Assembly: GCF_023700005.1 (NCBI RefSeq)
Contig: NZ_JAMLJK010000001.1
Coordinates: forward strand, 1,347,096 to 1,411,095
Direction of reading: 5' to 3'
Origin: Larsenimonas rhizosphaerae
Lineage (GTDB): Bacteria; Pseudomonadota; Gammaproteobacteria; Pseudomonadales; Halomonadaceae
DNA length: 64,000 nucleotides
Shown: positions 1-64,000 of the stretch, piece after piece
How positions within the stretch are numbered: position 1 is the stretch's first letter
Layout of the letters: the number at the start of each line of letters is the position of its first letter
Made by a program: the position numbers and the translations under genes
The notes under the pieces: generated by a model
Told to the model about the DNA's origin: nothing
What the model saw: the letters and a program-made list of their open reading frames with translations, nothing else
Database searches by the model: none

Positions 1-86
1 ATGGCGCTGTTCAGGCTGGACTGGGACTTGTTCAGGTTCTGCTGAGTCTGGAGAGACAGGGTATTGGTGTTGATGACCATTGCCAT
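1..86 (-). CDS. fliC: Flagellin, N-terminal fragment (runs off the left edge)
   Basis: The minus strand from 86 encodes M-A-M-V-I-N-T-N-T-L-S-L-Q-T-Q-Q-N-L-N-K, the conserved D0 start of bacterial flagellin, the filament subunit exported by the flagellar type III system. An AAGGA ribosome site lies about 8 bases before the ATG at 86-84, and a sigma-28 promoter sits about 80 bases further upstream. Only about 28 codons are inside the window; the gene continues to the left. Confidence rests on the N-terminal signature plus the matching promoter class. Whether this is the only flagellin gene cannot be told here. Confidence 0.9.
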   Translation of the reverse strand, partial: MAMVINTNTLSLQTQQNLNKSQSSLNSA

Positions 87-167
87 GATGTCGATTCCTT
101 AACGCTGTGTTATGGAAATGGCGGTGGTTCGCCATTTTTGGTGCGGCTGTTCTCGCCGCTGGTGAAG

Positions 168-194
168 TTATCGACGCAGGTAGTATTTGCTTTA
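168..194 (-). promoter_or_regulatory. Sigma-28 (FliA) promoter of the flagellin gene
   Basis: Read on the minus strand: TAAA (194-191), a 15-base spacer, then GTCGATAA (175-168). This matches the FliA consensus TAAA-N15-GCCGATAA at all but one position. It lies about 80 bases before the flagellin start. The gene for the cognate sigma factor starts at 401 on the other strand. Confidence 0.85.
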
Positions 195-400
195 GTCCAA
201 GAATAAAAATGTTTGTATCCAAATGTATCATTGTGCTACGCGTGTGTGTCGCAAAAAGGGAAAGAGCGGGCTCAAGGTGGGGTTTATCAGCGAATCAGGT
301 TTCATGGATGGACGTAAGATAGCCTGCATGGGGAGTGCTTTGGTTTTCAGTGGCATCAGCACTTCAGGACCAATCGGGCAGGCTTGCAGAGTACCTCATT

Positions 401-1117
401 ATGTATACCGCCGAAGGCAAATTGAGTCAGTCGAATGTGGTCGAACAGTATATGCCTCTGGTTCGACGGCAGGCACTTCAACTTCAGGTGAGACTTCCTT
501 CAAGCGTTGAGCTGGACGATTTGATACAGGCGGGCATGGTGGGTCTGCTGGATGCTTATAATCGATTCGATTCCGGGCAGGGCGCTACCTTTTCCACGTA
601 TGCATCTCAACGTATTCGTGGCTCGATGATTGATGAGCTTCGAAGTCGTGACTGGTTGCCCCGGAGCGTTCGTCGTACCAGTCGTGATATTGATCGAACC
701 ATTCATCAACTCGAACAACAGAACGGAAGGGCTGCAACGGAGCGTGAAATAGCAACCGCACTGGATATGTCCCTGGAGGACTATCGCAAGGTGCTGACAG
801 ATACCAATAACGGCTATCTATTGCCGTTTGAAGATACCAGCACGGATGAAAGCGAGGCTTCTCATGTTTCCCGGGATGTGGCTTTCATGGATACACCTCA
901 GGATGCCTGTTTTGCCAATGCTGATCGCCAGCAGCTGACAGAAGCAATTGATCTACTGCCCGAGAGGGAAAAGCTGTTGCTGAGTCTCTATTATCAGGAG
1001 GAGCTGAACCTCAAGGAGATAGGCGCGGTGTTGGGCGTGAGTGAATCTCGCGTTTGTCAGCTTCACAGCCAGGCGGTCGCCAGGCTGCGTGTGAGTATGG
1101 TGGAGCAGTTTGCCTGA
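401..1117 (+). CDS. fliA: RNA polymerase sigma-28 factor FliA
   Basis: This 238-residue protein directs RNA polymerase to late flagellar and chemotaxis genes. Region 2 is visible in the stretch with ELDDLIQAGMVGLLDA and ATFSTYASQRIRGSMIDELR, and region 4 in the C-terminal segment LKEIGAVLGVSESRVCQ. An upstream in-frame ATG at 335 would add 22 residues unlike any FliA. The ATG at 401 (MYTAEGKLSQ) gives the usual length of about 240, although its Shine-Dalgarno is weak. The gene is divergent from flagellin and followed by an intrinsic terminator, so it appears to be transcribed alone here. Its activity is normally held by anti-sigma FlgM, which is not in this window. Confidence 0.93.
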   Translation: MYTAEGKLSQSNVVEQYMPLVRRQALQLQVRLPSSVELDDLIQAGMVGLLDAYNRFDSGQGATFSTYASQRIRGSMIDELRSRDWLPRSVRRTSRDIDRTIHQLEQQNGRAATEREIATALDMSLEDYRKVLTDTNNGYLLPFEDTSTDESEASHVSRDVAFMDTPQDACFANADRQQLTEAIDLLPEREKLLLSLYYQEELNLKEIGAVLGVSESRVCQLHSQAVARLRVSMVEQFA

Positions 1118-1143
1118 CTCTATTAAGTGGCGTTTGAAAAAAC

Positions 1144-1167
1144 ACCCGCTCAGGCGGGTTTTTTTAT
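1144..1167 (+). terminator. Intrinsic terminator after fliA
   Basis: Stem ACCCGC / GCGGGT with loop TCAG, followed by a run of seven T. It starts 27 bases after the fliA stop. Confidence 0.85.
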
Positions 1168-1670
1168 GCCTCCATATTCTGCCCTTCATATCATTGCCAG
1201 GTAATGGTGAATGGATACATGGCTAGTAAATATCGCCATTAAGGTTGTTTTTTATATCCAGAAAGTAACGTTGGATATATTTTTGTTTTAAAAATGGAAT
1301 TTTATGTTTTTAAAGTAAAATTGTTATGTTTTTGTATTTAAAGGTTTTTTTATTTGTATCGTATAAATAAAATTAGACTTCTAGTACTTTTTATTTACCT
1401 TTCTTTGGTTCTTTGTTGGCGAATAGACTTATTATTAGTCCATTAAACAACCCCTCAAAGCGCCATTTTTATAAGCATACCAGGATTCATTCTTCCTTTG
1501 TCTCATAGGCAACGATAGGCTTTGCACAAGTTCGGGATTGGTGACCACTGCTGACGCCCTGCAAGGGATAACGGGCGGCTTCAGTGAGAGGGCAAGGATG
1601 GCTTCGCGTCCCCAATCAAATGACCACGATCCGAACCATAAAAAATATCGCCTAAGGGATGGGAAACGAT
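1168..1670. other. AT-rich intergenic gap with a dyad
   Basis: About 500 bases without a convincing gene. The part from about 1240 to 1440 is strikingly AT-rich with long T runs, unlike its surroundings. At 1253-1279 there is an 8-base inverted repeat, TATATCCA / TGGATATA, with an 11-base spacer. It could be a regulator site, an H-NS/MvaT-type binding region or part of an untranslated RNA; nothing in the sequence decides between these. The part after 1450 returns to ordinary composition and leads to the AraC-type gene. Confidence 0.5.
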
Positions 1671-2501
1671 ATGAACTGCAAAGAATTCGATGTTGCTGCA
1701 ACAGAAGTCATTCTTCACGAACATACCAGCGAATTGCTACCGATGACGGTTGTGGCAAAACAGGTCGGGCTATCTACTTCCCACCTGCGCCGCAAGTTCA
1801 AGCAATCGTTCGGCGTGACGCCTACTGACTATCATGCCACGATCCGTCTTGATCGCGCTGCACTGCTTCTTGTTTATACACGCAAGAGCATCATGGAAGT
1901 GGCGCTGGAGTGTGGTTATCAGGATCACGCGGCGTTCAGCCGGGTTTTCCGCCGCCACTTTGAAATGTCTCCGCGGGCCTACCGCGACACGGTGCGCATG
2001 ACACTGGGTGCTGGCGCCTCTGCACAGAAGTCCGTGCGTCCGGTGAGTGTTGTAGAAAGTACGGAAGAGTCCTTCTTTCTTGTCATGCGCTCCTTTGGTA
2101 ATGAGCAGGGCAGTGATGAAAGCATTCGTCGCCATCTGCTGGATCTGTGCCCGCACGGTACGCGTGAAAGTATTCTGGAGCCTGTCTGCTTTGTCTATGA
2201 TGATCCGCGCATTACACCGGAGCATCGTACTCGCAAGGACGTCGGTTACCGGATGTCTCGCCGTGAAACGTGGAATCCGCCGCTGCCGCTTCGCTGGCTG
2301 CGTGTAGAAGCTGGTCGTGAAATGCACACTACCCTGACGCATTGGGATCAGCTGGAATCAACATTTCAGCATATGGCACTGGACTGGGCCCTGACCCATG
2401 GCGAGCAGATCAAGGTGGACCATTCACGCATTACCTTTCACGACGGCCAGAAAGACGCCAACGGTGAAAGCGCCATGACATTGACTATCCCGCTGGAATA
2501 A
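1671..2501 (+). CDS. AraC-family regulator, N-terminal HTH with GyrI-like C-terminal domain
   Basis: The first 100 residues hold two AraC-type helix-turn-helix motifs, ending in the family signature GYQDHAAFSRVFRRHFEMSPRAYR. The remaining 150 or so resemble the small-molecule-binding GyrI-like domain found in Rob-type regulators. HTH-first order is the Rob/SoxS arrangement rather than the AraC one. The ligand is unknown. The ATG at 1671 is preferred over the one at 1659, because GGGA lies about 6 bases before 1671 while AAGGG abuts 1659. A shared terminator follows, facing the convergent TetR gene. Its closeness to an efflux pump makes a Rob-like role in resistance possible, but that is only suggested by position. 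Confidence 0.75.
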   Translation: MNCKEFDVAATEVILHEHTSELLPMTVVAKQVGLSTSHLRRKFKQSFGVTPTDYHATIRLDRAALLLVYTRKSIMEVALECGYQDHAAFSRVFRRHFEMSPRAYRDTVRMTLGAGASAQKSVRPVSVVESTEESFFLVMRSFGNEQGSDESIRRHLLDLCPHGTRESILEPVCFVYDDPRITPEHRTRKDVGYRMSRRETWNPPLPLRWLRVEAGREMHTTLTHWDQLESTFQHMALDWALTHGEQIKVDHSRITFHDGQKDANGESAMTLTIPLE

Positions 2502-2523
2502 ATGGCGGCGACTCCAGATACTA

Positions 2524-2551
2524 AAAGGCAGCCTTCAAGGCTGCCTTTTTT
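2524..2551. terminator. Bidirectional intrinsic terminator
   Basis: Stem AAGGCAGCC / GGCTGCCTT with flanking A and T runs, between the convergent AraC-type and TetR-type genes. Confidence 0.85.
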
Positions 2552-2573
2552 ATATCAATGCGCGCTCTGCGAC

Positions 2574-3188
2574 TTATTCAGCCTTCAATACAGTGAACAG
2601 CATATTCAGCATGCTGGCACCTTCAGCCTTCAGATCAAAGGCGGTGGGTTCTCTCAGCCAGTCATAAATGATGCCCTGAAGTGCAACATGTATCAGGCGC
2701 GCTGCGCAGTGAGGTGATATGCAGGATTTAAGCCGGCCTTCACTGGCAGCCTGTTCCATCATCTTGAGCATATGATCAAAGCTTTCACGCACGATACTGG
2801 TGTGCGTCTTGAGGGGGTCGATGTCATCGGTCTGCTCGCACCGGTAAAGAAGGATCGTGTAAGTGCGGCGATAGCGTGGCTGGACTATTCGTTGAAATGC
2901 GACGTTGATGGCCCGCTCAAGGTCAATCAGGGGATGGCCTGCATGTTCGGATTCCTCGAGGTCCTGGATCAACTGATTCAATGGCAGTTTGACGCGGTCC
3001 AGCAGGGCATTGAACAGGTCGGCCTTGTTCTTGAAATGCCAATACACAGCGCCGCGCGTCATGTTGGCACGCTGAGCGATCTGCTCCAGAGACGTGCGTG
3101 AAACCCCCTTTTCATAGAACAGGTTTTCCGCAGCATCCAGCAATACCTGACGAGTCTCTTCCGCCTCGATTTTTGTTCGTCGCGCCAT
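2574..3188 (-). CDS. acrR: TetR-family repressor of the efflux pump (AcrR/TtgR type)
   Basis: This 204-residue protein has an N-terminal TetR helix-turn-helix, visible as GVSRTSLEQIAQRANMTRG followed by AVYWHFKNKADLF. Its C-terminal half resembles the AcrR/TtgR ligand-binding domain. It is divergent from an acrA-acrB pair, and a long dyad lies in the 117-base gap. Members of this family bind that gap and release it when hydrophobic drugs are bound. The location, the motif match and the operator together support local repression of the pump and of itself. The symbol follows the E. coli gene; TtgR or MexR-like names would be equally usable. Confidence 0.85.
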   Translation of the reverse strand: MARRTKIEAEETRQVLLDAAENLFYEKGVSRTSLEQIAQRANMTRGAVYWHFKNKADLFNALLDRVKLPLNQLIQDLEESEHAGHPLIDLERAINVAFQRIVQPRYRRTYTILLYRCEQTDDIDPLKTHTSIVRESFDHMLKMMEQAASEGRLKSCISPHCAARLIHVALQGIIYDWLREPTAFDLKAEGASMLNMLFTVLKAE

Positions 3189-3237
3189 TAACGATAAATC
3201 TCCATGAATAAGCGGCTATAGTATAAGGCAGAATAGT

Positions 3238-3271
3238 CAGTTTACATACATACATGAATGCATCTAAACTG
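3238..3271. promoter_or_regulatory. AcrR-type operator dyad in the acrR-acrA gap
   Basis: The 34 bases centred between 3254 and 3255 are a dyad with 14 of 17 half-site positions symmetric. The outer arms are CAGTTTA and TAAACTG, and the core carries repeated ACAT units ending in ATGAATGCAT, resembling known AcrR/TtgR operators. A possible acrA promoter overlaps it (TTTACA at 3241, TCTAAA at 3263). Binding by the neighbouring repressor is inferred. Confidence 0.75.
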
Positions 3272-3305
3272 GCTGTTATCCTTTATGATCGGAGTGTAAG
3301 CCAAC

Positions 3306-4586
3306 ATGAGCTTGGGAAAAGTACGTGCCTGGCCAGGGCGGCCTGTATGGGTGCTATGCGTAATCGGCCTGCTGATGGCGGGCTGTGGTGACGGCGAGAA
3401 ATCCTCGCAGAAGAACCAGGCCAGCGCAGCGTCTGCAAAGCCGGCTCAGGTGGAAACGGTTGCGCCGATGGATTTAACGCTTGAGCGTGAGTATCCGGCC
3501 AAGATTCGTAGTGATCTTTCAGCAGATATCGTGGCCAGGGTCAGTGGCGTGCTCGAAAAGCAGCTTTACACTCCCGGAGATACGGTAGAGAAGGGGCAGA
3601 CCCTCTTTATTATCGAGCAGGCTCAGTACAAGGCGGCTGTTGAACAGGCTCGAGCGGATGTTGAAAGTGCCAGGGCCACGCTTGAAAACAATCGCAGGGA
3701 TTACGAGCGCTACAATGAGCTTTACAAGCAGCGTTCTGTCAGCCAGCAGCAGCGGGATTCAGCGCTGAGTGCCTACCGTACGGCCAGGGCTTCGGTTGCT
3801 CAGGCTCAGGCCGCCCTTGATGATGCTCAGATCAGTCTGGACTATACGACGGTCAAGGCACCGGTCAGTGGCCGGGTGGGGCTGAATGAGGTCAACGTCG
3901 GCAATTATGTAGCGGTCCAGACTGAATTGACGACGGTCACTCCTCTTGATCCTCTTGAAGTGCGGTTTGCGTTACCTCAGTCCGACGCCTTCGCCCTGAG
4001 ACGACAGCGCACTGATGACCCTGAGTCCATTAAGGCCAGCCTCGAGTTTCCCTATGCCGACCAGAGTGGCAGCACCGATACCAGTCTCAAGGGAACCTTG
4101 AACTTCCTTGGGTCGCGGGTTGACGATACAACCAGCACAGTGCAGGCGCGGGCGGTATTCAAAAACCCGGGCGACCTGTTCCTTCCCGGGCTGTTCGTCC
4201 GTGTCAAATTGCTTGGTGTGAAGCATTACAGTGCGCTGGCTGTACCGGAAGTTGCTGTTACCGAGGGGCTCAAGGGGCCTCAGCTTTATATCCTCAATGA
4301 CAAGGACGTAATCGAAAATCGCTTTGTATCACTCGGCGAGCAGGCCGGCGGCTGGGTGGTGATCAGTGATGGTCTTGCAAAGGGTGACAGGGTCGTTGTG
4401 TCAGCCATAGGCAGTGTATCGCCGGGTGACAAGATCAAACCTCAGGCATTTGATGGTCAGCCTGCCACCACTCCAACGGATCCGTCCGGCAAGAATGGTG
4501 CGTCGACGCATCAGGCGATGCAGGGGACCAGTATCAGTGGCCAGGACACTCAAAAAGATGCGCCATCACAGCAACAGGATCAGTAA
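3306..4586 (+). CDS. acrA: RND efflux periplasmic adaptor lipoprotein (AcrA/MexA type)
   Basis: This 426-residue membrane-fusion protein links an inner-membrane RND transporter to an outer-membrane channel. The N-terminus has a signal peptide ending in the lipobox LMAGC, so it is lipid-anchored in the periplasm. A biotinyl-lipoyl half motif, a long alpha-hairpin (about residues 110-175, rich in Q, A and R) and the beta-barrel region follow in the usual order. The Q/S/T/D-rich C-terminal tail of about 45 residues is variable in the family. It is 12 bases upstream of acrB and lies behind the operator dyad. Confidence 0.92.
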   Translation: MSLGKVRAWPGRPVWVLCVIGLLMAGCGDGEKSSQKNQASAASAKPAQVETVAPMDLTLEREYPAKIRSDLSADIVARVSGVLEKQLYTPGDTVEKGQTLFIIEQAQYKAAVEQARADVESARATLENNRRDYERYNELYKQRSVSQQQRDSALSAYRTARASVAQAQAALDDAQISLDYTTVKAPVSGRVGLNEVNVGNYVAVQTELTTVTPLDPLEVRFALPQSDAFALRRQRTDDPESIKASLEFPYADQSGSTDTSLKGTLNFLGSRVDDTTSTVQARAVFKNPGDLFLPGLFVRVKLLGVKHYSALAVPEVAVTEGLKGPQLYILNDKDVIENRFVSLGEQAGGWVVISDGLAKGDRVVVSAIGSVSPGDKIKPQAFDGQPATTPTDPSGKNGASTHQAMQGTSISGQDTQKDAPSQQQDQ

Positions 4587-4598
4587 GCGGGTTAATCG

Positions 4599-7500
4599 AT
4601 GAATATATCCAGCTTCTTTATAAACCGGCCTATCTTTGCGACGGTGGTGTCTATCATCATCACGCTGGTAGGCTTGATGGCGATGCGGACGCTGCCCATT
4701 GAGCAGTATCCGCAGGTAGTACCCATCACCGTCTCCGTTCAGGCCACGTTTCCCGGAGCAGATGCAGAGACGGTGTCTGAGACTGTGGCCTCACCTCTGG
4801 CCGAGCAGGTCAATGGTGTGCAGGACATGATCTACCTGACCTCGGCAAGTGCAGATAACGGGGTCATGAACATGAAGGTGTACTTCAGGATTGGTACCGA
4901 CCCTGATATAGCCACCATCAATGTTAACAACCGAGTCCAGCGAGCGCTGTCACAGCTGCCATCATCCGTTCAAAGTCAGGGTGTTACGGTTGAGCTTCAA
5001 TCCAGCAGTATCCTGTTGTTTGCGGCCCTGTTGTCGCCGAACAATCAGTATGACTCTCTTTATCTGAATAACTACGCCAACATTAATGTTGTCGATGAGC
5101 TTAATCAGCTCAACGGTGTGGGCAAGGCAGAAGTTCTGGGTAATCAGAGCTTTGCCATGAGGATCTGGCTCAACCCTGACAAGATGGCCCAGTACGATAT
5201 CACTCCCGCTGAAGTATCAGCGGCCATTCAGGCCCAGAATACCGTGGTGTCGGCGGGCAAGCTGGGTGGAGAGCCTCAGCGTACGCCGGTGGCCAATACT
5301 TATACCATTACCACTCAGGGTCGTCTCAAGAGCGTTGGTCAGTTTGAAAATATTCTATTAACCACGAAGTCGGACGGTTCCTCGCTTTATCTGAAGGATG
5401 TTGCCCGCGTCGAGCTGGGGTCGACCCAGTATGGTATCCAGGCGCGTACCAACAATAATCCGATTGCACCGATCGCGGTCTATCTGCAACCCGGCGCCAA
5501 TGCGCTTCAGGTGGCCAGGGAAGTCAAGTCCACCATGAAGGAGCTGAAAACGCGCTTCCCGGCGGGCCTCGACTATGTCATTCCCTATGACACTACGCTG
5601 TTTATCAATGCCTCGATCGAGTCGGTTGTCCATACCTTTGTCGAAGCCCTGATTCTGGTGGCGCTGATTGTCTTTATCTTCCTGCAGAATTGGCGCTCGA
5701 CCCTGGTGGCAATGTCGGTAGTGCCCATCTCGGTGGTAGGTACCTTTGCCGGCATGTATATGCTCGACTTCTCGATCAACCTGTTGTCGCTGTTCGGGAT
5801 GATTCTTGCTATCGGGATCGTGGTGGATGACGCCATCGTGGTCATCGAGAACGTTGAACGTATTCTCGAGCATAATCCGGATGTCAGCCCCATGGAGGCG
5901 GCGTTCGAGGCCATGAGGGAGGTAACCGGTCCGGTACTGGCGACGGCATTCATCATGGCTGCCGTATTTGTGCCGGTTGGGTTCCTGACTGGATTGACCG
6001 GGAAAATGTACCAGCAGTTTGCCATTACCATTGCAATCTCGGTCAGTATCTCGGCGCTGGTAGCCCTGTCCTTTACGCCGGCCATGTCAGCGATCTTCAT
6101 CAAGCGCAAGGATGATCTCAAGCAGTCGCGTCTTGCAAAAGTGCTTCACAAGCCGTTCGAGTGGTTCAACCGTGGCTTTGACAAGCTGACCAACGCCTTC
6201 ATGGTGGTAGTCGGCTTTTTGATCCGCCATGTCATCGTGTCACTGGCTCTTCTGGTGGGATGTTGTGTTCTGTCAGCCTGGGTATACATGCGACTGCCCG
6301 GCGGGCTTATTCCGGCGGAGGATCAGGGGGTGCTGGTAGCTTCCGTTTCCCTGCCGGCCGGCTCGTCGGTGGCGCGTACCGATGAGTATGTGCAGAAGCT
6401 CAATGCCGAGATACAGAAAAACCCGGCGGTGGAATATACGACGTCGATTACCGGGTTCGATATCCTGACCAGCGCGTCGAATACCGCCAAGGCCAGTGTG
6501 TTTGTGCTGCTGAAACCATGGGGTGGGCGCGATATAGATATCACTCAGATGATTGGCAATGTCATGCAGGCTGGTGCCAGTATTCCCGGGGGCAAGACCA
6601 TTGCGTTCAACCTGCCGCCAATTCAGGGGCTGTCCACCACCGGTGGTTTTACCGGTTATCTTGAATCCCTGGGAGGGGACTCTCCACAGCAGCTTTATCA
6701 GGCATCACTCAAGGTCATGCAGGCGGCTGGTAAACGGCCGGAACTGGCGCAGGTTTTCACAACGCTTAATGTCAGCATTCCCAATTATCGGGCGCATGTG
6801 GATGAAAACAAGGCCAAGAGCCTTGGCGTCGACCTCAATGACCTGAATACAACGCTGTCGAGCACGTTCGGCAGCAGCTTTGTCAATTACTTTACGCGCA
6901 ATAGTCGTAACTTCCAGGTTTACCTGCAGTCCGAGGATCAGTTCCGCCGGTCGCCGGATGATCTGAGCAAGGTCTTTGTTCGTGGCGGCAATGGCAGCCG
7001 TATTCCGCTGTCCACTCTGGTAACCCTCGAGCGCACACATGCACCGACCGTTGTGGACCGGTTCAATGTGTATCCTGCCGCTCAGTTCCAGGGGCAGCCT
7101 GCACCTGGCTATAGTTCGGGTCAGGCAGTTCAGGCCATGAAACAGGTGGTAAACGAGACGCTGGGCAGCCAGTACAAGATGGGCTGGACCGGTGAAGCCT
7201 ATCAGCAGGAGAACGCTGGCGACGCATCAACACTGGCCATTGTCTTTGGTCTGATCATGGTCTTTTTGATTCTGGCTGCTCAGTATGAGCGCTGGACGCT
7301 GCCGATCGCCGTAGTATCTGCCGTGCCCTTTGCCTTTGTCGGTTCGGTTCTGGCGGTATGGATGCGGGGGCTTGAAACCAGTGTTTATCTGCAGATCGGC
7401 CTGCTGGTTGTGGTGGGGCTGGCGGCGAAAAACGCGATTTTGATCGTGGAATTTGCCCAGCAGCAACGTGATGAAGGTAAAAGCATCGTCGATGCTGCGA

Positions 7501-7760
7501 CAACGGCGGCCCGCATGCGTTTTCGTCCTATCGTCATGACCTCACTGGCCTTCATTGGCGGTACTCTGCCACTGGCGCTGGCTTCAGGCGCGAGTGCTGC
7601 CAGCCGCCACCACATCGGCACCCCGGTGGTTGGGGGCATGCTGACGATTACCATTCTGGCCAGTGTGTTTGTTCCGGCGTCCTATGTCTTCATCATGACG
7701 GCACAGGAGAAAATGGCCAAACGGTTCGGTCGTGGCAATAACGCGCAGGATCAAGCCTGA
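4599..7760 (+). CDS. acrB: RND multidrug efflux transporter (AcrB/MexB type, HAE1)
   Basis: The 1053-residue length is typical of AcrB. It exports drugs, detergents and bile-like compounds using the proton gradient. The proton-relay residues are visible: the Asp pair in IGIVVDDAIVVIENVER (TM4) and the Lys in VGLAAKNAILIVEFAQQ (TM10). The N-terminus, FFINRPIFATVVSIIITLVG, is the first membrane helix. It follows acrA by 12 bases. No outer-membrane TolC/OprM gene is present nearby, so the channel must be encoded elsewhere. A strong terminator follows. Confidence 0.95.
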   Translation: MNISSFFINRPIFATVVSIIITLVGLMAMRTLPIEQYPQVVPITVSVQATFPGADAETVSETVASPLAEQVNGVQDMIYLTSASADNGVMNMKVYFRIGTDPDIATINVNNRVQRALSQLPSSVQSQGVTVELQSSSILLFAALLSPNNQYDSLYLNNYANINVVDELNQLNGVGKAEVLGNQSFAMRIWLNPDKMAQYDITPAEVSAAIQAQNTVVSAGKLGGEPQRTPVANTYTITTQGRLKSVGQFENILLTTKSDGSSLYLKDVARVELGSTQYGIQARTNNNPIAPIAVYLQPGANALQVAREVKSTMKELKTRFPAGLDYVIPYDTTLFINASIESVVHTFVEALILVALIVFIFLQNWRSTLVAMSVVPISVVGTFAGMYMLDFSINLLSLFGMILAIGIVVDDAIVVIENVERILEHNPDVSPMEAAFEAMREVTGPVLATAFIMAAVFVPVGFLTGLTGKMYQQFAITIAISVSISALVALSFTPAMSAIFIKRKDDLKQSRLAKVLHKPFEWFNRGFDKLTNAFMVVVGFLIRHVIVSLALLVGCCVLSAWVYMRLPGGLIPAEDQGVLVASVSLPAGSSVARTDEYVQKLNAEIQKNPAVEYTTSITGFDILTSASNTAKASVFVLLKPWGGRDIDITQMIGNVMQAGASIPGGKTIAFNLPPIQGLSTTGGFTGYLESLGGDSPQQLYQASLKVMQAAGKRPELAQVFTTLNVSIPNYRAHVDENKAKSLGVDLNDLNTTLSSTFGSSFVNYFTRNSRNFQVYLQSEDQFRRSPDDLSKVFVRGGNGSRIPLSTLVTLERTHAPTVVDRFNVYPAAQFQGQPAPGYSSGQAVQAMKQVVNETLGSQYKMGWTGEAYQQENAGDASTLAIVFGLIMVFLILAAQYERWTLPIAVVSAVPFAFVGSVLAVWMRGLETSVYLQIGLLVVVGLAAKNAILIVEFAQQQRDEGKSIVDAATTAARMRFRPIVMTSLAFIGGTLPLALASGASAASRHHIGTPVVGGMLTITILASVFVPASYVFIMTAQEKMAKRFGRGNNAQDQA

Positions 7761-7803
7761 CATGGCCGGCAGGTGGAGTTGCCACCTGCCTTTTCTGTTC
7801 TAT

Positions 7804-7845
7804 TCCCACTAAAAAGCCGCCTCGAAAGGCGGCTTTTTAGTGGGA
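7804..7845. terminator. Bidirectional terminator between acrB and purN
   Basis: A perfect 19-base stem with loop CGAA. The centre is GCCGCC/GGCGGC flanked by A5 and T5, so it works for both convergent units. Confidence 0.9.
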
Positions 7846-7854
7846 GCGTGATTT

Positions 7855-8565
7855 TTACAAATCCTCGTCCGACACATCTTCCGGAGCAAGGCGCAGCCCT
7901 GAGGCCGGAAGCGGGTGACCATCAAGCGTTGGTCCCTTGTCAGCCAGTTGAAGGCGGCCGTCGAGAAACCAGCGCACTGTCATCGGATAGATCAGGTGTT
8001 CACGCGTCAAGACGCGCTCTGCCAGAGTTGATTCATCGTCATCGGCCTCCACCGGTACGGCAGCCTGTACCACAATCGGGCCGCCATCCAGTTCTTCGGT
8101 GACGAAGTGCACACTGGCACCATGCAGTGTGGCACCTTCTTCCAGCGCCCGCCGGTGTGTATGCAGTCCGCGGTACTCTGGTAAAAGTGATGGATGAATG
8201 TTCAGCAGGCGACCGTGATAGCGAAGCACGAAGGCCTTTGACAGGATGCGCATGAAACCGGCCAGCACGACAAGATCAGGCTGGTGATGGTCAATGATAC
8301 GAATCAGTTCGGCATCGTAAAGGTCGCGGTCACGCTCGTCATGGAAATGACGAAACCGGGCCGGGTCGACGACTTCTGCGATGACGCCAGCCTCGCGTGC
8401 GCGCTCCAGACCGTAGGCATCGGCCTTGTTGCTGATCACGGCAATGATGTTACCGCCCAGTTCATCATGTTCCTGGGCATCAAGCAGGGCCTGCAGGTTA
8501 CTGCCACTGCCTGAAATCAGCACCACGACCCGGCTAGGGTCGGCTGTTTCTGCTTCAAAACTCAT
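7855..8565 (-). CDS. purN: Phosphoribosylglycinamide formyltransferase
   Basis: Transfers a formyl group from 10-formyl-tetrahydrofolate to GAR in de novo purine synthesis. Visible motifs are [16 protein letters not shown] at the N-terminus, the catalytic [20 protein letters not shown] block and [13 protein letters not shown]. At 236 residues it is slightly longer than E. coli PurN because of a short extension at each end. Its start overlaps the purM stop by 4 bases (ATGA), so the two are translationally coupled. Confidence 0.95.
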
Positions 8566-9626
8566 GCCTTCACAGACCCCAGCTGAACCTGTTCCTCATC
8601 ACTCTGACGCTCGGTAATGCAGCCAAGTGTATAAACCGTTTCGCCGCAGGATTCGAGGTGGGCACGGGCCTTGTCCGCATCTTCGGCCGGGACCACTACC
8701 ACCATGCCGATGCCGCAGTTGAGTACACGGTACATTTCACGCTCTTCAACCTTGCCCCGATCCTGCAGCCAGTCAAAGACGGCAGGACGTGCCCATGCGC
8801 TGGTATCGACCTGCAATGTGGCATGTGCCGGAAGCACCCGCGGCAGGTTTTCAAGCAGGCCGCCGCCGGTAATGTGGGAGAGGGCATGTACCCGGGCATC
8901 GCTGTCCCTGAGCAGCGACAGCAAAGACTTGACGTAGATGCGCGTGGGCGCCATCAGTGCATCACCAAGGGTGGTGCCATCAAGATCCTGCTCCAGCGAT
9001 TCACCGCTGCGCTCGATGATCTTGCGGATCAGGGAGTAACCATTGGAATGCGGGCCACTGGAGGCCAGGCCCAGGGCCACATCGCCGGTGGCTACCTTGC
9101 TGCCATCCAGGATATCGGCCTTTTCAACAACACCGACACAAAAGCCGGCCAGGTCGTAATCGCTGCCTTCATACATGCCAGGCATTTCAGCAGTTTCGCC
9201 ACCGACCAGTGCACAGCCCGCCTGCAGACATCCTTCACCGATCCCGGTAACTACATCCGCGGCGATATCGATGTCCAGACGCCCCGTGGCGTAATAATCC
9301 AGAAATTGAAGTGGTTCGGCCCCGGCAACCACCAGGTCGTTGACACACATGGCGACCAGATCAATGCCGATGGTGTCATGACGGCCAAGCTCCATGGCCA
9401 GACGAAGTTTGGTGCCGACGCCATCGGTGCCGGTGACCAGTACCGGCTGCCGGTAACCGGCCGGCAGCTCACAAAGAGCCCCGAAGCCACCCAGACCGCC
9501 CATGACTTCAGGGCGATGGGTGCGTTTGGCGACGCCCTTGATGCGCTCAACCAGTGCGTTGCCGGCATCAATGTCGACACCGGCGTCTTTGTAGCTGAGG
9601 GGAGCATCGGAAGAGTGCGAAGTCAT
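8562..9626 (-). CDS. purM: Phosphoribosylformylglycinamidine cyclo-ligase (AIR synthetase)
   Basis: Closes the imidazole ring of AIR using ATP. The 354-residue protein starts [20 protein letters not shown], the classic PurM N-terminus. The longer reading from 9722 adds 32 residues unlike the family, and the ATG at 9626 has AGGAA just before it. The signature [11 protein letters not shown] and the phosphate-binding [13 protein letters not shown] are present. It is first in the purM-purN operon. No clear PurR box was found in the 177-base gap to perM. Confidence 0.95.
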
Positions 9627-9802
9627 GTGCGTTCCTGTACTAAGCGATGGCCGTGGTCTGAGCGACCTGGAAAGAAAGCGGGAGTATATCACTGCCTCTT
9701 GTGGCTCGCATGGGGTCACCATGCAAATGGAGGGATGGCAGCTGCAGAGAAAGTCCCTAGAATGCAGAGCAGGCTTTATTCATCGTTTTCAGGAAAACCC
9801 GT

Positions 9803-10876
9803 ATGTCGAAGCGTTTCTGGTGGGGAATCGTCAGTTCACTGGCGGCGCTGTGGTTGTTTGTTACCTTGACACCTATTTTGATGCCCTTTTTCGTGGGCAT
9901 GATTCTGGCGTACCTGGGGGATCCGCTCGCAGACAGACTTGAAGCGCGAGGCCTTTCACGGCGCCTCGCGGTGTCGGTCGTATTTGTGCTGTTGTCGGTA
10001 GTGGTGATCGGGTTGACCATCATTGTCATTCCGGTGATGTGGCGACAGCTGGTGCAGCTGGCTGACGCTGTTCCAATGATGATCAACTGGACGCAGCAAA
10101 CGGTGTTGCCCCGGATTCAGGAATGGACCGGTTCCGACTTTACCGCCGATCTTAATCAGGTGCGTGATATGGTTACCGGCCATTGGAAGGAAACCGGCTC
10201 CGTGGCCGCGCAGCTTCTCGCACAACTGTCTCGTTCCGGTCTGGCGCTGGCCTTCTGGCTGGGCAATCTGGCCATTATTCCCGTGGTAACCTTTTATTTG
10301 CTGCTGGACTGGGATCGGATGAAGGCACGGATACGTGACGCTATCCCGCGCGACTGGGTGGGTACCGTTACCGGGCTGGCCCACGAGTGTGATGAGGTAT
10401 TGAGCGCGTTCATGCGAGGGCAGTTACTGGTCATGCTGGGTCTTGGGGTTGTTTACGCGACCGGCCTGACGCTGCTGGGGGTCAAGTTCGGCTTTTTGAT
10501 CGGTGTATTGGCAGGACTTGCCAGTATCGTGCCTTATCTTGGTGTCATCTTTGGCGTGGTGCTGGCGGAGCTGGTGGCATTTTTCCAGTTTCAGGCACTT
10601 TGGCCACTGGCCGCCGTAGGGGGCGTATTTGTGCTCGGTCAGATTCTGGAGAGCACCGTGTTCCAGCCATTGCTGCTGGGAGATCGAATCGGTCTGCACC
10701 CGGTAATAGTGATTTTTTCCGTTATGGCGGGAGGCCAGCTGTTCGGCTTTGTGGGGGTGTTGCTGGCACTGCCGGTGGCCGCCATGCTCATGGTAGTATT
10801 GCGCTATCTCTTTACACAGTACAAGGCGAGCCGCATGTATACGTCCAAAACTTCCGTTTATATCGATCAGGACTGA
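9803..10876 (+). CDS. perM: AI-2E family transporter / PerM-like permease
   Basis: This 357-residue multi-pass inner-membrane protein has about seven to eight hydrophobic segments, starting with FWWGIVSSLAALWLFVTL. The pattern and the PYLGVIFGVVLAELVAFFQF region fit the AI-2E/PerM family (UPF0118). Family members have been linked to autoinducer export or Na+/H+ exchange; the substrate cannot be read here. AGGAAAA precedes the start. It is 7 bases upstream of hda, an arrangement also known in pseudomonads. Confidence 0.85.
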   Translation: MSKRFWWGIVSSLAALWLFVTLTPILMPFFVGMILAYLGDPLADRLEARGLSRRLAVSVVFVLLSVVVIGLTIIVIPVMWRQLVQLADAVPMMINWTQQTVLPRIQEWTGSDFTADLNQVRDMVTGHWKETGSVAAQLLAQLSRSGLALAFWLGNLAIIPVVTFYLLLDWDRMKARIRDAIPRDWVGTVTGLAHECDEVLSAFMRGQLLVMLGLGVVYATGLTLLGVKFGFLIGVLAGLASIVPYLGVIFGVVLAELVAFFQFQALWPLAAVGGVFVLGQILESTVFQPLLLGDRIGLHPVIVIFSVMAGGQLFGFVGVLLALPVAAMLMVVLRYLFTQYKASRMYTSKTSVYIDQD

Positions 10877-10883
10877 TAGCGAC

Positions 10884-11585
10884 ATGATTTCAGGGCCTGC
10901 ACAGTTACCTCTGGGCGTCGGGCTTCGCGATGATGCGACCTTTGCCAATTTCATGGGCGAGGGCAATCTTCCGCTGGTCAATCAGCTCGAGTGCCAGCTG
11001 ACTCCCGCCGGGGAACCCTTTCTTTATGTGTGGGGGGCGTCGGAATCCGGCAAAAGCCACCTGCTGCAGGCCGCCTGTCATGCTGCCAGTATCAATGGCG
11101 TGTCTACCCTGTATCTGCCGCTCGCTGATATCGGCCACTTCCCGCCGTTGATGCTTGAGGATCTGGAAAACCTTGAACTGATCGCCATTGATGATCTGGA
11201 TGTGGTGATAGGGCGCAAGCGGTGGGAGGAGGGGCTGTTTCATTGCTTCAATCGCCTGAGGGATGCGGGGCGTCGATTGATCATTGCGTCGGAAAGACCG
11301 CCTCGCCAGTTACCGGTCAAATTGCCGGATCTGGCATCTCGTCTGACCTGGGGAGCCACGTTTCACCTTCACCCGCTGGATGACGAACAGCGGCTGGGTG
11401 CGTTGAGACTCCGCGCCAGAGAGCGCGGCATGTTTCTGCCCGACGAAGTGGGGCGGTATTTGATTCACCGTGGCCCGAGACGGCTGTCATCGTTGTTTGA
11501 AACGCTGGCTCGGCTGGATGATGCGTCACTTTCAGCGCAACGCAAGCTGACTATCCCGTTTGTCAAACAGGCGCTTGAGTGGTAG
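10884..11585 (+). CDS. hda: DnaA inactivator Hda (AAA+ DnaA homologue)
   Basis: This 233-residue protein acts with the DNA-loaded sliding clamp to stimulate ATP hydrolysis by DnaA and so prevents re-initiation. The N-terminal QLPLGV is the clamp-binding motif of Hda. Walker A appears as GASESGKSHLLQA, Walker B as LIAIDDLDVV. It lacks the DnaA domain IV DNA-binding helix, as expected. It is probably co-transcribed with perM. Confidence 0.93.
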   Translation: MISGPAQLPLGVGLRDDATFANFMGEGNLPLVNQLECQLTPAGEPFLYVWGASESGKSHLLQAACHAASINGVSTLYLPLADIGHFPPLMLEDLENLELIAIDDLDVVIGRKRWEEGLFHCFNRLRDAGRRLIIASERPPRQLPVKLPDLASRLTWGATFHLHPLDDEQRLGALRLRARERGMFLPDEVGRYLIHRGPRRLSSLFETLARLDDASLSAQRKLTIPFVKQALEW

Positions 11586-11792
11586 GTCTCTACTGTTTTC
11601 TGCGCCGCTTTTCTCTTTCTTCCATGGTATATCGGCCCCGCCCGGGGTGGCAGTCCTGCTGTAATATCAACTGCCTGCATCGAATAACCTCCTTTTTCCC
11701 TGCTGCTGATAGAACTTTCGCGTAAGTCGAAAGCAACTTTAGTCATAGCCCGGAATTTCCTTCCTGCGCCCCTGTACGCACCGAGTATGGTC

Positions 11793-11821
11793 TTGCACTT
11801 CATTGATATCAGAAATGATAT
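11793..11821 (+). promoter_or_regulatory. Predicted sigma-70 promoter of the araFGH operon
   Basis: TTGCAC (11793-11798), a 17-base spacer, then TGATAT (11816-11821), about 115 bases before the araF start. This is the only clear feature in the 353-base gap after hda. No AraC-like half sites or CRP site could be assigned with confidence, and no hda terminator is obvious. Confidence 0.6.
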
Positions 11822-11938
11822 GAGTAGCAGGCCTAAACGCTATTAGTCGGTTATCACTTTGCAGATTAATGTCGTGACATGAACTTTCTGTATTTTCCTG
11901 CCAATAACAACTGAGCCTCTCTGGGCCGGAGATTGCCA

Positions 11939-12928
11939 ATGATTCGCTTTATTACCACTTCCTTTTTGACGCTGGGTATCAGTCTGGGCGCAGGCTTGAG
12001 TGCCGCCCAGGCGCAGGATGATGTGAAAATCGGGTTTATCGTTAAAAAACCCGAGCAGGCCTGGTTCATCAATGAGCAGAAGGCGGCCAGTCAGCTGGGC
12101 GAGGAAAAGGGCTTTTCAGTCGTACGGCTTGCCGGTGAGGATGGTCAGCAGGTATTGAGCGCCATTGATAATCTGCATTCTCAGGGGGCGCAGGGGTTTG
12201 TCATTTGCCCGCCGGACGTTCGTCTTGGGCCGGCCATCGTCAACCGGGCTGAACGGTATGGCATGAAGGTGGTTACGGTCGATGATCGTTTTGTCGGTTC
12301 GGATGGCGAGCCCATTGCCTCCGTGCCGCATCTTGGCATGTCCGGGTACAAGATCGGGCAGCAGGTCGGTGAGGCGATTGCAGCAGAAATGAAGGCGCGC
12401 GGATGGGATCCTGAGACCGTCGCGGCACTGCGTATCAGCAATTATGAGCTGCCTACTGCCAAGGAGCGCACTGATGGCGCGACCCAGGCCTTGCTGGCGT
12501 CCGGATTTGTCGAAGGCAATATCTATGATGCCCCTCAGCAGAATACGGATACCAGCAGCGCCTTTGCCGCCGCATCCCCCATTTTTTCCAAGCATGGTGA
12601 TTTCGATCACTGGGTGATCTATGCGCTGAATGAAGAAAGCGTATTGGGTGGCGTACGTGCCAGCGAACAGTATGGTCTGTCGCCTGATCAAGTGATCGGA
12701 GTGGGTATCAATGGCTCCGGTGCGGCCTTTGCCGAATTTTCTCGCCAGAAACCTACCGGCTTCTACGGCACGATGGCTGTCAGCTCAACCATGCATGGCC
12801 GTCAGACTGCCGACAATCTGTACACCTGGATCAAGGAGGGAGAAAAGCCCCGGGACAATACTGAAACCACCGGTACGCTGATGACCCGTGATAACTGGGA
12901 ACAGGTGCGTGCTGACCTCGGGCTGTGA
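11939..12928 (+). CDS. araF: Sugar ABC transporter periplasmic binding protein (AraF-like)
   Basis: The precursor has 329 residues, with a signal peptide of about 26 residues ending AAQAQ. The mature protein is a type I sugar-binding fold (GFIVKKPEQAWFINEQKAA, then QGFVICPPDVRLGPAIV and GINGSGAAF), closest to the L-arabinose-binding protein AraF. The ATG at 11939 has GGAG 7 bases upstream; a TTG at 11933 would place the ribosome site too close. It heads an operon with an ATPase and a permease. No arabinose catabolic genes are nearby, so the sugar (arabinose, galactose or related) is not certain. Confidence 0.85.
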   Translation: MIRFITTSFLTLGISLGAGLSAAQAQDDVKIGFIVKKPEQAWFINEQKAASQLGEEKGFSVVRLAGEDGQQVLSAIDNLHSQGAQGFVICPPDVRLGPAIVNRAERYGMKVVTVDDRFVGSDGEPIASVPHLGMSGYKIGQQVGEAIAAEMKARGWDPETVAALRISNYELPTAKERTDGATQALLASGFVEGNIYDAPQQNTDTSSAFAAASPIFSKHGDFDHWVIYALNEESVLGGVRASEQYGLSPDQVIGVGINGSGAAFAEFSRQKPTGFYGTMAVSSTMHGRQTADNLYTWIKEGEKPRDNTETTGTLMTRDNWEQVRADLGL

Positions 12929-12977
12929 TACGGGGCCTGGTCTGCCACCGGGCATTACATGAAGTGGGAGTAGGTTC

Positions 12978-14471
12978 ATGACGGATGCATATCTGCGTGT
13001 TGAAAACGTCACGGTAGAGTTTCCCGGTGTAAAGGCTCTTGATGGTGTCAGCTTCTCTGCTCATGAGGGGCAGGTACATGCCCTGATGGGGGAAAATGGG
13101 GCCGGAAAGTCAACGCTGCTCAAGGTGTTGAGTGGCGTAAACCGATTGTCCGAAGGCTGTCTTTATATAGGGGGCGAGTCGTACGCGTTCAGCAATGCCC
13201 GCGAAGCCCTCAAGAGCGGTATTGCCATCATCTATCAGGAGTTGACGCTGGCGCCGAATCTGTCGGTGGCAGAAAACCTGTTGATGGGTCAGCTGCCTGC
13301 CCATCACGGGTTTGTGGATCGGCGGCGTTTGCGTGACAAGGCGCTGGCCATTCTGGAGGAGCTCGGGGAGGGCAAGCTTCACCCGTCCACCAGGGTGCGA
13401 GAGCTGTCTGTTGGTCAGCAGCAAATGATTGAAATCGGTCGGGCACTGCTGCGCAATGCCCGCATCATCGCCTTTGACGAGCCCACCAGTTCACTGTCCG
13501 TTCAGGAAACGCGTCATCTCAAGCGGATTGTGGCCCGCCTTCGTGACGAGGGGAAGGTGGTGCTTTATGTCACCCACCGAATGGAAGAAGTCTTTGAGAT
13601 GTGTGATGCCGTCACGGTATTTCGTGATGGTCGCCATATTCGCACCCACGACACGCTGGAAGGCCTCGATCACGATGCGCTGGTCAGCGAGATGGTAGGG
13701 CGTGACATCAATGATGTGTATGGCTATCGCCCCCGTGAACAGGGAGATGTACTGCTTCGTCTGGACGGTATCAAGGGGCGCGGCGTTACCGCGCCTGCCA
13801 GTCTGGATATTCGCCGCGGTGAAGTGCTGGGGCTGTTCGGGCTGGTCGGGGCGGGGCGCAGTGAGCTGATGCGACTGGTCTGTGGGGCTGAGCATGCCAG
13901 TGAAGGGGCCGTGGTGTTCAAGGGGGCGGCCTGCCGCTTTGAATCGGCTCAGGCGGCGATTCGGGCCGGTATTGCCATGTGCCCGGAAGATCGCAAGACA
14001 CAGGGTATTTTTCCGGTAGCCAGTGTATCCGACAATCTCAATATCAGCTGTCGTCGCTTCTTCAAGCGCCTTGGCCTGTTTCGTCACCCGCGTCGGGAAA
14101 CGGAGAACACACGGAAATACATCCAGGAGCTCAGTATCAAGACGCCCGGGCCTCGAACGCCTATTGCGAACCTCTCCGGAGGCAACCAGCAAAAGGTAAT
14201 TCTGGCGCGCTGGCTGTCCGAAGATATTGATCTTTTTGTCATGGATGAGCCAACCCGCGGCATCGATGTCGGGGCGCGACGAGACATCTATTCGTTGCTC
14301 TATGATCTGGCGGAGCAGGGCAAAAGTGTTCTGGTGATTTCAAGCGATCTGGCCGAGGTAAGTTCGATCTGCGACCGAATTGGGGTCATGAGAGGCGGGG
14401 AGTTGCTGGAGATCATCCCTCGTGAGCAGGCCACACCAGAGCGGCTTCTGGGGCTGGCACTGCCCGCCTGA
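12978..14471 (+). CDS. araG: Sugar ABC transporter ATP-binding protein (AraG-like, duplicated ATPase)
   Basis: This 497-residue protein has two ABC domains in tandem. The first has Walker A GENGAGKST and signature LSVGQQQMIEIGRALL. The second has the altered P-loop GLVGAGRSE typical of monosaccharide importers and the signature LSGGNQQKVILARWL. It energises import through the permease encoded just downstream. The 49-base gap from araF and 50 bases to araH fit one operon. Confidence 0.92.
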   Translation: MTDAYLRVENVTVEFPGVKALDGVSFSAHEGQVHALMGENGAGKSTLLKVLSGVNRLSEGCLYIGGESYAFSNAREALKSGIAIIYQELTLAPNLSVAENLLMGQLPAHHGFVDRRRLRDKALAILEELGEGKLHPSTRVRELSVGQQQMIEIGRALLRNARIIAFDEPTSSLSVQETRHLKRIVARLRDEGKVVLYVTHRMEEVFEMCDAVTVFRDGRHIRTHDTLEGLDHDALVSEMVGRDINDVYGYRPREQGDVLLRLDGIKGRGVTAPASLDIRRGEVLGLFGLVGAGRSELMRLVCGAEHASEGAVVFKGAACRFESAQAAIRAGIAMCPEDRKTQGIFPVASVSDNLNISCRRFFKRLGLFRHPRRETENTRKYIQELSIKTPGPRTPIANLSGGNQQKVILARWLSEDIDLFVMDEPTRGIDVGARRDIYSLLYDLAEQGKSVLVISSDLAEVSSICDRIGVMRGGELLEIIPREQATPERLLGLALPA

Positions 14472-14521
14472 TTCAGCTCATACAACCAGTCAAGAGCCTT
14501 ATTCTAACAAAGGGATAACCC

Positions 14522-15523
14522 ATGTCTCAGGACAAGATAGCCTCCATGGCGCCAGTAGAACCTGCCCGGAGTGGTTTGCCCAAGCCACTTCGTACCCTGC
14601 TGGATACTTCCGGGCTTATTGCAGTATTTGTATTGCTGTTTGCAGGGCTGGCCATATTCGTGCCGGACTTCCTGACCGGCCGTAACATTGTAGGTCTGCT
14701 GCTTTCGGTCACGCTGATTGGCTCCATTGCCACCACCATGATGATGGTTCTGGCCCTGGGGGAGGTAGATCTATCGGTAGCCTCTATAGTGGCTTTGGCA
14801 GGGGTGGTCGCTGCGGTCGTAACCTCGGCCAGTGGCAGTGTCACGATCGGGGTCATGGGTGGGATTGCCGCTGGTGCGGCCGTCGGTGCCTTCAATGGTT
14901 TTGTGGTAGCCCGGTTTGGAATCAATTCGCTGATTGCCACTCTGGCAGCCATGGAGTTCGTGCGCGGTCTGGCTTACATCACGTCAGGTGGTGATGCGGT
15001 CATGATTACCGTGCCTGAATTCTTTGATCTTGGCAGTGCAGTATTTCTTGGGTTGACGTTACCGGTGTGGACGATGATTGCCTGTTTCATCGTCTTCGGG
15101 ATTATCCTCAACATGACAAGCTTCGGCCGCAATACGCTGGCTACCGGTGGCAACGCCGAGGCAGCGAGCCTGGCCGGGGTGAACGTACGCAAGTTGAAGA
15201 TTACGGTATTTGCCCTGCAGGGGCTGATCGCTGGTATCGCGGGTGTGCTATTGACGTCCCGCATGGGACTGGGTGATCCCAATACTTCACAGGGGCTTGA
15301 GCTTGCAGTGATTTCAGCCTGCGTGCTGGGGGGAGTTTCCCTCTCGGGCGGTGTGGCCTCGATCACCGGTGTGCTGGTGGGTGTATTGATCATGGGCTGT
15401 GTGCAAAATGCCATGGGGCTTTTGAATGTTCCCACGTTTTATCAGTATCTCGTACGAGGAGCGATCCTGTTGCTGGCGGTCATGTTTGACCGGTGGAAGC
15501 AAACGCGTCGGGCAGGTGGTTAG
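14522..15523 (+). CDS. araH: Sugar ABC transporter permease (AraH-like)
   Basis: This 333-residue integral membrane protein of the RbsC/AraH branch has about eight to ten hydrophobic helices. The conserved segment TGGNAEAASLAGVNVRKLKI is the cytoplasmic loop that contacts the ATPase. AAAGGGATAACCC before the ATG contains a good ribosome site. It is the last gene of the importer operon and is followed by a perfect hairpin. Confidence 0.9.
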   Translation: MSQDKIASMAPVEPARSGLPKPLRTLLDTSGLIAVFVLLFAGLAIFVPDFLTGRNIVGLLLSVTLIGSIATTMMMVLALGEVDLSVASIVALAGVVAAVVTSASGSVTIGVMGGIAAGAAVGAFNGFVVARFGINSLIATLAAMEFVRGLAYITSGGDAVMITVPEFFDLGSAVFLGLTLPVWTMIACFIVFGIILNMTSFGRNTLATGGNAEAASLAGVNVRKLKITVFALQGLIAGIAGVLLTSRMGLGDPNTSQGLELAVISACVLGGVSLSGGVASITGVLVGVLIMGCVQNAMGLLNVPTFYQYLVRGAILLLAVMFDRWKQTRRAGG

Positions 15524-15544
15524 CGCGTTGGCTTCTTCAGTACT

Positions 15545-15582
15545 ACACCACTGGGCCGTCCGTAGGGACGGCCCAGTGGTGT
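15545..15582. terminator. Perfect 17-bp hairpin between araH and yjbQ
   Basis: Arms at 15545-15561 and 15566-15582 are fully complementary with loop GTAG; the arms contain CTGGGCCGTCC and its complement. There is no T run on either side, so it is either a T-less terminator shared by convergent genes or an RNA-stabilising hairpin. Confidence 0.6.
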
Positions 15583-15599
15583 GTACGCGTTGTGCTGGC

Positions 15600-16019
15600 T
15601 CATTCACCGTTAAGCGTCAGCATCAGCCTCCTTGACCCGCCGTGGTCGCGGTGTTCTCCCAGCCAGATTCCCTGCCAGGTACCGGTTGCCAGTCCACCGT
15701 TTCGTACCGCCAGTGTCAGTTCCGTTCCAAGGAAGCTGGCCTTGATATGGGCTGGCATATCGTCGTCGCCTTCCAATGTGTGGCGAAAGTAGGGCAGGTT
15801 GCCGGGAATTCGATCATTGATGAATGCCTCCATGTCATGACGCACGTCCGGGTCTGCATTCTCGTTCAGGGTCAATGAGGCAGAGGTATGCAGCAGCTGC
15901 AGATGAAGCAGGCCCACCTTCAGCTTGCGTAGCTCCGGCAGGAAATCGATCACCTCTGATGTAATGAGATGAAAGCCACGTTTTCTGGGCTGCAGCTCAA
16001 GCGTGTCCTGTTTCCACAT
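15600..16019 (-). CDS. yjbQ: YjbQ family protein (UPF0047)
   Basis: This 139-residue conserved protein carries the family hallmarks [21 protein letters not shown] and [17 protein letters not shown]. Homologues form trimers with a conserved Asp/His/Glu set. Some have weak thiamine phosphate synthase activity in vitro, but the physiological role is unsettled. It is divergent from fumC across a 110-base gap and convergent with araH. No partner suggests a specific pathway. Confidence 0.88.
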
Positions 16020-16129
16020 AATGACTCCATTTGCAAATGAGACGAATTATACTTTTCGGCATGCTTCCCGTATTCGGTCTATCCTAGGGCCGACACGCGA
16101 TGTACCTTCATTGTACGGGAGAATAGATC

Positions 16130-17506
16130 ATGGCCAATACACGCACCGAGCGTGACAGCATGGGTGAACTTGAGGTTCCTGAATCCGCACTGTACGGCGC
16201 GCAGACCCAGCGTGCGATCAATAATTTCCCGGTGAGCGGACAGCCACTGCCCTTTGCCTTCATTCAGGCCGTAGCCCGCGTAAAACGGGCTGCTGCCCAG
16301 GCTAATCTGGATCTTGAGCTACTTGATGATGCTCGTGCCAATGCCATCATCAAGGCGGCTGATACGTTGCTTGCCGGCAAGCACACGGATCAGTTTCCCG
16401 TCGATGTCTTTCAGACCGGTTCCGGCACATCGACCAACATGAATGTAAATGAAGTGCTGTCTCATCTGGCCTCTACCGGTGCGTTGAGTGTCAATCCCAA
16501 TGATCACGTCAACATGGGGCAAAGCAGTAATGACACCATTCCGACAGCGCTGCATGTGTCTGCTTCACTTGCGCTTCACCAGTCCCTGTTGCCGGCACTG
16601 GCGCATTTGAAGTCGGTCATTGATGACAAGGCGGCTTCACTGGATGACGTGGTCAAAACCGGCCGTACGCATTTGATGGATGCCATGCCGGTACGCATGA
16701 GTCAGGAGCTGGGCGCCTGGTCCGCTCAGGTCCAGCAGTCGGTGGAGCGTCTGGAAGATGTTCAGAAACGCCTGTTGCGTATTGCTCAGGGCGGTACGGC
16801 GGTTGGAACAGGGATTAATGCCCATCCAGAGTTTGCAGGCCGTGTGGCCGCCGAATTGAGCGAGCAGACCGGACTTGAGTATTCACCCGCGGATAGTTTC
16901 TTTGCCGGGCTCGGGTCTCAGGACGCCACGGTAGAGCTTTCCGGTCATTTGAAGGCTTTTGCCTGTGCTCTGATGAAAATCAGTAATGATCTGCGCTGGA
17001 TGAACTCCGGCCCTCTGGCCGGACTGGGCGAAATCGAGCTGGAGGCATTGCAGCCGGGAAGCTCCATCATGCCGGGCAAGGTGAACCCGGTTATCCCCGA
17101 GTCCGCGGCTCAGGTAGCTGCTCAGGTAATAGGAAATGATGCCGCCATTACCGTTGCCGGGCAGTCCGGAAATTTCCAGCTTAATGTGATGTTGCCGTTG
17201 ATGGCGCACAATGTACTTTCATCCATGACGCTGTTGAGTAATGTCTCGCGCCTGCTGGCGGACAAGGCCATTGCGACCTTTAATGTGCGCCGAGACAACA
17301 TTGAATCGCCGTTATCAAAAAATCCGGTTCTGGTGACGGCGCTCAATCCGGTCATTGGTTACGATGCTGCGGCAAAGGTTGCCAAAAAAGCCTATCAAAA
17401 TGGCCGTCCCATCATTGACGTGGCAGAAGAAGAGACAGAGCTGTCACGAGAAGAGCTTGAGCGTTATCTGGACCCGGCACGCCTGACCGATGGCGGTCTT
17501 CAGTAA
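16130..17506 (+). CDS. fumC: Class II fumarate hydratase
   Basis: This 458-residue enzyme interconverts fumarate and malate in the TCA cycle. It is an iron-independent tetramer, which helps under oxidative stress or iron limitation. The superfamily signature GSSIMPGKVNP is present, as are TGSGTSTNMNVNEV and KTGRTHLMDAMPV. GGGAG precedes the ATG. It stands alone, followed by a strong terminator. Confidence 0.96.
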   Translation: MANTRTERDSMGELEVPESALYGAQTQRAINNFPVSGQPLPFAFIQAVARVKRAAAQANLDLELLDDARANAIIKAADTLLAGKHTDQFPVDVFQTGSGTSTNMNVNEVLSHLASTGALSVNPNDHVNMGQSSNDTIPTALHVSASLALHQSLLPALAHLKSVIDDKAASLDDVVKTGRTHLMDAMPVRMSQELGAWSAQVQQSVERLEDVQKRLLRIAQGGTAVGTGINAHPEFAGRVAAELSEQTGLEYSPADSFFAGLGSQDATVELSGHLKAFACALMKISNDLRWMNSGPLAGLGEIELEALQPGSSIMPGKVNPVIPESAAQVAAQVIGNDAAITVAGQSGNFQLNVMLPLMAHNVLSSMTLLSNVSRLLADKAIATFNVRRDNIESPLSKNPVLVTALNPVIGYDAAAKVAKKAYQNGRPIIDVAEEETELSREELERYLDPARLTDGGLQ

Positions 17507-17520
17507 CTGCCCTGTACCCG

Positions 17521-17556
17521 GCATGAAAAAAGCCCCTTTCGGGGCTTTTTTCATGC
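17521..17556. terminator. Bidirectional terminator between fumC and glpD
   Basis: A perfect 16-base stem with loop TTTC. AGCCCC/GGGGCT is flanked by A6 and T6 runs, serving both convergent genes. Confidence 0.92.
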
Positions 17557-17566
17557 TGCATGAGTC

Positions 17567-19102
17567 TCAGGATATTGTGCTTTCAGCGGACGCAGTGCTG
17601 TTTCTGTAATCGGCGCAACGGGCATCGATATAACTTTCGAGCACTTTCTTTTCCGCTGCGCTCAAACGCAGATCCATTTTGGTTCGGCGCCAGATGACAT
17701 CTTCAAGCTCTCTGGCCCACTCATGGTCCATCAGGTAGTCCACTTCGCAGGCCGTCATGCCGGCACCAAAATCCTGCCCCATCTCATCCTGACTTTTAAC
17801 CTTCTCAAGGAAGATCTCGCACAGGCGGCCGTAGCTTGACGCGTAGCGAGATGCCTGTTCCTCCGTCAGGAACGGGTACTGGCTCTTGAGTGTTCGTGCA
17901 TACGCTGCACGACTTTCGATGTTCCCGCCAGGCATGACAGCCTCTGCCGTCCAGCTTTCCTTCATCTTCGGGAAGTAGGGTGATAGTTCCTTCATGGTGG
18001 CTTCAGACAGCTTGCGGAACGTCGTGATCTTGCCACCGAAGATTGACAGCAGCGGTGCGTTTTCAGTGTCCAGATGCAGTGTGTAATCCCGAGTCATGGC
18101 TGAGGGATCGTCAGATTCGTCATCACACAGCGGGCGTACGCCGGAATAGCTGGTGACCACATCATCTTCTGTGATCTCGGCACGGAAGTGACTGTTCAAT
18201 ACCTTCAGGAGGTAGCTGGTTTCTTCCTCGCTGATAACCACCTTGGAAGGATCGCCTTCATAAGCAACGTCCGTGGTGCCGATCAGGCTGTAATCGTTCT
18301 GGTAGGGCAGGACAAAAACAATCCGATTATCTTCATTTTGAAGAATATAGGCCCGGTCATCTGTATTGATGCGTTTGGTGACCAGGTGACTTCCCTTGAT
18401 CATCTTTATGCCGTAACGCGGCTTGCGGCTGGTTCCCTTCTTGATAAAGGACTCCACCCACGGCCCGGCTGCGTTAACCAGAGCCTTCGCGCGACGTGTT
18501 ATCGTCTCGCCGCTCAGGGTATTTTTCAGGGTCAGCTCCCAGTGGCCATCGCTGTTGACCGTGGCGGCTTCACACCGGGTGCGTACCAGGATTTCAGCGC
18601 CCTTTTCCTGAGCCTGAAGTGCGTTCAGTACGACCATGCGCGCATCATCAACCCAACAGTCCGAATATTCGAATCCCGTGGTGATGGCCGGGATCAGCGG
18701 TGTATCCGGGCCAAACTTGATTTTCTTGGCGCTGGGCAGGCTGTCGCGGTGGCTCAGATGGTCATAAAGAAACAGACCTGCACGCAGCATCCATGCGGGG
18801 CGCAGATGGGGCTGGTGGGGCAGGATGAAACGCATCGGCCATACAATGTGCGGGGCTTTTTTAAGCAGCACTTCACGCTCGTGCAATGCTTCACGCACCA
18901 GCCTGAATTCGTAATGTTCCAGGTAGCGCAGGCCGCCGTGAATCAATTTGCTGGATGCGGAGGACGTCGCGCTGGCCAGGTCTGCCTGTTCACACAGGCC
19001 TACAGTCATGCCGCGTCCTGCTGCATCGCATGCGATGCCCGTGCCGTTGATCCCTCCGCCGATGACATAGAGGTCCAATAAGGGCGTTGCCTGATCTGAC
19101 AT
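17567..19102 (-). CDS. glpD: Aerobic glycerol-3-phosphate dehydrogenase (FAD)
   Basis: This 511-residue membrane-associated flavoprotein oxidises glycerol-3-phosphate to dihydroxyacetone phosphate and passes electrons to ubiquinone. The FAD-binding loop is VIGGGINGTGIACDAAGRG near the N-terminus. The C-terminal DAO_C region ends with VIWRRTKMDLRL. The ATG at 19102 has GGAG 6 bases upstream; the longer reading from 19132 adds ten non-conserved residues. Two GlpR sites lie just upstream, and glpR is the next gene in the same direction. Confidence 0.95.
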   Translation of the reverse strand: MSDQATPLLDLYVIGGGINGTGIACDAAGRGMTVGLCEQADLASATSSASSKLIHGGLRYLEHYEFRLVREALHEREVLLKKAPHIVWPMRFILPHQPHLRPAWMLRAGLFLYDHLSHRDSLPSAKKIKFGPDTPLIPAITTGFEYSDCWVDDARMVVLNALQAQEKGAEILVRTRCEAATVNSDGHWELTLKNTLSGETITRRAKALVNAAGPWVESFIKKGTSRKPRYGIKMIKGSHLVTKRINTDDRAYILQNEDNRIVFVLPYQNDYSLIGTTDVAYEGDPSKVVISEEETSYLLKVLNSHFRAEITEDDVVTSYSGVRPLCDDESDDPSAMTRDYTLHLDTENAPLLSIFGGKITTFRKLSEATMKELSPYFPKMKESWTAEAVMPGGNIESRAAYARTLKSQYPFLTEEQASRYASSYGRLCEIFLEKVKSQDEMGQDFGAGMTACEVDYLMDHEWARELEDVIWRRTKMDLRLSAAEKKVLESYIDARCADYRNSTASAESTIS

Positions 19103-19160
19103 GACGTTCTCCGCCGAAAAATAGGTGTACATGGACGCGCGCTGGAGCGGCTGTCCACGA

Positions 19161-19202
19161 ATGTTCGGAATAGAACATAATTGATGTTCGTTCGAACATC
19201 AA
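19161..19202. promoter_or_regulatory. Tandem GlpR operators upstream of glpD
   Basis: At 19181-19202 there is a perfect dyad: TTGATGTTCG and CGAACATCAA separated by TT. At 19161-19178 a weaker one reads ATGTTCG, four bases, then AGAACAT. Both match the GlpR pattern ATGTTCG-N4-CGAACAT. They lie in the gap between glpR and glpD. Confidence 0.88.
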
Positions 19203-19214
19203 TAGGTCTTTGGC

Positions 19215-19988
19215 CTATATTGCCGGTGTGGCTATGGTCAGGCGGACATCATGCTGCTCCATGATCCTGCACAGGGATTCAGGTGGGTGCTGGTCGGTAA
19301 AAAGCGCTGTGATCTGGCTGATATGGGCCTGGCGTACTACGGCATTGCGCATGAATTTCGAGTGATCTGCCGTGAGAAACACATTGCGGGAGTTATTGAT
19401 AATGGCCTGGGCAACTCGTACTTCCTGATAGTCGAATTCAAGCAGATCGCCATCCTGATCTATGCCGCTGATACCAATGATGCCAAAGTCGACCTTGAAC
19501 TGATTGATGAAGTCGATGGCTGCCTCTCCGATGATGCCGCCGTCTCGTGATCTGACGACGCCACCCGCGACGATTACGTTGAAGTCCTCCTTCTTGTGCA
19601 GCATGGCGGCGACGTTGAGGTTGTTGGTGATTATCTCCAGTCCCTGATGATTCAATAGCGCTTCAGCCACAAGCTCGGTGCTGGTGCCGATATTGATGAA
19701 CAGTGAGCTGCGATCGGGGATGCAGGCTGCCAGCGCTTCCGCGATCGCCTTCTTTTCATTGTAGTGCTGGGTCTTGCGCGTCGTGTAGGCAGTATTCACC
19801 GTGCTTGATTCAACGGCACCGGCACCGCCGTGTACGCGGCGAATTAGGCCGCGCTCGGCCAGCGCATTGAGATCTCGTCGCAGTGTCTGCGGGGTGACAT
19901 CAAAGCGGGCTGTCAGCTGTTCGATGCTGACGTACTTCTGCTGTTCGATCAGATTGACCATCTCGGTCTGACGTTTCAACTGTGCCAT
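19215..19988 (-). CDS. glpR: DeoR-family glycerol-3-phosphate regulon repressor
   Basis: This 257-residue regulator has an N-terminal DeoR helix-turn-helix ([37 protein letters not shown]). Its C-terminal domain resembles a sugar-phosphate sensor ([16 protein letters not shown], then TADHSKF). In the known system it represses glp genes until glycerol-3-phosphate binds. The GlpR dyads beside both glpD and glpK support that role. It is transcribed toward glpD with a 112-base gap. Confidence 0.93.
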
Positions 19989-20139
19989 TTCACGCGCTTC
20001 CTTACCTGATTGTGCTGATCTGCGTGTTCCGGGGATTACATACCTGTTGTAGTAAGGCGTGTCTTGACGATACCAATGTCTAACGACAATGAGACATATT
20101 TTGTTTGTTATTCAGCGAGGCGAGCCAGTACTGTAGCCA

Positions 20140-20159
20140 ATGTTCGGAATCGAAAATAA
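20140..20159. promoter_or_regulatory. GlpR operator upstream of glpK
   Basis: ATGTTCG, GAAT, then CGAAAAT matches the GlpR pattern at all but two positions of the second half. It lies 36 bases before the glpK start. Confidence 0.75.
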
Positions 20160-20194
20160 GTGAACATGTCTTTGTCGCTATCAAGGATCCCCGT

Positions 20195-21688
20195 ATGACT
20201 TCATTAATACTAGCTATAGATCAGGGCACTACCAGTTCTCGCGCTATTCTGTTCGACAAGGGAGGGAATATTGTTTCCCTTGCGCAGGAAGAATTTCCGC
20301 AGCATTTTCCCAATAGTGGCTGGGTAGAGCATCATCCCGATGATATATGGGGATCCACACTCAGGACCGTCAAGCAGGCCATTACCAACAGTGGCAAGAC
20401 GGTTCATTCCGTGGCTGGTATCGGTATTACCAATCAGCGCGAAACAACGCTGATCTGGGACAAGAATACCGGTGAAGCCGTTTATAACGCCATCGTCTGG
20501 CAGGATCGCCGTACCGGTGATTATTGCCGATCCCTTCGTGATGCGGGCCATACGGATATGATTCAGGCCAAGACCGGTCTGTTGATCGATCCGTATTTCT
20601 CGGCCACGAAGGTGCGGTGGATTCTTGATAATGTGGACGGCGCTCGCGAGCGGGCTGAAAAGGGCGATCTGCTTTTCGGCACCGTCGATTGTTACCTGAT
20701 CTGGAAACTGACAGGCGGGGCGGTTCATCGTACCGATGCCACCAATGCGTCACGCACCTGTCTGTTCAACATTCATGATCAGACCTGGGACAAGGAGCTG
20801 CTTGATCTGTTTGGTGTGCCCGAGTCGATGCTGCCAGAGGTCATGGATTGCAGCGATGACTTTGGACGCAGCGAAGCACAGTTGCTGGGCGCGAGTCTTC
20901 CCATTGCCGGGGTGGCTGGTGATCAGCAGGCAGCACTGATCGGCCAGACATGCTTTGAACCTGGTATGGTCAAGAGTACGTACGGTACCGGCTGCTTCAT
21001 GATCATGAACACCGGTGAGCACTCCGAAACGTCTCATAACAAGTTGTTGAGCACGGTAGGCTATCGTATCGATGGCAAGGTTACTTATGCGATGGAGGGC
21101 AGTATTTTCATGGCTGGTGCCACCATTCAGTGGCTCCGTGACGGCCTGAAGCTGTTTTCCAATGCTTCCGAGACCGAGAAGCTGGCCCGTGCAACCAGTG
21201 AAGATCATGGTGTTTATCTGGTGCCTGCCTTTACCGGGTTGGGTGCGCCTCACTGGGATCCCAATGCACGCGGGGCCATTTTCGGTCTGAACCGCAATTC
21301 AGGTATTCCTGAATTGGTGGCGGCCGGCCTGCAGTCCGTGTGCTATCAGACGCGTGACCTGCAGGAATGCATGAACCGTGACGTCAAGGCCTCCACTGAC
21401 ACGTTGCGTGTAGACGGTGGCATGGTAAGCAACAACTGGGTCATGCAGTTTTTATCCGACATCCTGGGGGTTCAGGTTGATCGCCCCACTGTACTTGAAA
21501 CCACTGCACTGGGCGTGGCCTATCTGGCCGGTCTCAGGCTGGGCTGGTACGACTCGCTCGAAGAGATCGCCACCCTGTGGCACAAGGATCGGTCATTTAC
21601 ACCTCGTCTGCCCGAAGACCGCCGTGAAAAGCTCTATGACGGTTGGCTTGATGCGGTGGCTCGCGTCAAATCAGACCATAACGACTGA
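20195..21688 (+). CDS. glpK: Glycerol kinase
   Basis: This 497-residue FGGY kinase phosphorylates glycerol to glycerol-3-phosphate with ATP. The N-terminal [16 protein letters not shown] is the phosphate-binding loop, and [25 protein letters not shown] and [14 protein letters not shown] are conserved. The ATG at 20195 has AAGGA 7 bases before it. An upstream in-frame start at 20105 would add 30 unrelated residues across the GlpR site. It precedes glpF, the reverse of the E. coli order. Confidence 0.96.
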
Positions 21689-21764
21689 GCAACCTTCCAA
21701 TTCGGTTCGGCACGCCGACCCAGGCGTGCCAGCGGCCTTATAATTAAAAAAAGGGGCGAGCTTC

Positions 21765-22481
21765 ATGCATGCGTTTATAGGTGAGTTTTTTGGGTCCATG
21801 ACATTGATTCTCTTCGGCGATGGGGTAGTAGCGAACGTGCTGCTGCAGCGCTCGAAAGGAAAGGATGGAGGATGGATGGTGATTGCCACGGGCTGGGGGC
21901 TGGCGGTCATGGTGGCGGTCTTTGTGGCCAATGCGATGGGATCGCCGGGCGCTGATATCAATCCGGCGGTAACCGTAGCAAAGTGGGTCATGGGCATGTA
22001 TACGGATCCGGCCGTTGTGGGTGGTTTCATTCTGGCCCAGATAGCCGGGTGTTTTGCCGGTGGTGTGCTGGTCTGGCTGATGTATCTGCCTCACTGGAAG
22101 GTAACCGATGATCCCGGACTCAAGCAGGCCGTTTTCTGTACGGCACCGGCGATCAACCATCCGGTCGGCAATATCATCAGTGAAGTCATCGGCACGATTG
22201 CACTGATCGTGGGGATCGGGGCGATTGTAAGTGCCGGTGATATCGCTGGCGGTATGCTGCCGTTTCTTGTGGGCGGGCTTGTATGGGCAATCGGTCTGTC
22301 GCTGGGTGGCCCTACCGGTTATGCGATCAATCCTGCACGTGATCTCGGGCCGCGACTTGCCCATGCCATACTTCCCATTGCAGGCAAGGGCGCATCCGGA
22401 TGGGGCTATGCCTGGGTGCCAATTGTGGGTCCTGTACTCGGTGCGTGCATTGGTGCCTACATGTGGATGCAACTGATGTGA
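21765..22481 (+). CDS. glpF: Glycerol uptake facilitator (aquaglyceroporin, MIP family)
   Basis: This 238-residue channel has six hydrophobic helices and two NPA half-helices, NPAVTVAKW and NPARDLGPR. The second is followed by D-L-G-P-R, and the Asp after NPAR is the glycerol-facilitator type. It lets glycerol diffuse across the inner membrane to be trapped by GlpK. GGGG lies ahead of the ATG. The 76-base gap from glpK suggests co-transcription. Confidence 0.94.
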   Translation: MHAFIGEFFGSMTLILFGDGVVANVLLQRSKGKDGGWMVIATGWGLAVMVAVFVANAMGSPGADINPAVTVAKWVMGMYTDPAVVGGFILAQIAGCFAGGVLVWLMYLPHWKVTDDPGLKQAVFCTAPAINHPVGNIISEVIGTIALIVGIGAIVSAGDIAGGMLPFLVGGLVWAIGLSLGGPTGYAINPARDLGPRLAHAILPIAGKGASGWGYAWVPIVGPVLGACIGAYMWMQLM

Positions 22482-22499
22482 TTATTTTGCGCTAAACGG

Positions 22500-22527
22500 T
22501 TGCATGAAAAGAAAAAATCCGTAGAAT
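22500..22527 (+). promoter_or_regulatory. Predicted promoter of the tRNA-Val pair
   Basis: TTGCAT (22500-22505), 16-base spacer, TAGAAT (22522-22527), then a G/C-rich stretch. The first tRNA begins 33 bases later. Confidence 0.65.
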
Positions 22528-22559
22528 AGCGCATCGTTACTTGGGCATGACCCGGCAGC

Positions 22560-22636
22560 AGGACCGTAGCTCAGTTGGTTAGAGCGCCACGTTGACATCG
22601 TGGAGGTCAGCGGTTCAAATCCGCTCGGTCCTACCA
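22560..22636 (+). tRNA. tRNA-Val(GAC), first copy
   Basis: 77 bases including an encoded CCA. Acceptor stem AGGACCG/CGGTCCT, D arm GCTC/GAGC, anticodon stem CCACG/CGTGG with loop TTGACAT giving anticodon GAC, T arm AGCGG/CCGCT with TTCAAAT. All stems pair fully. Confidence 0.97.
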
Positions 22637-22658
22637 TGCTGGAAGTAATGACAAGTGA

Positions 22659-22735
22659 AGGACCGTAGCTCAGTTGGTTAGAGCGCCACGTTGACATCGT
22701 GGAGGTCAGCGGTTCAAATCCGCTCGGTCCTACCA
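22659..22735 (+). tRNA. tRNA-Val(GAC), second identical copy
   Basis: Identical to the copy 22 bases upstream over all 77 bases, with anticodon GAC and encoded CCA. The two are probably processed from one transcript that ends at the terminator just downstream. Confidence 0.97.
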
Positions 22736-22742
22736 GAATATT

Positions 22743-22776
22743 AAAAGCCCGATCCTTATGGATCGGGCTTTTTTTG
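22743..22776 (+). terminator. Intrinsic terminator after the tRNA pair
   Basis: AAGCCCGATCC / GGATCGGGCTT with loop TTAT and a run of T. Confidence 0.93.
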
Positions 22777-22951
22777 TTTTTAACCCCTTCCACAAGTTGC
22801 AGACCGCTATTAATCGCGGTGCGGGGTGTAAGCCTCTCTGAAACCCGCAGTATTAAAGGCAGAAAAGTGCTGGTTTGTTAAAACTATGGATTTAAGCATC
22901 GATTCATTCTTTTGCATTTTCCTGTTTCAAGTAATTACCTGAGGAGCGCTC

Positions 22952-24085
22952 GTGACTGATCAGACTGCATTCGACACGATTGTTACGATCGAGCACATCG
23001 AGGCGCTGCGCGCCCATGAACCGTTGTTGGGCGGTCAGGTGGTGCAAGTGCTTTATCACACCTACTTCTGCCACGGTGGTGGGCGATTTGTGGCTTCCGA
23101 TGACACATCCAGCGGGGATGACAATGGTCTTGTGATTGTCTCTCGCAAGGGATGCCGCTGGAAGCGCCTTTTAGAGCACCATGAACGGGGAAATATTCTG
23201 AATTGGGGGGCAGATCCATCAGGCGAGAAGGATAGTGCTCCTGCCTTCATGGCAGCAGTGGCCGACGAGGAAGCTCGCACTGTGGTTGTTCCTCATGAGG
23301 GCTTTTACAGGATAGGGCAAAGCGTGGATCTTGTTGGCCATGTCAGCCTTTTAGGTGGGGCGTGTGATGAGTTTGGTCAGCGGTCTGCCTATTCAAATGT
23401 GGTAGCAGGTATAGGCCTTGATGGCCCGATGTTCATTAATGTGGGCGGGAGCGTACAGGGTATTGCCTTCGATGGCTGTAATCAAAAGGGAGGCGGGCTG
23501 CATTTACTGGGTTACGGCAATGTCATCAAGGATTGTACCTTCAACTCCTTCAAGGAAGCTGTTGTCATGCCGGGTGGGGGGGAAGTCAGTCTTGTTGATA
23601 ACATCTTTACTCGTACGGGCATGGCTATCCGCATTACTGGCGCTGTCACTTGTATGACAGGTCGCTTTATCCGTAACAGGTTCCAGTGTGTGCATGACTG
23701 TATTGTGGCTGAAGGTGAGCTTGTTGGTTCGAATTTTGTAGATAACAGCTTTGAACATGTTTCCGGCAAGGGCATTCATGGGCGGGTGGTGCATGACTGC
23801 TACTTTCAGGGTAACTGGTGGGAATGCCGTAATGGTGCCGAAGATGGTAGTTGTATCAGCGCGGATAATTATCAGCAGTTTTTCAATAATACGGCCTGTG
23901 CCAATTACTGTATTCATGGATGGGTCAGTATTTTCTCGGATGAAAGATGCGATAACCGCATTGGTGGCGTCATGACAGGATCCGGGCAGGTGATAGCTCG
24001 TTTACCTGTTGAACACGCCATCCAGGACGGCAGTAGTGCGTGCGGGAATGACGGGGTTATCAGCTCATCTGAAGGTGAAATGTAG
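22952..24085 (+). CDS. Phage tailspike-like right-handed beta-helix protein
   Basis: This 377-residue protein has a GTG start with GAGGAG before it. Residues 1-75 (IEALRAHEPLLGGQVVQVLY, then GGGRFVASDD and CRWKRLL) resemble the particle-binding head region of phage tail fibres and spikes. It continues with NWGADPSGEKDSAPAFMAAV, the common start of pectate-lyase-like beta-helices. The rest has repeated G-N-x-F/I and D-N-x-F rungs (KDCTFNSF, VDNIFTR, IRNRFQC, VDNSFEH, QGNWWEC). No catalytic residues can be assigned. No signal peptide is visible. It is an orphan: no capsid, tail or integrase gene lies nearby, only the tRNA pair. It could be a prophage remnant, a moron or a domesticated glycan-binding/depolymerase protein. 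Confidence 0.65.
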   Translation: MTDQTAFDTIVTIEHIEALRAHEPLLGGQVVQVLYHTYFCHGGGRFVASDDTSSGDDNGLVIVSRKGCRWKRLLEHHERGNILNWGADPSGEKDSAPAFMAAVADEEARTVVVPHEGFYRIGQSVDLVGHVSLLGGACDEFGQRSAYSNVVAGIGLDGPMFINVGGSVQGIAFDGCNQKGGGLHLLGYGNVIKDCTFNSFKEAVVMPGGGEVSLVDNIFTRTGMAIRITGAVTCMTGRFIRNRFQCVHDCIVAEGELVGSNFVDNSFEHVSGKGIHGRVVHDCYFQGNWWECRNGAEDGSCISADNYQQFFNNTACANYCIHGWVSIFSDERCDNRIGGVMTGSGQVIARLPVEHAIQDGSSACGNDGVISSSEGEM

Positions 24086-24333
24086 AGCTGGGAAGGCAGG
24101 CTGCAATGCATTGCCGGTGACGATGGCAAAAAACCGGTGGAAGCGCATGATTTGATGTCATGCCGATTGGCCTGTCCGATTGGCGAAGCTGGCGTGCCGT
24201 GTGATGAAAATGCCCGCACTGCAACATTTGTGACTCTTTGGCAGGTGATGTGGGGCTCTGGTCATTTTACGGGAGGATCCTGTTTCTCATCCATTGATGC
24301 CTGCCAGCTTGCGCCGTGAGTACTCTCAAAAGG

Positions 24334-24361
24334 AAAGGGCGCTTGAGGGCGCCCTTTTTTC
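24334..24361. terminator. Terminator between the beta-helix gene and msrC
   Basis: Stem AAAGGGCGC / GCGCCCTTT with T run on the plus strand; T tracts are also usable on the minus strand. The preceding 250 bases (24086-24333) hold nothing recognisable. Confidence 0.8.
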
Positions 24362-24364
24362 TGC

Positions 24365-24820
24365 TCAGGAAATAAAGGCTGTCTGCTGTATAAATACGCG
24401 GCACAGGGCTTCGATGCCGGCAGCATCTTCTTCAGAAAAACGGTCAGGTTCAGGGCTGTCAATGTCCAGTACTCCCCAAAGCCCGCTTTCGAGTGTGATG
24501 GGGATCACCAGCTCCGAGCGTGATGCGGCGTCACATGCAATATGGCCAGGGAAGTCATGCACATCGGCAACGCGTTGCGTTGTCAGGGTGCGAGCAGCCT
24601 TCCCGCATACGCCCTGATCGAACGGTATTGGATTGCAGGCCGGTTTGCCCTGAAAGGGACCCAGCCTCAAAACGCGGGGCTCTCGTTGAATATAAAAGCC
24701 AACCCAGTTTACGTCTTTGAGTTCCTGAAACAGGAAAGCGCTCATTTGGGCAGCATTGGTAGTAACGTCAGTGGTATCAAGCAGCGCGGCAAGTTGCTTT
24801 TCCATCATGGCATAAGACAC
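24365..24820 (-). CDS. msrC: Free methionine-(R)-sulfoxide reductase (GAF-domain fRMsr)
   Basis: This 151-residue GAF-fold enzyme reduces free methionine R-sulfoxide. Cys62, Cys72 and Cys96 occur at the same spacing (10 and 24) as the three conserved cysteines of E. coli MsrC. LGPFQGKPAC and GHIACDAASRSELVIP surround them. Translation appears to begin at a GTG with GGGAAAGA upstream. It lies downstream of the metNIQ methionine importer on the same strand, separated by a terminator, so both concern methionine supply. Confidence 0.92.
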   Translation of the reverse strand: MSYAMMEKQLAALLDTTDVTTNAAQMSAFLFQELKDVNWVGFYIQREPRVLRLGPFQGKPACNPIPFDQGVCGKAARTLTTQRVADVHDFPGHIACDAASRSELVIPITLESGLWGVLDIDSPEPDRFSEEDAAGIEALCRVFIQQTAFIS

Positions 24821-24840
24821 GACTCTTTCCCTTTACAATA

Positions 24841-24871
24841 AAAAATGACCAGGCAGGCCTGGTCATTTTTT
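24841..24871 (-). terminator. Intrinsic terminator after metQ
   Basis: Stem AAAAATGACCAGG / CCTGGTCATTTTT with loop CAGG. It lies between metQ and msrC, both on the minus strand. Confidence 0.9.
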
Positions 24872-24884
24872 CGAATTTAAAGGC

Positions 24885-25697
24885 TTACTTCCAACCGGCA
24901 ACCGCGCCGCCCTGGAAGAGCTCCTTCGCTTTCTCGACAACAGTATCCGTCTGATAGGCTTCTACCAGATGCTTGATCTTTTCACTGTTCTCATCGCCCT
25001 TGCGAACAACGATCAGGTTGACGTATGGCGAGTCTGCGCCTTCACGAATCAGTGCGCTGCTAAGTGGCAGGCCGGCAGGTTGTGAATAGGTGCTGTTGAT
25101 GAAGGCCATGTCCACGTCATCCAGGGTGCGTGGCAGCTGAGCAGCGTCTATTTCGCGGAACTGGTAGTCATGCGGATTCTTTTCGATATCCATCGGCGTG
25201 GCGTTGAGGTTCGTGTTGTCCTTCAGCGTCAGCAGGCCTTCCTTGTCCATCAGGATCAGGGTGCGTCCTTCATTGGATGGATCATTGGGCAGGGCTACCG
25301 TGGCACCCTCCGGGATATCATTGATATCGGAATATTTCTTGGAATAGGCTCCGATAGGATACACAAAGGTGTTGCCGGCAATGGCGAAGTCATAACCACG
25401 GTCGTTGACCATGTTTTCAAGGTAGGGCTTGTGCTGATAGGCATTGGCATCAAGGCTGCCATCAGCCAGCGCCGCATTGGGCGAGTTGTAGTCCGTGAAT
25501 TCAACAATCTGAACATCGAGATCGTACTTTTCCTTGGCTACCTTTTTGGCCGCTTCCATGACACTGGTTTCGGGGCCGGCCATGGTGCCGACCTTGACAA
25601 CATTGTCATCGCTGGCGGTATCGCCGCCACAGCCTGCAAGGGTCATGGTGCCAAGCGTAACGGCAGCCAGTGCCATGGAACGAAGTGGAAAACGCAT
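24885..25697 (-). CDS. metQ: Methionine ABC transporter substrate-binding lipoprotein
   Basis: This 270-residue NlpA-family lipoprotein has the lipobox LAGC after the leader MRFPLRSMALAAVTLGTMT. It captures D/L-methionine for MetNI. The conserved VKVGTMAGPETSVME and QHKPYLENM stretches are visible. The ATG at 25697 has GGAGA before it; the 27 residues read from 25778 are not part of the signal peptide. It is the last gene of metN-metI-metQ and lies 46 bases after metI. Confidence 0.95.
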   Translation of the reverse strand: MRFPLRSMALAAVTLGTMTLAGCGGDTASDDNVVKVGTMAGPETSVMEAAKKVAKEKYDLDVQIVEFTDYNSPNAALADGSLDANAYQHKPYLENMVNDRGYDFAIAGNTFVYPIGAYSKKYSDINDIPEGATVALPNDPSNEGRTLILMDKEGLLTLKDNTNLNATPMDIEKNPHDYQFREIDAAQLPRTLDDVDMAFINSTYSQPAGLPLSSALIREGADSPYVNLIVVRKGDENSEKIKHLVEAYQTDTVVEKAKELFQGGAVAGWK

Positions 25698-25743
25698 AGT
25701 AAGTACTCTCCCTGCGAGTAAAAAGGTGAAGGCTTGCCGCCTT

Positions 25744-26397
25744 CTACTTATGACTGGCCTTTTTGACCAGTTGATCACCCAGTGTCTGGATGCCCTGGAC
25801 CATGATCACCAGAATGGCCACGGTGATAAGCATGATGACGGGTTCGAAGCGATTGTAGCCGTATCGAATGCCGACATCGCCCAGGCCGCCGCCACCCACT
25901 GCACCTGCCATGGCGGAATAGCTGATCAGCGTCACGGCAGTAATGGTGAAGCTGGTAATGATGCCACCCTTTGCCTCGGGAATCAGAACCTTGGTCATTA
26001 TCTGCCAGGGGGATGCCCCCATTGCCTGGGCTGCCTCGATCAATCCGGAGGGGATCTCGTTGAGCGCACCCTCGATCAGGCGAGCAACAAAGGGAATGGC
26101 AGCGATTGTCAGGGGAACCATTGCCGCATTGGTACCGATGGAGGTGCCGGCGATCAGTCGCGTAAAGGGAACGATGGCAACCATGAGAATGATGAAGGGA
26201 ATGGAGCGCCCGATATTAACGATGGCACTGATGATTAAAAAGGCCGGTGGGCATGCCAGGAAGCGGCCCGGACGAGTGGTATAAAGAGCCAGCCCCAGCG
26301 CCAGTCCCAGTACGCCGGAAATCAGCCCGCTGATCAGTACCATGTAAAGGGTCTGCAGTGTTGCCTGGCCAATCAATGTCATCATGCTACTCGACAT
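25744..26397 (-). CDS. metI: Methionine ABC transporter permease
   Basis: This 217-residue inner-membrane protein has about five hydrophobic helices and the permease loop EGALNEIPSGLIEAAQAMGA that docks to the ATPase. The N-terminus MSSSMM aligns with E. coli MetI (MSEPMM), so the start overlapping the metN stop by 11 bases is kept. Confidence 0.95.
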   Translation of the reverse strand: MSSSMMTLIGQATLQTLYMVLISGLISGVLGLALGLALYTTRPGRFLACPPAFLIISAIVNIGRSIPFIILMVAIVPFTRLIAGTSIGTNAAMVPLTIAAIPFVARLIEGALNEIPSGLIEAAQAMGASPWQIMTKVLIPEAKGGIITSFTITAVTLISYSAMAGAVGGGGLGDVGIRYGYNRFEPVIMLITVAILVIMVQGIQTLGDQLVKKASHK

Positions 26398-27421
26398 ATC
26401 CCAGTACCTCCGTGGTCAGTTGCATGGATTCAAGGTGGGCGAGTGCTGTTTGAATCTGGTGAGGACTGCCTCTGAATTCGGCGATCATCAGCCCCAGAGT
26501 GTGGCCCTGAATGTCTTCGATTCTTGCCTGCAGGATGCTGATGTCGAGTTCGAATTCTCGTGCCAGCTGCGAGATCAGCGGTGAAGAGACATTCTCGTCG
26601 TTGAAGACCAGCCTGACGATGGGGTGAGGTTTATCCGGCGCGCTGCTTTCCAGGCGTTCGCGCAGGGAGCGTGGCGGCTCGATACGCAGAAAGTCTTCCA
26701 GAAAGGCGCGCCCCAGCTCGGTACCCGGCCGCGTAAAGAAGGGGCCGACACGAGAGGTTTCCACCAGACGCCCATCACTGATCAGTGCCACGCTGTCGCA
26801 GATCGATTTAACGACTTCCATCTCATGTGTAATCAGCAGGATTGTCAGCCCCAGTTCCTGGTTGATCTCACGCAATAATTCAAGAATCGAGGTTGTTGTC
26901 TGAGGGTCAAGCGCTGATGTTGCTTCATCGCACAGCAGTACCTTGGGTCGACTCGCCAGCGCTCGTGCAATGGCTACACGCTGTTTCTGCCCGCCGGAAA
27001 GCGCTGATGGATAGTTGTCACGCTTGTCGGTCAGGCCGGTCAGCTCAAGCAGGGGCGTAATGCGCTGCTGGATTGCCGCCTTGTCGAGTCCCATGAGTTC
27101 CAGAGGAAAGGCGATATTACGGTAGACCGTACGGGAATCCAGCAAATTGAAATGCTGAAATATCATTCCAATATCGTGGCGTGCCTTTCTAAGGCCCTGT
27201 TCATCGAGGCAGGTCAGATCCTGACCGTCAACCCATACCTTGCCGCTGGTGGGGCGTTCAAGAAGATTGACGCAGCGGATCAGGGTGCTTTTGCCCGCTC
27301 CGGATACTCCAATGACGCCTGTAATACTTCCTTCGGGGACGTGAAGCTCCACATCCTGCAGGGCAGCAACCGCTGATTGGCCGGAGCCATAGAATTTACT
27401 GAGATGTTCAAGTCGTATCAT
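26387..27421 (-). CDS. metN: Methionine ABC transporter ATP-binding protein with C-terminal NIL domain
   Basis: This 344-residue ATPase has Walker [10 protein letters not shown], signature [15 protein letters not shown] and Walker [13 protein letters not shown]. The last 75 or so residues form the NIL (ACT-like) domain that binds methionine and shuts transport by trans-inhibition. It is first in the operon. Its Shine-Dalgarno is weak (CAGG). The 150-base leader holds a SAM-II-like riboswitch and a terminator, so transcription is expected to fall when SAM is high. Confidence 0.95.
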
Positions 27422-27463
27422 GGTGCCTGAGGGAAACCCTGTTCTTGAATGGGTGTTTGAGCA

Positions 27464-27491
27464 TAAAAAAAGCCACCCGTGAAGGGTGGCT
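27464..27491 (-). terminator. Leader terminator (attenuator) upstream of metN
   Basis: On the minus strand: stem AGCCACCC / GGGTGGCT with a 5-base loop, followed by seven T. It lies between the riboswitch and metN. Its 5' arm contains CACCCTT, exactly complementary to AAGGGTG at the 3' end of the aptamer. Confidence 0.9.
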
Positions 27492-27503
27492 CAACGCTGG
27501 ACA

Positions 27504-27562
27504 CACCCTTTTAGCAGTATTTGATAATGCGCCCCGCAATCCAGGTACAAATCGGCGCTAAA
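27504..27562 (-). promoter_or_regulatory. SAM-II-like riboswitch (SAM_alpha) in the metN leader
   Basis: Read 5' to 3' on the minus strand the conserved blocks occur in SAM-II order: GCGCC-GATTT, then ATTGC, then GGCGC closing stem P1, then AT-rich ATCAAAT, then GCTAAAAGGG forming the pseudoknot strand. These match the published SAM-II (metX leader) pattern block for block. A promoter lies a few bases upstream and an intrinsic terminator just downstream, with a 7-base antiterminator option. The known class binds S-adenosylmethionine and is best known from alphaproteobacteria. Match by eye, not by covariance model. Confidence 0.85.
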
Positions 27563-27573
27563 ATTGGAGCGCA

Positions 27574-27602
27574 ATCTTAGGAGGCTCGTCTCGCCCTGTC
27601 AA
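27574..27602 (-). promoter_or_regulatory. Sigma-70 promoter of metNIQ
   Basis: TTGACA (27602-27597), 17-base spacer, TAAGAT (27579-27574). The predicted start near 27567 places the riboswitch at the very 5' end of the transcript. Confidence 0.8.
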
Positions 27603-27706
27603 CGCGTGGCAGAATGGCAAGTATACACGGTTGTAGTGGGCTAAAGGGCGGTCACTGGCCGGATACATGGATAGGCCTTATTCAAAAACATGCGGGGAAG
27701 AGTGCG

Positions 27707-28321
27707 ATGTTTACAGGAATCGTTCAAGGATGTGCCGAGGTAGTGAGCGTTGAGTTGCTGCCCGGACTTTCCCGGCTTGGCCTGCGCCTGCCGGAGCATA
27801 TGCTGGAGGGTCTGGAGCTCGGGGCATCGGTGTCGGTTGATGGATGCTGCCTCAGCGTGACATCGATGAATGGGGCGATAGTCACATTTGATCTGATGCG
27901 GGCAACGCTGCACCTGACGACACTTGAAAAGTGCGAGCCTGGTCATCTTCTCAATGTCGAACGCGCGGCTCGATTCGGTGAGGATATCGGAGGGCATTTG
28001 ATGTCCGGACATATTTCATGTCGTGCCACCATCACCGAGCTGGATGTGGCGCCCAATAACCTCCGTATCTGGTTTAGTGTGCCGGACGGATTTCAGCGCT
28101 TTATTCTGGACAAGGGATATATTGGTATTGATGGCATCAGCCTGACCGTGGGAGCGCTGCGTGAAGGCGCCTTTTGCGTCAATTTGATTCCGGAAACGAT
28201 GGCGCGTACCACGCTGGCTGACAAGGAAATGGGGGATGAGGTCAATATCGAAATTGATCCTCAGACTCAGGCGATCGTGGAAACCGTTGAGCGAGTGCTC
28301 AAGACACGCAGTATGGTTTGA
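27707..28321 (+). CDS. ribE: Riboflavin synthase, alpha chain
   Basis: This 204-residue enzyme dismutates two molecules of 6,7-dimethyl-8-ribityllumazine into riboflavin. It starts with the family signature MFTGIVQG, and two lumazine-binding repeats follow (N-terminal with [15 protein letters not shown]-terminal with [11 protein letters not shown]). GGGGAAG precedes the ATG; the longer reading from 27614 overlaps the metN promoter and adds no homology. No FMN riboswitch or other rib genes are adjacent. It is divergent from metNIQ and possibly co-transcribed with apt. Confidence 0.93.
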
Positions 28322-28404
28322 TCGGCTCGATTAAAACGCCCGTTTTGGGTAGTATGCTCGGTTTTTCATCCGGTATGGATCGATATAGGGAAGGTGCTCG
28401 ACGA

Positions 28405-28950
28405 ATGAGTATTTACGGTGACTACATCAAGTCGGTGATTCGTACCGTGCCTGACTGGCCGCAGGAAGGTGTCAATTTCCGCGATATTACGCCGCTTTTG
28501 CAGAACAGTTCGGCCTTCAGGAAACTGATTGACAGTTTTGTACATCGCTATCAGGAGCTTGATCTGGATGCGATTGCTGCGATCGATGCGCGTGGCTTCA
28601 TTATCGGCGCGCCACTGGCATATGAGCTGGGCTGCAGCTTTGTACCGGTACGAAAGAAAGGCAAGTTGCCGTTCAAGACCATCAGTGAAACCTACTCGCT
28701 GGAGTATGGCCATTCATCGGTTGAACTGCACTCTGATGCCTTTCAGAAAGGGGATCGAATCCTTGTGATGGACGATTTGATCGCCACCGGCGGCACCATG
28801 CTGGCAGCGGCCAAACTGATACAGCGCAGTGGTGGACAGGTGGTGGAAACCGCCACGATTGTAGATCTTCCCGAGCTGGGTGGGTCCCGCAGGATTCGTG
28901 AAGAAGGCCACAACGTCTTTGCGGTATGCAGTTTTCTGGAAAGTGAGTAA
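28405..28950 (+). CDS. apt: Adenine phosphoribosyltransferase
   Basis: This 181-residue enzyme salvages adenine to AMP with PRPP. The PRPP loop [14 protein letters not shown] is clear, and FRDITPLLQ and [18 protein letters not shown] are conserved. The start at 28405 ([19 protein letters not shown]) gives the usual length; the upstream 29 codons are unrelated. The next three genes also concern salvage or uracil metabolism. Confidence 0.96.
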
Positions 28951-28989
28951 AAGTAATTGTCATGACAGATACATTGGCGCGGAGTGTCC

Positions 28990-29487
28990 ATGAGTACTGA
29001 ACGTTATCAAGCACACCTGACTATTTCATGGGATCGCCTGCATCGTGATGTACGCGCTCTTTGCCATGGATTGCTGGCCCGGCAAACCTCTTTCAAGGGG
29101 ATTATTGCCATTACGCGGGGCGGGTTGATACCGGCAGCTCTGGTTGCGCGCGAACTTGATGTCCGGTTGATCGATACCATATGCATCAAAAGCTATGACC
29201 ATATGGATCAGGGCGGCCTTCAGGTACTGAAAGGCATCGACCATGATGGTGACGGCTGGCTGCTGATCGATGACCTTGTGGACACCGGCAAGACCGCTCG
29301 CGCGGTACGTGACATGCTGCCCCGTGCCTTTTTTGCCACCATTTATGCCAAGCCCGAAGGCAAGCCGCTGGTGGATTATTGCCTTGAAGATGTGGGGCAG
29401 GATACCTGGATTCAGTTTCCCTGGGATATGGGGCTTTCCTATATCGAGCCGCTGGTGTCTCGCCAGCATGGTGAGCCGGAGTCCTGA
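28990..29487 (+). CDS. gpt: Xanthine-guanine phosphoribosyltransferase
   Basis: This 165-residue enzyme salvages xanthine and guanine. The PRPP-binding motif is WLLIDDLVDTGKTARAV, and GIIAITRGGLIPAAL near the N-terminus is the conserved loop. The ATG at 28990 has GGAG 5 bases before it; a GTG two codons earlier is less well spaced. ung starts 3 bases after its stop. Confidence 0.93.
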   Translation: MSTERYQAHLTISWDRLHRDVRALCHGLLARQTSFKGIIAITRGGLIPAALVARELDVRLIDTICIKSYDHMDQGGLQVLKGIDHDGDGWLLIDDLVDTGKTARAVRDMLPRAFFATIYAKPEGKPLVDYCLEDVGQDTWIQFPWDMGLSYIEPLVSRQHGEPES

Positions 29488-29490
29488 GTC

Positions 29491-30195
29491 ATGCCCAACC
29501 CGCTGCCGCCGAGCTGGAAGCGCCATCTTGGAGATGAGCTGGAAAAGCCTTACATGCAAGCGCTTCGCCATTTTCTGGCCGAAGAGAAAGAGGCTCGCAA
29601 GGTGATCTATCCGCATTCCGCTCACTGGTTTGATGCCTTTCACCTTACGCCGCTTGATCAGGTCAAGGTTGTTATCCTCGGACAGGATCCTTATCACGGC
29701 CCGGGTCAGGCACATGGATTATGCTTTTCCGTGCGGCCAGGTGTCCGGGTGCCACCGTCGCTGGTCAATATCTATAAGGAATTGCAGGCGGATGCGGTTG
29801 ATTTCGAGCCGGTCAATCATGGCTTTCTGGAAGCCTGGGCCCGGCAGGGGGTGCTGATGCTCAATAGTGTGCTGACTGTAGAGCAGGGGCAGGCTGCTTC
29901 GCATCGAAATCAGGGGTGGGAAACCTTTACCGATCAGGCGATCGGCACTGTCAACCAAATGTGTGATCACGTGGTGTTCATACTGTGGGGCAGCTATGCC
30001 CAGAAAAAGGCTGCCTTTGTTGATCAGGAGAAACACCTCGTGCTTCATGCACCGCACCCCTCACCGTTGTCGGCCCATCGCGGCTTTCTTGGGTGCCGGC
30101 ATTTTTCAAAAGCCAATCAGTTTCTGACTGAGCATGATATTGCGCCAGTGGACTGGCGGTTGCCGACAGTGCCCGATACGGCCACTACAGCATGA
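29491..30195 (+). CDS. ung: Uracil-DNA glycosylase
   Basis: This 234-residue enzyme removes uracil from DNA in base-excision repair. The catalytic motif GQDPYHG lies at residues 64-70 (Asp66 activates water), and the DNA-intercalating [11 protein letters not shown] motif is near residue 195. It is tightly linked to gpt. Confidence 0.97.
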
Positions 30196-30260
30196 ACGGC
30201 ACGGACATGATCTCGTTTATGCATGATACTAACGTCAAATATATCTAAAGAGGACGCCGC

Positions 30261-30890
30261 ATGAGCGTACATGAAATCGATCACCCACTGATCAAGCACA
30301 AGCTTGGCTTGATGCGTACAGCTCGTGTCAGTACCAAGAACTTTCGCGAGCTGGCCTCCGAAGTCGCAGAACTGCTGACCTATGAGGCTACCAAGGGGTT
30401 TGAAGTCGAGAAAACCATGGTGGATGGCTGGAGTGGCCAGCAGATCGAAGTCGAACACATCAAGGGCAAGAAGGTCACGATTGTCCCGATACTTCGTGCC
30501 GGCCTGGGCATGATGGACGGTGTCATGGCATTGCTCCCCAGTGCACGTATCAGTGTCGTGGGACTGTACCGTAACGAAGACACGCTTGAACCAGTGCCTT
30601 ATTTCGAGAAATTCGTCAGTGATCTCGATGAGCGTCTGGCAATTGTCATTGACCCAATGCTTGCCACCGGCGGGTCAATGGTTGCCACCATTGATATGCT
30701 CAAGGCCAAGGGGTGTACGCAGATCAAGGTGATTGTACTTGTAGCAGCCCCGGAAGGAATAGAGCGGGTAGAGAAGGCCCATCCTGATGTCGAAATCTAC
30801 ACCGCTTCGGTAGATGAGCGGTTGGATGAAGCCGGCTACATCGTGCCTGGTCTTGGCGATGCGGGTGACAAGATTTTTGGAACGCGCTGA
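30261..30890 (+). CDS. upp: Uracil phosphoribosyltransferase
   Basis: This 209-residue enzyme converts uracil to UMP. The PRPP loop [12 protein letters not shown] and the C-terminal uracil-binding [16 protein letters not shown] are conserved. AGAGGA sits ahead of the ATG. A uracil permease gene (uraA), its frequent partner, is absent; an intrinsic terminator follows directly. Confidence 0.97.
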
Positions 30891-30914
30891 TTTCGGCGTG
30901 TTGTGAATGTCAAG

Positions 30915-30947
30915 AAGCGCTCATGCCTGTCATGAGCGCTTTTTTTT
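30915..30947 (+). terminator. Intrinsic terminator after upp
   Basis: Stem AAGCGCTCATG / CATGAGCGCTT with loop CCTGT and seven or more T; close enough to serve the convergent regulator gene as well. Confidence 0.92.
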
Positions 30948-30948
30948 G

Positions 30949-31548
30949 TCAGGTCGACTCACTGCCATGATGGCGGAGGCCTTCTGAAAAGGAGGGCGGG
31001 GTATTGGCGCTGACAATGATGCAGGTGACGTTACTGGTATTGCGAAACCGGTGTGGCAGGGTAGAGTCGAAGTAATAGCCATCTCCCTTTGACAGGTGCC
31101 GGCTTTCGCCGTCCACGGTCAGTTCTATTTCGCCTTCTACGATGACGCCGCCTTCCTCGCCTTCATGAGCAAGCATGTCGTCACCGGTGTCTGCTCCTGG
31201 CGGATAGTGCTCGTGAAGGATGGTCATTTTGCGGTTGCGCCTCGAGGCTCCAATCAGTCTGAATGACAAATGACCATCACCAAGCTCGGCAAGTTCATCG
31301 GCATGGTAGAAGAAGCGGTAGTGTTCTGCGGGTTCATCGGTAAAGAAATCGTTGAGAGATACCGGAATGGCGTCCAGTATCTTGCGCAGTGAGCTGACGG
31401 AGGGGCTGACATTATTGAGCTCTATCAGCGAGACGGTGCTGTTGGTCACGCCGGCACGCTTGGCCAGTTCCCGCTGTGAGAGATTGTGATGTTGTCGCAG
31501 CTGCTTCAGACGTTTGCCAACGTCCATCACCGGAGGCTTTTCTTGCAT
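30949..31548 (-). CDS. XRE-cupin transcriptional regulator (PuuR-like)
   Basis: This 199-residue regulator has an N-terminal XRE helix-turn-helix (LKQLRQHHNLSQRELAKRAG, then TNSTVSLIELNNVSPSVSSL). Its C-terminal cupin_2 barrel includes the segment EGEEGGVIVEGEIELTVDGE. PuuR, the putrescine-responsive repressor, has this layout and close motif similarity. No putrescine-degradation genes (puuA-E) adjoin it, so its targets are unknown. It is divergent from mobA. Confidence 0.8.
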   Translation of the reverse strand: MQEKPPVMDVGKRLKQLRQHHNLSQRELAKRAGVTNSTVSLIELNNVSPSVSSLRKILDAIPVSLNDFFTDEPAEHYRFFYHADELAELGDGHLSFRLIGASRRNRKMTILHEHYPPGADTGDDMLAHEGEEGGVIVEGEIELTVDGESRHLSKGDGYYFDSTLPHRFRNTSNVTCIIVSANTPPSFSEGLRHHGSEST

Positions 31549-31636
31549 GAGTAGAGAAATGTCCTGTAGGGGTGGCTATGTTAAAGCGTTTTTCTTTTCG
31601 AACAGGATAACGCGTTGATTTAAGGTGATGTAGCCC

Positions 31637-32242
31637 ATGAGCGAGAGATTTGATCCGGCGGCGCATTCTATCAGTGGGCTGATCCTGGCAGGTGGGCAGG
31701 CGCGTCGACTCGGTCATGTAGACAAGGGGCTTGTCAGGATCGGGTCGCGCGAGATGGTGCGCCATGTTGCAGCCGCGCTTGTGCCCCTGGTAAACAATGT
31801 TCTTGTCAGTGCCAATCGCTCCATCGATGTCTATCACACGCTGGGGCTGGATGTTGTCGAGGACTGTGTCGGCGAGTCTGCCGGCCCATTGGCGGGTATG
31901 CATGCCGGACTCAGTGCCAGTGAGTGTGCGTGGGTACTGGTCGTTCCCTGTGACGTGCCGCTGATCACCACGCCTGTTCTCGAACAGCTTTGCCGCGCAG
32001 CAACCGAGTCGCATGTCGATATTGCCTATGCCTGTGACAGTGAGCGTAGCCACCCTGCCGTGGCCATGGTGCGTTCCTGCCTGGTGGAAGACCTTGAAAA
32101 ATTCCTGAATGCGGGGGGGCGCCGCATTCTGGCCTGGTATGAACGTCATGCCGTGATTGAGGTGAATGTTTCGGCTACTCATGAATTCATGAACGTGAAT
32201 ACGCCAGCGGATGTCGAGCTGGTCGCCAGATACTTGAGTTGA
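31637..32242 (+). CDS. mobA: Molybdenum cofactor guanylyltransferase
   Basis: This 201-residue enzyme attaches GMP to molybdopterin to make the MGD cofactor. The nucleotide-binding LILAGGQARRLGHVDKG lies near residues 15-31, and PCDVPLI is the metal-binding region. It heads a run of Moco genes: mobA, mobB, moaC-moaD, moaE, moaA. Confidence 0.93.
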   Translation: MSERFDPAAHSISGLILAGGQARRLGHVDKGLVRIGSREMVRHVAAALVPLVNNVLVSANRSIDVYHTLGLDVVEDCVGESAGPLAGMHAGLSASECAWVLVVPCDVPLITTPVLEQLCRAATESHVDIAYACDSERSHPAVAMVRSCLVEDLEKFLNAGGRRILAWYERHAVIEVNVSATHEFMNVNTPADVELVARYLS

Positions 32243-32299
32243 AAAGTCAGGTATCTGCTACAATGGTTAGCATGCTTTCAATATTGCCGGGGTGTCGTC

Positions 32300-32851
32300 T
32301 TGCCACATGACAGTAGTCCAGCGCCGGTAGTCACCCTGGGTATTTCGGGATTCAGCAACAGCGGAAAAACCACGTTGATCGAAGCAATGATCTCACGCAT
32401 GACGGGGCCATCCTGCATTGTCGTTGTTATCAAGCATTCGCATCATCATGTGGTTCCCTTTCAGCTTGGTTCCGACAGTGAACGCTTTCGCTCTGCAGGG
32501 GCCAGCGATGTGCTTTTGAGTGCTGCCAACGGGCTTGAGCAGCAGGGGCAATGGTGCCCCGGCGTTTTGCCAACGCTGAAGGAACTTTTGAACTATGCTG
32601 GCAAATCTGCTCCTGATCTTGTACTGCTCGAAGGGTTCAAGGACGTGGCGGGTTTGCCACGGCTGTGGCTGCACCGGGGAAATCATCTGCCTTCCGAGCA
32701 GGAAGAAGCGTACCTGGCCAGGTCGCTGGCGGTAGTCACCGATTATCCCGCATTGTTTCCTGCGTTGACACGATTACCCCTCGACAACCCTGACGAAGTG
32801 GCGCGCTGGGTTCAGCTCTGGCGGGCAGGTTTTACATCAACGAATGAGTAG
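32300..32851 (+). CDS. mobB: Molybdopterin-guanine dinucleotide biosynthesis adaptor MobB
   Basis: This 183-residue P-loop protein binds GTP and cooperates with MobA. Walker A is GFSNSGKTTLIEAMI close to the N-terminus. A TTG start at 32300 is needed: the first ATG lies beyond the P-loop. GGGG about 8 bases upstream supports the TTG. The moaC-moaD gene begins 4 bases after its stop. Confidence 0.9.
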   Translation: MPHDSSPAPVVTLGISGFSNSGKTTLIEAMISRMTGPSCIVVVIKHSHHHVVPFQLGSDSERFRSAGASDVLLSAANGLEQQGQWCPGVLPTLKELLNYAGKSAPDLVLLEGFKDVAGLPRLWLHRGNHLPSEQEEAYLARSLAVVTDYPALFPALTRLPLDNPDEVARWVQLWRAGFTSTNE

Positions 32852-32855
32852 GTAA

Positions 32856-33653
32856 ATGTCCCTGACACATATCAATCACCGCGGTGAGGCTCACATGGTC
32901 GATGTGGGCGACAAGTCGGTTACTTCACGTTCCGCTACGGCAACAGGCTTTATAACCATGCAGCCGAATACGTTACAGCTGCTGGTTGATGGGGCGCTTC
33001 CCAAGGGCGATGTGTTGGCAACGGCACGAATTGCCGGCATTCAGGCCGCCAAAAGAACGTCTGACTTGATTCCATTGTGTCATCCATTGCCCTTGACGCA
33101 TGTCAGTATCGACATGGATATCGATATGACCAAAGGGGGTATTCATGTGATGGCGACATGCCGTACTGATGGCAAGACGGGTGTTGAGATGGAGGCATTG
33201 ACGGCAGTCAGTGCTACATGTCTTACCCTGTTCGATATGTGCAAGGCTGTAGATCGTCGTATGGTGATTGGTGACATTCGTGTAAATGAAAAGACCGGCG
33301 GCAAGAGCGGTAGCTGGAGCAGGGAGGATACTGTCGCACCAGGGAATGCGGTACCCGAGGAAAAGGAGGATGCTGCTGGCAGCAGTATGTCGACAGCGCT
33401 GCTGTGTGTTCGGTTCTTTGGTGAGGCGCGTGATCATGCTCGGGCCGGCATGCTGGATATCAATATTGAAGCCGTCGAGCCATTGACCGTTGCAGGGCTG
33501 AAAGCCTGCCTGATCGCTCGGGGGGACTTTGATCCCTCTCGCCTCCAGGCAGGGCGTCTGATGGTCGCTGTCAATCAAAAAATGACCAGTGAAGACCATC
33601 TCCTTTCCCCGGGTGATGAAGTTGCCTTTTTCCCACCTGTAACCGGGGGCTGA
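32856..33653 (+). CDS. moaC: MoaC-MoaD fusion: cyclic pyranopterin phosphate synthase and MPT synthase small subunit
   Basis: This is one 265-residue frame. Residues 1-158 are a full MoaC ([13 protein letters not shown] and [10 protein letters not shown] carry catalytic residues), which converts the MoaA product to cPMP. Residues 159-178 are a Glu/Ala/Ser-rich linker. Residues 179-265 are MoaD, a ubiquitin-fold sulfur carrier ending in the free Gly-Gly that is thiocarboxylated. An in-frame ATG at 33387 (Met178) begins exactly at MoaD, and AAAAGGAGG lies 17 bases ahead of it, so free MoaD could also be made. MoaC and MoaD are usually separate neighbours. moaE starts right after the stop. Confidence 0.9.
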
Positions 33654-34103
33654 ATGATCCGTATCCAGCAGGAACCCTTTGATGTATCTCATGAGTATGA
33701 CGTACTGGTGGGCGAAACAGGCAGTATTGGCGCGGTAGTCAGTTTCGTGGGTCGTGTCAGGGACCTGGCCGATGAACAGGTCTGTGGGCTTACGCTTGAA
33801 CATTATCCGGGCATGACGGAAAGCGTGCTGGCTGAACTTGTTGACGATGCCATGATCCGGTGGTCACTTGAGGGCGTCAGTGTGATTCATCGCACAGGCT
33901 ACCTGGGGCGTGGAGAAGATATTGTTCTCGTCATGACCGCATCCGCGCATCGCCACGCAGCGTTCGAAAGCTGTGACTACATCATGGATCATCTGAAGAC
34001 CAGGGCGCCTTTCTGGAAAAAAGAGCACACGCAGGAAGAGGTCTGCTGGGTTGCTGCAAAAGAGCTGGATGACAAGGCCGTGTCCAGATGGAGAGATAAA
34101 TGA
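33654..34103 (+). CDS. moaE: Molybdopterin synthase catalytic subunit
   Basis: This 149-residue large subunit of MPT synthase inserts sulfur from MoaD thiocarboxylate into cPMP. The active-site lysine motif [10 protein letters not shown] is conserved, and [14 protein letters not shown] is the N-terminal hallmark. The ATG immediately follows the moaC-moaD stop, and the end overlaps moaA by 4 bases, so all are coupled. Confidence 0.95.
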
Positions 34104-35089
34104 GTAGCTTGATTGACGGCTTTGATCGCAGGATCCGTTATGTTCGCATTTCGATTACTGACCGCTGTGATTTTCGCTGTGTGTACTGCATGAGCGAAGA
34201 GATGGAGTTTCTTCCTCGAAGCCAGGTGTTGTCCATTGATGAGCTGGCTTTTGTGGCGGAGGCATTTGCATCACTGGGTGTGGAAAAGATTCGTTTGACC
34301 GGGGGAGAGCCACTGGTCAGGCGCGGTGTCAGTGATCTTGTCAGCCGCATCGGCAAGTTGCCGGGTGTGCGCGATCTTGCGATGACGACCAACGGGTCAA
34401 TGCTGGACCGATACGCCGAGGAACTTCGGCAGGGCGGGCTGGACCGGCTCAACATCAGTCTCGATTCGCTCAGGCCCGATCGCTTCAAGGCACTCACACG
34501 TACGGGTGATCTGAACAAGGTATTGGCGGGGATGAGAGCGGCCAAAAAGGCCGGGTTTGAACACATCAAGCTCAATGCCGTTATCCTCAAAAATCGCAAT
34601 GATGATGAAATCCTTGATCTTGTGCAGTTTGCCTGTAACGAAGGGATTGATATTTCCTTTATCGAGGAGATGCCTCTGGGAGACGTGTCAGACCATCGTC
34701 GTGATGAGACATTCATGTCCAACGACGAAGTTCGCGCCCGTATCGAGGAAAGGTATGACTTGCTTCCCCTGGCTGAAACAACGCTGGGGCCTTCGCGATA
34801 CTATCGACTGGTCGGCGAGGGCAGCAAGATTGGCTTCATATCCCCGCACTCGCATAATTTCTGCGCCGACTGCAATCGGGTACGGGTAACTGTCGAGGGT
34901 AGATTGTTACTATGCCTGGGTAATGAGCATTCGGTTGACCTCAAGCAGGTGATCAGGGAGTATCCAGGCAACCTTGAATACCTGAAGCAGACAATAGTCG
35001 ATGCCATGTCGCTCAAGCCCGAGCGCCACCATTTCACGACAGATGGTGATGTCCAGGTTGTTCGAATGATGAACATGACCGGGGGGTAG
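34100..35089 (+). CDS. moaA: GTP 3',8-cyclase (radical SAM)
   Basis: This 329-residue radical SAM enzyme performs the first step of molybdenum cofactor synthesis. The N-terminal cluster motif CDFRCVYC gives Cys23, Cys27 and Cys30. The C-terminal cluster uses [10 protein letters not shown] plus a later Cys (LLLC). The protein ends in the conserved Gly-Gly. It is last in the Moco operon; moaB and moeA are not present in the window. Confidence 0.96.
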
Positions 35090-35179
35090 GTAGTGATGGG
35101 GACGTGCAGCCTGCCGGTACAAGGCAGCAGCTTCAGGTACAGACCTGTTTTATTGGTGGCTTGATTTGGTGCACCTGTC

Positions 35180-35818
35180 TTGAATTCTTCTGCTTTTGAA
35201 CAATATCTGAGTACTGCCGTCCCGATAGGCAAGGGGAATGATCGCGTGGTATATCGATTACCAGCCTGTCCAGAGCGGTGTATAAAACTGCCTCGCTACC
35301 CTTTGCGAGGCAGTGAACAAAGTCGACGTGAAAAAAAATACTTCGAACGACTTGAAGCTCGTGGCATCCCTTACTGGGAATATATCCCGCGATATCATGG
35401 TGCAATGGTAGTAGGAAATCATGGTGAAGGGCTCATCTATGATCTGATTCTCGATAAGGAGGGTGGCGTCGCCAGAACCATACGCCATTACCGGTCCAAT
35501 CAATTTGACGTTTTCCAGGGCGATGCCTTTTGCAGGGCTTTTGAAGCATTATGTGTTTTCCTGATGAACTACTGGATTGTTCCTTCCGACATAAATGATC
35601 GAAATATTGTATGTGTTTTTACTGATCAAGAAGGGTGCCGTCTTTACTTGATTGATGGTGTATCCAATCCTGCGCTATTTCCTATAGCAAATTATTCTTC
35701 CTGGTTTGCCAGAAGAAGGATAAGGAAAAGATTAATAAAGTTGGCCGGGAAATTTAAAAACTATGGGTTGATCAACAATAAGCAATGCAATATTATTATT
35801 GAAAAATTAACCCTGTGA
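35180..35818 (+). CDS. yrbL: YrbL family kinase-like protein
   Basis: This 212-residue protein matches the PhoP-regulatory-network YrbL family. Kinase-like elements are visible: IGKGNDRVVY as a glycine-rich loop, Lys36 in CIKLP, Asp137 and Asn142 in SDINDRN as a catalytic-loop equivalent, and Asp159-Gly160 in the DFG position. Its substrate is unknown. The start is a TTG with only a weak ribosome site, so the N-terminus is less certain. Family members recur near surface-polysaccharide loci, and here one precedes the export genes; a role in glycan phosphorylation or regulation is only a guess. Confidence 0.75.
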   Translation: MNSSAFEQYLSTAVPIGKGNDRVVYRLPACPERCIKLPRYPLRGSEQSRREKKYFERLEARGIPYWEYIPRYHGAMVVGNHGEGLIYDLILDKEGGVARTIRHYRSNQFDVFQGDAFCRAFEALCVFLMNYWIVPSDINDRNIVCVFTDQEGCRLYLIDGVSNPALFPIANYSSWFARRRIRKRLIKLAGKFKNYGLINNKQCNIIIEKLTL

Positions 35819-35835
35819 GCTTTGAGAGTAAAATC

Positions 35836-36204
35836 ATGTCTCTTTTGAATCAATATATGGAAAAAGAGCAGCTTTTGAAAAAGCTGCAGGATGAGCTCAG
35901 TTCGCTTGAGCAGGATCAGCGGCTCAAGAAGGAGCTTGAGTTCAAGTCCCGGCTTGAATCCCTGATGGATGAATATGACAAGCGCTCCGAGCATGTTATC
36001 GAGCTGCTCAGCCCGGGTGGCGCAGGCGCCAGTGCCAAGTCGGCACCGGCCAGCACTACCCAGCGTAAAAAAAGAAAACTGAAAGTATATAAAAATCCTC
36101 ATACGGGTGAAGTTGTTGAAACTCGTGGGGGGAATCAAAAAACCCTGAAAGTATGGAAAGAAGAGTTTGGCCCCGAAACGGTAGAGTCCTGGCTTCAGGA
36201 TTGA
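35836..36204 (+). CDS. mvaT: H-NS-type xenogeneic silencer of the MvaT family
   Basis: This 122-residue DNA-binding protein has an N-terminal coiled coil (LEQDQRLKKELEFKSRLESLMDEY) for oligomerisation, a linker of about 25 residues, and the C-terminal AT-hook-like domain with KLKVYKNPHTGEVVETRGGN and VESWLQ, diagnostic of MvaT. MvaT/MvaU silence AT-rich foreign DNA, including polysaccharide loci. The ATG at 35836 (MSLLNQY) matches the family start; the GTG at 35815 overlaps the yrbL stop. The gene lies just before an AT-rich polysaccharide cluster. Confidence 0.9.
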   Translation: MSLLNQYMEKEQLLKKLQDELSSLEQDQRLKKELEFKSRLESLMDEYDKRSEHVIELLSPGGAGASAKSAPASTTQRKKRKLKVYKNPHTGEVVETRGGNQKTLKVWKEEFGPETVESWLQD

Positions 36205-36210
36205 ATGTTC

Positions 36211-36237
36211 AAAAAGGCGCCGCAGGCGCCTTTTTTT
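36211..36237 (+). terminator. Intrinsic terminator after mvaT
   Basis: GGCGCC / GGCGCC with loop GCA, flanked by A5 and T7. Confidence 0.9.
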
Positions 36238-36387
36238 GATGTGATCGAAACGGCATATGCCTTGCCACCCCTTTCTGATATCGTACCCTCAAATTTAATC
36301 CCCATGCGCCGTTATGATCTCCATGTGAATATCCGCAGTTTCGGGGTGTGTGTTGAATGGCTTTTCAAAGGATAGTGAGCTGACCCA

Positions 36388-37512
36388 ATGAAAAAAATAT
36401 ACGGTTGTGCGGTACTGAGTTCAGCGCTTCTGCTGGGCGGCTGTGTGATGGCTCCTGGTGGCGATATTGATTACAGCGCCGATCAGGGCCCGTCCATGGA
36501 CGAGCATGTCGAAGTAAAAGGGATTACCTTTGACCTGATCCGGCAGCAGGAAGCCGAGCGCAAGAAAGTCGAGTCTCAGCAAACCGACAACAAGACCGTC
36601 TCACTGGACTTTGCCAATAAGCTGAGTTCATACGAGTATGAGATTGGTCGCGGTGATATTCTTAATATTATCGTATATGATCACCCGGAACTGACTATCC
36701 CGGCAGGTGCAGAGCGTAGCTCGAGCGACTCCGGTTATGTGGTACAGCGTGATGGCACCATTTTCTATCCCTATGTTGGTCGCATTCGCGTAGAGGGCAA
36801 GAGCGTTACTCAGGTGCGCAGCATTATCTCATCTGCACTGCAGGACTACGTGGCCGACCCGCAGGTGAATGTCAATATTGCCAGTTATCGTGCCAAGAAG
36901 GCGTATGTTACCGGCCGAGTACAAAATCCGGGGCCGCAGCCAATTACCAACATACCGCTGACGCTGGTTGATGCGGTAACCCAGGCCGGTGGTGTTACCA
37001 ACGAAGCCGACTGGCACCATATTGTCCTGACGCGTCATGGCAAGCGCCAGGTTATTTCCCTTTACGATCTGCTCGAAGACGGTTATCAGGGCATCAACGG
37101 ACTTATTCAGGACGGGGATATTATTCACGTACCTGATGTAGGCAGCCAGAAAGTATATGTAATGGGTGAGGTCAATCGTCCCCAGGCATTGCCGATGGGT
37201 GGCTATAACCTCAGCTTGACTGACGCCATCGCCCAGTCTGGCGGTATTGATGAGCTTCAGGCGCAGCCTTCCGGAATCTTTGTCATTCGTCGTAATGCTG
37301 ATTCCGATACATCCGGCAAGGAAGCAACGGTTTATCAGCTGGATATTTCCAACTCGGCTGCCTTTGTTCTGGGTACGGAATTCGAACTTCAGCCGAAGGA
37401 TATTGTCTACGTGACGGCAGCGCCTCTGGCGCGCTGGAACAAGGTTATCAGCCTGCTGCTGCCCAGCACCAATATCACGCGTCAGGGAACCAGTATCAAC
37501 AACGACTTCTAA
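36388..37512 (+). CDS. wza: Polysaccharide export outer-membrane lipoprotein (Wza)
   Basis: This 374-residue protein is the octameric export channel for capsule or exopolysaccharide. The lipobox LLGGC ends a short signal peptide (MKKIYGCAVLSSALL). The Poly_export domain (YEIGRGDILNIIVYDHPEL, RDGTIFYPYVGRI) is followed by two SLBB domains (AYVTGRVQNPGPQP, VYVMGEVNRPQALP). The C-terminal helix WNKVISLLLPS would form the outer-membrane barrel. The promoter region shows no JUMPstart/ops element. Confidence 0.95.
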   Translation: MKKIYGCAVLSSALLLGGCVMAPGGDIDYSADQGPSMDEHVEVKGITFDLIRQQEAERKKVESQQTDNKTVSLDFANKLSSYEYEIGRGDILNIIVYDHPELTIPAGAERSSSDSGYVVQRDGTIFYPYVGRIRVEGKSVTQVRSIISSALQDYVADPQVNVNIASYRAKKAYVTGRVQNPGPQPITNIPLTLVDAVTQAGGVTNEADWHHIVLTRHGKRQVISLYDLLEDGYQGINGLIQDGDIIHVPDVGSQKVYVMGEVNRPQALPMGGYNLSLTDAIAQSGGIDELQAQPSGIFVIRRNADSDTSGKEATVYQLDISNSAAFVLGTEFELQPKDIVYVTAAPLARWNKVISLLLPSTNITRQGTSINNDF

Positions 37513-37527
37513 CGTGACGATAATAAG

Positions 37528-37562
37528 GCGCCCGCTGCATTTCGCAGCGAGCGCTTTTTTTA
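37528..37562 (+). terminator. Intrinsic terminator between wza and wzc
   Basis: GCGC-C-CGCTGC / GCAGCG-A-GCGC with one C/A mismatch, loop ATTTC, then seven T. It lies inside an otherwise co-directional polysaccharide locus. Confidence 0.85.
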
Positions 37563-37582
37563 ATTTTCCCAGGTGTGCATAA

Positions 37583-39775
37583 ATGGCTTCATACGAAAAA
37601 AGCGAGAACGCCGCGGGCGGTGAAGATCTGGATATCGGCCGGATATTAGGCCTTTTATTCGATCGGAAATGGCTGATTGTTGCGGTTACTTTGCTCTTTG
37701 CAGTAATCGGTATTGTATATGCGTTTGTTTCGACTCCCATTTATCAGGCTAACTCGCTGATAGAAATCGAGTCTCGTCCCAATGCCAGCAATGCTGCTGG
37801 TGACATGGGAAATATCTTTGGTAACACTGGCCCTAAATCAGTGGCAGAGATGCAAATCCTTCAGTCGCGGAAGGTACTTGGTACTGCTGCGGATCGCGTT
37901 AATCTGCAAACGGTTGTTCGTCCGAAGAAAATGCCGCTCATCGGTGAGTTGCTTATCCGCAAGGGTGTCAAGCGCCCCGGATTTGCTGATGGCTGGTCAT
38001 ATGTGTTCGGTGGTGAGGGCATCAACGTAACTCGACTGGTGCTTCCCTCTCGTTTGGTAGGTCGTCCACTTACCTTGCGTGTAACAGGAAAGACAAAGTA
38101 CGAGCTGTTGTCGAACGGGCAGCGTGTACTGAGTGGTGAGGTCGGTAAGCTTGCACAGTCGTCTGATGGCACGGTTGAGTTGCGAGTGATGAATATCGAT
38201 GCTCCGGCCGGTGCTGAATTCATAATGTACAAGCGTTCTGAATTGTCTGCGGTTGGAAGCCTTAAAAGCAGATTTAGTGTAGAGGAAACCGGTCGCTCCG
38301 GAACAGGTATTCTGCAGCTGACGCTTCTGGGACCGGATCCGGCCCTGACGGAAGCCAGTCTTCAGGCGATCAATGAAGTTTACCTCGAGCAGAATATCAA
38401 CCGTCAGTCTGCAGAAGCGCAAAACAGTATCGACTTTCTTAAAAAGCAGATACCGGAAGTGCGTGCAAACCTGGCTGATGCAGAAAACAAGCTGAACGAT
38501 TATCGTGTCCGTCAGGATTCCGTTGATCTTACTCAGGAAACTCAGTCGACCTTGAATCAGCTGGTTAACGTTGAATCACAGCTTAATCAGCTCAAGTTCG
38601 ATGAGGCAGATCTATCACAGCGTTTCACCAAGAATCATCCGTCCTATCAGTCACTGCTCGAGAAGAAGAAGCAGCTTGAAAATGAAAAGGCGAATCTGCA
38701 GAAACGCATTGGTAACCTGCCTGAAACACAGCAGGAAATTCTGCGCCTTCAACGTAATGTATCAGTGACGCAGGATATTTATGTTCAGCTGCTTAACAAG
38801 TTGCAGGAACTCAATATCGCCAAGGCCGGCGCTGTAGGTAGTGTGCGTGTGATTGACGATGCGGTTGTAAGGCCCGGTCCGGTAGCTCCGCGCTCAACCC
38901 TTATTGTCTTTATCTTTACCGTACTGGGCTTTGTGCTGAGTGTGCTGTACGTATTCATCAAGTCCGCCCTCAGCAAGGGGATCGAAGATCCAGATGATAT
39001 TGAAAAGGCTGGTCTGCCGGTTTATGCCACTATTCCTCTGGCAGAAAAACAGCAGCAACTGACCAAAAAGGTCAAGAAGTCCAAGGTGTCCAAGGGAATC
39101 ACGGTCGATACTGGTCTGCTCGCATTCCACGATTCCACGGACATGTCCATTGAAGCCATTCGCTCTCTGCGCACCAGCTTGCAGTTTGCAATGATGGAAG
39201 CACCCAACTCCATTTTGATGATCACTGGTGCAAGCCCTGATATCGGTAAGAGCTTCCTGACCTCGAACCTGGCGGCTGTCTGTGCTCAGGCCGGTCAAAA
39301 GGTGTTGCTGGTGGATGCAGATATGCGAAAGGGCCATGTCCATCACGCTTTCCGCACCAAGTCTGAAAACGGCCTGAGTGATGTGCTTAGCGGTGCAGCC
39401 ATGCCTGCAAGCGTTATCAAGGAAACATCACATGAAAATCTTCACTTTGTTTCCAAGGGTAAAACGCCGCCTAATCCGTCAGAGCTTCTGGCCAATGAAC
39501 GATTTGCTGAGTTTTCAGCCTGGGCAAACAAGAACTATGATCTCGTGATCATTGATACTCCGCCGGTTCTGGCTGTCACTGATGCAGCTGTCATTGGCAA
39601 GCACTCAGGTACCACCATGATGGTTGTCAAGTATGAGGGCAACTCTCTCAAGGAAGTGAATACCTCTCGTCGTCGCCTTGAGCAGAATGGCATCGATGTG
39701 AAAGGGTGCATTTTCAACGCTGTTGAAAAGAATATGCGCAATCAGTACAGCTATTATAATTACTCTTATAAGTAA
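37583..39775 (+). CDS. wzc: Polysaccharide co-polymerase / BY tyrosine kinase (Wzc)
   Basis: This 730-residue inner-membrane protein controls chain length and export with Wza. Transmembrane helices lie near residues 30-50 and 435-457 around a periplasmic coiled-coil Wzz-type domain. The C-terminal BY-kinase has Walker A GASPDIGKSF (about 549), Walker A' LLVDADMRKG (about 573) and Walker B DLVIIDTPP (about 651). The last 11 residues hold a cluster of five tyrosines, the autophosphorylation tail. A Wzb phosphatase gene, normally next door, is absent. Gene starts 21 bases after a terminator. Confidence 0.95.
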   Translation: MASYEKSENAAGGEDLDIGRILGLLFDRKWLIVAVTLLFAVIGIVYAFVSTPIYQANSLIEIESRPNASNAAGDMGNIFGNTGPKSVAEMQILQSRKVLGTAADRVNLQTVVRPKKMPLIGELLIRKGVKRPGFADGWSYVFGGEGINVTRLVLPSRLVGRPLTLRVTGKTKYELLSNGQRVLSGEVGKLAQSSDGTVELRVMNIDAPAGAEFIMYKRSELSAVGSLKSRFSVEETGRSGTGILQLTLLGPDPALTEASLQAINEVYLEQNINRQSAEAQNSIDFLKKQIPEVRANLADAENKLNDYRVRQDSVDLTQETQSTLNQLVNVESQLNQLKFDEADLSQRFTKNHPSYQSLLEKKKQLENEKANLQKRIGNLPETQQEILRLQRNVSVTQDIYVQLLNKLQELNIAKAGAVGSVRVIDDAVVRPGPVAPRSTLIVFIFTVLGFVLSVLYVFIKSALSKGIEDPDDIEKAGLPVYATIPLAEKQQQLTKKVKKSKVSKGITVDTGLLAFHDSTDMSIEAIRSLRTSLQFAMMEAPNSILMITGASPDIGKSFLTSNLAAVCAQAGQKVLLVDADMRKGHVHHAFRTKSENGLSDVLSGAAMPASVIKETSHENLHFVSKGKTPPNPSELLANERFAEFSAWANKNYDLVIIDTPPVLAVTDAAVIGKHSGTTMMVVKYEGNSLKEVNTSRRRLEQNGIDVKGCIFNAVEKNMRNQYSYYNYSYK

Positions 39776-39782
39776 GCATCAG

Positions 39783-39808
39783 GGCCGGCTCATTGGGCCG
39801 GCCTTTTT
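39783..39808 (+). terminator. Intrinsic terminator between wzc and the initiating transferase
   Basis: GGCCGGC / GCCGGCC with a 7-base loop followed by T5. Confidence 0.85.
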
Positions 39809-39828
39809 AAATTGTAAAGGGATATGAC

Positions 39829-41109
39829 ATGCAATCGTTCAAGGACAACCCTGGCAGGAATCGGCGCCACTCCCTCTGGTACGAAAGAATTTTATTCAGC
39901 CGCAGCGTGAATCTTCTTCTTGGCGTCGTGTTATGCGTCATTCTGCCGTTCTGGTTTTTCAGGGATTCATTTGCCACTAGTCCGCAATCTGCTACGTTCA
40001 TAACGTTGTTTTTGTGTGCTGCTGCATTATTGGCCACTGTAAGTGTTGTTCGACAAATAGCTTCATATCCCGGTGCGCGCTCGTACTTTTATATTCTCCC
40101 CGTGGCTCTGGTGTCATTTGGTTTGGCGTATCTGGTTGCTTATGTCGTCAATCTGCCAGTGCTGGAGTCTGTTGTTATCGTTTCTCTGGTCTGCTCGATC
40201 ATCTACTGCTTCGCGGGTAGTTATGTTGGAATAAAATATCAGTCCAGAAAGCTGGCTGTTGTTCCCTTTGGACGCATTAGTGAGTTTTGTGTCAGTAGTG
40301 ATATTGACTGGCGCTTCCTTGAAACTCCTGATCTGCATTCCATGCGAGTGGATGGGGTCGTGGCGGATCTCCGTGCTGAAATCCCGGACGAGTGGCAAAA
40401 ATTTCTGGCTGAATGCGCCATACACAGAATTCCCGTGTACAACGCCCGCCAGATCCATGAGTCCGTGACCGGCCGTGTACATCTTGATCATATGTACGAA
40501 AACAAATTCGGCAGCCTGCTGCCGCGCGAAGATTACGAGTTGCTTAAACGTGTCTTTGACGTTATTGCCGTGCTGCTGGTGTTACCTGCCGTAATCCCGG
40601 TCATGCTGGTTACTGCGTGGCTTATTCGTCGCGATGATCCGGGCCCTGTCTTTTTCAACCAGATCCGTATGGGGTTCAAATGTAAACCCTTCAAGGTTTA
40701 TAAGTTTCGCAGTATGTACGTCAATCCAGGTACTACCTTTACTGCTGAAGGTGAAGATCCACGTATTACACGTATCGGCAAGGTTATTCGAAAATACCGT
40801 ATCGATGAGCTTCCGCAGCTTTTTAACGTATTGCAGGGCAATATGAGCCTGATTGGGCCGAGACCCGAGTCACTCAGCCTGGCGGAATGGTACGAAAAGG
40901 ATGTTCCTTTCTTTCATTATCGTCACGTAGTGCGCCCCGGCATTTCCGGATGGGCACAGGTTGAGCAGGGGTATGCCGCCGAAGTTGAAGGTATGACCAA
41001 GAAACTTGAATACGACTTTTATTACATCAAGCATTTTTCATTCTGGCTGGATATTTTGATTGTTGCGCGCACAATTAAAACCATGTTGACCGGCTTCGGT
41101 GCACGATAA
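39829..41109 (+). CDS. Undecaprenyl-phosphate sugar phosphotransferase (WcaJ/WbaP type)
   Basis: This 426-residue polyprenyl glycosylphosphotransferase starts repeat-unit assembly by moving a sugar-1-phosphate onto undecaprenyl phosphate. Four or so N-terminal membrane helices are followed by a CoA-binding-like cytosolic region, then the catalytic domain: RVFDVIAVLLVLPAVIPVM, KVYKFRSMY, DELPQLFNVLQGNMSLIGPRPE and GISGWAQV. The sugar (glucose or galactose) is not readable. It is the first gene after the second internal terminator. Confidence 0.9.
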   Translation: MQSFKDNPGRNRRHSLWYERILFSRSVNLLLGVVLCVILPFWFFRDSFATSPQSATFITLFLCAAALLATVSVVRQIASYPGARSYFYILPVALVSFGLAYLVAYVVNLPVLESVVIVSLVCSIIYCFAGSYVGIKYQSRKLAVVPFGRISEFCVSSDIDWRFLETPDLHSMRVDGVVADLRAEIPDEWQKFLAECAIHRIPVYNARQIHESVTGRVHLDHMYENKFGSLLPREDYELLKRVFDVIAVLLVLPAVIPVMLVTAWLIRRDDPGPVFFNQIRMGFKCKPFKVYKFRSMYVNPGTTFTAEGEDPRITRIGKVIRKYRIDELPQLFNVLQGNMSLIGPRPESLSLAEWYEKDVPFFHYRHVVRPGISGWAQVEQGYAAEVEGMTKKLEYDFYYIKHFSFWLDILIVARTIKTMLTGFGAR

Positions 41110-41125
41110 AAAATACGGTACTTTG

Positions 41126-42340
41126 ATGAAAATTGCTTTTTTTGTTACTGGCTTTCCCAAGCTTTCAGAAACTTTTATTCTTAACCAGATCGTAGGTTTG
41201 CTGGATAAGGGACATGATGTGCGTATCCTTTCCTTTGAAAAGGAGTACGGCATTTCACATGATACGATCGCAGAATACGGTCTGGTTGAAAAAACGACGT
41301 ATTTACTACCTGAAAGTGAAAGCAGGTATATGAAAGTACTGAAACTGGCTTTTTGGTCACTTTCAGGAATGTTGAAAAAGGGTGTAGCACGCAAGGGCTC
41401 CCTTCGGGAAACCGTGAATCATTATGCCGCCCTGGGTAAGCATTCCCGGGTGGGGAATTATGATGTGGTGATAGCTCATTTCGGGCCTGTTGGCGTGCAG
41501 GCGTTGAATCTCAGGCTGGATGATTTCTTTACGGGTAAACTGGCTACCGTCTTTCATGGCTATGATATTTCACGATATCAGGTACTTGAAACGTACACGG
41601 AGCGGTACAGGAAATTATTCAGAGAAGGTGAGTTGTTTTTACCTATCAGCCAGCTTTGGTCTGACAGGTTGCAGTCACTGGGCTGCCCGCCTGACAAAAT
41701 CATGCTTCATCGCATGGGCGTTGATCCCGAAAACTTTGCCTGGATTGATCGTTGCAAGCATGAATCGGGGGAAGCTCTTCGCTTTCTGAGTGTTGCCAGG
41801 CTGGCTCCTAAAAAGGGAATTGATGACGCTATCAAAGCTCTTGCCGAGCTAAAGGTGCGTGGGTACACATTTGAATATGAAGTGATTGGTGGTGGCGACC
41901 AGCTGGATCGCTACAAGACACTTGCAGCCTCTTTGAATGTGTCTGAAGAAGTATCCTTTCTTGGTGAGCGGACTCAAACGGTTATTCGGGAAAAAATGGC
42001 GAAGGCACATTTTTTCCTTTTGCCCAGCAAGGTTGCATTTGATGGTGATATGGAAGGTATTCCTGTGGCCTTGATGGAAGCCATGTGCCTGGGTTTGCCT
42101 GTGATCTCTTCTACACATAGCGGTATACCTGAACTGATTGAGCATGGTGTTACCGGGTTCCTTGCCATCGAAAACGATAGTGCTTCTCTAGCCAATGTTG
42201 TTCAGGAAGCTGTAGATACACCTCCGGACAGGATTGAAATCATTCGTGATGCAGCGCGGGAGAAAGTCAATAAGGAGTTTAACAAGGTGCATCTTATTGA
42301 CGAGCTTGAGGAGATCTTGAGCAGGGTGGCTGCATCATGA
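41126..42340 (+). CDS. Glycosyltransferase family 4 (WcaL-like)
   Basis: This 404-residue GT-B enzyme has the N-terminal signature TGFPKLSETFILNQI, as in colanic-acid transferase WcaL. Its C-terminal donor domain has the EX7E-like segment LPSKVAFDGDMEGIPVALMEAM. The donor sugar is unknown. The start at ATG 41126 is chosen because the protein begins MKIAFFVTG; a GTG at 41099 would overlap the previous gene. It overlaps the flippase gene by 4 bases. Confidence 0.85.
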   Translation: MKIAFFVTGFPKLSETFILNQIVGLLDKGHDVRILSFEKEYGISHDTIAEYGLVEKTTYLLPESESRYMKVLKLAFWSLSGMLKKGVARKGSLRETVNHYAALGKHSRVGNYDVVIAHFGPVGVQALNLRLDDFFTGKLATVFHGYDISRYQVLETYTERYRKLFREGELFLPISQLWSDRLQSLGCPPDKIMLHRMGVDPENFAWIDRCKHESGEALRFLSVARLAPKKGIDDAIKALAELKVRGYTFEYEVIGGGDQLDRYKTLAASLNVSEEVSFLGERTQTVIREKMAKAHFFLLPSKVAFDGDMEGIPVALMEAMCLGLPVISSTHSGIPELIEHGVTGFLAIENDSASLANVVQEAVDTPPDRIEIIRDAAREKVNKEFNKVHLIDELEEILSRVAAS

Positions 42341-43647
42341 AAGCAGGCGGGCTGGCAGGAAATGTCTCATGGACTTTTCTTGCTACAATAGTCAATTCCA
42401 TCGTTCAAATTGTTCAGTTGGGGATTGTCGGGCACTATGTGGCTGTCTCCGACATGGGCCTGCTGTCGGTCGTTGTTGCTATTGTAAATATCGGTATTAT
42501 TTTCCAGGACGTGGGGTTTTCATCTTTTCTTATTTATAAGCAGGATATAAAAGATCGTCAACGCCATCTCCTTTTTAGCCTGAATATTTTGCTTGGTATA
42601 TTACTCTTTGGTCTGAGTATTGCTTCTTCCGGATTTATTGAGGATTTGATTAATAAGCCAGGATTTGCAGCACTGTTTTGTGTTGGAGCACTGAATTTTC
42701 TGGCATTGGGGTTGGGTAGCCAGGCTCAGGCCTTGATGATAAAGAGCAAGGCCCTTAACACGATGGCCCAGTTTGATATGTCGGCCAAATTTCTGGGACT
42801 TGGTGTTACCGTAGCACTGCTATTTGTCGGCTATGGTATCTATTCCCAGCTGCTGGGAATGATTGCTGCAAATCTGTTCATGAGTCTTCTGTGCTTTTTC
42901 AAGGTGAACAAAAGTTATCCGATACGGTTTTATTTTGGCCGTGACTGTTTGACGGATCTCAAGGAGCCTCTGGCGTTCGGTAGCTATCATCTTGGCAGTG
43001 TGCTTATTGGTGAGTTCCGTAAACAGTTTGATGTGTTTCTGGCGGCTCGCTTCTTGCCTGCTCACACACTCGGGCTTTATACAGTGGGTAAGGAGCTGGC
43101 ACTGCGTTCCATGATGATTATTCGGCCTGTTATTCAGAAAGTGGTAATGCCTATTTTTGCGGAACAGCAGAGTACCCCTGATAAGCTTAGGAAGTCATAT
43201 CTCACTACACTCTATGGTATTACGGCAGCATTCGGTATTCCTGCTGCCATAGGGATAATATTTTCAGGTTTCTTCCTGAGTGTTATTTATGGTGATAAGT
43301 ATATTGAAGCCGATCAGTTCTTTTCAATATTTATTCTTATTGCCTATCTGCGTTGTCTTGGGCTGCCTACTGGCGTACTTGCTCAGGCCATGGGTAAAAC
43401 AAATATCGAATTTTACTGGAATATTATTTCCACGATCGTTCTTTGTGCAGTGCTGGTGCTAACCGTATTTGTCGGTGTTGGCTATTTCGCCTTTGCCATT
43501 CTTGCCGTTCAGGTAGTGCTGACCATAATGCAGCGTCGACTTTTTCTGAATCGACTGATTAATGTGGGTCTATTCCAATATACGATCAGTTGGTTGGCTG
43601 GCTTTATTGCTTTGTCGTTGGTTTACTTTTTCTGGGTGGGTTTCTGA
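42337..43647 (+). CDS. wzx: Oligosaccharide flippase (Wzx, MOP superfamily)
   Basis: This 436-residue polytopic protein of about 12 helices resembles WzxC. Conserved landmarks are DMGLLSVVVAIVNIGIIFQDVGFSSFLIYKQ and the loop GSYHLGSVLIGEFRKQFDVFLAARFLPAHTLGLYTVGKEL. It moves lipid-linked repeat units to the periplasm. It is AT-rich relative to housekeeping genes in the window. Confidence 0.9.
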   Translation: MKAGGLAGNVSWTFLATIVNSIVQIVQLGIVGHYVAVSDMGLLSVVVAIVNIGIIFQDVGFSSFLIYKQDIKDRQRHLLFSLNILLGILLFGLSIASSGFIEDLINKPGFAALFCVGALNFLALGLGSQAQALMIKSKALNTMAQFDMSAKFLGLGVTVALLFVGYGIYSQLLGMIAANLFMSLLCFFKVNKSYPIRFYFGRDCLTDLKEPLAFGSYHLGSVLIGEFRKQFDVFLAARFLPAHTLGLYTVGKELALRSMMIIRPVIQKVVMPIFAEQQSTPDKLRKSYLTTLYGITAAFGIPAAIGIIFSGFFLSVIYGDKYIEADQFFSIFILIAYLRCLGLPTGVLAQAMGKTNIEFYWNIISTIVLCAVLVLTVFVGVGYFAFAILAVQVVLTIMQRRLFLNRLINVGLFQYTISWLAGFIALSLVYFFWVGF

Positions 43648-43648
43648 T

Positions 43649-44524
43649 ATGGACGTCAGTGTTGTTATTCCAACATATAATAGTTCGGAATTTATATACA
43701 AAGCGATCGATAGTGTCATCGTTGCGGCTGAAGGGCTTCAGTTTGAGGTCATTCTTGTCGATGATTTTTCCAACGATATCGATAAACTCAAGGAAGTGGT
43801 TCAAGGGTATGCCAGCGCTCGATTGATCCTGAAAGAGAGCAAGTCGAATGCTGCTGTATCACGAAATACCGGAATCATGAATGCTACTGGTAAACATATC
43901 TTTCTGCTTGACTCGGACGATGCGTTTGCACCGGATCATATTCGGAACCGCATAAGCCTGCACGCCGACACCGGTGCAGATTTTATTTTTGGCGCCTTCA
44001 CAGAGCGGGGCAGCAGGGATCGTCATTTCATTGACAGGCACAAGGACTGTTCTGCGCGTGATTACCTGTTCGTACATGATGGCGACATAAGGACATCTAC
44101 CATATCCTTGGCCAGTAATGCCCTATTGATGAATGGTTCTCTTGACAAGCATCAGGACTGGGGCTTTTTTCTGGATGTAGACGATGCCCAGGTCAAATGG
44201 GTATATGATGATCGTCCTACGGTCATTCTGTATGTCGACCGAACAACCAATATGAGTAGTTCGGCCAATACGAAAGCCAGCCAGTTTTTCATCGATGCCT
44301 ATTTGCTTCAGAATGCTCATATTACAGGGTTTTGTAAAAGGCAATTTTTGAGCGCCATTGTCAGCAACGATGAGCAAAGCTACCGTTTCTTTACTCAACG
44401 CATGACGTTGTCCTGTCTTTCGACGCAGCTCAAGGCGATCAAGATTTTGGGCGATGCAAGCCTTAAACTTGGCCTTTTTTCGTCGTTTTCAGGCTTGCTG
44501 CGCCAACTACGATCCAATCGCTAG
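43649..44524 (+). CDS. Glycosyltransferase family 2
   Basis: This 291-residue GT-A enzyme begins MDVSVVIPTYNSSEFIYKAI. The nucleotide-sugar DxD region is FLLDSDDAFAP. The ATG at 43649 lies 1 base after the flippase stop; the longer frame from 43562 overlaps that gene by 86 bases. Acceptor and donor are unknown. Confidence 0.85.
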   Translation: MDVSVVIPTYNSSEFIYKAIDSVIVAAEGLQFEVILVDDFSNDIDKLKEVVQGYASARLILKESKSNAAVSRNTGIMNATGKHIFLLDSDDAFAPDHIRNRISLHADTGADFIFGAFTERGSRDRHFIDRHKDCSARDYLFVHDGDIRTSTISLASNALLMNGSLDKHQDWGFFLDVDDAQVKWVYDDRPTVILYVDRTTNMSSSANTKASQFFIDAYLLQNAHITGFCKRQFLSAIVSNDEQSYRFFTQRMTLSCLSTQLKAIKILGDASLKLGLFSSFSGLLRQLRSNR

Positions 44525-44532
44525 GAACTGCT

Positions 44533-45579
44533 ATGACATTTGAACTGGCAGGCTATCTGTTGATCTGTGCTCTGACAATATTTGCAACACTATCAACGCG
44601 CAATGTTTTGTCAATTCTGCTTATCTATCTGTCAGTTATTGGTTATATGATAGCTGTACGATTTGCTGGATATGACTATGACATGTACTTGTATGCAAGG
44701 ATGCTGGATGCAGGCCTTGATTTCAGTGCTGACAATGTATATTACGTCCGGGAATTTGTTTTCTGGTTTGGGCTTCCGAAGATTTTTGATCTGGTTCAGG
44801 ATCAGAAGTGGACATTTATTGTTGTAGACATTATTTGGGTGTCATTGCTGTTTTATGCGTTGCTGAACAAGAAGAACAGCTCAAGAATCCCATTGTTTTG
44901 TGCTCCTTTCATGATAGTGTTTTTTCCTCTATTGATGGGGTATCAAAATATTTATCGGCAGTTCCTGGCCTCTATCTTCGTTCTTTTTGCCTTTTATGGC
45001 TTCAGAAACAAATATGTTGTTTACCTGCTGAGCATGGTTGCTTTCTTTATCCATAACTCTGCCATAATTTACCTGCCACTTTTGTACTTGTATGCAGCTA
45101 GAAAGGCATCGCCGACAGGCAAGCTCAATATCCTGCAGAAGGGGATGTTTGCCCTTTCATATGTGGTCATGGTGGGCGGTATATACTATTCCTCTCTTAG
45201 TGATACAGATCTGTCGAAGTCTTCCGACAGTACCGGCATTTCTCTGGGGCCGGCTTATGCAGCCCTCTTTGCAGCATTTTTTATAGCATCCATCTTCATG
45301 GCTCGCTTCAAGGTCAAGGAGCTGTTCTCTCAGTATGCGTATATCGTCTACTCATTCTTCTCGTTTTTGTTGATATGGCCAGTCCTGGGTGGTGCTCAAG
45401 GGGAGCGCGTTGGCATGATGCTTTTGATCATTATAGTGCCTATGTTTGTTACCCAGCTTGATGGTATTTTCAGGCAACCAACATTACGTATAACCGTTCG
45501 ACTTTTATTTGTCTTGTTGGGTATTGCACCATCATTCTTATTTTCATCGGCGTTTAACTTCCTTTTGACTGGTAGCTGA
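44533..45579 (+). CDS. wzy: EpsG/Wzy-like polysaccharide polymerase
   Basis: This 348-residue protein with about ten hydrophobic segments has the layout of the EpsG/Wzy family. Recognisable pieces are YDYDMYLYARMLDAG near residue 50, NIYRQFLASIFVLFAFYG and FIHNSAIIYLPLLYLYA. It most likely joins repeat units in the periplasm. Wzy proteins diverge quickly, so the family match is by topology, context and the R-Q/H-x-S motifs. It is among the most AT-rich genes here. Confidence 0.8.
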   Translation: MTFELAGYLLICALTIFATLSTRNVLSILLIYLSVIGYMIAVRFAGYDYDMYLYARMLDAGLDFSADNVYYVREFVFWFGLPKIFDLVQDQKWTFIVVDIIWVSLLFYALLNKKNSSRIPLFCAPFMIVFFPLLMGYQNIYRQFLASIFVLFAFYGFRNKYVVYLLSMVAFFIHNSAIIYLPLLYLYAARKASPTGKLNILQKGMFALSYVVMVGGIYYSSLSDTDLSKSSDSTGISLGPAYAALFAAFFIASIFMARFKVKELFSQYAYIVYSFFSFLLIWPVLGGAQGERVGMMLLIIIVPMFVTQLDGIFRQPTLRITVRLLFVLLGIAPSFLFSSAFNFLLTGS

Positions 45580-45580
45580 A

Positions 45581-46708
45581 ATGAAAACCCGTATTCTATA
45601 CATCGTTACTACGATGAAACGCTCTGGGCCTATAAATCAGCTTTTTCAGCTGATTTCAAATCTTGATCCGGAGCGTTATGAATTACATATGATCTCTCTT
45701 TCAGAGGAGGGTGATAATTCCATAAAGGATAAATTTGAACCTTTCATGTTGACAATGTCCTGCCTGGGCTTGTCCAGATATTCATCCTTTTTCGTGTCAA
45801 GAAATTCCCTCAGGAGTGCGGTAGAAAGAGTTGAGCCTGATCTTGTTCATACTCAGGATCTGAGAAGCGATTTTTACTCGCTTTTTTTGAACGGGATTCC
45901 TTGTGTCAGTACAGTGCATAATTATCCCTATGGCGATTACCCTTACTCCTTTGGCAAGGTCAAGGGAAGGGGGCTCGCATGGTTACATTTACGTATCTTC
46001 AGCAGGAAGCAGCGTTGTATAACTGTTTCAAGAAGTATTCTGAAATTTCTGAACAAGCTTGATGATCCCAGGTTTACATTTATACGTAATGGAGTTGATG
46101 ACACGTACTTCATGCCTTCCACCCATGATGTTAAAACCCGGTTCAGACGTGACAAGGGGTTACCGGAAGATGCGACAGTTTATATCGTCAGCGCGCATCT
46201 AACCGAACTCAAGGATCCTGAAACAGCAGCTCGCGCCATTACTGAATCCAGTGGCAATAATATTTTAGTCTGCCTGGGTGATGGGCCACTCAGAGAGTCA
46301 TTGGAACAGCGTTATGGTGGTGAAAAGGTAAGGTTTGTTGGTTATCAGTCCAATGTCATTGAATGGCTTCATGCCGCTGATGCCTACCTTTCTGCTTCGT
46401 TTACGGAGGGGCTGCCCATGGGAGTTATCGAATCCCTGGCCTGCGGTTTGCCAGCAGTTCTTTCTGATATACCTGCACATCGTGAGCTTCATGAGCTTAA
46501 TAACGACGCGGTGGCGCTCTTTGAAACCGGCAATGTCGCGTCTCTTGTCCAGACGCTGAACAAGGGCCTGTTTTCTGATGCAGAACAGGTCGATTATCGT
46601 TCCCGGTGTGCACTTTCCATTGTTCGGGATCATTTAAGTGCCCGCGTCATGGCCGGTCATTATCAGACGGTCTATGACGAGGCCATCAAGAAGTATGCAG
46701 GAGCCTGA
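45581..46708 (+). CDS. Glycosyltransferase family 4
   Basis: This 375-residue GT-B enzyme has the donor-domain segment YLSASFTEGLPMGVIESLACGLPAVLSDIPAH, matching the EX7E region of GT4. The N-terminus MKTRILYIVTTMKRSGPINQL is typical. It lies 1 base after wzy. Specificity is unknown. Confidence 0.88.
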   Translation: MKTRILYIVTTMKRSGPINQLFQLISNLDPERYELHMISLSEEGDNSIKDKFEPFMLTMSCLGLSRYSSFFVSRNSLRSAVERVEPDLVHTQDLRSDFYSLFLNGIPCVSTVHNYPYGDYPYSFGKVKGRGLAWLHLRIFSRKQRCITVSRSILKFLNKLDDPRFTFIRNGVDDTYFMPSTHDVKTRFRRDKGLPEDATVYIVSAHLTELKDPETAARAITESSGNNILVCLGDGPLRESLEQRYGGEKVRFVGYQSNVIEWLHAADAYLSASFTEGLPMGVIESLACGLPAVLSDIPAHRELHELNNDAVALFETGNVASLVQTLNKGLFSDAEQVDYRSRCALSIVRDHLSARVMAGHYQTVYDEAIKKYAGA

Positions 46709-46712
46709 AACA

Positions 46713-47531
46713 ATGCCGTTTTCCGTTTTAATGTCCATTTATGTCAAGGAAAAGCCGGATTATCTCCGACTGTGCCTTGAAAGTCTTGATGCTCAAACCC
46801 TGAAGGCCGATGAGGTTGTCATTGTTGAAGATGGCCCGATTGGTGACGATCTTCGGCGTATCATTGATGAATATCGTGAACGAATTTCCATCGTCTCCGT
46901 GCCACTTCAAACCAATGTGGGTCTTGGCGCTGCCCTGAATGCCGGTCTGGCGCAGTGTCATCATGAACTGGTGGCGCGTATGGATACAGACGATCTGTGT
47001 CGGCCCGACAGATTCGAAAAGCAGGTGCGTTATTTTGAGCAGTATCCTGATACAGATGTGCTGGGTGGGGCCATCTCCGAATTCAATGTGACGCCTCAAC
47101 AGCCTCATGCGATTCGTGAGTTGCCGGTAGGTCGGGACAAGGTACGTGAATTTGCCAAGGCACGTTGCCCGGTCAATCACATGACCGTTATGTTCCGGAA
47201 ATCGGCCATTGATGCGGCCGGGGGCTACCAGCCGTTTCTGGGGATGGAGGATTATTATCTGTGGGCAAGACTACTGGTCGCAGGTCAGGTCATGGATAAC
47301 ATGGCTGACATCCTGGTTGATGCACGTGTAGGTAATGGAATGCTTACGCGTCGGCGTGGCTGGCACTATTTCAAGCAGGATGTCATCTTGCAGAACAAGT
47401 TTCGCAAAATGGGGTTCATCAGTACGGGTGAGTGTGTTCTGAATGCTGCCAAACGGGCGCCTCTTCGTTTGGCACCCGAGTGGTTACTGGCGCTGGTGTA
47501 TCAGCGGTTCCTGCGTAAAAGCGTGTCCTGA
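46713..47531 (+). CDS. Glycosyltransferase family 2
   Basis: This 272-residue GT-A enzyme starts [25 protein letters not shown] and has the DxD region [22 protein letters not shown] lies 9 bases before the ATG at 46713; earlier in-frame starts lie inside the previous gene. Its 3' end overlaps the convergent cobQ by 31 bases, marking the edge of the polysaccharide locus with no terminator between. Confidence 0.88.
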
Positions 47532-49018
47532 GCAATATTTTCGAATACGTTTATAGCTGAAGGCCATGCCTGTTCCAGGGCATGGCTGATCCTGTCAATC
47601 TGAGCTTCGCGCTCCTTTTCATAATCGTATTGTTCTCTCTGCCTTAGACCTGCCCATGCAAGTAATGAATTCAGTGCATCGGGCGTATCAAAAATGCCAT
47701 GAAGATAAGTGCCGGCAATCTGGTTATCTGCTGATAGCATGCCGTCTTCATGGCCATCGTCGCATTTGATCAATCGTCTGATGGTCTCGGTTGCCCTGCT
47801 TTGGCCAACATGAATTTCATACCCTTCACATCGCGTCTGGTCGTGGATGAATGCTCCCTTTACTCGCGCCAGTGCCTTCCTGCTGCTCAGGGTCGTATGC
47901 AGGGGAAGCCATCCCAGCCCTGTACTGCTGCCGGCGGTACCTTCAACGCCATCAGGGTCATCAATGGCAAGCCCCAGCATTTGAAACCCACCACAGATTC
48001 CAATGACCTTTCCTCTATAGCGTAAATGACGTGCAATGTGTTCTTCCCATCCATGACTTTTGAGCCACGCAAGGTCAGCGCGAGTATTCTTGCTACCGGG
48101 TAGAATAATCAGATCCGCTTCTCCGGCCTCATTGGGTGAAGTACAGAAACGTACGGCCACTTCAGGGTGGCGACGAAGCGGGTCAAGGTCAGTATGATTC
48201 GATATCCTGGGCACCAGAGGCACCACGACCTGCAGGGCACGTGTACTGTCGCCGGTATTGCCACCCCGGGATAGCCCATCCTCGGCTTCAAGATGAAATT
48301 CTTCCAGAAATGGAAGCACGGCCAGTACCGGTTTACCGGTGCGTTCTTCAAGCCATTTAAGGCCTGGTTCAAGCAGGCTGATATCCCCGCGGAAGCGATT
48401 GATGATAAAGCCGATAATGCGTTTCTGCTCAGTGGCAGACAGTACGTCAACGGTGCCGGTGAGGTGGGCAAACACCCCACCGCGATCAATATCTGCCATG
48501 AGAATTACCGGGCAATCCACGGCTTCGGCAAACCCCATGTTGGCGATGTCATGTTCTCGCAGGTTAACCTCACCGGCACTTCCGGCACCTTCAACAAATA
48601 CCCGGTCATACTGATGTACCAGACGGTCGTGTGCTTCAACGACCTTCGTAAGCAGTTCGGGTTTAAAGTAGTGATAACGCTTTGCGTTCATATTGCCAAC
48701 GGCCTGGCCATGCACAATGACCTGAGCACCTGTATCGGAATTGGGCTTGAGCAAGACCGGGTTCATGTCGGTGGTTGGCGCAATGCACGCCGCCATTGCC
48801 TGTACTGCCTGGGCCCGCCCGATTTCGCCACCATCAATCGCTACTGCACTGTTAAGCGCCATGTTCTGCGGCTTGAAAGGCGCAATGCGGTAACCCTGAC
48901 GGGCAAAGAGCCGACACAATGCAGTGACCAGCGCACTTTTACCGGCATCAGAGGTCGTTCCCTGAATCATCAGCGTGGTGGGGGAGCGAAAGCGGGTCTT
49001 CGATACATCTGAAGTCAT
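47501..49018 (-). CDS. cobQ: Cobyric acid synthase (CobQ/CbiP)
   Basis: This 505-residue glutamine amidotransferase amidates four side chains of adenosylcobyrinic acid a,c-diamide. The N-terminal P-loop-like [13 protein letters not shown] and the class I glutaminase motif [11 protein letters not shown] (catalytic Cys) with the late His in GTYLHGIFD are present. The ATG at 49018 overlaps the cobN stop by 4 bases (ATGA). It is transcribed from the cobN side and its end overlaps a glycosyltransferase gene on the other strand. Confidence 0.95.
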
Positions 49019-52000
49019 TGAGCCTGTTCCTGGCGTTGATCGAGGGTAAGCAGTAGGTGTTCTAGTTGTTCCTCCCGGATCCCCGGGGTCTGCCAAAGGC
49101 CTCGCTGGCAGGCTTCCAGCAGCCGCTCGCCCATTTCCTGAAGGGCCTGTGGGTTATGCGCTTCCAGAAAGTGGCGATTGTCAGTATCAAACAGCAGAGC
49201 CTGGGTAACCGCTTCGTACTGATAATCGGCGATCAGCATCGTGGTGGCATCGTAGGCAAACAGGTAGTCAACCGTGGTAGCCATTTCAAAGGCGCCCTTG
49301 TAACCGTGTTCACGCATGGCGCTGTGCCATTTTGGATTGAGTGCGCGGCTCCTGAGCACCCGGTCAAGCTCTTCCTTGAGCGTTCGGATCCTGGGATGGG
49401 CCGGCTGGCTGTGATCACCATGATAGACAGCCGGGGCATTCCCCTTCAGCGTGGTAACGGCGTTGGTCATACCGCCCTGAAATTGATAGTAATCATCGGA
49501 ATCAAGCAGATCGTGCTCGCGGTTGTCCTGATTCTGTACGACGGCGTCCAACTGGCTCAGCTGATAGGCCAGTGCCTGACGTGCCGGAGTTCCAAAGGCG
49601 TGCTCGCCGTAGGCATAGCCCCCCCAGTTCAGGTATGCCTCGGTCAGGTCGCTGCGATCCGACCAGCAACGTTCGTCGATGAGTCCCTGCAGGCCGGCAC
49701 CATAGGTTCCGGGTCGTGAACCGAAAACACGATGGCGTGCCGTTTCCCGAGCCTGATCAGCAGGGAGTGTAGCCTTCAATGCCGCTTCTCGAGCCGTGAC
49801 ATGCCGCCGAATCGTATTGAGCTCCGGTGGCTCCTCAAACTCGGCCAGTTGATGTATGGCCGCGTCCATTAAATGCATCAGATTGGGAAAGGCATCCCGA
49901 AACAGTCCGGAGACACGAAGGGTAACGTCTACACGGGGCCTTCCCAACAGAAACCCGGGGATGATTTCAAAACCGGTAACGCGCTGAGAGCCTGCGGCCC
50001 AGCGGGGCTTGACGCCCAGCAGTGCCAGTGCCTGGGCAATGTCGTCGCCGCCGGTGCGCATGGTCGAGGTGCCCCATACGGAGATACCAATGTGTTCCGG
50101 ATAGTCACCGTGTTCCTGCAAATGTCGTTCGATCAACAGCTCGGCAGACTGCTGGCCGAGTGTCCATGCCATTTTGCTGGGCACGGCGCGGCTGTCGACC
50201 GAAAAGAAATTACGCCCGGTTGGCAGGGTATCCAGCCGTCCGCGCGTCGGGGCTCCACTGGGGCCTGGTGGCACGAATCTTCCACTCAGCGCATGTCTGA
50301 TGGCGTAAAGCTCGTTTTCTGCACTACGCTCCAGCGCGGGCATCAGCTGTTTTTCCAGCAGGTGGATTACATGGGTCATTGCCGGCCCCTGCAGGGGTGT
50401 TTCAACTGATAGCCCGCCAGTGTCAAGCCAGGCCTCGATCGCCTGAATGGCCAGTTGCTCAAGCCGTTCCCGAGTATCGAATTCGGTGCGCCAGGCCGCA
50501 CCGCTGACGTCACTCAGCCGTTGCGGTCGAGGGCCTGCCCAGGGAGCGGCTGTCGCTGTCAATGGGTCAAAGTCGGGGGGAAGCAGCAGGTCCGAAGCGA
50601 GTGCATGCAGGATTCCCTGATCTTCATTGCCATCGCCTCTGGGTAATCTGAGCAGGGCAACCAGTGTCTCGATCAACTTGTCACGCTCCGGCAGAGTGCC
50701 GAGACGGTGTAGGCCATGCCGAATCTGCGATTCCTTGATGTCGCACAACCAGGTATCCAGTGCTGCCAGCGTATCGTCTTCTTCAGTGGACGGTGATAAC
50801 TCTGCCAGTACGTGAGATTCCCTGGCCTTGTCCAGCAGAGCATTTTTCAGGTGTTCAGCTCGGCGGTCGTCCATGCCCAGCGCCTGGTAATATTCATCTG
50901 CAAGCTCTTCGAGTTCCGAAAGGGGGCCATAGAGCTCTGCTCTGGCCATGGGAGGCATCAGGTGGTCGATGATAACGGCCTGAGTTCGTCGCTTGGCCTG
51001 AGCGCCTTCACCCGGGTCGTTGACGATGAAAGGGTATAGATGGGGCAGGGGAGCGAACGCGGCTTCCGGCCAGCATTCGGATGACAGGGCCGTTCCCTTG
51101 CCGGGCAGCCACTCCAGGTTGCCGTGCTTGCCTACATGAACCACGGCGTTTGCCCCCCAGGTCTCCGTCAGCCAGAAATAAAAGGCCAGATAGGCATGGG
51201 GGGGCACCAGATCCGGGTCGTGATAATTGGCATCAAGGTCAATATCAAATCCTCTGGCCGGTTGAATGCCGATAAACACATGGCCAAAAAGGCGGCCGGC
51301 AATCATCAGGCAGCCGGCACGATATTTAGGGTCCTGTTCCGGTGTGCCCCAGCGCTCGTTCACGGCCTGCTGGAGCGCAGCCGGCAGGCGCTTGAAACGC
51401 ATGTGATAGGCATCAAGGGTCATGCTTTGAAAGCAGGGGCGCTGGTCGAGTGTATCGAGGTCATTGGTGATGCCCTCGCATAGCCGCTGGATCAGCGCAT
51501 CCCCGTCATCAGGAAGGTGGCCTGTCCTGTAGCCTGCCTGGGACAGCATTTTCATGATGGCCAGAGTCGATGCCGGCGTATCAAGGCCTACGCCATTGCC
51601 GATGCGCCCTTCCCGGGTAGGGTAGTTGGCCATGACAAGCCCGATGCGCTTGTCTTCATTGGGAAGTGTGGATAATGCAGCCCATCGGGCGGCCAGAGTC
51701 AGTACGTGACGGGCGCGATCGGGCTGAAGGCGAAAGCGAATGACCGGGCTTTGTGTCCGTGTGCTATAACGTTCAACGTGCTTGAAGGCCATGGCACGAC
51801 TGATGATCCGGCCATCCATTTCCGGCAGGGCGACCTGCATTGCCAGATCCCGATTGCGTAACCCGCGGGTCTGACTTTGCCAGTCTTCCTTGGTGGTACT
51901 GGCAAGAATCGCCTGGATAACAGGAATATCGGCCTTGAAGACGCGCTGGTCCTCTCGAGGCAGCGAAGACATGGCAGCATTACCGTGCTGGGCGAGGGAA

Positions 52001-52812
52001 AATCCGGTGGTATTGATAATAACCTGCACGTTGGCGCGCTCGGCAAGATCGGTAATCAGTGCCATGCAGTCATCGCGCTTGAGCGAGGTAACTGCCACCG
52101 GCAAGATAGTCAGCAACTGTTGCCGAGCTTCCTCGAGTAGTGCATCGAACAGCCCGGTGTCCAGAGCCTGCAGATGGCTTCGATAAAAAATCAGTAATGC
52201 TGTTGCCTGATTCTTCTCCCGGTGCTGCTGCCATTCACTGAAGGTGGCTCCCATGGCGTGATCGGGATGATAAATCAGTGCCGGGGGCAAGGCACGAGGC
52301 GGTGGCGGTAGTGGCAGGCTGTTATCCTGGCAATGACAAAGATACCCGATGGCCTGATTCAGGTTCCAGGCACCCCCTTCCCGAAAGTACCGCCATAAGG
52401 TGTGCGCCATTTCCATGGGTACCGATCCATCGGCCCAGAGCTCGGGATCATCCTGGTCATCACCGGGTACGAGTATCAGCTGGCGTTCCGGTTGAGCACG
52501 CTGCCATGACTGGAGCTGCTCCAGACCGTACGGCCAGTAGTTTTTGCCGCCCAGCAGGGAAACGACCACGATCCGTGCCTGAGTCAGCACATTATCAGCA
52601 TAAAGATCGAATGAGGCCGGTTTGGAGAGGTTAAGCCAGTTGGCCAGCCGAATGCTCGGCAAGGGGCGATCATATTGATCAATGCAGTCGGCCAGGCCGG
52701 CAAGAAGGCTGTCGGCCGCGGCCAGAATGATGATTTCGGCGCTTTCCTGAGCCAGATCGATAATGCCGTCGTCGTCGCCAAAACCGCCGGGTTGGGCAGC
52801 AAAAAGATGCAT
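49015..52812 (-). CDS. cobN: Cobaltochelatase subunit CobN
   Basis: This 1265-residue protein is the large H-type subunit of the ATP-dependent chelatase that puts cobalt into hydrogenobyrinic acid diamide in the late-cobalt (aerobic) route. Conserved parts include [19 protein letters not shown], the signature [26 protein letters not shown] and [15 protein letters not shown]. CobS and CobT partners are not in the window. The start at 52812 ([11 protein letters not shown]) is preferred to one 19 codons earlier. The 104-base gap to fliT is too small for a cobalamin riboswitch and none was seen. Confidence 0.94.
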
Positions 52813-52875
52813 GGGAAGTAGTGCTCTCAGCGTCGCGGGGGAAGGCCACCAAAACGTTGAGCATACCATACCGAA

Positions 52876-52897
52876 ACGGCCCCTCGGAGGGGGCCGT
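52876..52897 (-). terminator. Hairpin after the fliDST operon
   Basis: ACGGCCCC / GGGGCCGT stem with a 6-base loop. On the minus strand it is followed by only a short T tract. It separates fliT from cobN. Confidence 0.6.
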
Positions 52898-52915
52898 CAA
52901 TGCGATATCTGGTAA

Positions 52916-53239
52916 TTATATGCTTTGTGACAGGTACGCCTTCTGCGCCTTGCCCTGCTGCTGCTGTCGTGTGGACTCTCTGGTCAGATGGTCCTTGCTC
53001 TGATTCAGAAGCACTGCGATCTGCTCGTTTTTGGCGATCAGAAACGCCAGAACACGTGCCTTGTCCGGAAATTCAGCATCTGTACCGGCCGCCTCGTCGG
53101 CAGCTTTTACTGCCTGGATGGCGTCATCATGCTGTGTTCGAAGGGCCGCCAGTCGCTCCATATCTTCATTATCAGCAGCATCCAGCACACTGTTGGTAAT
53201 CCTGACCAGCGCCTGGTAGCTTTTTTCCACGTCGTTCAT
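52916..53239 (-). CDS. fliT: Flagellar export chaperone FliT-like
   Basis: This 107-residue, mostly helical protein (NDVEKSYQALVRITNSVLDAA ... LRTQHDDAIQAV) lies just after fliS with a 4-base overlap. It has the size and position of FliT, chaperone of the filament-cap protein FliD. Sequence conservation in this family is poor, so the call leans on context. Confidence 0.75.
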   Translation of the reverse strand: MNDVEKSYQALVRITNSVLDAADNEDMERLAALRTQHDDAIQAVKAADEAAGTDAEFPDKARVLAFLIAKNEQIAVLLNQSKDHLTRESTRQQQQGKAQKAYLSQSI

Positions 53240-53643
53240 GAGTACACCGCGCCATCGACGGTCTGGCCTATTTCCTTCCAGGCGCCACTGATATCGCTCA
53301 ACAGGGCGCTGACCCTGCGGATTGCGTCAGCATCATTACGAACATTGGCTTTTGTAAGCTCTCGGGACATGTAATCGTAAAGGCTGTCGAGCTGCTCCGC
53401 CAATGGGCCACCCTGTTCCTTGTCGAGGCTGGCGCGCAATCCTTCTTCGATAATGCGAATGGCCTTGGACAGTGATGTTCCCTTGAGCGCGATATCCTTG
53501 TTGTCGATGGCCCAGGTGGCTTTCATCAATGCCGCCTGGGCGCCATCAAACAGCATGACAATCAGTTGATGTGGCGTAGCGCTCATGACACCGGTTTCAA
53601 GGCCGATATCGGCGTATGCACTGGCTCGAGTACGTGCAAGCAT
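53236..53643 (-). CDS. fliS: Flagellin export chaperone FliS
   Basis: This 135-residue chaperone binds the flagellin C-terminus to prevent early polymerisation. It contains TPHQLIVMLFDGAQAAL and SLYDYMSRELTKANVRNDADAI, both strongly conserved in FliS. Middle gene of fliD-fliS-fliT. Confidence 0.95.
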   Translation of the reverse strand: MLARTRASAYADIGLETGVMSATPHQLIVMLFDGAQAALMKATWAIDNKDIALKGTSLSKAIRIIEEGLRASLDKEQGGPLAEQLDSLYDYMSRELTKANVRNDADAIRRVSALLSDISGAWKEIGQTVDGAVYS

Positions 53644-53657
53644 GTTGCAACTCTCCC

Positions 53658-55076
53658 TTAATTTTGAGGCGTATTCAGTGCTGAAAGCTGCTGACTTAGA
53701 TAGCTACTAGTGGAGTTGATATTCGACAGGAGCAAATCCAGGTCATTGAACTGCTTCCTGTAACGATCCACGGTAGAGTCAATGCTTTTCTGAATGGTTT
53801 CCTTGCGGTCCTTCAACGACTCCAGTCGGCTATCAATACTGCCTGTGACCGTATCAAGTACCCCTCCTTCATCCAGCATGCTACCCAGTGTAGTGCTCAA
53901 TACTGACGTTACTCCGGATTCTCCATCTGCTCCGATCATCAGGGTAGAAAGGCTGGAGACATCCGTCATGGCCTTGTCAAAACGAGTATCGTCGATTTCC
54001 AGCTTGCCGTCCTTGTTCAGGGATATACCGGCCTGTGTGAGATAGTTGAGGCTATCGCCACTGACACTGGTATTGAAGGCACCCCGAATCTGGTTCTGGA
54101 TGGAGCGAACCGTGGATTCCCCCAAAAGTGAGCCGTTACTGCTTTTGCTTTCGGCATCATAGGAGGTCTGAATATCGATCAGGTCCTGCATGGAGTTATA
54201 GCTGCTGACCAGCGTCTCGAACGCTTCACGTATCGTGCCATCATCCTGAGCCACCACCATGTTTTCAGCTGTGTCATTGACCGAATTCAACGTAAGTGTC
54301 ACACCCTGAATGGCTTCTTCAACGGTATTGGTATCGCTGGTAATCGCCAGGCCGTTGATCTCAAGATTGGCGTTTTTGGCCTCACTGGTTTCCGTCAGAT
54401 TACCGCTATTATCGGCACTGTTGTAATTGAGCAGATCCTGAAGTGATGTGTCTGTATTCAGGATATCGTCATTGGTGACCGACATGTTGATCTGAGAGGA
54501 TTCACCTGTCTTGTCAGACGTCATGACCAACCGATAGGGCGTGCCGCTGCCATCATTGATAATCGAGGCCGTCACGCCTGCATCAGCAGTATTGATGGCA
54601 TCCCGGATACCTTCGAGGGAACTGTTGGTGCTGTCCAGCGCAATATCTGTCGTACTGGAAACATTGCCAGCGCCATCAGTGATCGACAGCGTCAGTGTGC
54701 TGTTGCCGCCAGTACCAATGGTGTCCGTGCGGCTGGCCTGACCTGTAGTGGCCAGCGACTGCGCAGACGCCAGGTTCTGAACCTTGATGCTGTAATTGCC
54801 TTCCTGGGCATCTGTGCCGCTGGTAGCGGAAAAGGCGGTGCTGGTGGTGGTAATACTCTTGCTTTCATAAAGCGCCGGGTCTGCCAGCGCATCGACAGCT
54901 CCCTGAAAACCTTCCAGGGCACTGGAGAGGCGGTTGTAGCCGTCCAGCTTGTTGGTATAGCTTTTTTCCTGAATCTTGATGGGCTCCAGACGAGAACTCT
55001 CTGACCTTTCAAGTCCCTTGAGAAGGGTGGTCAGGTCCAGCCCTGAGCCAACGCCGAGCGATGTAATTGAAGGCAT
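53658..55076 (-). CDS. fliD: Flagellar filament cap protein FliD
   Basis: This 472-residue protein forms the distal cap that guides flagellin assembly. It begins MPSITSLGVGSGLDLTTLLKGL, the FliD N-terminus. The C-terminal coiled coil (SLKDRKETIQKSIDSTVDRYRKQF) and tail FNDLDLLLSNINSTSSYLSQQL fit. The ATG at 55076 has GGGGA before it; 23 extra codons upstream overlap the leader. A sigma-28 promoter lies about 80-100 bases upstream. Confidence 0.95.
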   Translation of the reverse strand: MPSITSLGVGSGLDLTTLLKGLERSESSRLEPIKIQEKSYTNKLDGYNRLSSALEGFQGAVDALADPALYESKSITTTSTAFSATSGTDAQEGNYSIKVQNLASAQSLATTGQASRTDTIGTGGNSTLTLSITDGAGNVSSTTDIALDSTNSSLEGIRDAINTADAGVTASIINDGSGTPYRLVMTSDKTGESSQINMSVTNDDILNTDTSLQDLLNYNSADNSGNLTETSEAKNANLEINGLAITSDTNTVEEAIQGVTLTLNSVNDTAENMVVAQDDGTIREAFETLVSSYNSMQDLIDIQTSYDAESKSSNGSLLGESTVRSIQNQIRGAFNTSVSGDSLNYLTQAGISLNKDGKLEIDDTRFDKAMTDVSSLSTLMIGADGESGVTSVLSTTLGSMLDEGGVLDTVTGSIDSRLESLKDRKETIQKSIDSTVDRYRKQFNDLDLLLSNINSTSSYLSQQLSALNTPQN

Positions 55077-55152
55077 GATGTCCCCTGCAGCACATGAAGA
55101 ACTGATTGGCTGTATTATCTTCGCGCGACATGAGCGAAGTTCCATGGTGCAG

Positions 55153-55179
55153 TTAACGGCATAACGTGTAGCGGCTTTA
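55153..55179 (-). promoter_or_regulatory. Sigma-28 (FliA) promoter of fliDST
   Basis: On the minus strand: TAAA (55179-55176), exactly 15 bases, then GCCGTTAA (55160-55153), one mismatch from the FliA consensus GCCGATAA. Same spacing as the flagellin promoter. Confidence 0.85.
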
Positions 55180-55190
55180 GACTTTCATTC

Positions 55191-55222
55191 GGAAAATTCA
55201 CTGCCTGTTTTCACAGGCAGTG
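55191..55222 (-). terminator. Intrinsic terminator after cobW
   Basis: Stem CACTGCCTG / CAGGCAGTG, loop of 6, followed on the minus strand by AATTTTCC. It closes the cbiD-to-cobW operon just before the fliD promoter. Confidence 0.85.
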
Positions 55223-55233
55223 AGCCGGGTGGT

Positions 55234-56307
55234 TCAGCACTCGGCCTGTCTTAGTGCATCCTCGAGGATCGAGGCATCAAGTCCCTTGCCAATCAGTACC
55301 AGGCGGGTCTCTCGAGGTTCGTCACTGTGCCAGCGACGATCAAAGTGTTGCGTCAGGCGCTGGCCCACGGCGTGGACTACCTGACGCATCGGCTTGCCGA
55401 CATCGGCAAAGCCCTTGGCCCGAAAGATGCGATGCGTTGCAACCAGCTTCGCAAGGGCAGACTCCAGTGCCACCGGATCGACCTGGCCGAGCCGAACAAC
55501 AACATGGTCAAAGTCATCGTGGGCATGGTGATGCTCGTGGCCATGATCATGGTGATGGTCGTGATGGGTGGATAGATCCTCGATTCGGGTTTCGCTGGCG
55601 AGCCCCAGCCCCATGAGAACCTCGGCATCTACCTGGCCATCACGGATGCGCAGGGTCTTGACGTGATCAGCCAGCTTTGATGACAGCATCTGTTCCACGC
55701 GGTCGATATCTTCCTCTGACATCTGATCGGTCTTGCTGATGGCGACCAGGTCAGCGGAGGCGAGCTGGTCGTCCAGTAATTCCTGCAGGGAAGGGTCATG
55801 ATCCAGGTTTTCATCCGCCAGACGCTGGGAGGCCACTCGTGCTTCATCATGGGCTACCTGCCCATCGGCCAGCGCCGGGCCATCAACGACCGTAATGACC
55901 GCATCGACCGTGCAGAACTGCCTGACTTCCGGCCAGTTGAAGGCTTGTACCAGCGGCTTGGGTAGTGCCAGCCCTGACGTTTCGATCACGATGTGGTCAA
56001 TTCGATCACGCCGAGCGACCAGCTTCTTCATGACAGGCAGAAATTCCTCTTCTACCGTGCAGCAGATGCAGCCGTTGGCCAATTCATAAATGCCATCATC
56101 ATCGTCGACTGCCGCACAGGCAGCGTCACCATGATCGAGCTGGCAGTTCTTCAGCAAATCAGCATCGACATCCATCTCGCCGAATTCATTGACGATCACG
56201 GCGATTCGCTTGCCACTGGCTTGCCGCAGGACATTGCTCAGCAGGGTAGTCTTGCCGCTGCCGAGAAAACCGGTTACCACGGTGGCGGGAATCTTGTTGA
56301 GATGCAT
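55234..56307 (-). CDS. cobW: COG0523 G3E GTPase CobW
   Basis: This 357-residue metal-handling GTPase has Walker A GFLGSGKTT (13-21), the metal-binding GCICC motif (79-83), the NKxD-like SKTDQ motif and a His-rich insert at about 248-263 just before the C-terminal domain. In cobalamin clusters CobW is thought to deliver cobalt. It is the last gene of the long minus-strand cob operon, 18 bases after cobM. Confidence 0.93.
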   Translation of the reverse strand: MHLNKIPATVVTGFLGSGKTTLLSNVLRQASGKRIAVIVNEFGEMDVDADLLKNCQLDHGDAACAAVDDDDGIYELANGCICCTVEEEFLPVMKKLVARRDRIDHIVIETSGLALPKPLVQAFNWPEVRQFCTVDAVITVVDGPALADGQVAHDEARVASQRLADENLDHDPSLQELLDDQLASADLVAISKTDQMSEEDIDRVEQMLSSKLADHVKTLRIRDGQVDAEVLMGLGLASETRIEDLSTHHDHHHDHGHEHHHAHDDFDHVVVRLGQVDPVALESALAKLVATHRIFRAKGFADVGKPMRQVVHAVGQRLTQHFDRRWHSDEPRETRLVLIGKGLDASILEDALRQAEC

Positions 56308-56325
56308 GGGGGAATCCTTGGAGTA

Positions 56326-57111
56326 TCAACGCTTGACCCGGCGAGGGGTCTGCGTACTGAATTTAGGGCGATAAATGTGGGCCTGGTCGGCGTCGTACAA
56401 ATAGGAGTCGCGGAAGTCCTGCGGGTCGAGCACTTCACCGACCAGAATCAGGGCCGTACGCGTAATCTTCGCCGCACGCACCTGCTCAACAATGTTCGAC
56501 AGGGTGCCGACAAGGTGTTGTTCATCAGGCCAGCCCACGCGGTAACAGACCGCAACCGGCGCTTCGGCACCATAGTGGGGAATCAGGGTCTCGACGATGC
56601 GATGAATGCGGGTAATGCCCAGATGAATCGCCAGTGTGGCGCCATGGCGTGCGAGTGCATCCAGATTTTCCCTTTCGGGCATCGGCGTCTTGCCGGCAAA
56701 ACGGGTCATGATCACCGTCTGGGTCACACCGGATAGCGTCAGTTCACGCTTCAATGCAGCACTTGAGGCACTGGTGGAGGTGACGCCCGGGACGACCTCG
56801 CACGCAATTCCCAATGCATCCAGTCGACGCATTTGTTCACCTACAGCGCCATAAATGGATGGATCGCCTGAATGCACACGGGCCACGTCCTGACCATCGG
56901 CATGCGCCTGCTTCATTCGGGCAATAATGGCGTCCAGTGACATGGAGGCCGTATCAATGACATCTGCCCCCTCTGCGGCTTCACCCAGAATTTCCACCGG
57001 CACCAGCGAGCCGGCGTAAAGAATGACCGGACAGCGCTTGATCAGGCGTAACCCCTTGACGGTCATCAGCTCCGGGTCGCCGGGGCCGGCACCGATAAAG
57101 AACACGGTCAT
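56326..57111 (-). CDS. cobM: (Cobalt-)precorrin-4 C11-methyltransferase (CobM/CbiF)
   Basis: This 261-residue SAM-dependent corrin methyltransferase begins MTVFFIGAGPGDPELMTVKG, the tetrapyrrole-methylase signature, and contains RVHSGDPSIYGAVGEQM. The ATG at 57111 has GGAG upstream and overlaps the cobJ stop by 4 bases. Whether it works on cobalt-containing or metal-free substrate depends on the route used (CbiF or CobM). Confidence 0.94.
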   Translation of the reverse strand: MTVFFIGAGPGDPELMTVKGLRLIKRCPVILYAGSLVPVEILGEAAEGADVIDTASMSLDAIIARMKQAHADGQDVARVHSGDPSIYGAVGEQMRRLDALGIACEVVPGVTSTSASSAALKRELTLSGVTQTVIMTRFAGKTPMPERENLDALARHGATLAIHLGITRIHRIVETLIPHYGAEAPVAVCYRVGWPDEQHLVGTLSNIVEQVRAAKITRTALILVGEVLDPQDFRDSYLYDADQAHIYRPKFSTQTPRRVKR

Positions 57112-57899
57112 GAAGAGGCTCCAGCGCGTTTCTGTTCGTAGCCGCGTGGGGTATAGACCCACTCGTTGCGGCCAAAGCGGATGTGCCGGGTCGTAGTGCT
57201 GCCGACCATTACCAGCGTCAACATGTCAATATAAGCTGCATCCAGATCTGCCAGCCGTACTACGGTAACAGCCTCATCGGTTCGGCCAAGGTCGCGGGCA
57301 ATGATGACCGGCGTATCCGCCGAGCGCTGTGTGAGCAGCACGTCACGGGCATGATTGAGCTGCCAGTCCCTGCGTTTTGACACCGGATTGTAAAAGGCAA
57401 TGACGAAATCGCCCATGGCAGCAGCCTCGATGCGTCGCTCGATGGTTGGCCAGGGCGTCAGCAGGTCCGAGAGTGAAATGGCACAGAAATCGTGTCCCAT
57501 GGCGGCGCCCAGTCGGGCAGAAGCCATCTGCATGGCACTGATGCCGGGGATGACCCGGATATCAATCCTTTCCCATCCCCGGCCGTTTTCCTCGCCCTGG
57601 TTGGCCTTGTCGAGCAGCTCGAACACCAGCGTTGCCATGGCGAAGATGCCGATATCACCACTGGATACCAGTGCGGTGACGTGACCGGCGCTGGCAAGGT
57701 CGAGCGCCAGACGGGCACGCTCGGTTTCCTCGCCCAGATCGCGCTTGTGATGGCGCTTGCCGTTCATGCGCTCACCAAGCAGATCCATGTAAAGGCCATA
57801 GCCGACGATATCGCTGGCGTGCTCGATGGCATCCAGGGCTTCGGGAGTGATGTGGGCCGCGTCGCCGGGGCCGATACCTACAAGATACAGGGGAGTCAT
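57108..57899 (-). CDS. cobJ: (Cobalt-)precorrin-3B C17-methyltransferase (CobJ/CbiH)
   Basis: This 263-residue methyltransferase begins MTPLYLVGIGPGDAAHITPEALDAI and has VSSGDIGIFAMATLVFEL and FYNPVSKRRDWQL, both diagnostic of the CobJ/CbiH family, which carry out ring-contraction-coupled C17 methylation. Translation from 57899 rather than 57932 fits the family start. It lies 4 bases after cbiG. Confidence 0.94.
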   Translation of the reverse strand: MTPLYLVGIGPGDAAHITPEALDAIEHASDIVGYGLYMDLLGERMNGKRHHKRDLGEETERARLALDLASAGHVTALVSSGDIGIFAMATLVFELLDKANQGEENGRGWERIDIRVIPGISAMQMASARLGAAMGHDFCAISLSDLLTPWPTIERRIEAAAMGDFVIAFYNPVSKRRDWQLNHARDVLLTQRSADTPVIIARDLGRTDEAVTVVRLADLDAAYIDMLTLVMVGSTTTRHIRFGRNEWVYTPRGYEQKRAGASS

Positions 57900-57903
57900 G
57901 GCA

Positions 57904-58674
57904 TTACTCGTAATAGCTGCGGGCGATGGCACAGGTCGCCCGGCGGGTTTTCTGTTTGGGTAGCACCAGCTCGGCCGGGCGGTGGGTCAGTCGGGTCGCT
58001 GCAACAAGGGCCGCTGCTTCCGCGACGCCATAGACACCAACTTCACGAAAGACCACGTCGGAGCGCTGGCTCAGCAGGTGTTCGACATCGCGCAGTTCAG
58101 GCACGCTGAAGGTATGATAAGGCCAGCCATGGTGCGCGGCTGACTGGATCAAACCGATTTCATCGGCCTTGACCGCGATGCTGGCCAGACCGGCGATATC
58201 CTGATGATGCAAGTGACACTGCATCAGGCAGTCGGTTATTAGTGCATCCAGGTGGGCCTGGTCGCAGTGACGCTCACAACCCATGCCAAGGGTATACACG
58301 GGACGGGTGTAGCGCGCAGCGCTGGTCGCGACCAGCGTGGCTCCGAGACACGTGGCCAGTTCATCTCCCAGCGCATTGGCACCACCTTCGTGGCCTGAAA
58401 GCAGTGGAATCACGAATCGGCCGGCTTCATCAAGCACCAGTACCGGCGGATCCTGATACTTGTCGGTCAGCACTGGCGCCAGTGTGCGCATCACGATGCC
58501 GGTAGCGCAAATGAACACCAGGGGGCGCCGTGTGGCACGGCTGTCAATAAAACGGGTCTGTATCTGATGGCCGAACGGCGAAGGGCGGTGCCAGTGTTCG
58601 GCGTTCGGCCAGTGTCGGCAAATGCGCTCGGCCAGGCCACGGCCTGCCTCGGTCAACGATACCAGAGTGGTCAT
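57904..58674 (-). CDS. cbiG: Cobalt-precorrin-5A hydrolase-like protein CbiG
   Basis: This 256-residue protein has the CbiG N-terminal and middle parts (FICATGIVMRTLAPVLTDKYQDPPVLVLDEAGRFVIPLLSGHEGGANALG) and the C-terminal CobE/CbiG domain (LGMGCERHCDQAHLDALI, then ADEIGLIQSAA). CbiG opens the delta-lactone and releases acetaldehyde in the early-cobalt route. Length is shorter than the roughly 350 residues of Salmonella CbiG. It overlaps cobI by 4 bases. Confidence 0.9.
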   Translation of the reverse strand: MTTLVSLTEAGRGLAERICRHWPNAEHWHRPSPFGHQIQTRFIDSRATRRPLVFICATGIVMRTLAPVLTDKYQDPPVLVLDEAGRFVIPLLSGHEGGANALGDELATCLGATLVATSAARYTRPVYTLGMGCERHCDQAHLDALITDCLMQCHLHHQDIAGLASIAVKADEIGLIQSAAHHGWPYHTFSVPELRDVEHLLSQRSDVVFREVGVYGVAEAAALVAATRLTHRPAELVLPKQKTRRATCAIARSYYE

Positions 58675-59387
58675 CGGGCGCCTCCCCTGTGTCGGCGGCT
58701 GACAACGAATAGCGAAAAATAGGGGCCTGGACCCTCGGGCAGACGGGTAAGATCAGGGTAAAGCGCCTGCCGCGGGGTACTCAGGTGCTCAAGGTAATAC
58801 CCTTCATTCAGGCGGCCGGCGGCGGCGATGGCTGCCGTAATGGTGTGGCGCTTGCGCCCCCCCTTCATGATGACCAGCGTATCGAAGGTATCCAGTGCCT
58901 GACGCAGTCGGTCGTCATCGTCTCTTGCGCTGATGATTGCCAGGTGTTCTCCCAGCATGGTCAGCGGCAGGCCGGTGGCGGCACTGGCGGCGTGCAGCGA
59001 GCTGATGCCTGGAATGGTTTCACAGGGAAAGTCATCGGCGAGGCGGGCGAGCAGGTAGGCAAATGACCCGAAAAAAAGGGGATCACCTTCGCATAGAAAG
59101 GCCACATCCTGGCCGTTTTCAAGCGCCCGACGAATCTCGCCGGCGGTGCGCTCATAGATGATGTCGATGGTGGTGCGGTCATGACTCATATCGATCTGTA
59201 CGGTCAGATGACGCTGGCGCCGGGTGGCCGGCAGGCTGTCACGGGCAATATCTGCAGCCAGCGAATAGCCTTTGGCATTGGTGATATAGCACACCACATC
59301 GACCCGCTGCAGCACGCGGTGTGCCTTGAGGGTCATGAGCTCCGGGTCTCCTGGACCTACACCAATGCCATAGAAGGTTGCACTCAT
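58671..59387 (-). CDS. cobI: (Cobalt-)precorrin-2 C20-methyltransferase (CobI/CbiL)
   Basis: This 238-residue enzyme begins MSATFYGIGVGPGDPELMTLKA and contains CEGDPLFFGSFAYLLARL. It methylates C20 of precorrin-2 or cobalt-precorrin-2. Start at 59387 overlaps the cobL stop by 4 bases; the longer frame from 59510 has a low-complexity Pro/Arg extension from the cobL reading. Confidence 0.94.
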   Translation of the reverse strand: MSATFYGIGVGPGDPELMTLKAHRVLQRVDVVCYITNAKGYSLAADIARDSLPATRRQRHLTVQIDMSHDRTTIDIIYERTAGEIRRALENGQDVAFLCEGDPLFFGSFAYLLARLADDFPCETIPGISSLHAASAATGLPLTMLGEHLAIISARDDDDRLRQALDTFDTLVIMKGGRKRHTITAAIAAAGRLNEGYYLEHLSTPRQALYPDLTRLPEGPGPYFSLFVVSRRHRGGAR

Positions 59388-60655
59388 GTCGGGAGTCCTT
59401 GCTCGGTAGGCTGGTCTGGTTTGATGAAGCGTACCAGGGTGACCGGCAGGCGGGGGCGCAGCAGGCGCTGGCCGCCGAGCAGGCTGCCGCGGCTGATGTC
59501 GATGCGACACCAGTGACCGTCCAGGCCGTGTTGGCTTTCAAATCGCGTCAGACAGGCCTGGCTGGGTTCCGTGACGCCACTGGCGATCAGTCGTCCGCCG
59601 ACCGGTAACCGCTCCCAGACCTGTTCCAGCAGGTCATCCAGGGCTCCGTCACTGCCACCAATGAATACCACGGTCGGGTCAGGCAGTGTCGCCAGCAGCG
59701 ACGCTGTAGCCGTGGCATCGTGCAGTACCAGTTGTCGGTCAAGCCCGAAGCGACCCTGGTTGGTCGCAAGGGCATCAAACCGCTCTGGGTGATGTTCAAT
59801 GGCATGAACGTATCCTTTGGTCAATCGCCTGGCCCATTCGATACTCACCCCACCACACCCTGCGCCAATATCCCAGCCGGTCTCGGTTGGGTGCGGGTCA
59901 AGCATGGCCAGCACCTGCTGGCGGACTTCCTGCTTGGTCAGCATGCCTTGGCCCGGCGTGGCGTGATCCGTCTGATACTGAGTGTCGGTCAGGGCTGTAC
60001 GGGCCCATGCCTCAGGCGCCCTGTCCGGCAGGGCAAGCCAGACCACGTTGAGGGCATCAAAGTCGGGAGCTGTCGCGATCAACGCGTTCAGGCTGTCCCA
60101 CTGCGTGACGCGCTCTTCGGGGTAGCCCAGTCGTTCTCCCACGGCGCAGCGAACGTTCTGCCAGCCCAGTGCGCTCACGTATTCGGCAATGGCCAGGGGA
60201 TGGGTATTTCCGTCAGTAAGAAGGGCCAGTTGCCTGCCTGGTACCAATGCGTTGTAAAGGCGTGACAGGGGGCGGCCGTGCAGGCTGATGGTGGTCAGCT
60301 CGTGCAGATTTTCCTGCAGCCGGTGTGCCAGAGCCTGAACACTCGAAATATTCGGGTGGCTTACGAAGGTGATGTCGGGCCAGCGCATTTTCAGCGTATT
60401 ACCGATGCCATAAAAGAGAGCATCTCCAGAGGCCAGTAGCGCTACCTGACCCTTCAGTTTCCTTAGCAGGGTGCCCAGATCATCAAGGGGACGGGGCAGC
60501 AGGTGCTGCCGTGCCGGCAGGTCCAGATGAGTCACCATGTCGAACTGACGGGCGCTACCGACAATGTGGTCTGCCTGCTTTATCGCCTCGTACGCGGCAC
60601 GGGAAAGCACGGCCGGGCTTTCAATGCCAAGGCTTACTACCTGTAACGGCTGCAT
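59384..60655 (-). CDS. cobL: Precorrin-6B C5,15-methyltransferase (CobL, CbiE-CbiT fusion)
   Basis: This 423-residue protein carries an N-terminal CbiE-type methylase domain (VVSLGIESPAVLSRAAYEAI, LASGDALFYGIGNTL) and a C-terminal CbiT decarboxylating methyltransferase (TKQEVRQQVLAML, DIGAGCGGVSIEWAR). The fused form is typical of proteobacteria. Its ATG overlaps the cobH stop by one base (TGATG). Confidence 0.95.
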   Translation of the reverse strand: MQPLQVVSLGIESPAVLSRAAYEAIKQADHIVGSARQFDMVTHLDLPARQHLLPRPLDDLGTLLRKLKGQVALLASGDALFYGIGNTLKMRWPDITFVSHPNISSVQALAHRLQENLHELTTISLHGRPLSRLYNALVPGRQLALLTDGNTHPLAIAEYVSALGWQNVRCAVGERLGYPEERVTQWDSLNALIATAPDFDALNVVWLALPDRAPEAWARTALTDTQYQTDHATPGQGMLTKQEVRQQVLAMLDPHPTETGWDIGAGCGGVSIEWARRLTKGYVHAIEHHPERFDALATNQGRFGLDRQLVLHDATATASLLATLPDPTVVFIGGSDGALDDLLEQVWERLPVGGRLIASGVTEPSQACLTRFESQHGLDGHWCRIDISRGSLLGGQRLLRPRLPVTLVRFIKPDQPTEQGLPT

Positions 60656-61317
60656 CAGTAGCGCTCTCCGACATCAAGGCGTAACAGGGTATTGAAGGCT
60701 GCAGCCGTCAGTGCACTGCCGCCCTGGCGGCCCAGCAGGGTCATGCAGGGAACACCGAGAGACTGACTGGTATTCCATAGCAGCGCCTTTGATTCCGCGG
60801 CGCCCACGAATCCTACCGGCATCCCGATGATCAGTGCCGGCTTCGGCGCGCCGTCGCGAATCATTTCCAGCAAACGGAACAGCGCCGTCGGGGCGTTGCC
60901 GATCAGCACGATGGCACCCTCCAGGTGCGGACGCCAGGCGCTCAGTGCGGCCATGGTGCGAGTTTCCTGGCGTGCGCGGGCCTGCTCGATGGTGGCAGGG
61001 TCACGCAGAAAGCAGGAGGGGGTAATACCGCGCGCTTCGAGAAAACGCTGGGTCAGGCCAAAGCGAACCATTTCCACATCACACAGCACGGCTGCCTGCG
61101 CGCAAAGGGCTGCCCGCCCGGCGTCGGTAGCGCCCGGGCTGATGCGAAGAACATCAACAATGTCCGGCTGGCCGCAGGTATGTACCAGTCGCAGAGCGAC
61201 CTGAGCGTCATCCTCGGTCAACCCGTCAAGCGGTGTCAGCTCACGGATGCGCCGAAAGCTTTCGGCTTCGATCGCCCGGGGGTCATGCTCATATGCTGGC
61301 CAGTCCGATACAGTCAT
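60655..61317 (-). CDS. cobH: (Cobalt-)precorrin-8X methylmutase (CobH/CbiC)
   Basis: This 220-residue enzyme moves the C11 methyl group to C12. RLVHTCGQPDIVDVLRISPGA contains the catalytic His. GNAPTALFRLLEM and GMPVGFVGAAESKALL are conserved. It overlaps cbiX by 4 bases and cobL by 1. Confidence 0.95.
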   Translation of the reverse strand: MTVSDWPAYEHDPRAIEAESFRRIRELTPLDGLTEDDAQVALRLVHTCGQPDIVDVLRISPGATDAGRAALCAQAAVLCDVEMVRFGLTQRFLEARGITPSCFLRDPATIEQARARQETRTMAALSAWRPHLEGAIVLIGNAPTALFRLLEMIRDGAPKPALIIGMPVGFVGAAESKALLWNTSQSLGVPCMTLLGRQGGSALTAAAFNTLLRLDVGERY

Positions 61318-62321
61318 GACTTGTCGCTTGCAATCGTGTCGTGATGGTGGGGATGGCCATGATCATGGTGATGCCCGTGGCTGTGATGAGCATGATGATG
61401 CCCGTGCCCATGATGATGGCCGTGGTCGTGATGGTGATCGGCATCCGTTCCCGCACCGCGGACGTGGTGATGGTGGCCTTCCTGCGGTGCTCCGACCTTG
61501 TGCTCATTGCCCACGATCTGAACCCGATACTGACACAGCTGACAGTTCATGTTGGGTGTGCCGTTTTCGATGTCATTCAGCCGGTCTGCAAAGGTTTCTA
61601 TGACCAGCGGATGATCATTGAGGTAGCCGGCCTTGACCACCCTGACGTCCGGATGCGCGCGCTGATACTCATCTGCCCAGGCGTATATCTTCTTGATCAG
61701 CCGTCCCGTAAACAGAAAATAGGGGAACACGATGACCTGCTTGTACCCCAGTCGATGGGCCTTGTCGAAGGCTTCCGGCAGCAGGGGCGTGGTTACGCCA
61801 CTGTAGCCGGTAGTGGCCCAGCCAAAGCCCATGCCTTCTTCAAGCATCCGCGTGATCTTGCTGATGTTGGAATTGGCATCCGGGTCGGAGGCGCCGCGGC
61901 CTACCACCATCAGCAGGGTATCTTCGCGCCGGTAGTCTTCGCCGAATTCAGCTTCGGCGTCTTCAATGCGGTCACGTGCGGCCTGCAGCATATTGGCGTT
62001 AACGCCCAGTTCTGCCCCGTAATTGATCGTTACGCCTTCAAACTCGGCCTGCAGGGCATTCAGTTCGCTTGGAATGTCATTCTTGGCGTGGCCAGCGGCC
62101 ATCAGCATGCCGGGAATGGCCGAAATGGTGGTGGCGCCCTGATCCACCAGTTTCTTGACCCCGTCATAAATCACCGGGCTTGCAAACTCCAGAAAGCCAT
62201 AGTCACACAGGCGGTCAGGATAACGGGCGCGGAAATGCTCGGTCAGCCGGGTAAATTCCTGTACGGCGTCCACATCTCGGGAGCCGTGTCCTACAAACAG
62301 GATGGCGGGTTTATCAGTCAT
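61314..62321 (-). CDS. cbiX: Sirohydrochlorin cobaltochelatase CbiX, long form with MxCxxC and His-rich tail
   Basis: This 335-residue chelatase inserts cobalt into sirohydrochlorin at the start of the early-cobalt route. The N-terminal half has FVGHGSRDVDAVQEF and AAGHAKNDIP with the catalytic His residues; the second half (VGRGASDPDANSNI) lacks them. M-N-C-Q-L-C at 258-263 is the MxCxxC motif that houses a 4Fe-4S cluster in CbiX-long proteins, followed by a His-rich tail at about 283-329 with more than 20 His. It overlaps cobK and cobH by 4 bases each. Confidence 0.93.
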   Translation of the reverse strand: MTDKPAILFVGHGSRDVDAVQEFTRLTEHFRARYPDRLCDYGFLEFASPVIYDGVKKLVDQGATTISAIPGMLMAAGHAKNDIPSELNALQAEFEGVTINYGAELGVNANMLQAARDRIEDAEAEFGEDYRREDTLLMVVGRGASDPDANSNISKITRMLEEGMGFGWATTGYSGVTTPLLPEAFDKAHRLGYKQVIVFPYFLFTGRLIKKIYAWADEYQRAHPDVRVVKAGYLNDHPLVIETFADRLNDIENGTPNMNCQLCQYRVQIVGNEHKVGAPQEGHHHHVRGAGTDADHHHDHGHHHGHGHHHAHHSHGHHHDHGHPHHHDTIASDKS

Positions 62322-63085
62322 GATTTCTCCTCGTTACACGCTCGAGCCGGCCGGGCGCACAGCGCCCTGATCAGGTCAGCCGGCTGATCGAATTGGCGCG
62401 ATGTCACCGGCAGGGCCGGGCGACGCAGTAAAAGTACGGGCAGTTTCAGGGCGCGGGCCGCGTGCAGCTTGGCCGAGGTGGCATGACCACCACTGTCCTT
62501 GGTGACGACACAATCGATGCCGTGGCGCCTTAACGTGGCCAGTTCATCGCTGACGTTGAACGGGCCGCGGGCGATCACCAGCTCATGTGGCGGCGGTACG
62601 TGCAGTGTCTGGGCGCTGCGTATCACCATCTGCTGGCTGGGCAGGGCCCTGTTCACCAGGGGCAGGCCGCTGGCTCCCAGAGTGATCAACGGACGCTGCC
62701 AGGCGTCGAGTGCCTGTCCAAGTGCCTCGATATCGGGCAGATAGTGCCATTGGTCGTCGGGATGCGGTTGCCAGTACGGGCGTATCAGTTGCCAGCAGGG
62801 TAACCCGGCTGCCTGTGCGGCGGTGGCAGCCGTTTCGGAAATGCGGGCGGCAAAGGGGTGTGTGGCATCCAGTACATCGGTGATGTGATGCTTGCGTAAT
62901 AAGGCGTCCAGCCCCTGCCGGCTGGTGCGTTCAGGACCTGAAAACCCACCGACCCTGGTCGGAAAGGGAAAGTCATCCACTGGCAGGCGTCCGGCGATGC
63001 TGTAAAGCAGTGGAACTCCGAGTCTGTTCAGTGCCTCGGCCAGCCGACGGGCCTGGCCGGTACCGCCAAGTATCAGTACCTTCAT
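62318..63085 (-). CDS. cobK: (Cobalt-)precorrin-6A reductase (CobK/CbiJ)
   Basis: This 255-residue NAD(P)H-dependent reductase starts [22 protein letters not shown], a Rossmann-like start. [19 protein letters not shown] and [17 protein letters not shown] are conserved family blocks. The start at 63085 overlaps the cbiD stop by 4 bases. Confidence 0.94.
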
Positions 63086-64000
63086 GAAGCCTCCGATGGC
63101 CAGCGGCCCAGGGGCTGGCCCTGCCGGTCGACAGCGGTCACGTCCAGTACGGTGCCTGCCGGCAGCCGACGGTGTGCCTGTTGCCAGGCGCGGTGGCAAA
63201 GCATCGTCGCCAGAGGAATGTCGGATGCACGAGCAAGGGCTTCCCCGGTAGTGTTGGCGGCAAGAATGGCCTGCTGAACGGCCTCGCTGGCCCCGGCAGC
63301 CTCGGCGCAGGCCCGCATGAATTCAAAGTTGATCGATGAGGCGCGACTGTGCAGGTCAAGATGGCCGTCAGCCAGCTTGCTGATCTTGCCAATGCCCCCT
63401 ACCAGAGAAAGGCGAGCCATGGGAACGCGTTTCAGATGCTTGAGTACGGCACCCGCAAAATCCCCCATCTCGATCAGTGCCATATCGTCCAGGCCAAGCG
63501 CCGTGCGGGCATAGCGCTCGCTCATGTTTCCGGTCGTTGCCGCGATATGGCTCAGGTGATTGGCGTGGGCCACATCGATGGCCTGATGAATCGAGGCAAT
63601 ATAGGCAGCGCAGGAAAAGGGGCGAACAATGCCGGTAGTGCCCAGAATCGACAGGCCTCCAGTAATGCCCAGGCGGGGGTTCATGGTTTTCAAGGCCAGG
63701 GTTTCGCCCTGTTCGACACCTATGCCGACATGAAATCCACCGCGATAATTCAGCTCGCTGGCCAGTGCCGTCAGGTGCTCTTCCAGCATGCGGCGCGGAA
63801 CCGGGTTGATGGCCGGTTCACCGACCGGCACGGGCAGTCCGTCACGCTGAACAATCCCGACGCCCCGCTCGGCATGAAAAAAAACGCCCGGTCCGGGGCT
63901 GCAGGTGATCACTGCGAATACAGTAGCGCCATGCGTTACATCCGGGTCATCGCCCGCATCCTTGATGGTATCCGCCCGGGCCTGGCCCGCTCGGGGGCAG
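63082..64000 (-). CDS. cbiD: Cobalt-precorrin-5B C1-methyltransferase CbiD (5' end off the window)
   Basis: The minus-strand frame stays open to the right edge: beyond a possible GTG at 63912 it continues upstream as [19 protein letters not shown], the conserved CbiD block, so the true start lies outside the window. Inside are [22 protein letters not shown] and TGNMSERYA, both diagnostic. CbiD methylates C1 in the early-cobalt route. Stop overlaps cobK by 4 bases; about 305 codons are present. It is the most upstream visible gene of the operon. Confidence 0.93.

Follow-up and report, generated by a model that had tools for sequence, protein, structure and literature searches.

The features considered here lie on the minus strand of a 64,000-nt stretch of Larsenimonas rhizosphaerae DNA (the window), where a leader precedes a metNIQ operon for methionine import. 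The three genes were assigned as follows.

24885 to 25778, minus strand: metQ/NlpA-type lipoprotein (Lipoprotein_9; TIGR00363 above cut-off)
25744 to 26397, minus strand: metI, permease (NF008049 MetI, above cut-off)
26387 to 27421, minus strand: metN, methionine ABC importer ATPase with a C-terminal NIL domain (ABC_tran and NIL; the best NCBIfam match is ABC_MetN, slightly below cut-off)

The true start of metQ is probably downstream of the start of its open reading frame. On the other side of metN, ribE (riboflavin synthase) is divergently oriented, so that no same-strand upstream gene accounts for the terminator in the leader. MetJ, the repressor of metNIQ in Escherichia coli, was not found in the genome by a search that recovered the E. 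coli control. Elsewhere in the window, two tandem tRNA genes with equal scores (22560 to 22633 and 22659 to 22732, plus strand) were the sole Rfam matches above cut-off in a default scan. In the order of transcription, the leader contains the following elements.

27597 to 27602, minus strand: promoter -35 hexamer TTGACA, read directly from the sequence
27574 to 27579, minus strand: promoter -10 hexamer TAAGAT, 17-nt spacer to the -35 hexamer, sigma-70 type
near 27567, minus strand: inferred transcription start, at the position expected from the promoter
27554 to 27558, minus strand: SAM-II P1 5' strand GCGCC (Rfam SAM_alpha alignment and covariation)
27549 to 27553, minus strand: L1 GAUUU, third strand of the SAM pocket (G8, U10, U11, and U12 of 2QWY)
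27543 to 27547, minus strand: pseudoknot P2a 5' strand UACCU (pairing and covariation tests)
27536 to 27539, minus strand: P2b 5' strand UUGC (U20, U21, G22, and C23 of 2QWY)
27529 to 27533, minus strand: P1 3' strand GGCGC (SAM_alpha alignment and covariation)
27516 to 27528, minus strand: loop L3 AUUAUCAAAUACU, 13 nt
27515 to 27506, minus strand: aptamer 3' block GCUAAAAGGG
27510 to 27515, minus strand: P2b 3' strand GCUAAA (G42 to A47 of 2QWY)
27504 to 27508, minus strand: P2a 3' strand GGGUG, common to the pseudoknot and the antiterminator
27491 to 27506, minus strand: linker GTGTGTCCAGCGTTGA, 16 nt, overlapping the end of GGGUG
27482 to 27510, minus strand: 7-bp antiterminator hairpin, AAGGGTG (27510 to 27504) with CACCCTT (27488 to 27482)
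27465 to 27491, minus strand: intrinsic terminator AGCCACCC-TTCAC-GGGTGGCT (27491 to 27471), then seven T residues to 27465

The complete riboswitch array (promoter, aptamer, antiterminator, and terminator) thus spans 27602 to 27465 of the minus strand, and metN starts 43 nt past its end. Promoter and terminator are each the sole site of their own kind between 27300 and 27800 (both strands scanned), and 66 of 84 distinct related leaders have a similar promoter 5' of the aptamer. A sequence-only reading had described this layout and was borne out in its particulars: the promoter (TTGACA-17-TAAGAT) by direct reading, the terminator with its T7 run, the 7-bp complementarity between AAGGGTG and CACCCTT, and the SAM-II block order GCGCC-GAUUU, UUGC, GGCGC, GCUAAAAGGG, with each block at its claimed place on the minus strand.

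Among 4227 Rfam families, SAM_alpha (RF00521) gave the top match at the locus (25.4 bits, E = 0.0015). In a SAM_alpha search of the 3.29-Mb genome, the locus was the best match by 10 bits (E = 0.0017; next match, E = 0.99), although its 25.4 bits fall below the gathering score of 36, and the element is therefore missed by default annotation. Same-locus orthologues in two relatives score above the Rfam cut-off (47.8 and 36.9 bits). Two custom covariance models were built: R1, from ten sequences including the window's own, and R2, from thirteen sequences, all from outside this genus. As an independent test, R2 recovered the element in its own genome with 66.7 bits (E = 3e-19, custom-model E-values being rough). 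Its second-best match (18.6 bits) was rejected as a second SAM-II since it falls within a coding gene, and the genome searches gave no convincing second copy. SAM-V (RF01826) and SAM/SAH were rejected, as neither matched 27200 to 27900 even with E allowed up to 10; the metN start codon lies ~80 nt past the aptamer, and P2a masks no Shine-Dalgarno sequence, as it would in SAM-V. Phe_leader and isrD matches at the locus were terminator look-alikes far below cut-off. All published SAM-pocket nucleotides, listed for 2QWY (PMC3764141) as G8, U10 to U12, U20 to C23, and G42 to A47, are present as GAUUU, UUGC, and GCUAAA.

The predicted structure is supported by covariation across a set of 62 distinct sequences, in which 91.1% of pair cells were standard. 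The covariation score was 0.351, compared with 0.157 in shuffles, and slid alignments were far worse. Two-sided changes occurred in 8 of 10 pairs overall: P1 was paired in 96.8% of cells with such changes in 5 of its 6 pairs, and pseudoknot P2a had them in 3 of 4. The P2a variants include ACCC/GGGU in most Halomonadaceae, UUCCC/GGGGAA in locus L013, and CCUU/AAGG in L102. Own pseudoknot partners paired better than swapped ones, with 60 of 5000 permutations (phylogeny ignored) doing as well. In most Halomonadaceae, L3 carries an extra hairpin of variable sequence and length.

The element is widespread in the family. R1 found it in 215 of 250 sampled Halomonadaceae genomes and in 46 of 342 sampled genomes of the order (E up to 1e-4). 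An exact pattern scan placed it in named Halomonas, Vreelandella, Chromohalobacter, Salinicola, Billgrantia, Onishia, Modicisalibacter, Aidingimonas, Litchfieldella, Phytohalomonas, and Larsenimonas. In 73 of 80 named loci metN follows immediately on the same strand; of the other seven, three are truncated by the locus edge and four come from Salinicola. A SAM-II aptamer with a terminator before metN is thus the rule within the halophilic Halomonadaceae and no oddity. This comparison of metN leaders, also suggested at the outset, shows that the blocks are conserved, and together with covariation it makes the SAM-II identity well supported. The aptamer is small and its score lies below the Rfam cut-off, as might be expected had the blocks come together by chance beside an ordinary terminator. 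Against this stand the R2 E-value of 3e-19, the 215 of 250 relatives, the covariation, and the lack of a same-strand upstream gene needing a terminator; conservation rules chance assembly out, and we give it a negligible probability. The locus is a real SAM-II riboswitch of the ordinary kind, which is under-annotated in this host group and before this target.

Placement before methionine or SAM genes is shared more widely, with metN downstream here and metN, metK, metA, or metZ in relatives. In GTDB Gammaproteobacteria, which include the former betaproteobacteria, R1 matched 172 of 369 sampled genomes (E up to 1e-5), and RF00521 exceeded its cut-off in 30. Most of the best class-level loci precede metZ, metK, or metN (downstream genes named by eye from sequence), with terminators present; L242, L244, L246, L247, L249, L251 to L253, and L258 have SAM-II and a terminator before metZ. 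In other families of the order, SAM-II precedes metK (family f27: L114, L117, and L119) or metA or a metZ-like gene (family f40: L113, L115, and L118). One Halomonadaceae genus (g20: L083 and L089 to L094) has tandem SAM-II pairs ~110 nt apart before other genes, an AzlC-like permease among them (L093); here a terminator comes after the first aptamer, and GCUAAAGCG pairs with an arm of it. Such tandems are not a novelty, 44 cases having already been described (PMC9481103). One 3-kb locus with a metK SAM-II leader also holds an SAH riboswitch (RF01057, L254:170-255, minus strand, 52.3 bits).

The arrangement of the leader suggests how it could work. As is common, though not universal, in SAM-II, the terminator excludes an antiterminator built on the aptamer 3' end. 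RNA polymerase would start ~8 to 10 nt 5' of P1. When SAM is plentiful, the pocket formed by GAUUU, UUGC, and GCUAAA would be filled and the H-type pseudoknot held; with GGGUG tied up in P2a, the AGCCACCC/GGGUGGCU hairpin and the U-run would stop transcription before metN. Under SAM shortage, P2a would open, leaving AAGGGUG free to pair with CACCCUU as the terminator 5' arm emerges, and polymerase would proceed into metNIQ. This is the switch that the sequence-only reading had proposed, and as a prediction it is well supported by covariation and conservation. Considering the sequence, homology, covariation, the conserved location ahead of metN, and the pairings that exclude each other, along with the lack of MetJ, we regard it as very probable that the leader is a SAM-II OFF switch that shuts down the metNIQ importer by ending transcription early; that SAM binds, which way it acts, and how fast the competing folds form are inferred.

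The competing pairings are partly particular to this leader and partly conserved. The 7-bp AAGGGTG/CACCCTT helix is specific to it, and the conserved core is the 5-bp GGGTG/CACCC. Other SAM-II leaders build the antiterminator from different letters: GCUAAACAG/CUGUUUAGC before metK in other clades, GCUAAAGCG/CGCUUUAGC in tandem copies, and GGUUUU/AAAACC or GCUAAA/UUUAGC in family f8. Aptamer 3' ends paired with their own terminator 5' arms over a mean of 6.4 bp, versus 5.6 bp when permuted (4 of 5000 permutations; phylogeny ignored). Folding energies were approximately -16 kcal/mol for the terminator and -11.5 kcal/mol for the antiterminator segment. In prefix folding without the pseudoknot, the antiterminator was the best fold at 84 to 88 nt, when the terminator 3' arm is still absent; at full length, again without the pseudoknot, the terminator was always favored, and the choice leading to the ON state is therefore probably kinetic.

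A true SAM-II aptamer could also act mainly on translation or RNA stability beside a constitutive terminator. This has a precedent in the metA leader of Sinorhizobium meliloti (PMC9373788), and some relatives keep the aptamer without an intrinsic terminator. However, the metN start codon, ~80 nt past the aptamer, is also past the terminator, which puts the ribosome site out of the pseudoknot's reach. In addition, GGGUG/CACCC is common to aptamer and terminator, and the complementarity is kept across clades while its letters change. We consider control of this kind improbable here. The termination platform is not universal, since a few relatives keep the aptamer before metN with no recognizable intrinsic terminator (L013, L016, L074, L077, L080, and L081); two of these, L013 and L016, contain different hairpins with which the pseudoknot would be incompatible.

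The linker GTGTGTCCAGCGTTGA is almost identical in all Halomonadaceae with the terminator (L009 to L012, L030 to L082, and L121 to L200); the named genomes in this comparison were picked by the linker pattern itself, and the anonymous set was chosen independently of it. A leader peptide (GTG TCC AGC GTT GA.) was rejected because third codon positions are equally invariant and no constant frame with metN is kept, and a repeated genomic element was rejected because the genome has a single exact copy. Pairing of the linker with the P1 5' strand, giving a third, SAM-independent OFF fold, would explain the conservation and appears in the ViennaRNA fold of the full leader (-33.2 kcal/mol, pseudoknot-free). 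In the eight leaders tested, though, linker-aptamer pairing was no better than with shuffled linkers (fractions 0.14 to 0.56), and we consider this fold improbable as well.

In Salinicola (L129, L153, L156, and L173), the SAM-II leader with linker and terminator is present, metN is missing at the locus, and its place is taken by an NCS1-like transporter gene (named from sequence) in convergent orientation. Linker and terminator were unchanged in 5 of 10 Salinicola genomes, altered in 1, and not found in 4, and in several species promoter, linker, and terminator are all unchanged. In Salinicola peritrichatus (L173 and L085), an L3 insertion splits the aptamer, with linker and terminator intact. 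Such persistence is consistent with selection for a role other than the control of metN. Because promoter, linker, and terminator persist without metN, even with a split aptamer, the terminated RNA (~100 nt, ending in linker and terminator) might also act in trans as a small RNA, a possibility that we rate as unlikely though ahead of either alternative fold or mode of control discussed above.

Placed against the literature, termination by SAM-II is expected. In Corbino 2005 (PMC1273637), SAM-II promoters are placed a few nucleotides ahead of P1, with terminators following P2. Barrick and Breaker 2007 (PMC2258182) reported SAM-II in gammaproteobacteria and, for alpha- and betaproteobacteria, terminators as its commonest platform; Huang and Lilley 2018 (PMC6061858) described translational SAM-II as rare. 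All three papers present terminators as frequent or usual in SAM-II, along with a promoter close in front of P1, and so contradict the initial description of SAM-II as often translational. The case had also been called unusual, which does not hold for the mechanism or the host class, since SAM-II normally carries a terminator and occurs widely in GTDB Gammaproteobacteria, but does hold in part for the target, as metNIQ looks under-reported. The methionine-regulation survey of Leyn 2014 (PMC4239095) placed SAM_alpha in Rhizobiales and Rhodobacterales only, with no SAM-II in its Oceanospirillales group; metNIQ is not among its SAM_alpha targets, and the importer target thus appears under-reported. 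Among openly accessible papers, none was found that connects SAM-II to Halomonas or to metN, and one may exist elsewhere. A large family using SAM-II for metNIQ fills the gap left by a survey without gammaproteobacterial SAM-II (PMC4239095). Rfam SAM_alpha, trained on alphaproteobacteria, misses most SAM-II found by the small custom model (30 versus 172 of 369 genomes), which leaves both the annotation of riboswitches and the mapping of regulons incomplete in GTDB Gammaproteobacteria. The metNIQ target and this annotation gap look like the under-reported parts.

The leader shares with the Agrobacterium metA and Sargasso metX aptamer (2QWY; RF00521) P1, the P2 H-type pseudoknot, and the pocket nucleotides (PMC3764141), and with RF00521 SAM-II in general a promoter a few nucleotides before P1, a terminator after P2, and a methionine or SAM gene downstream (PMC1273637). 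It differs from RF00521 examples in its metNIQ importer target, short P2a (UACCU/GGGUG), and sub-cut-off score, and most Halomonadaceae members differ further in the extra L3 hairpin and the near-invariant 16-nt linker before the terminator. The S. meliloti metZ leader (PMC9373788) likewise combines SAM-II with a downstream terminator predicted to be under SAM control, yielding an sRNA of ~100 nt, but precedes a biosynthetic gene in an alphaproteobacterium. SAM-V has the same fold and SAM pocket as SAM-II (PMC6061858) but masks the ribosome site, and in the SAM-II/SAM-V tandems of Pelagibacter it is the SAM-II part that terminates transcription (PMC9481103). The metXZ RNA element of betaproteobacteria resembles the leader in having a conserved-region pseudoknot and then a terminator, but lies on metX/metZ and was published as a new element (PMC4239095); since the SAM-II model finds metZ leaders in a class that includes betaproteobacteria, we suspect that it is an unrecognized SAM-II. 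In Firmicutes, SAM-I (S-box) is a SAM riboswitch on the same importer, metNIQ, with an unrelated aptamer (PMC12452182).
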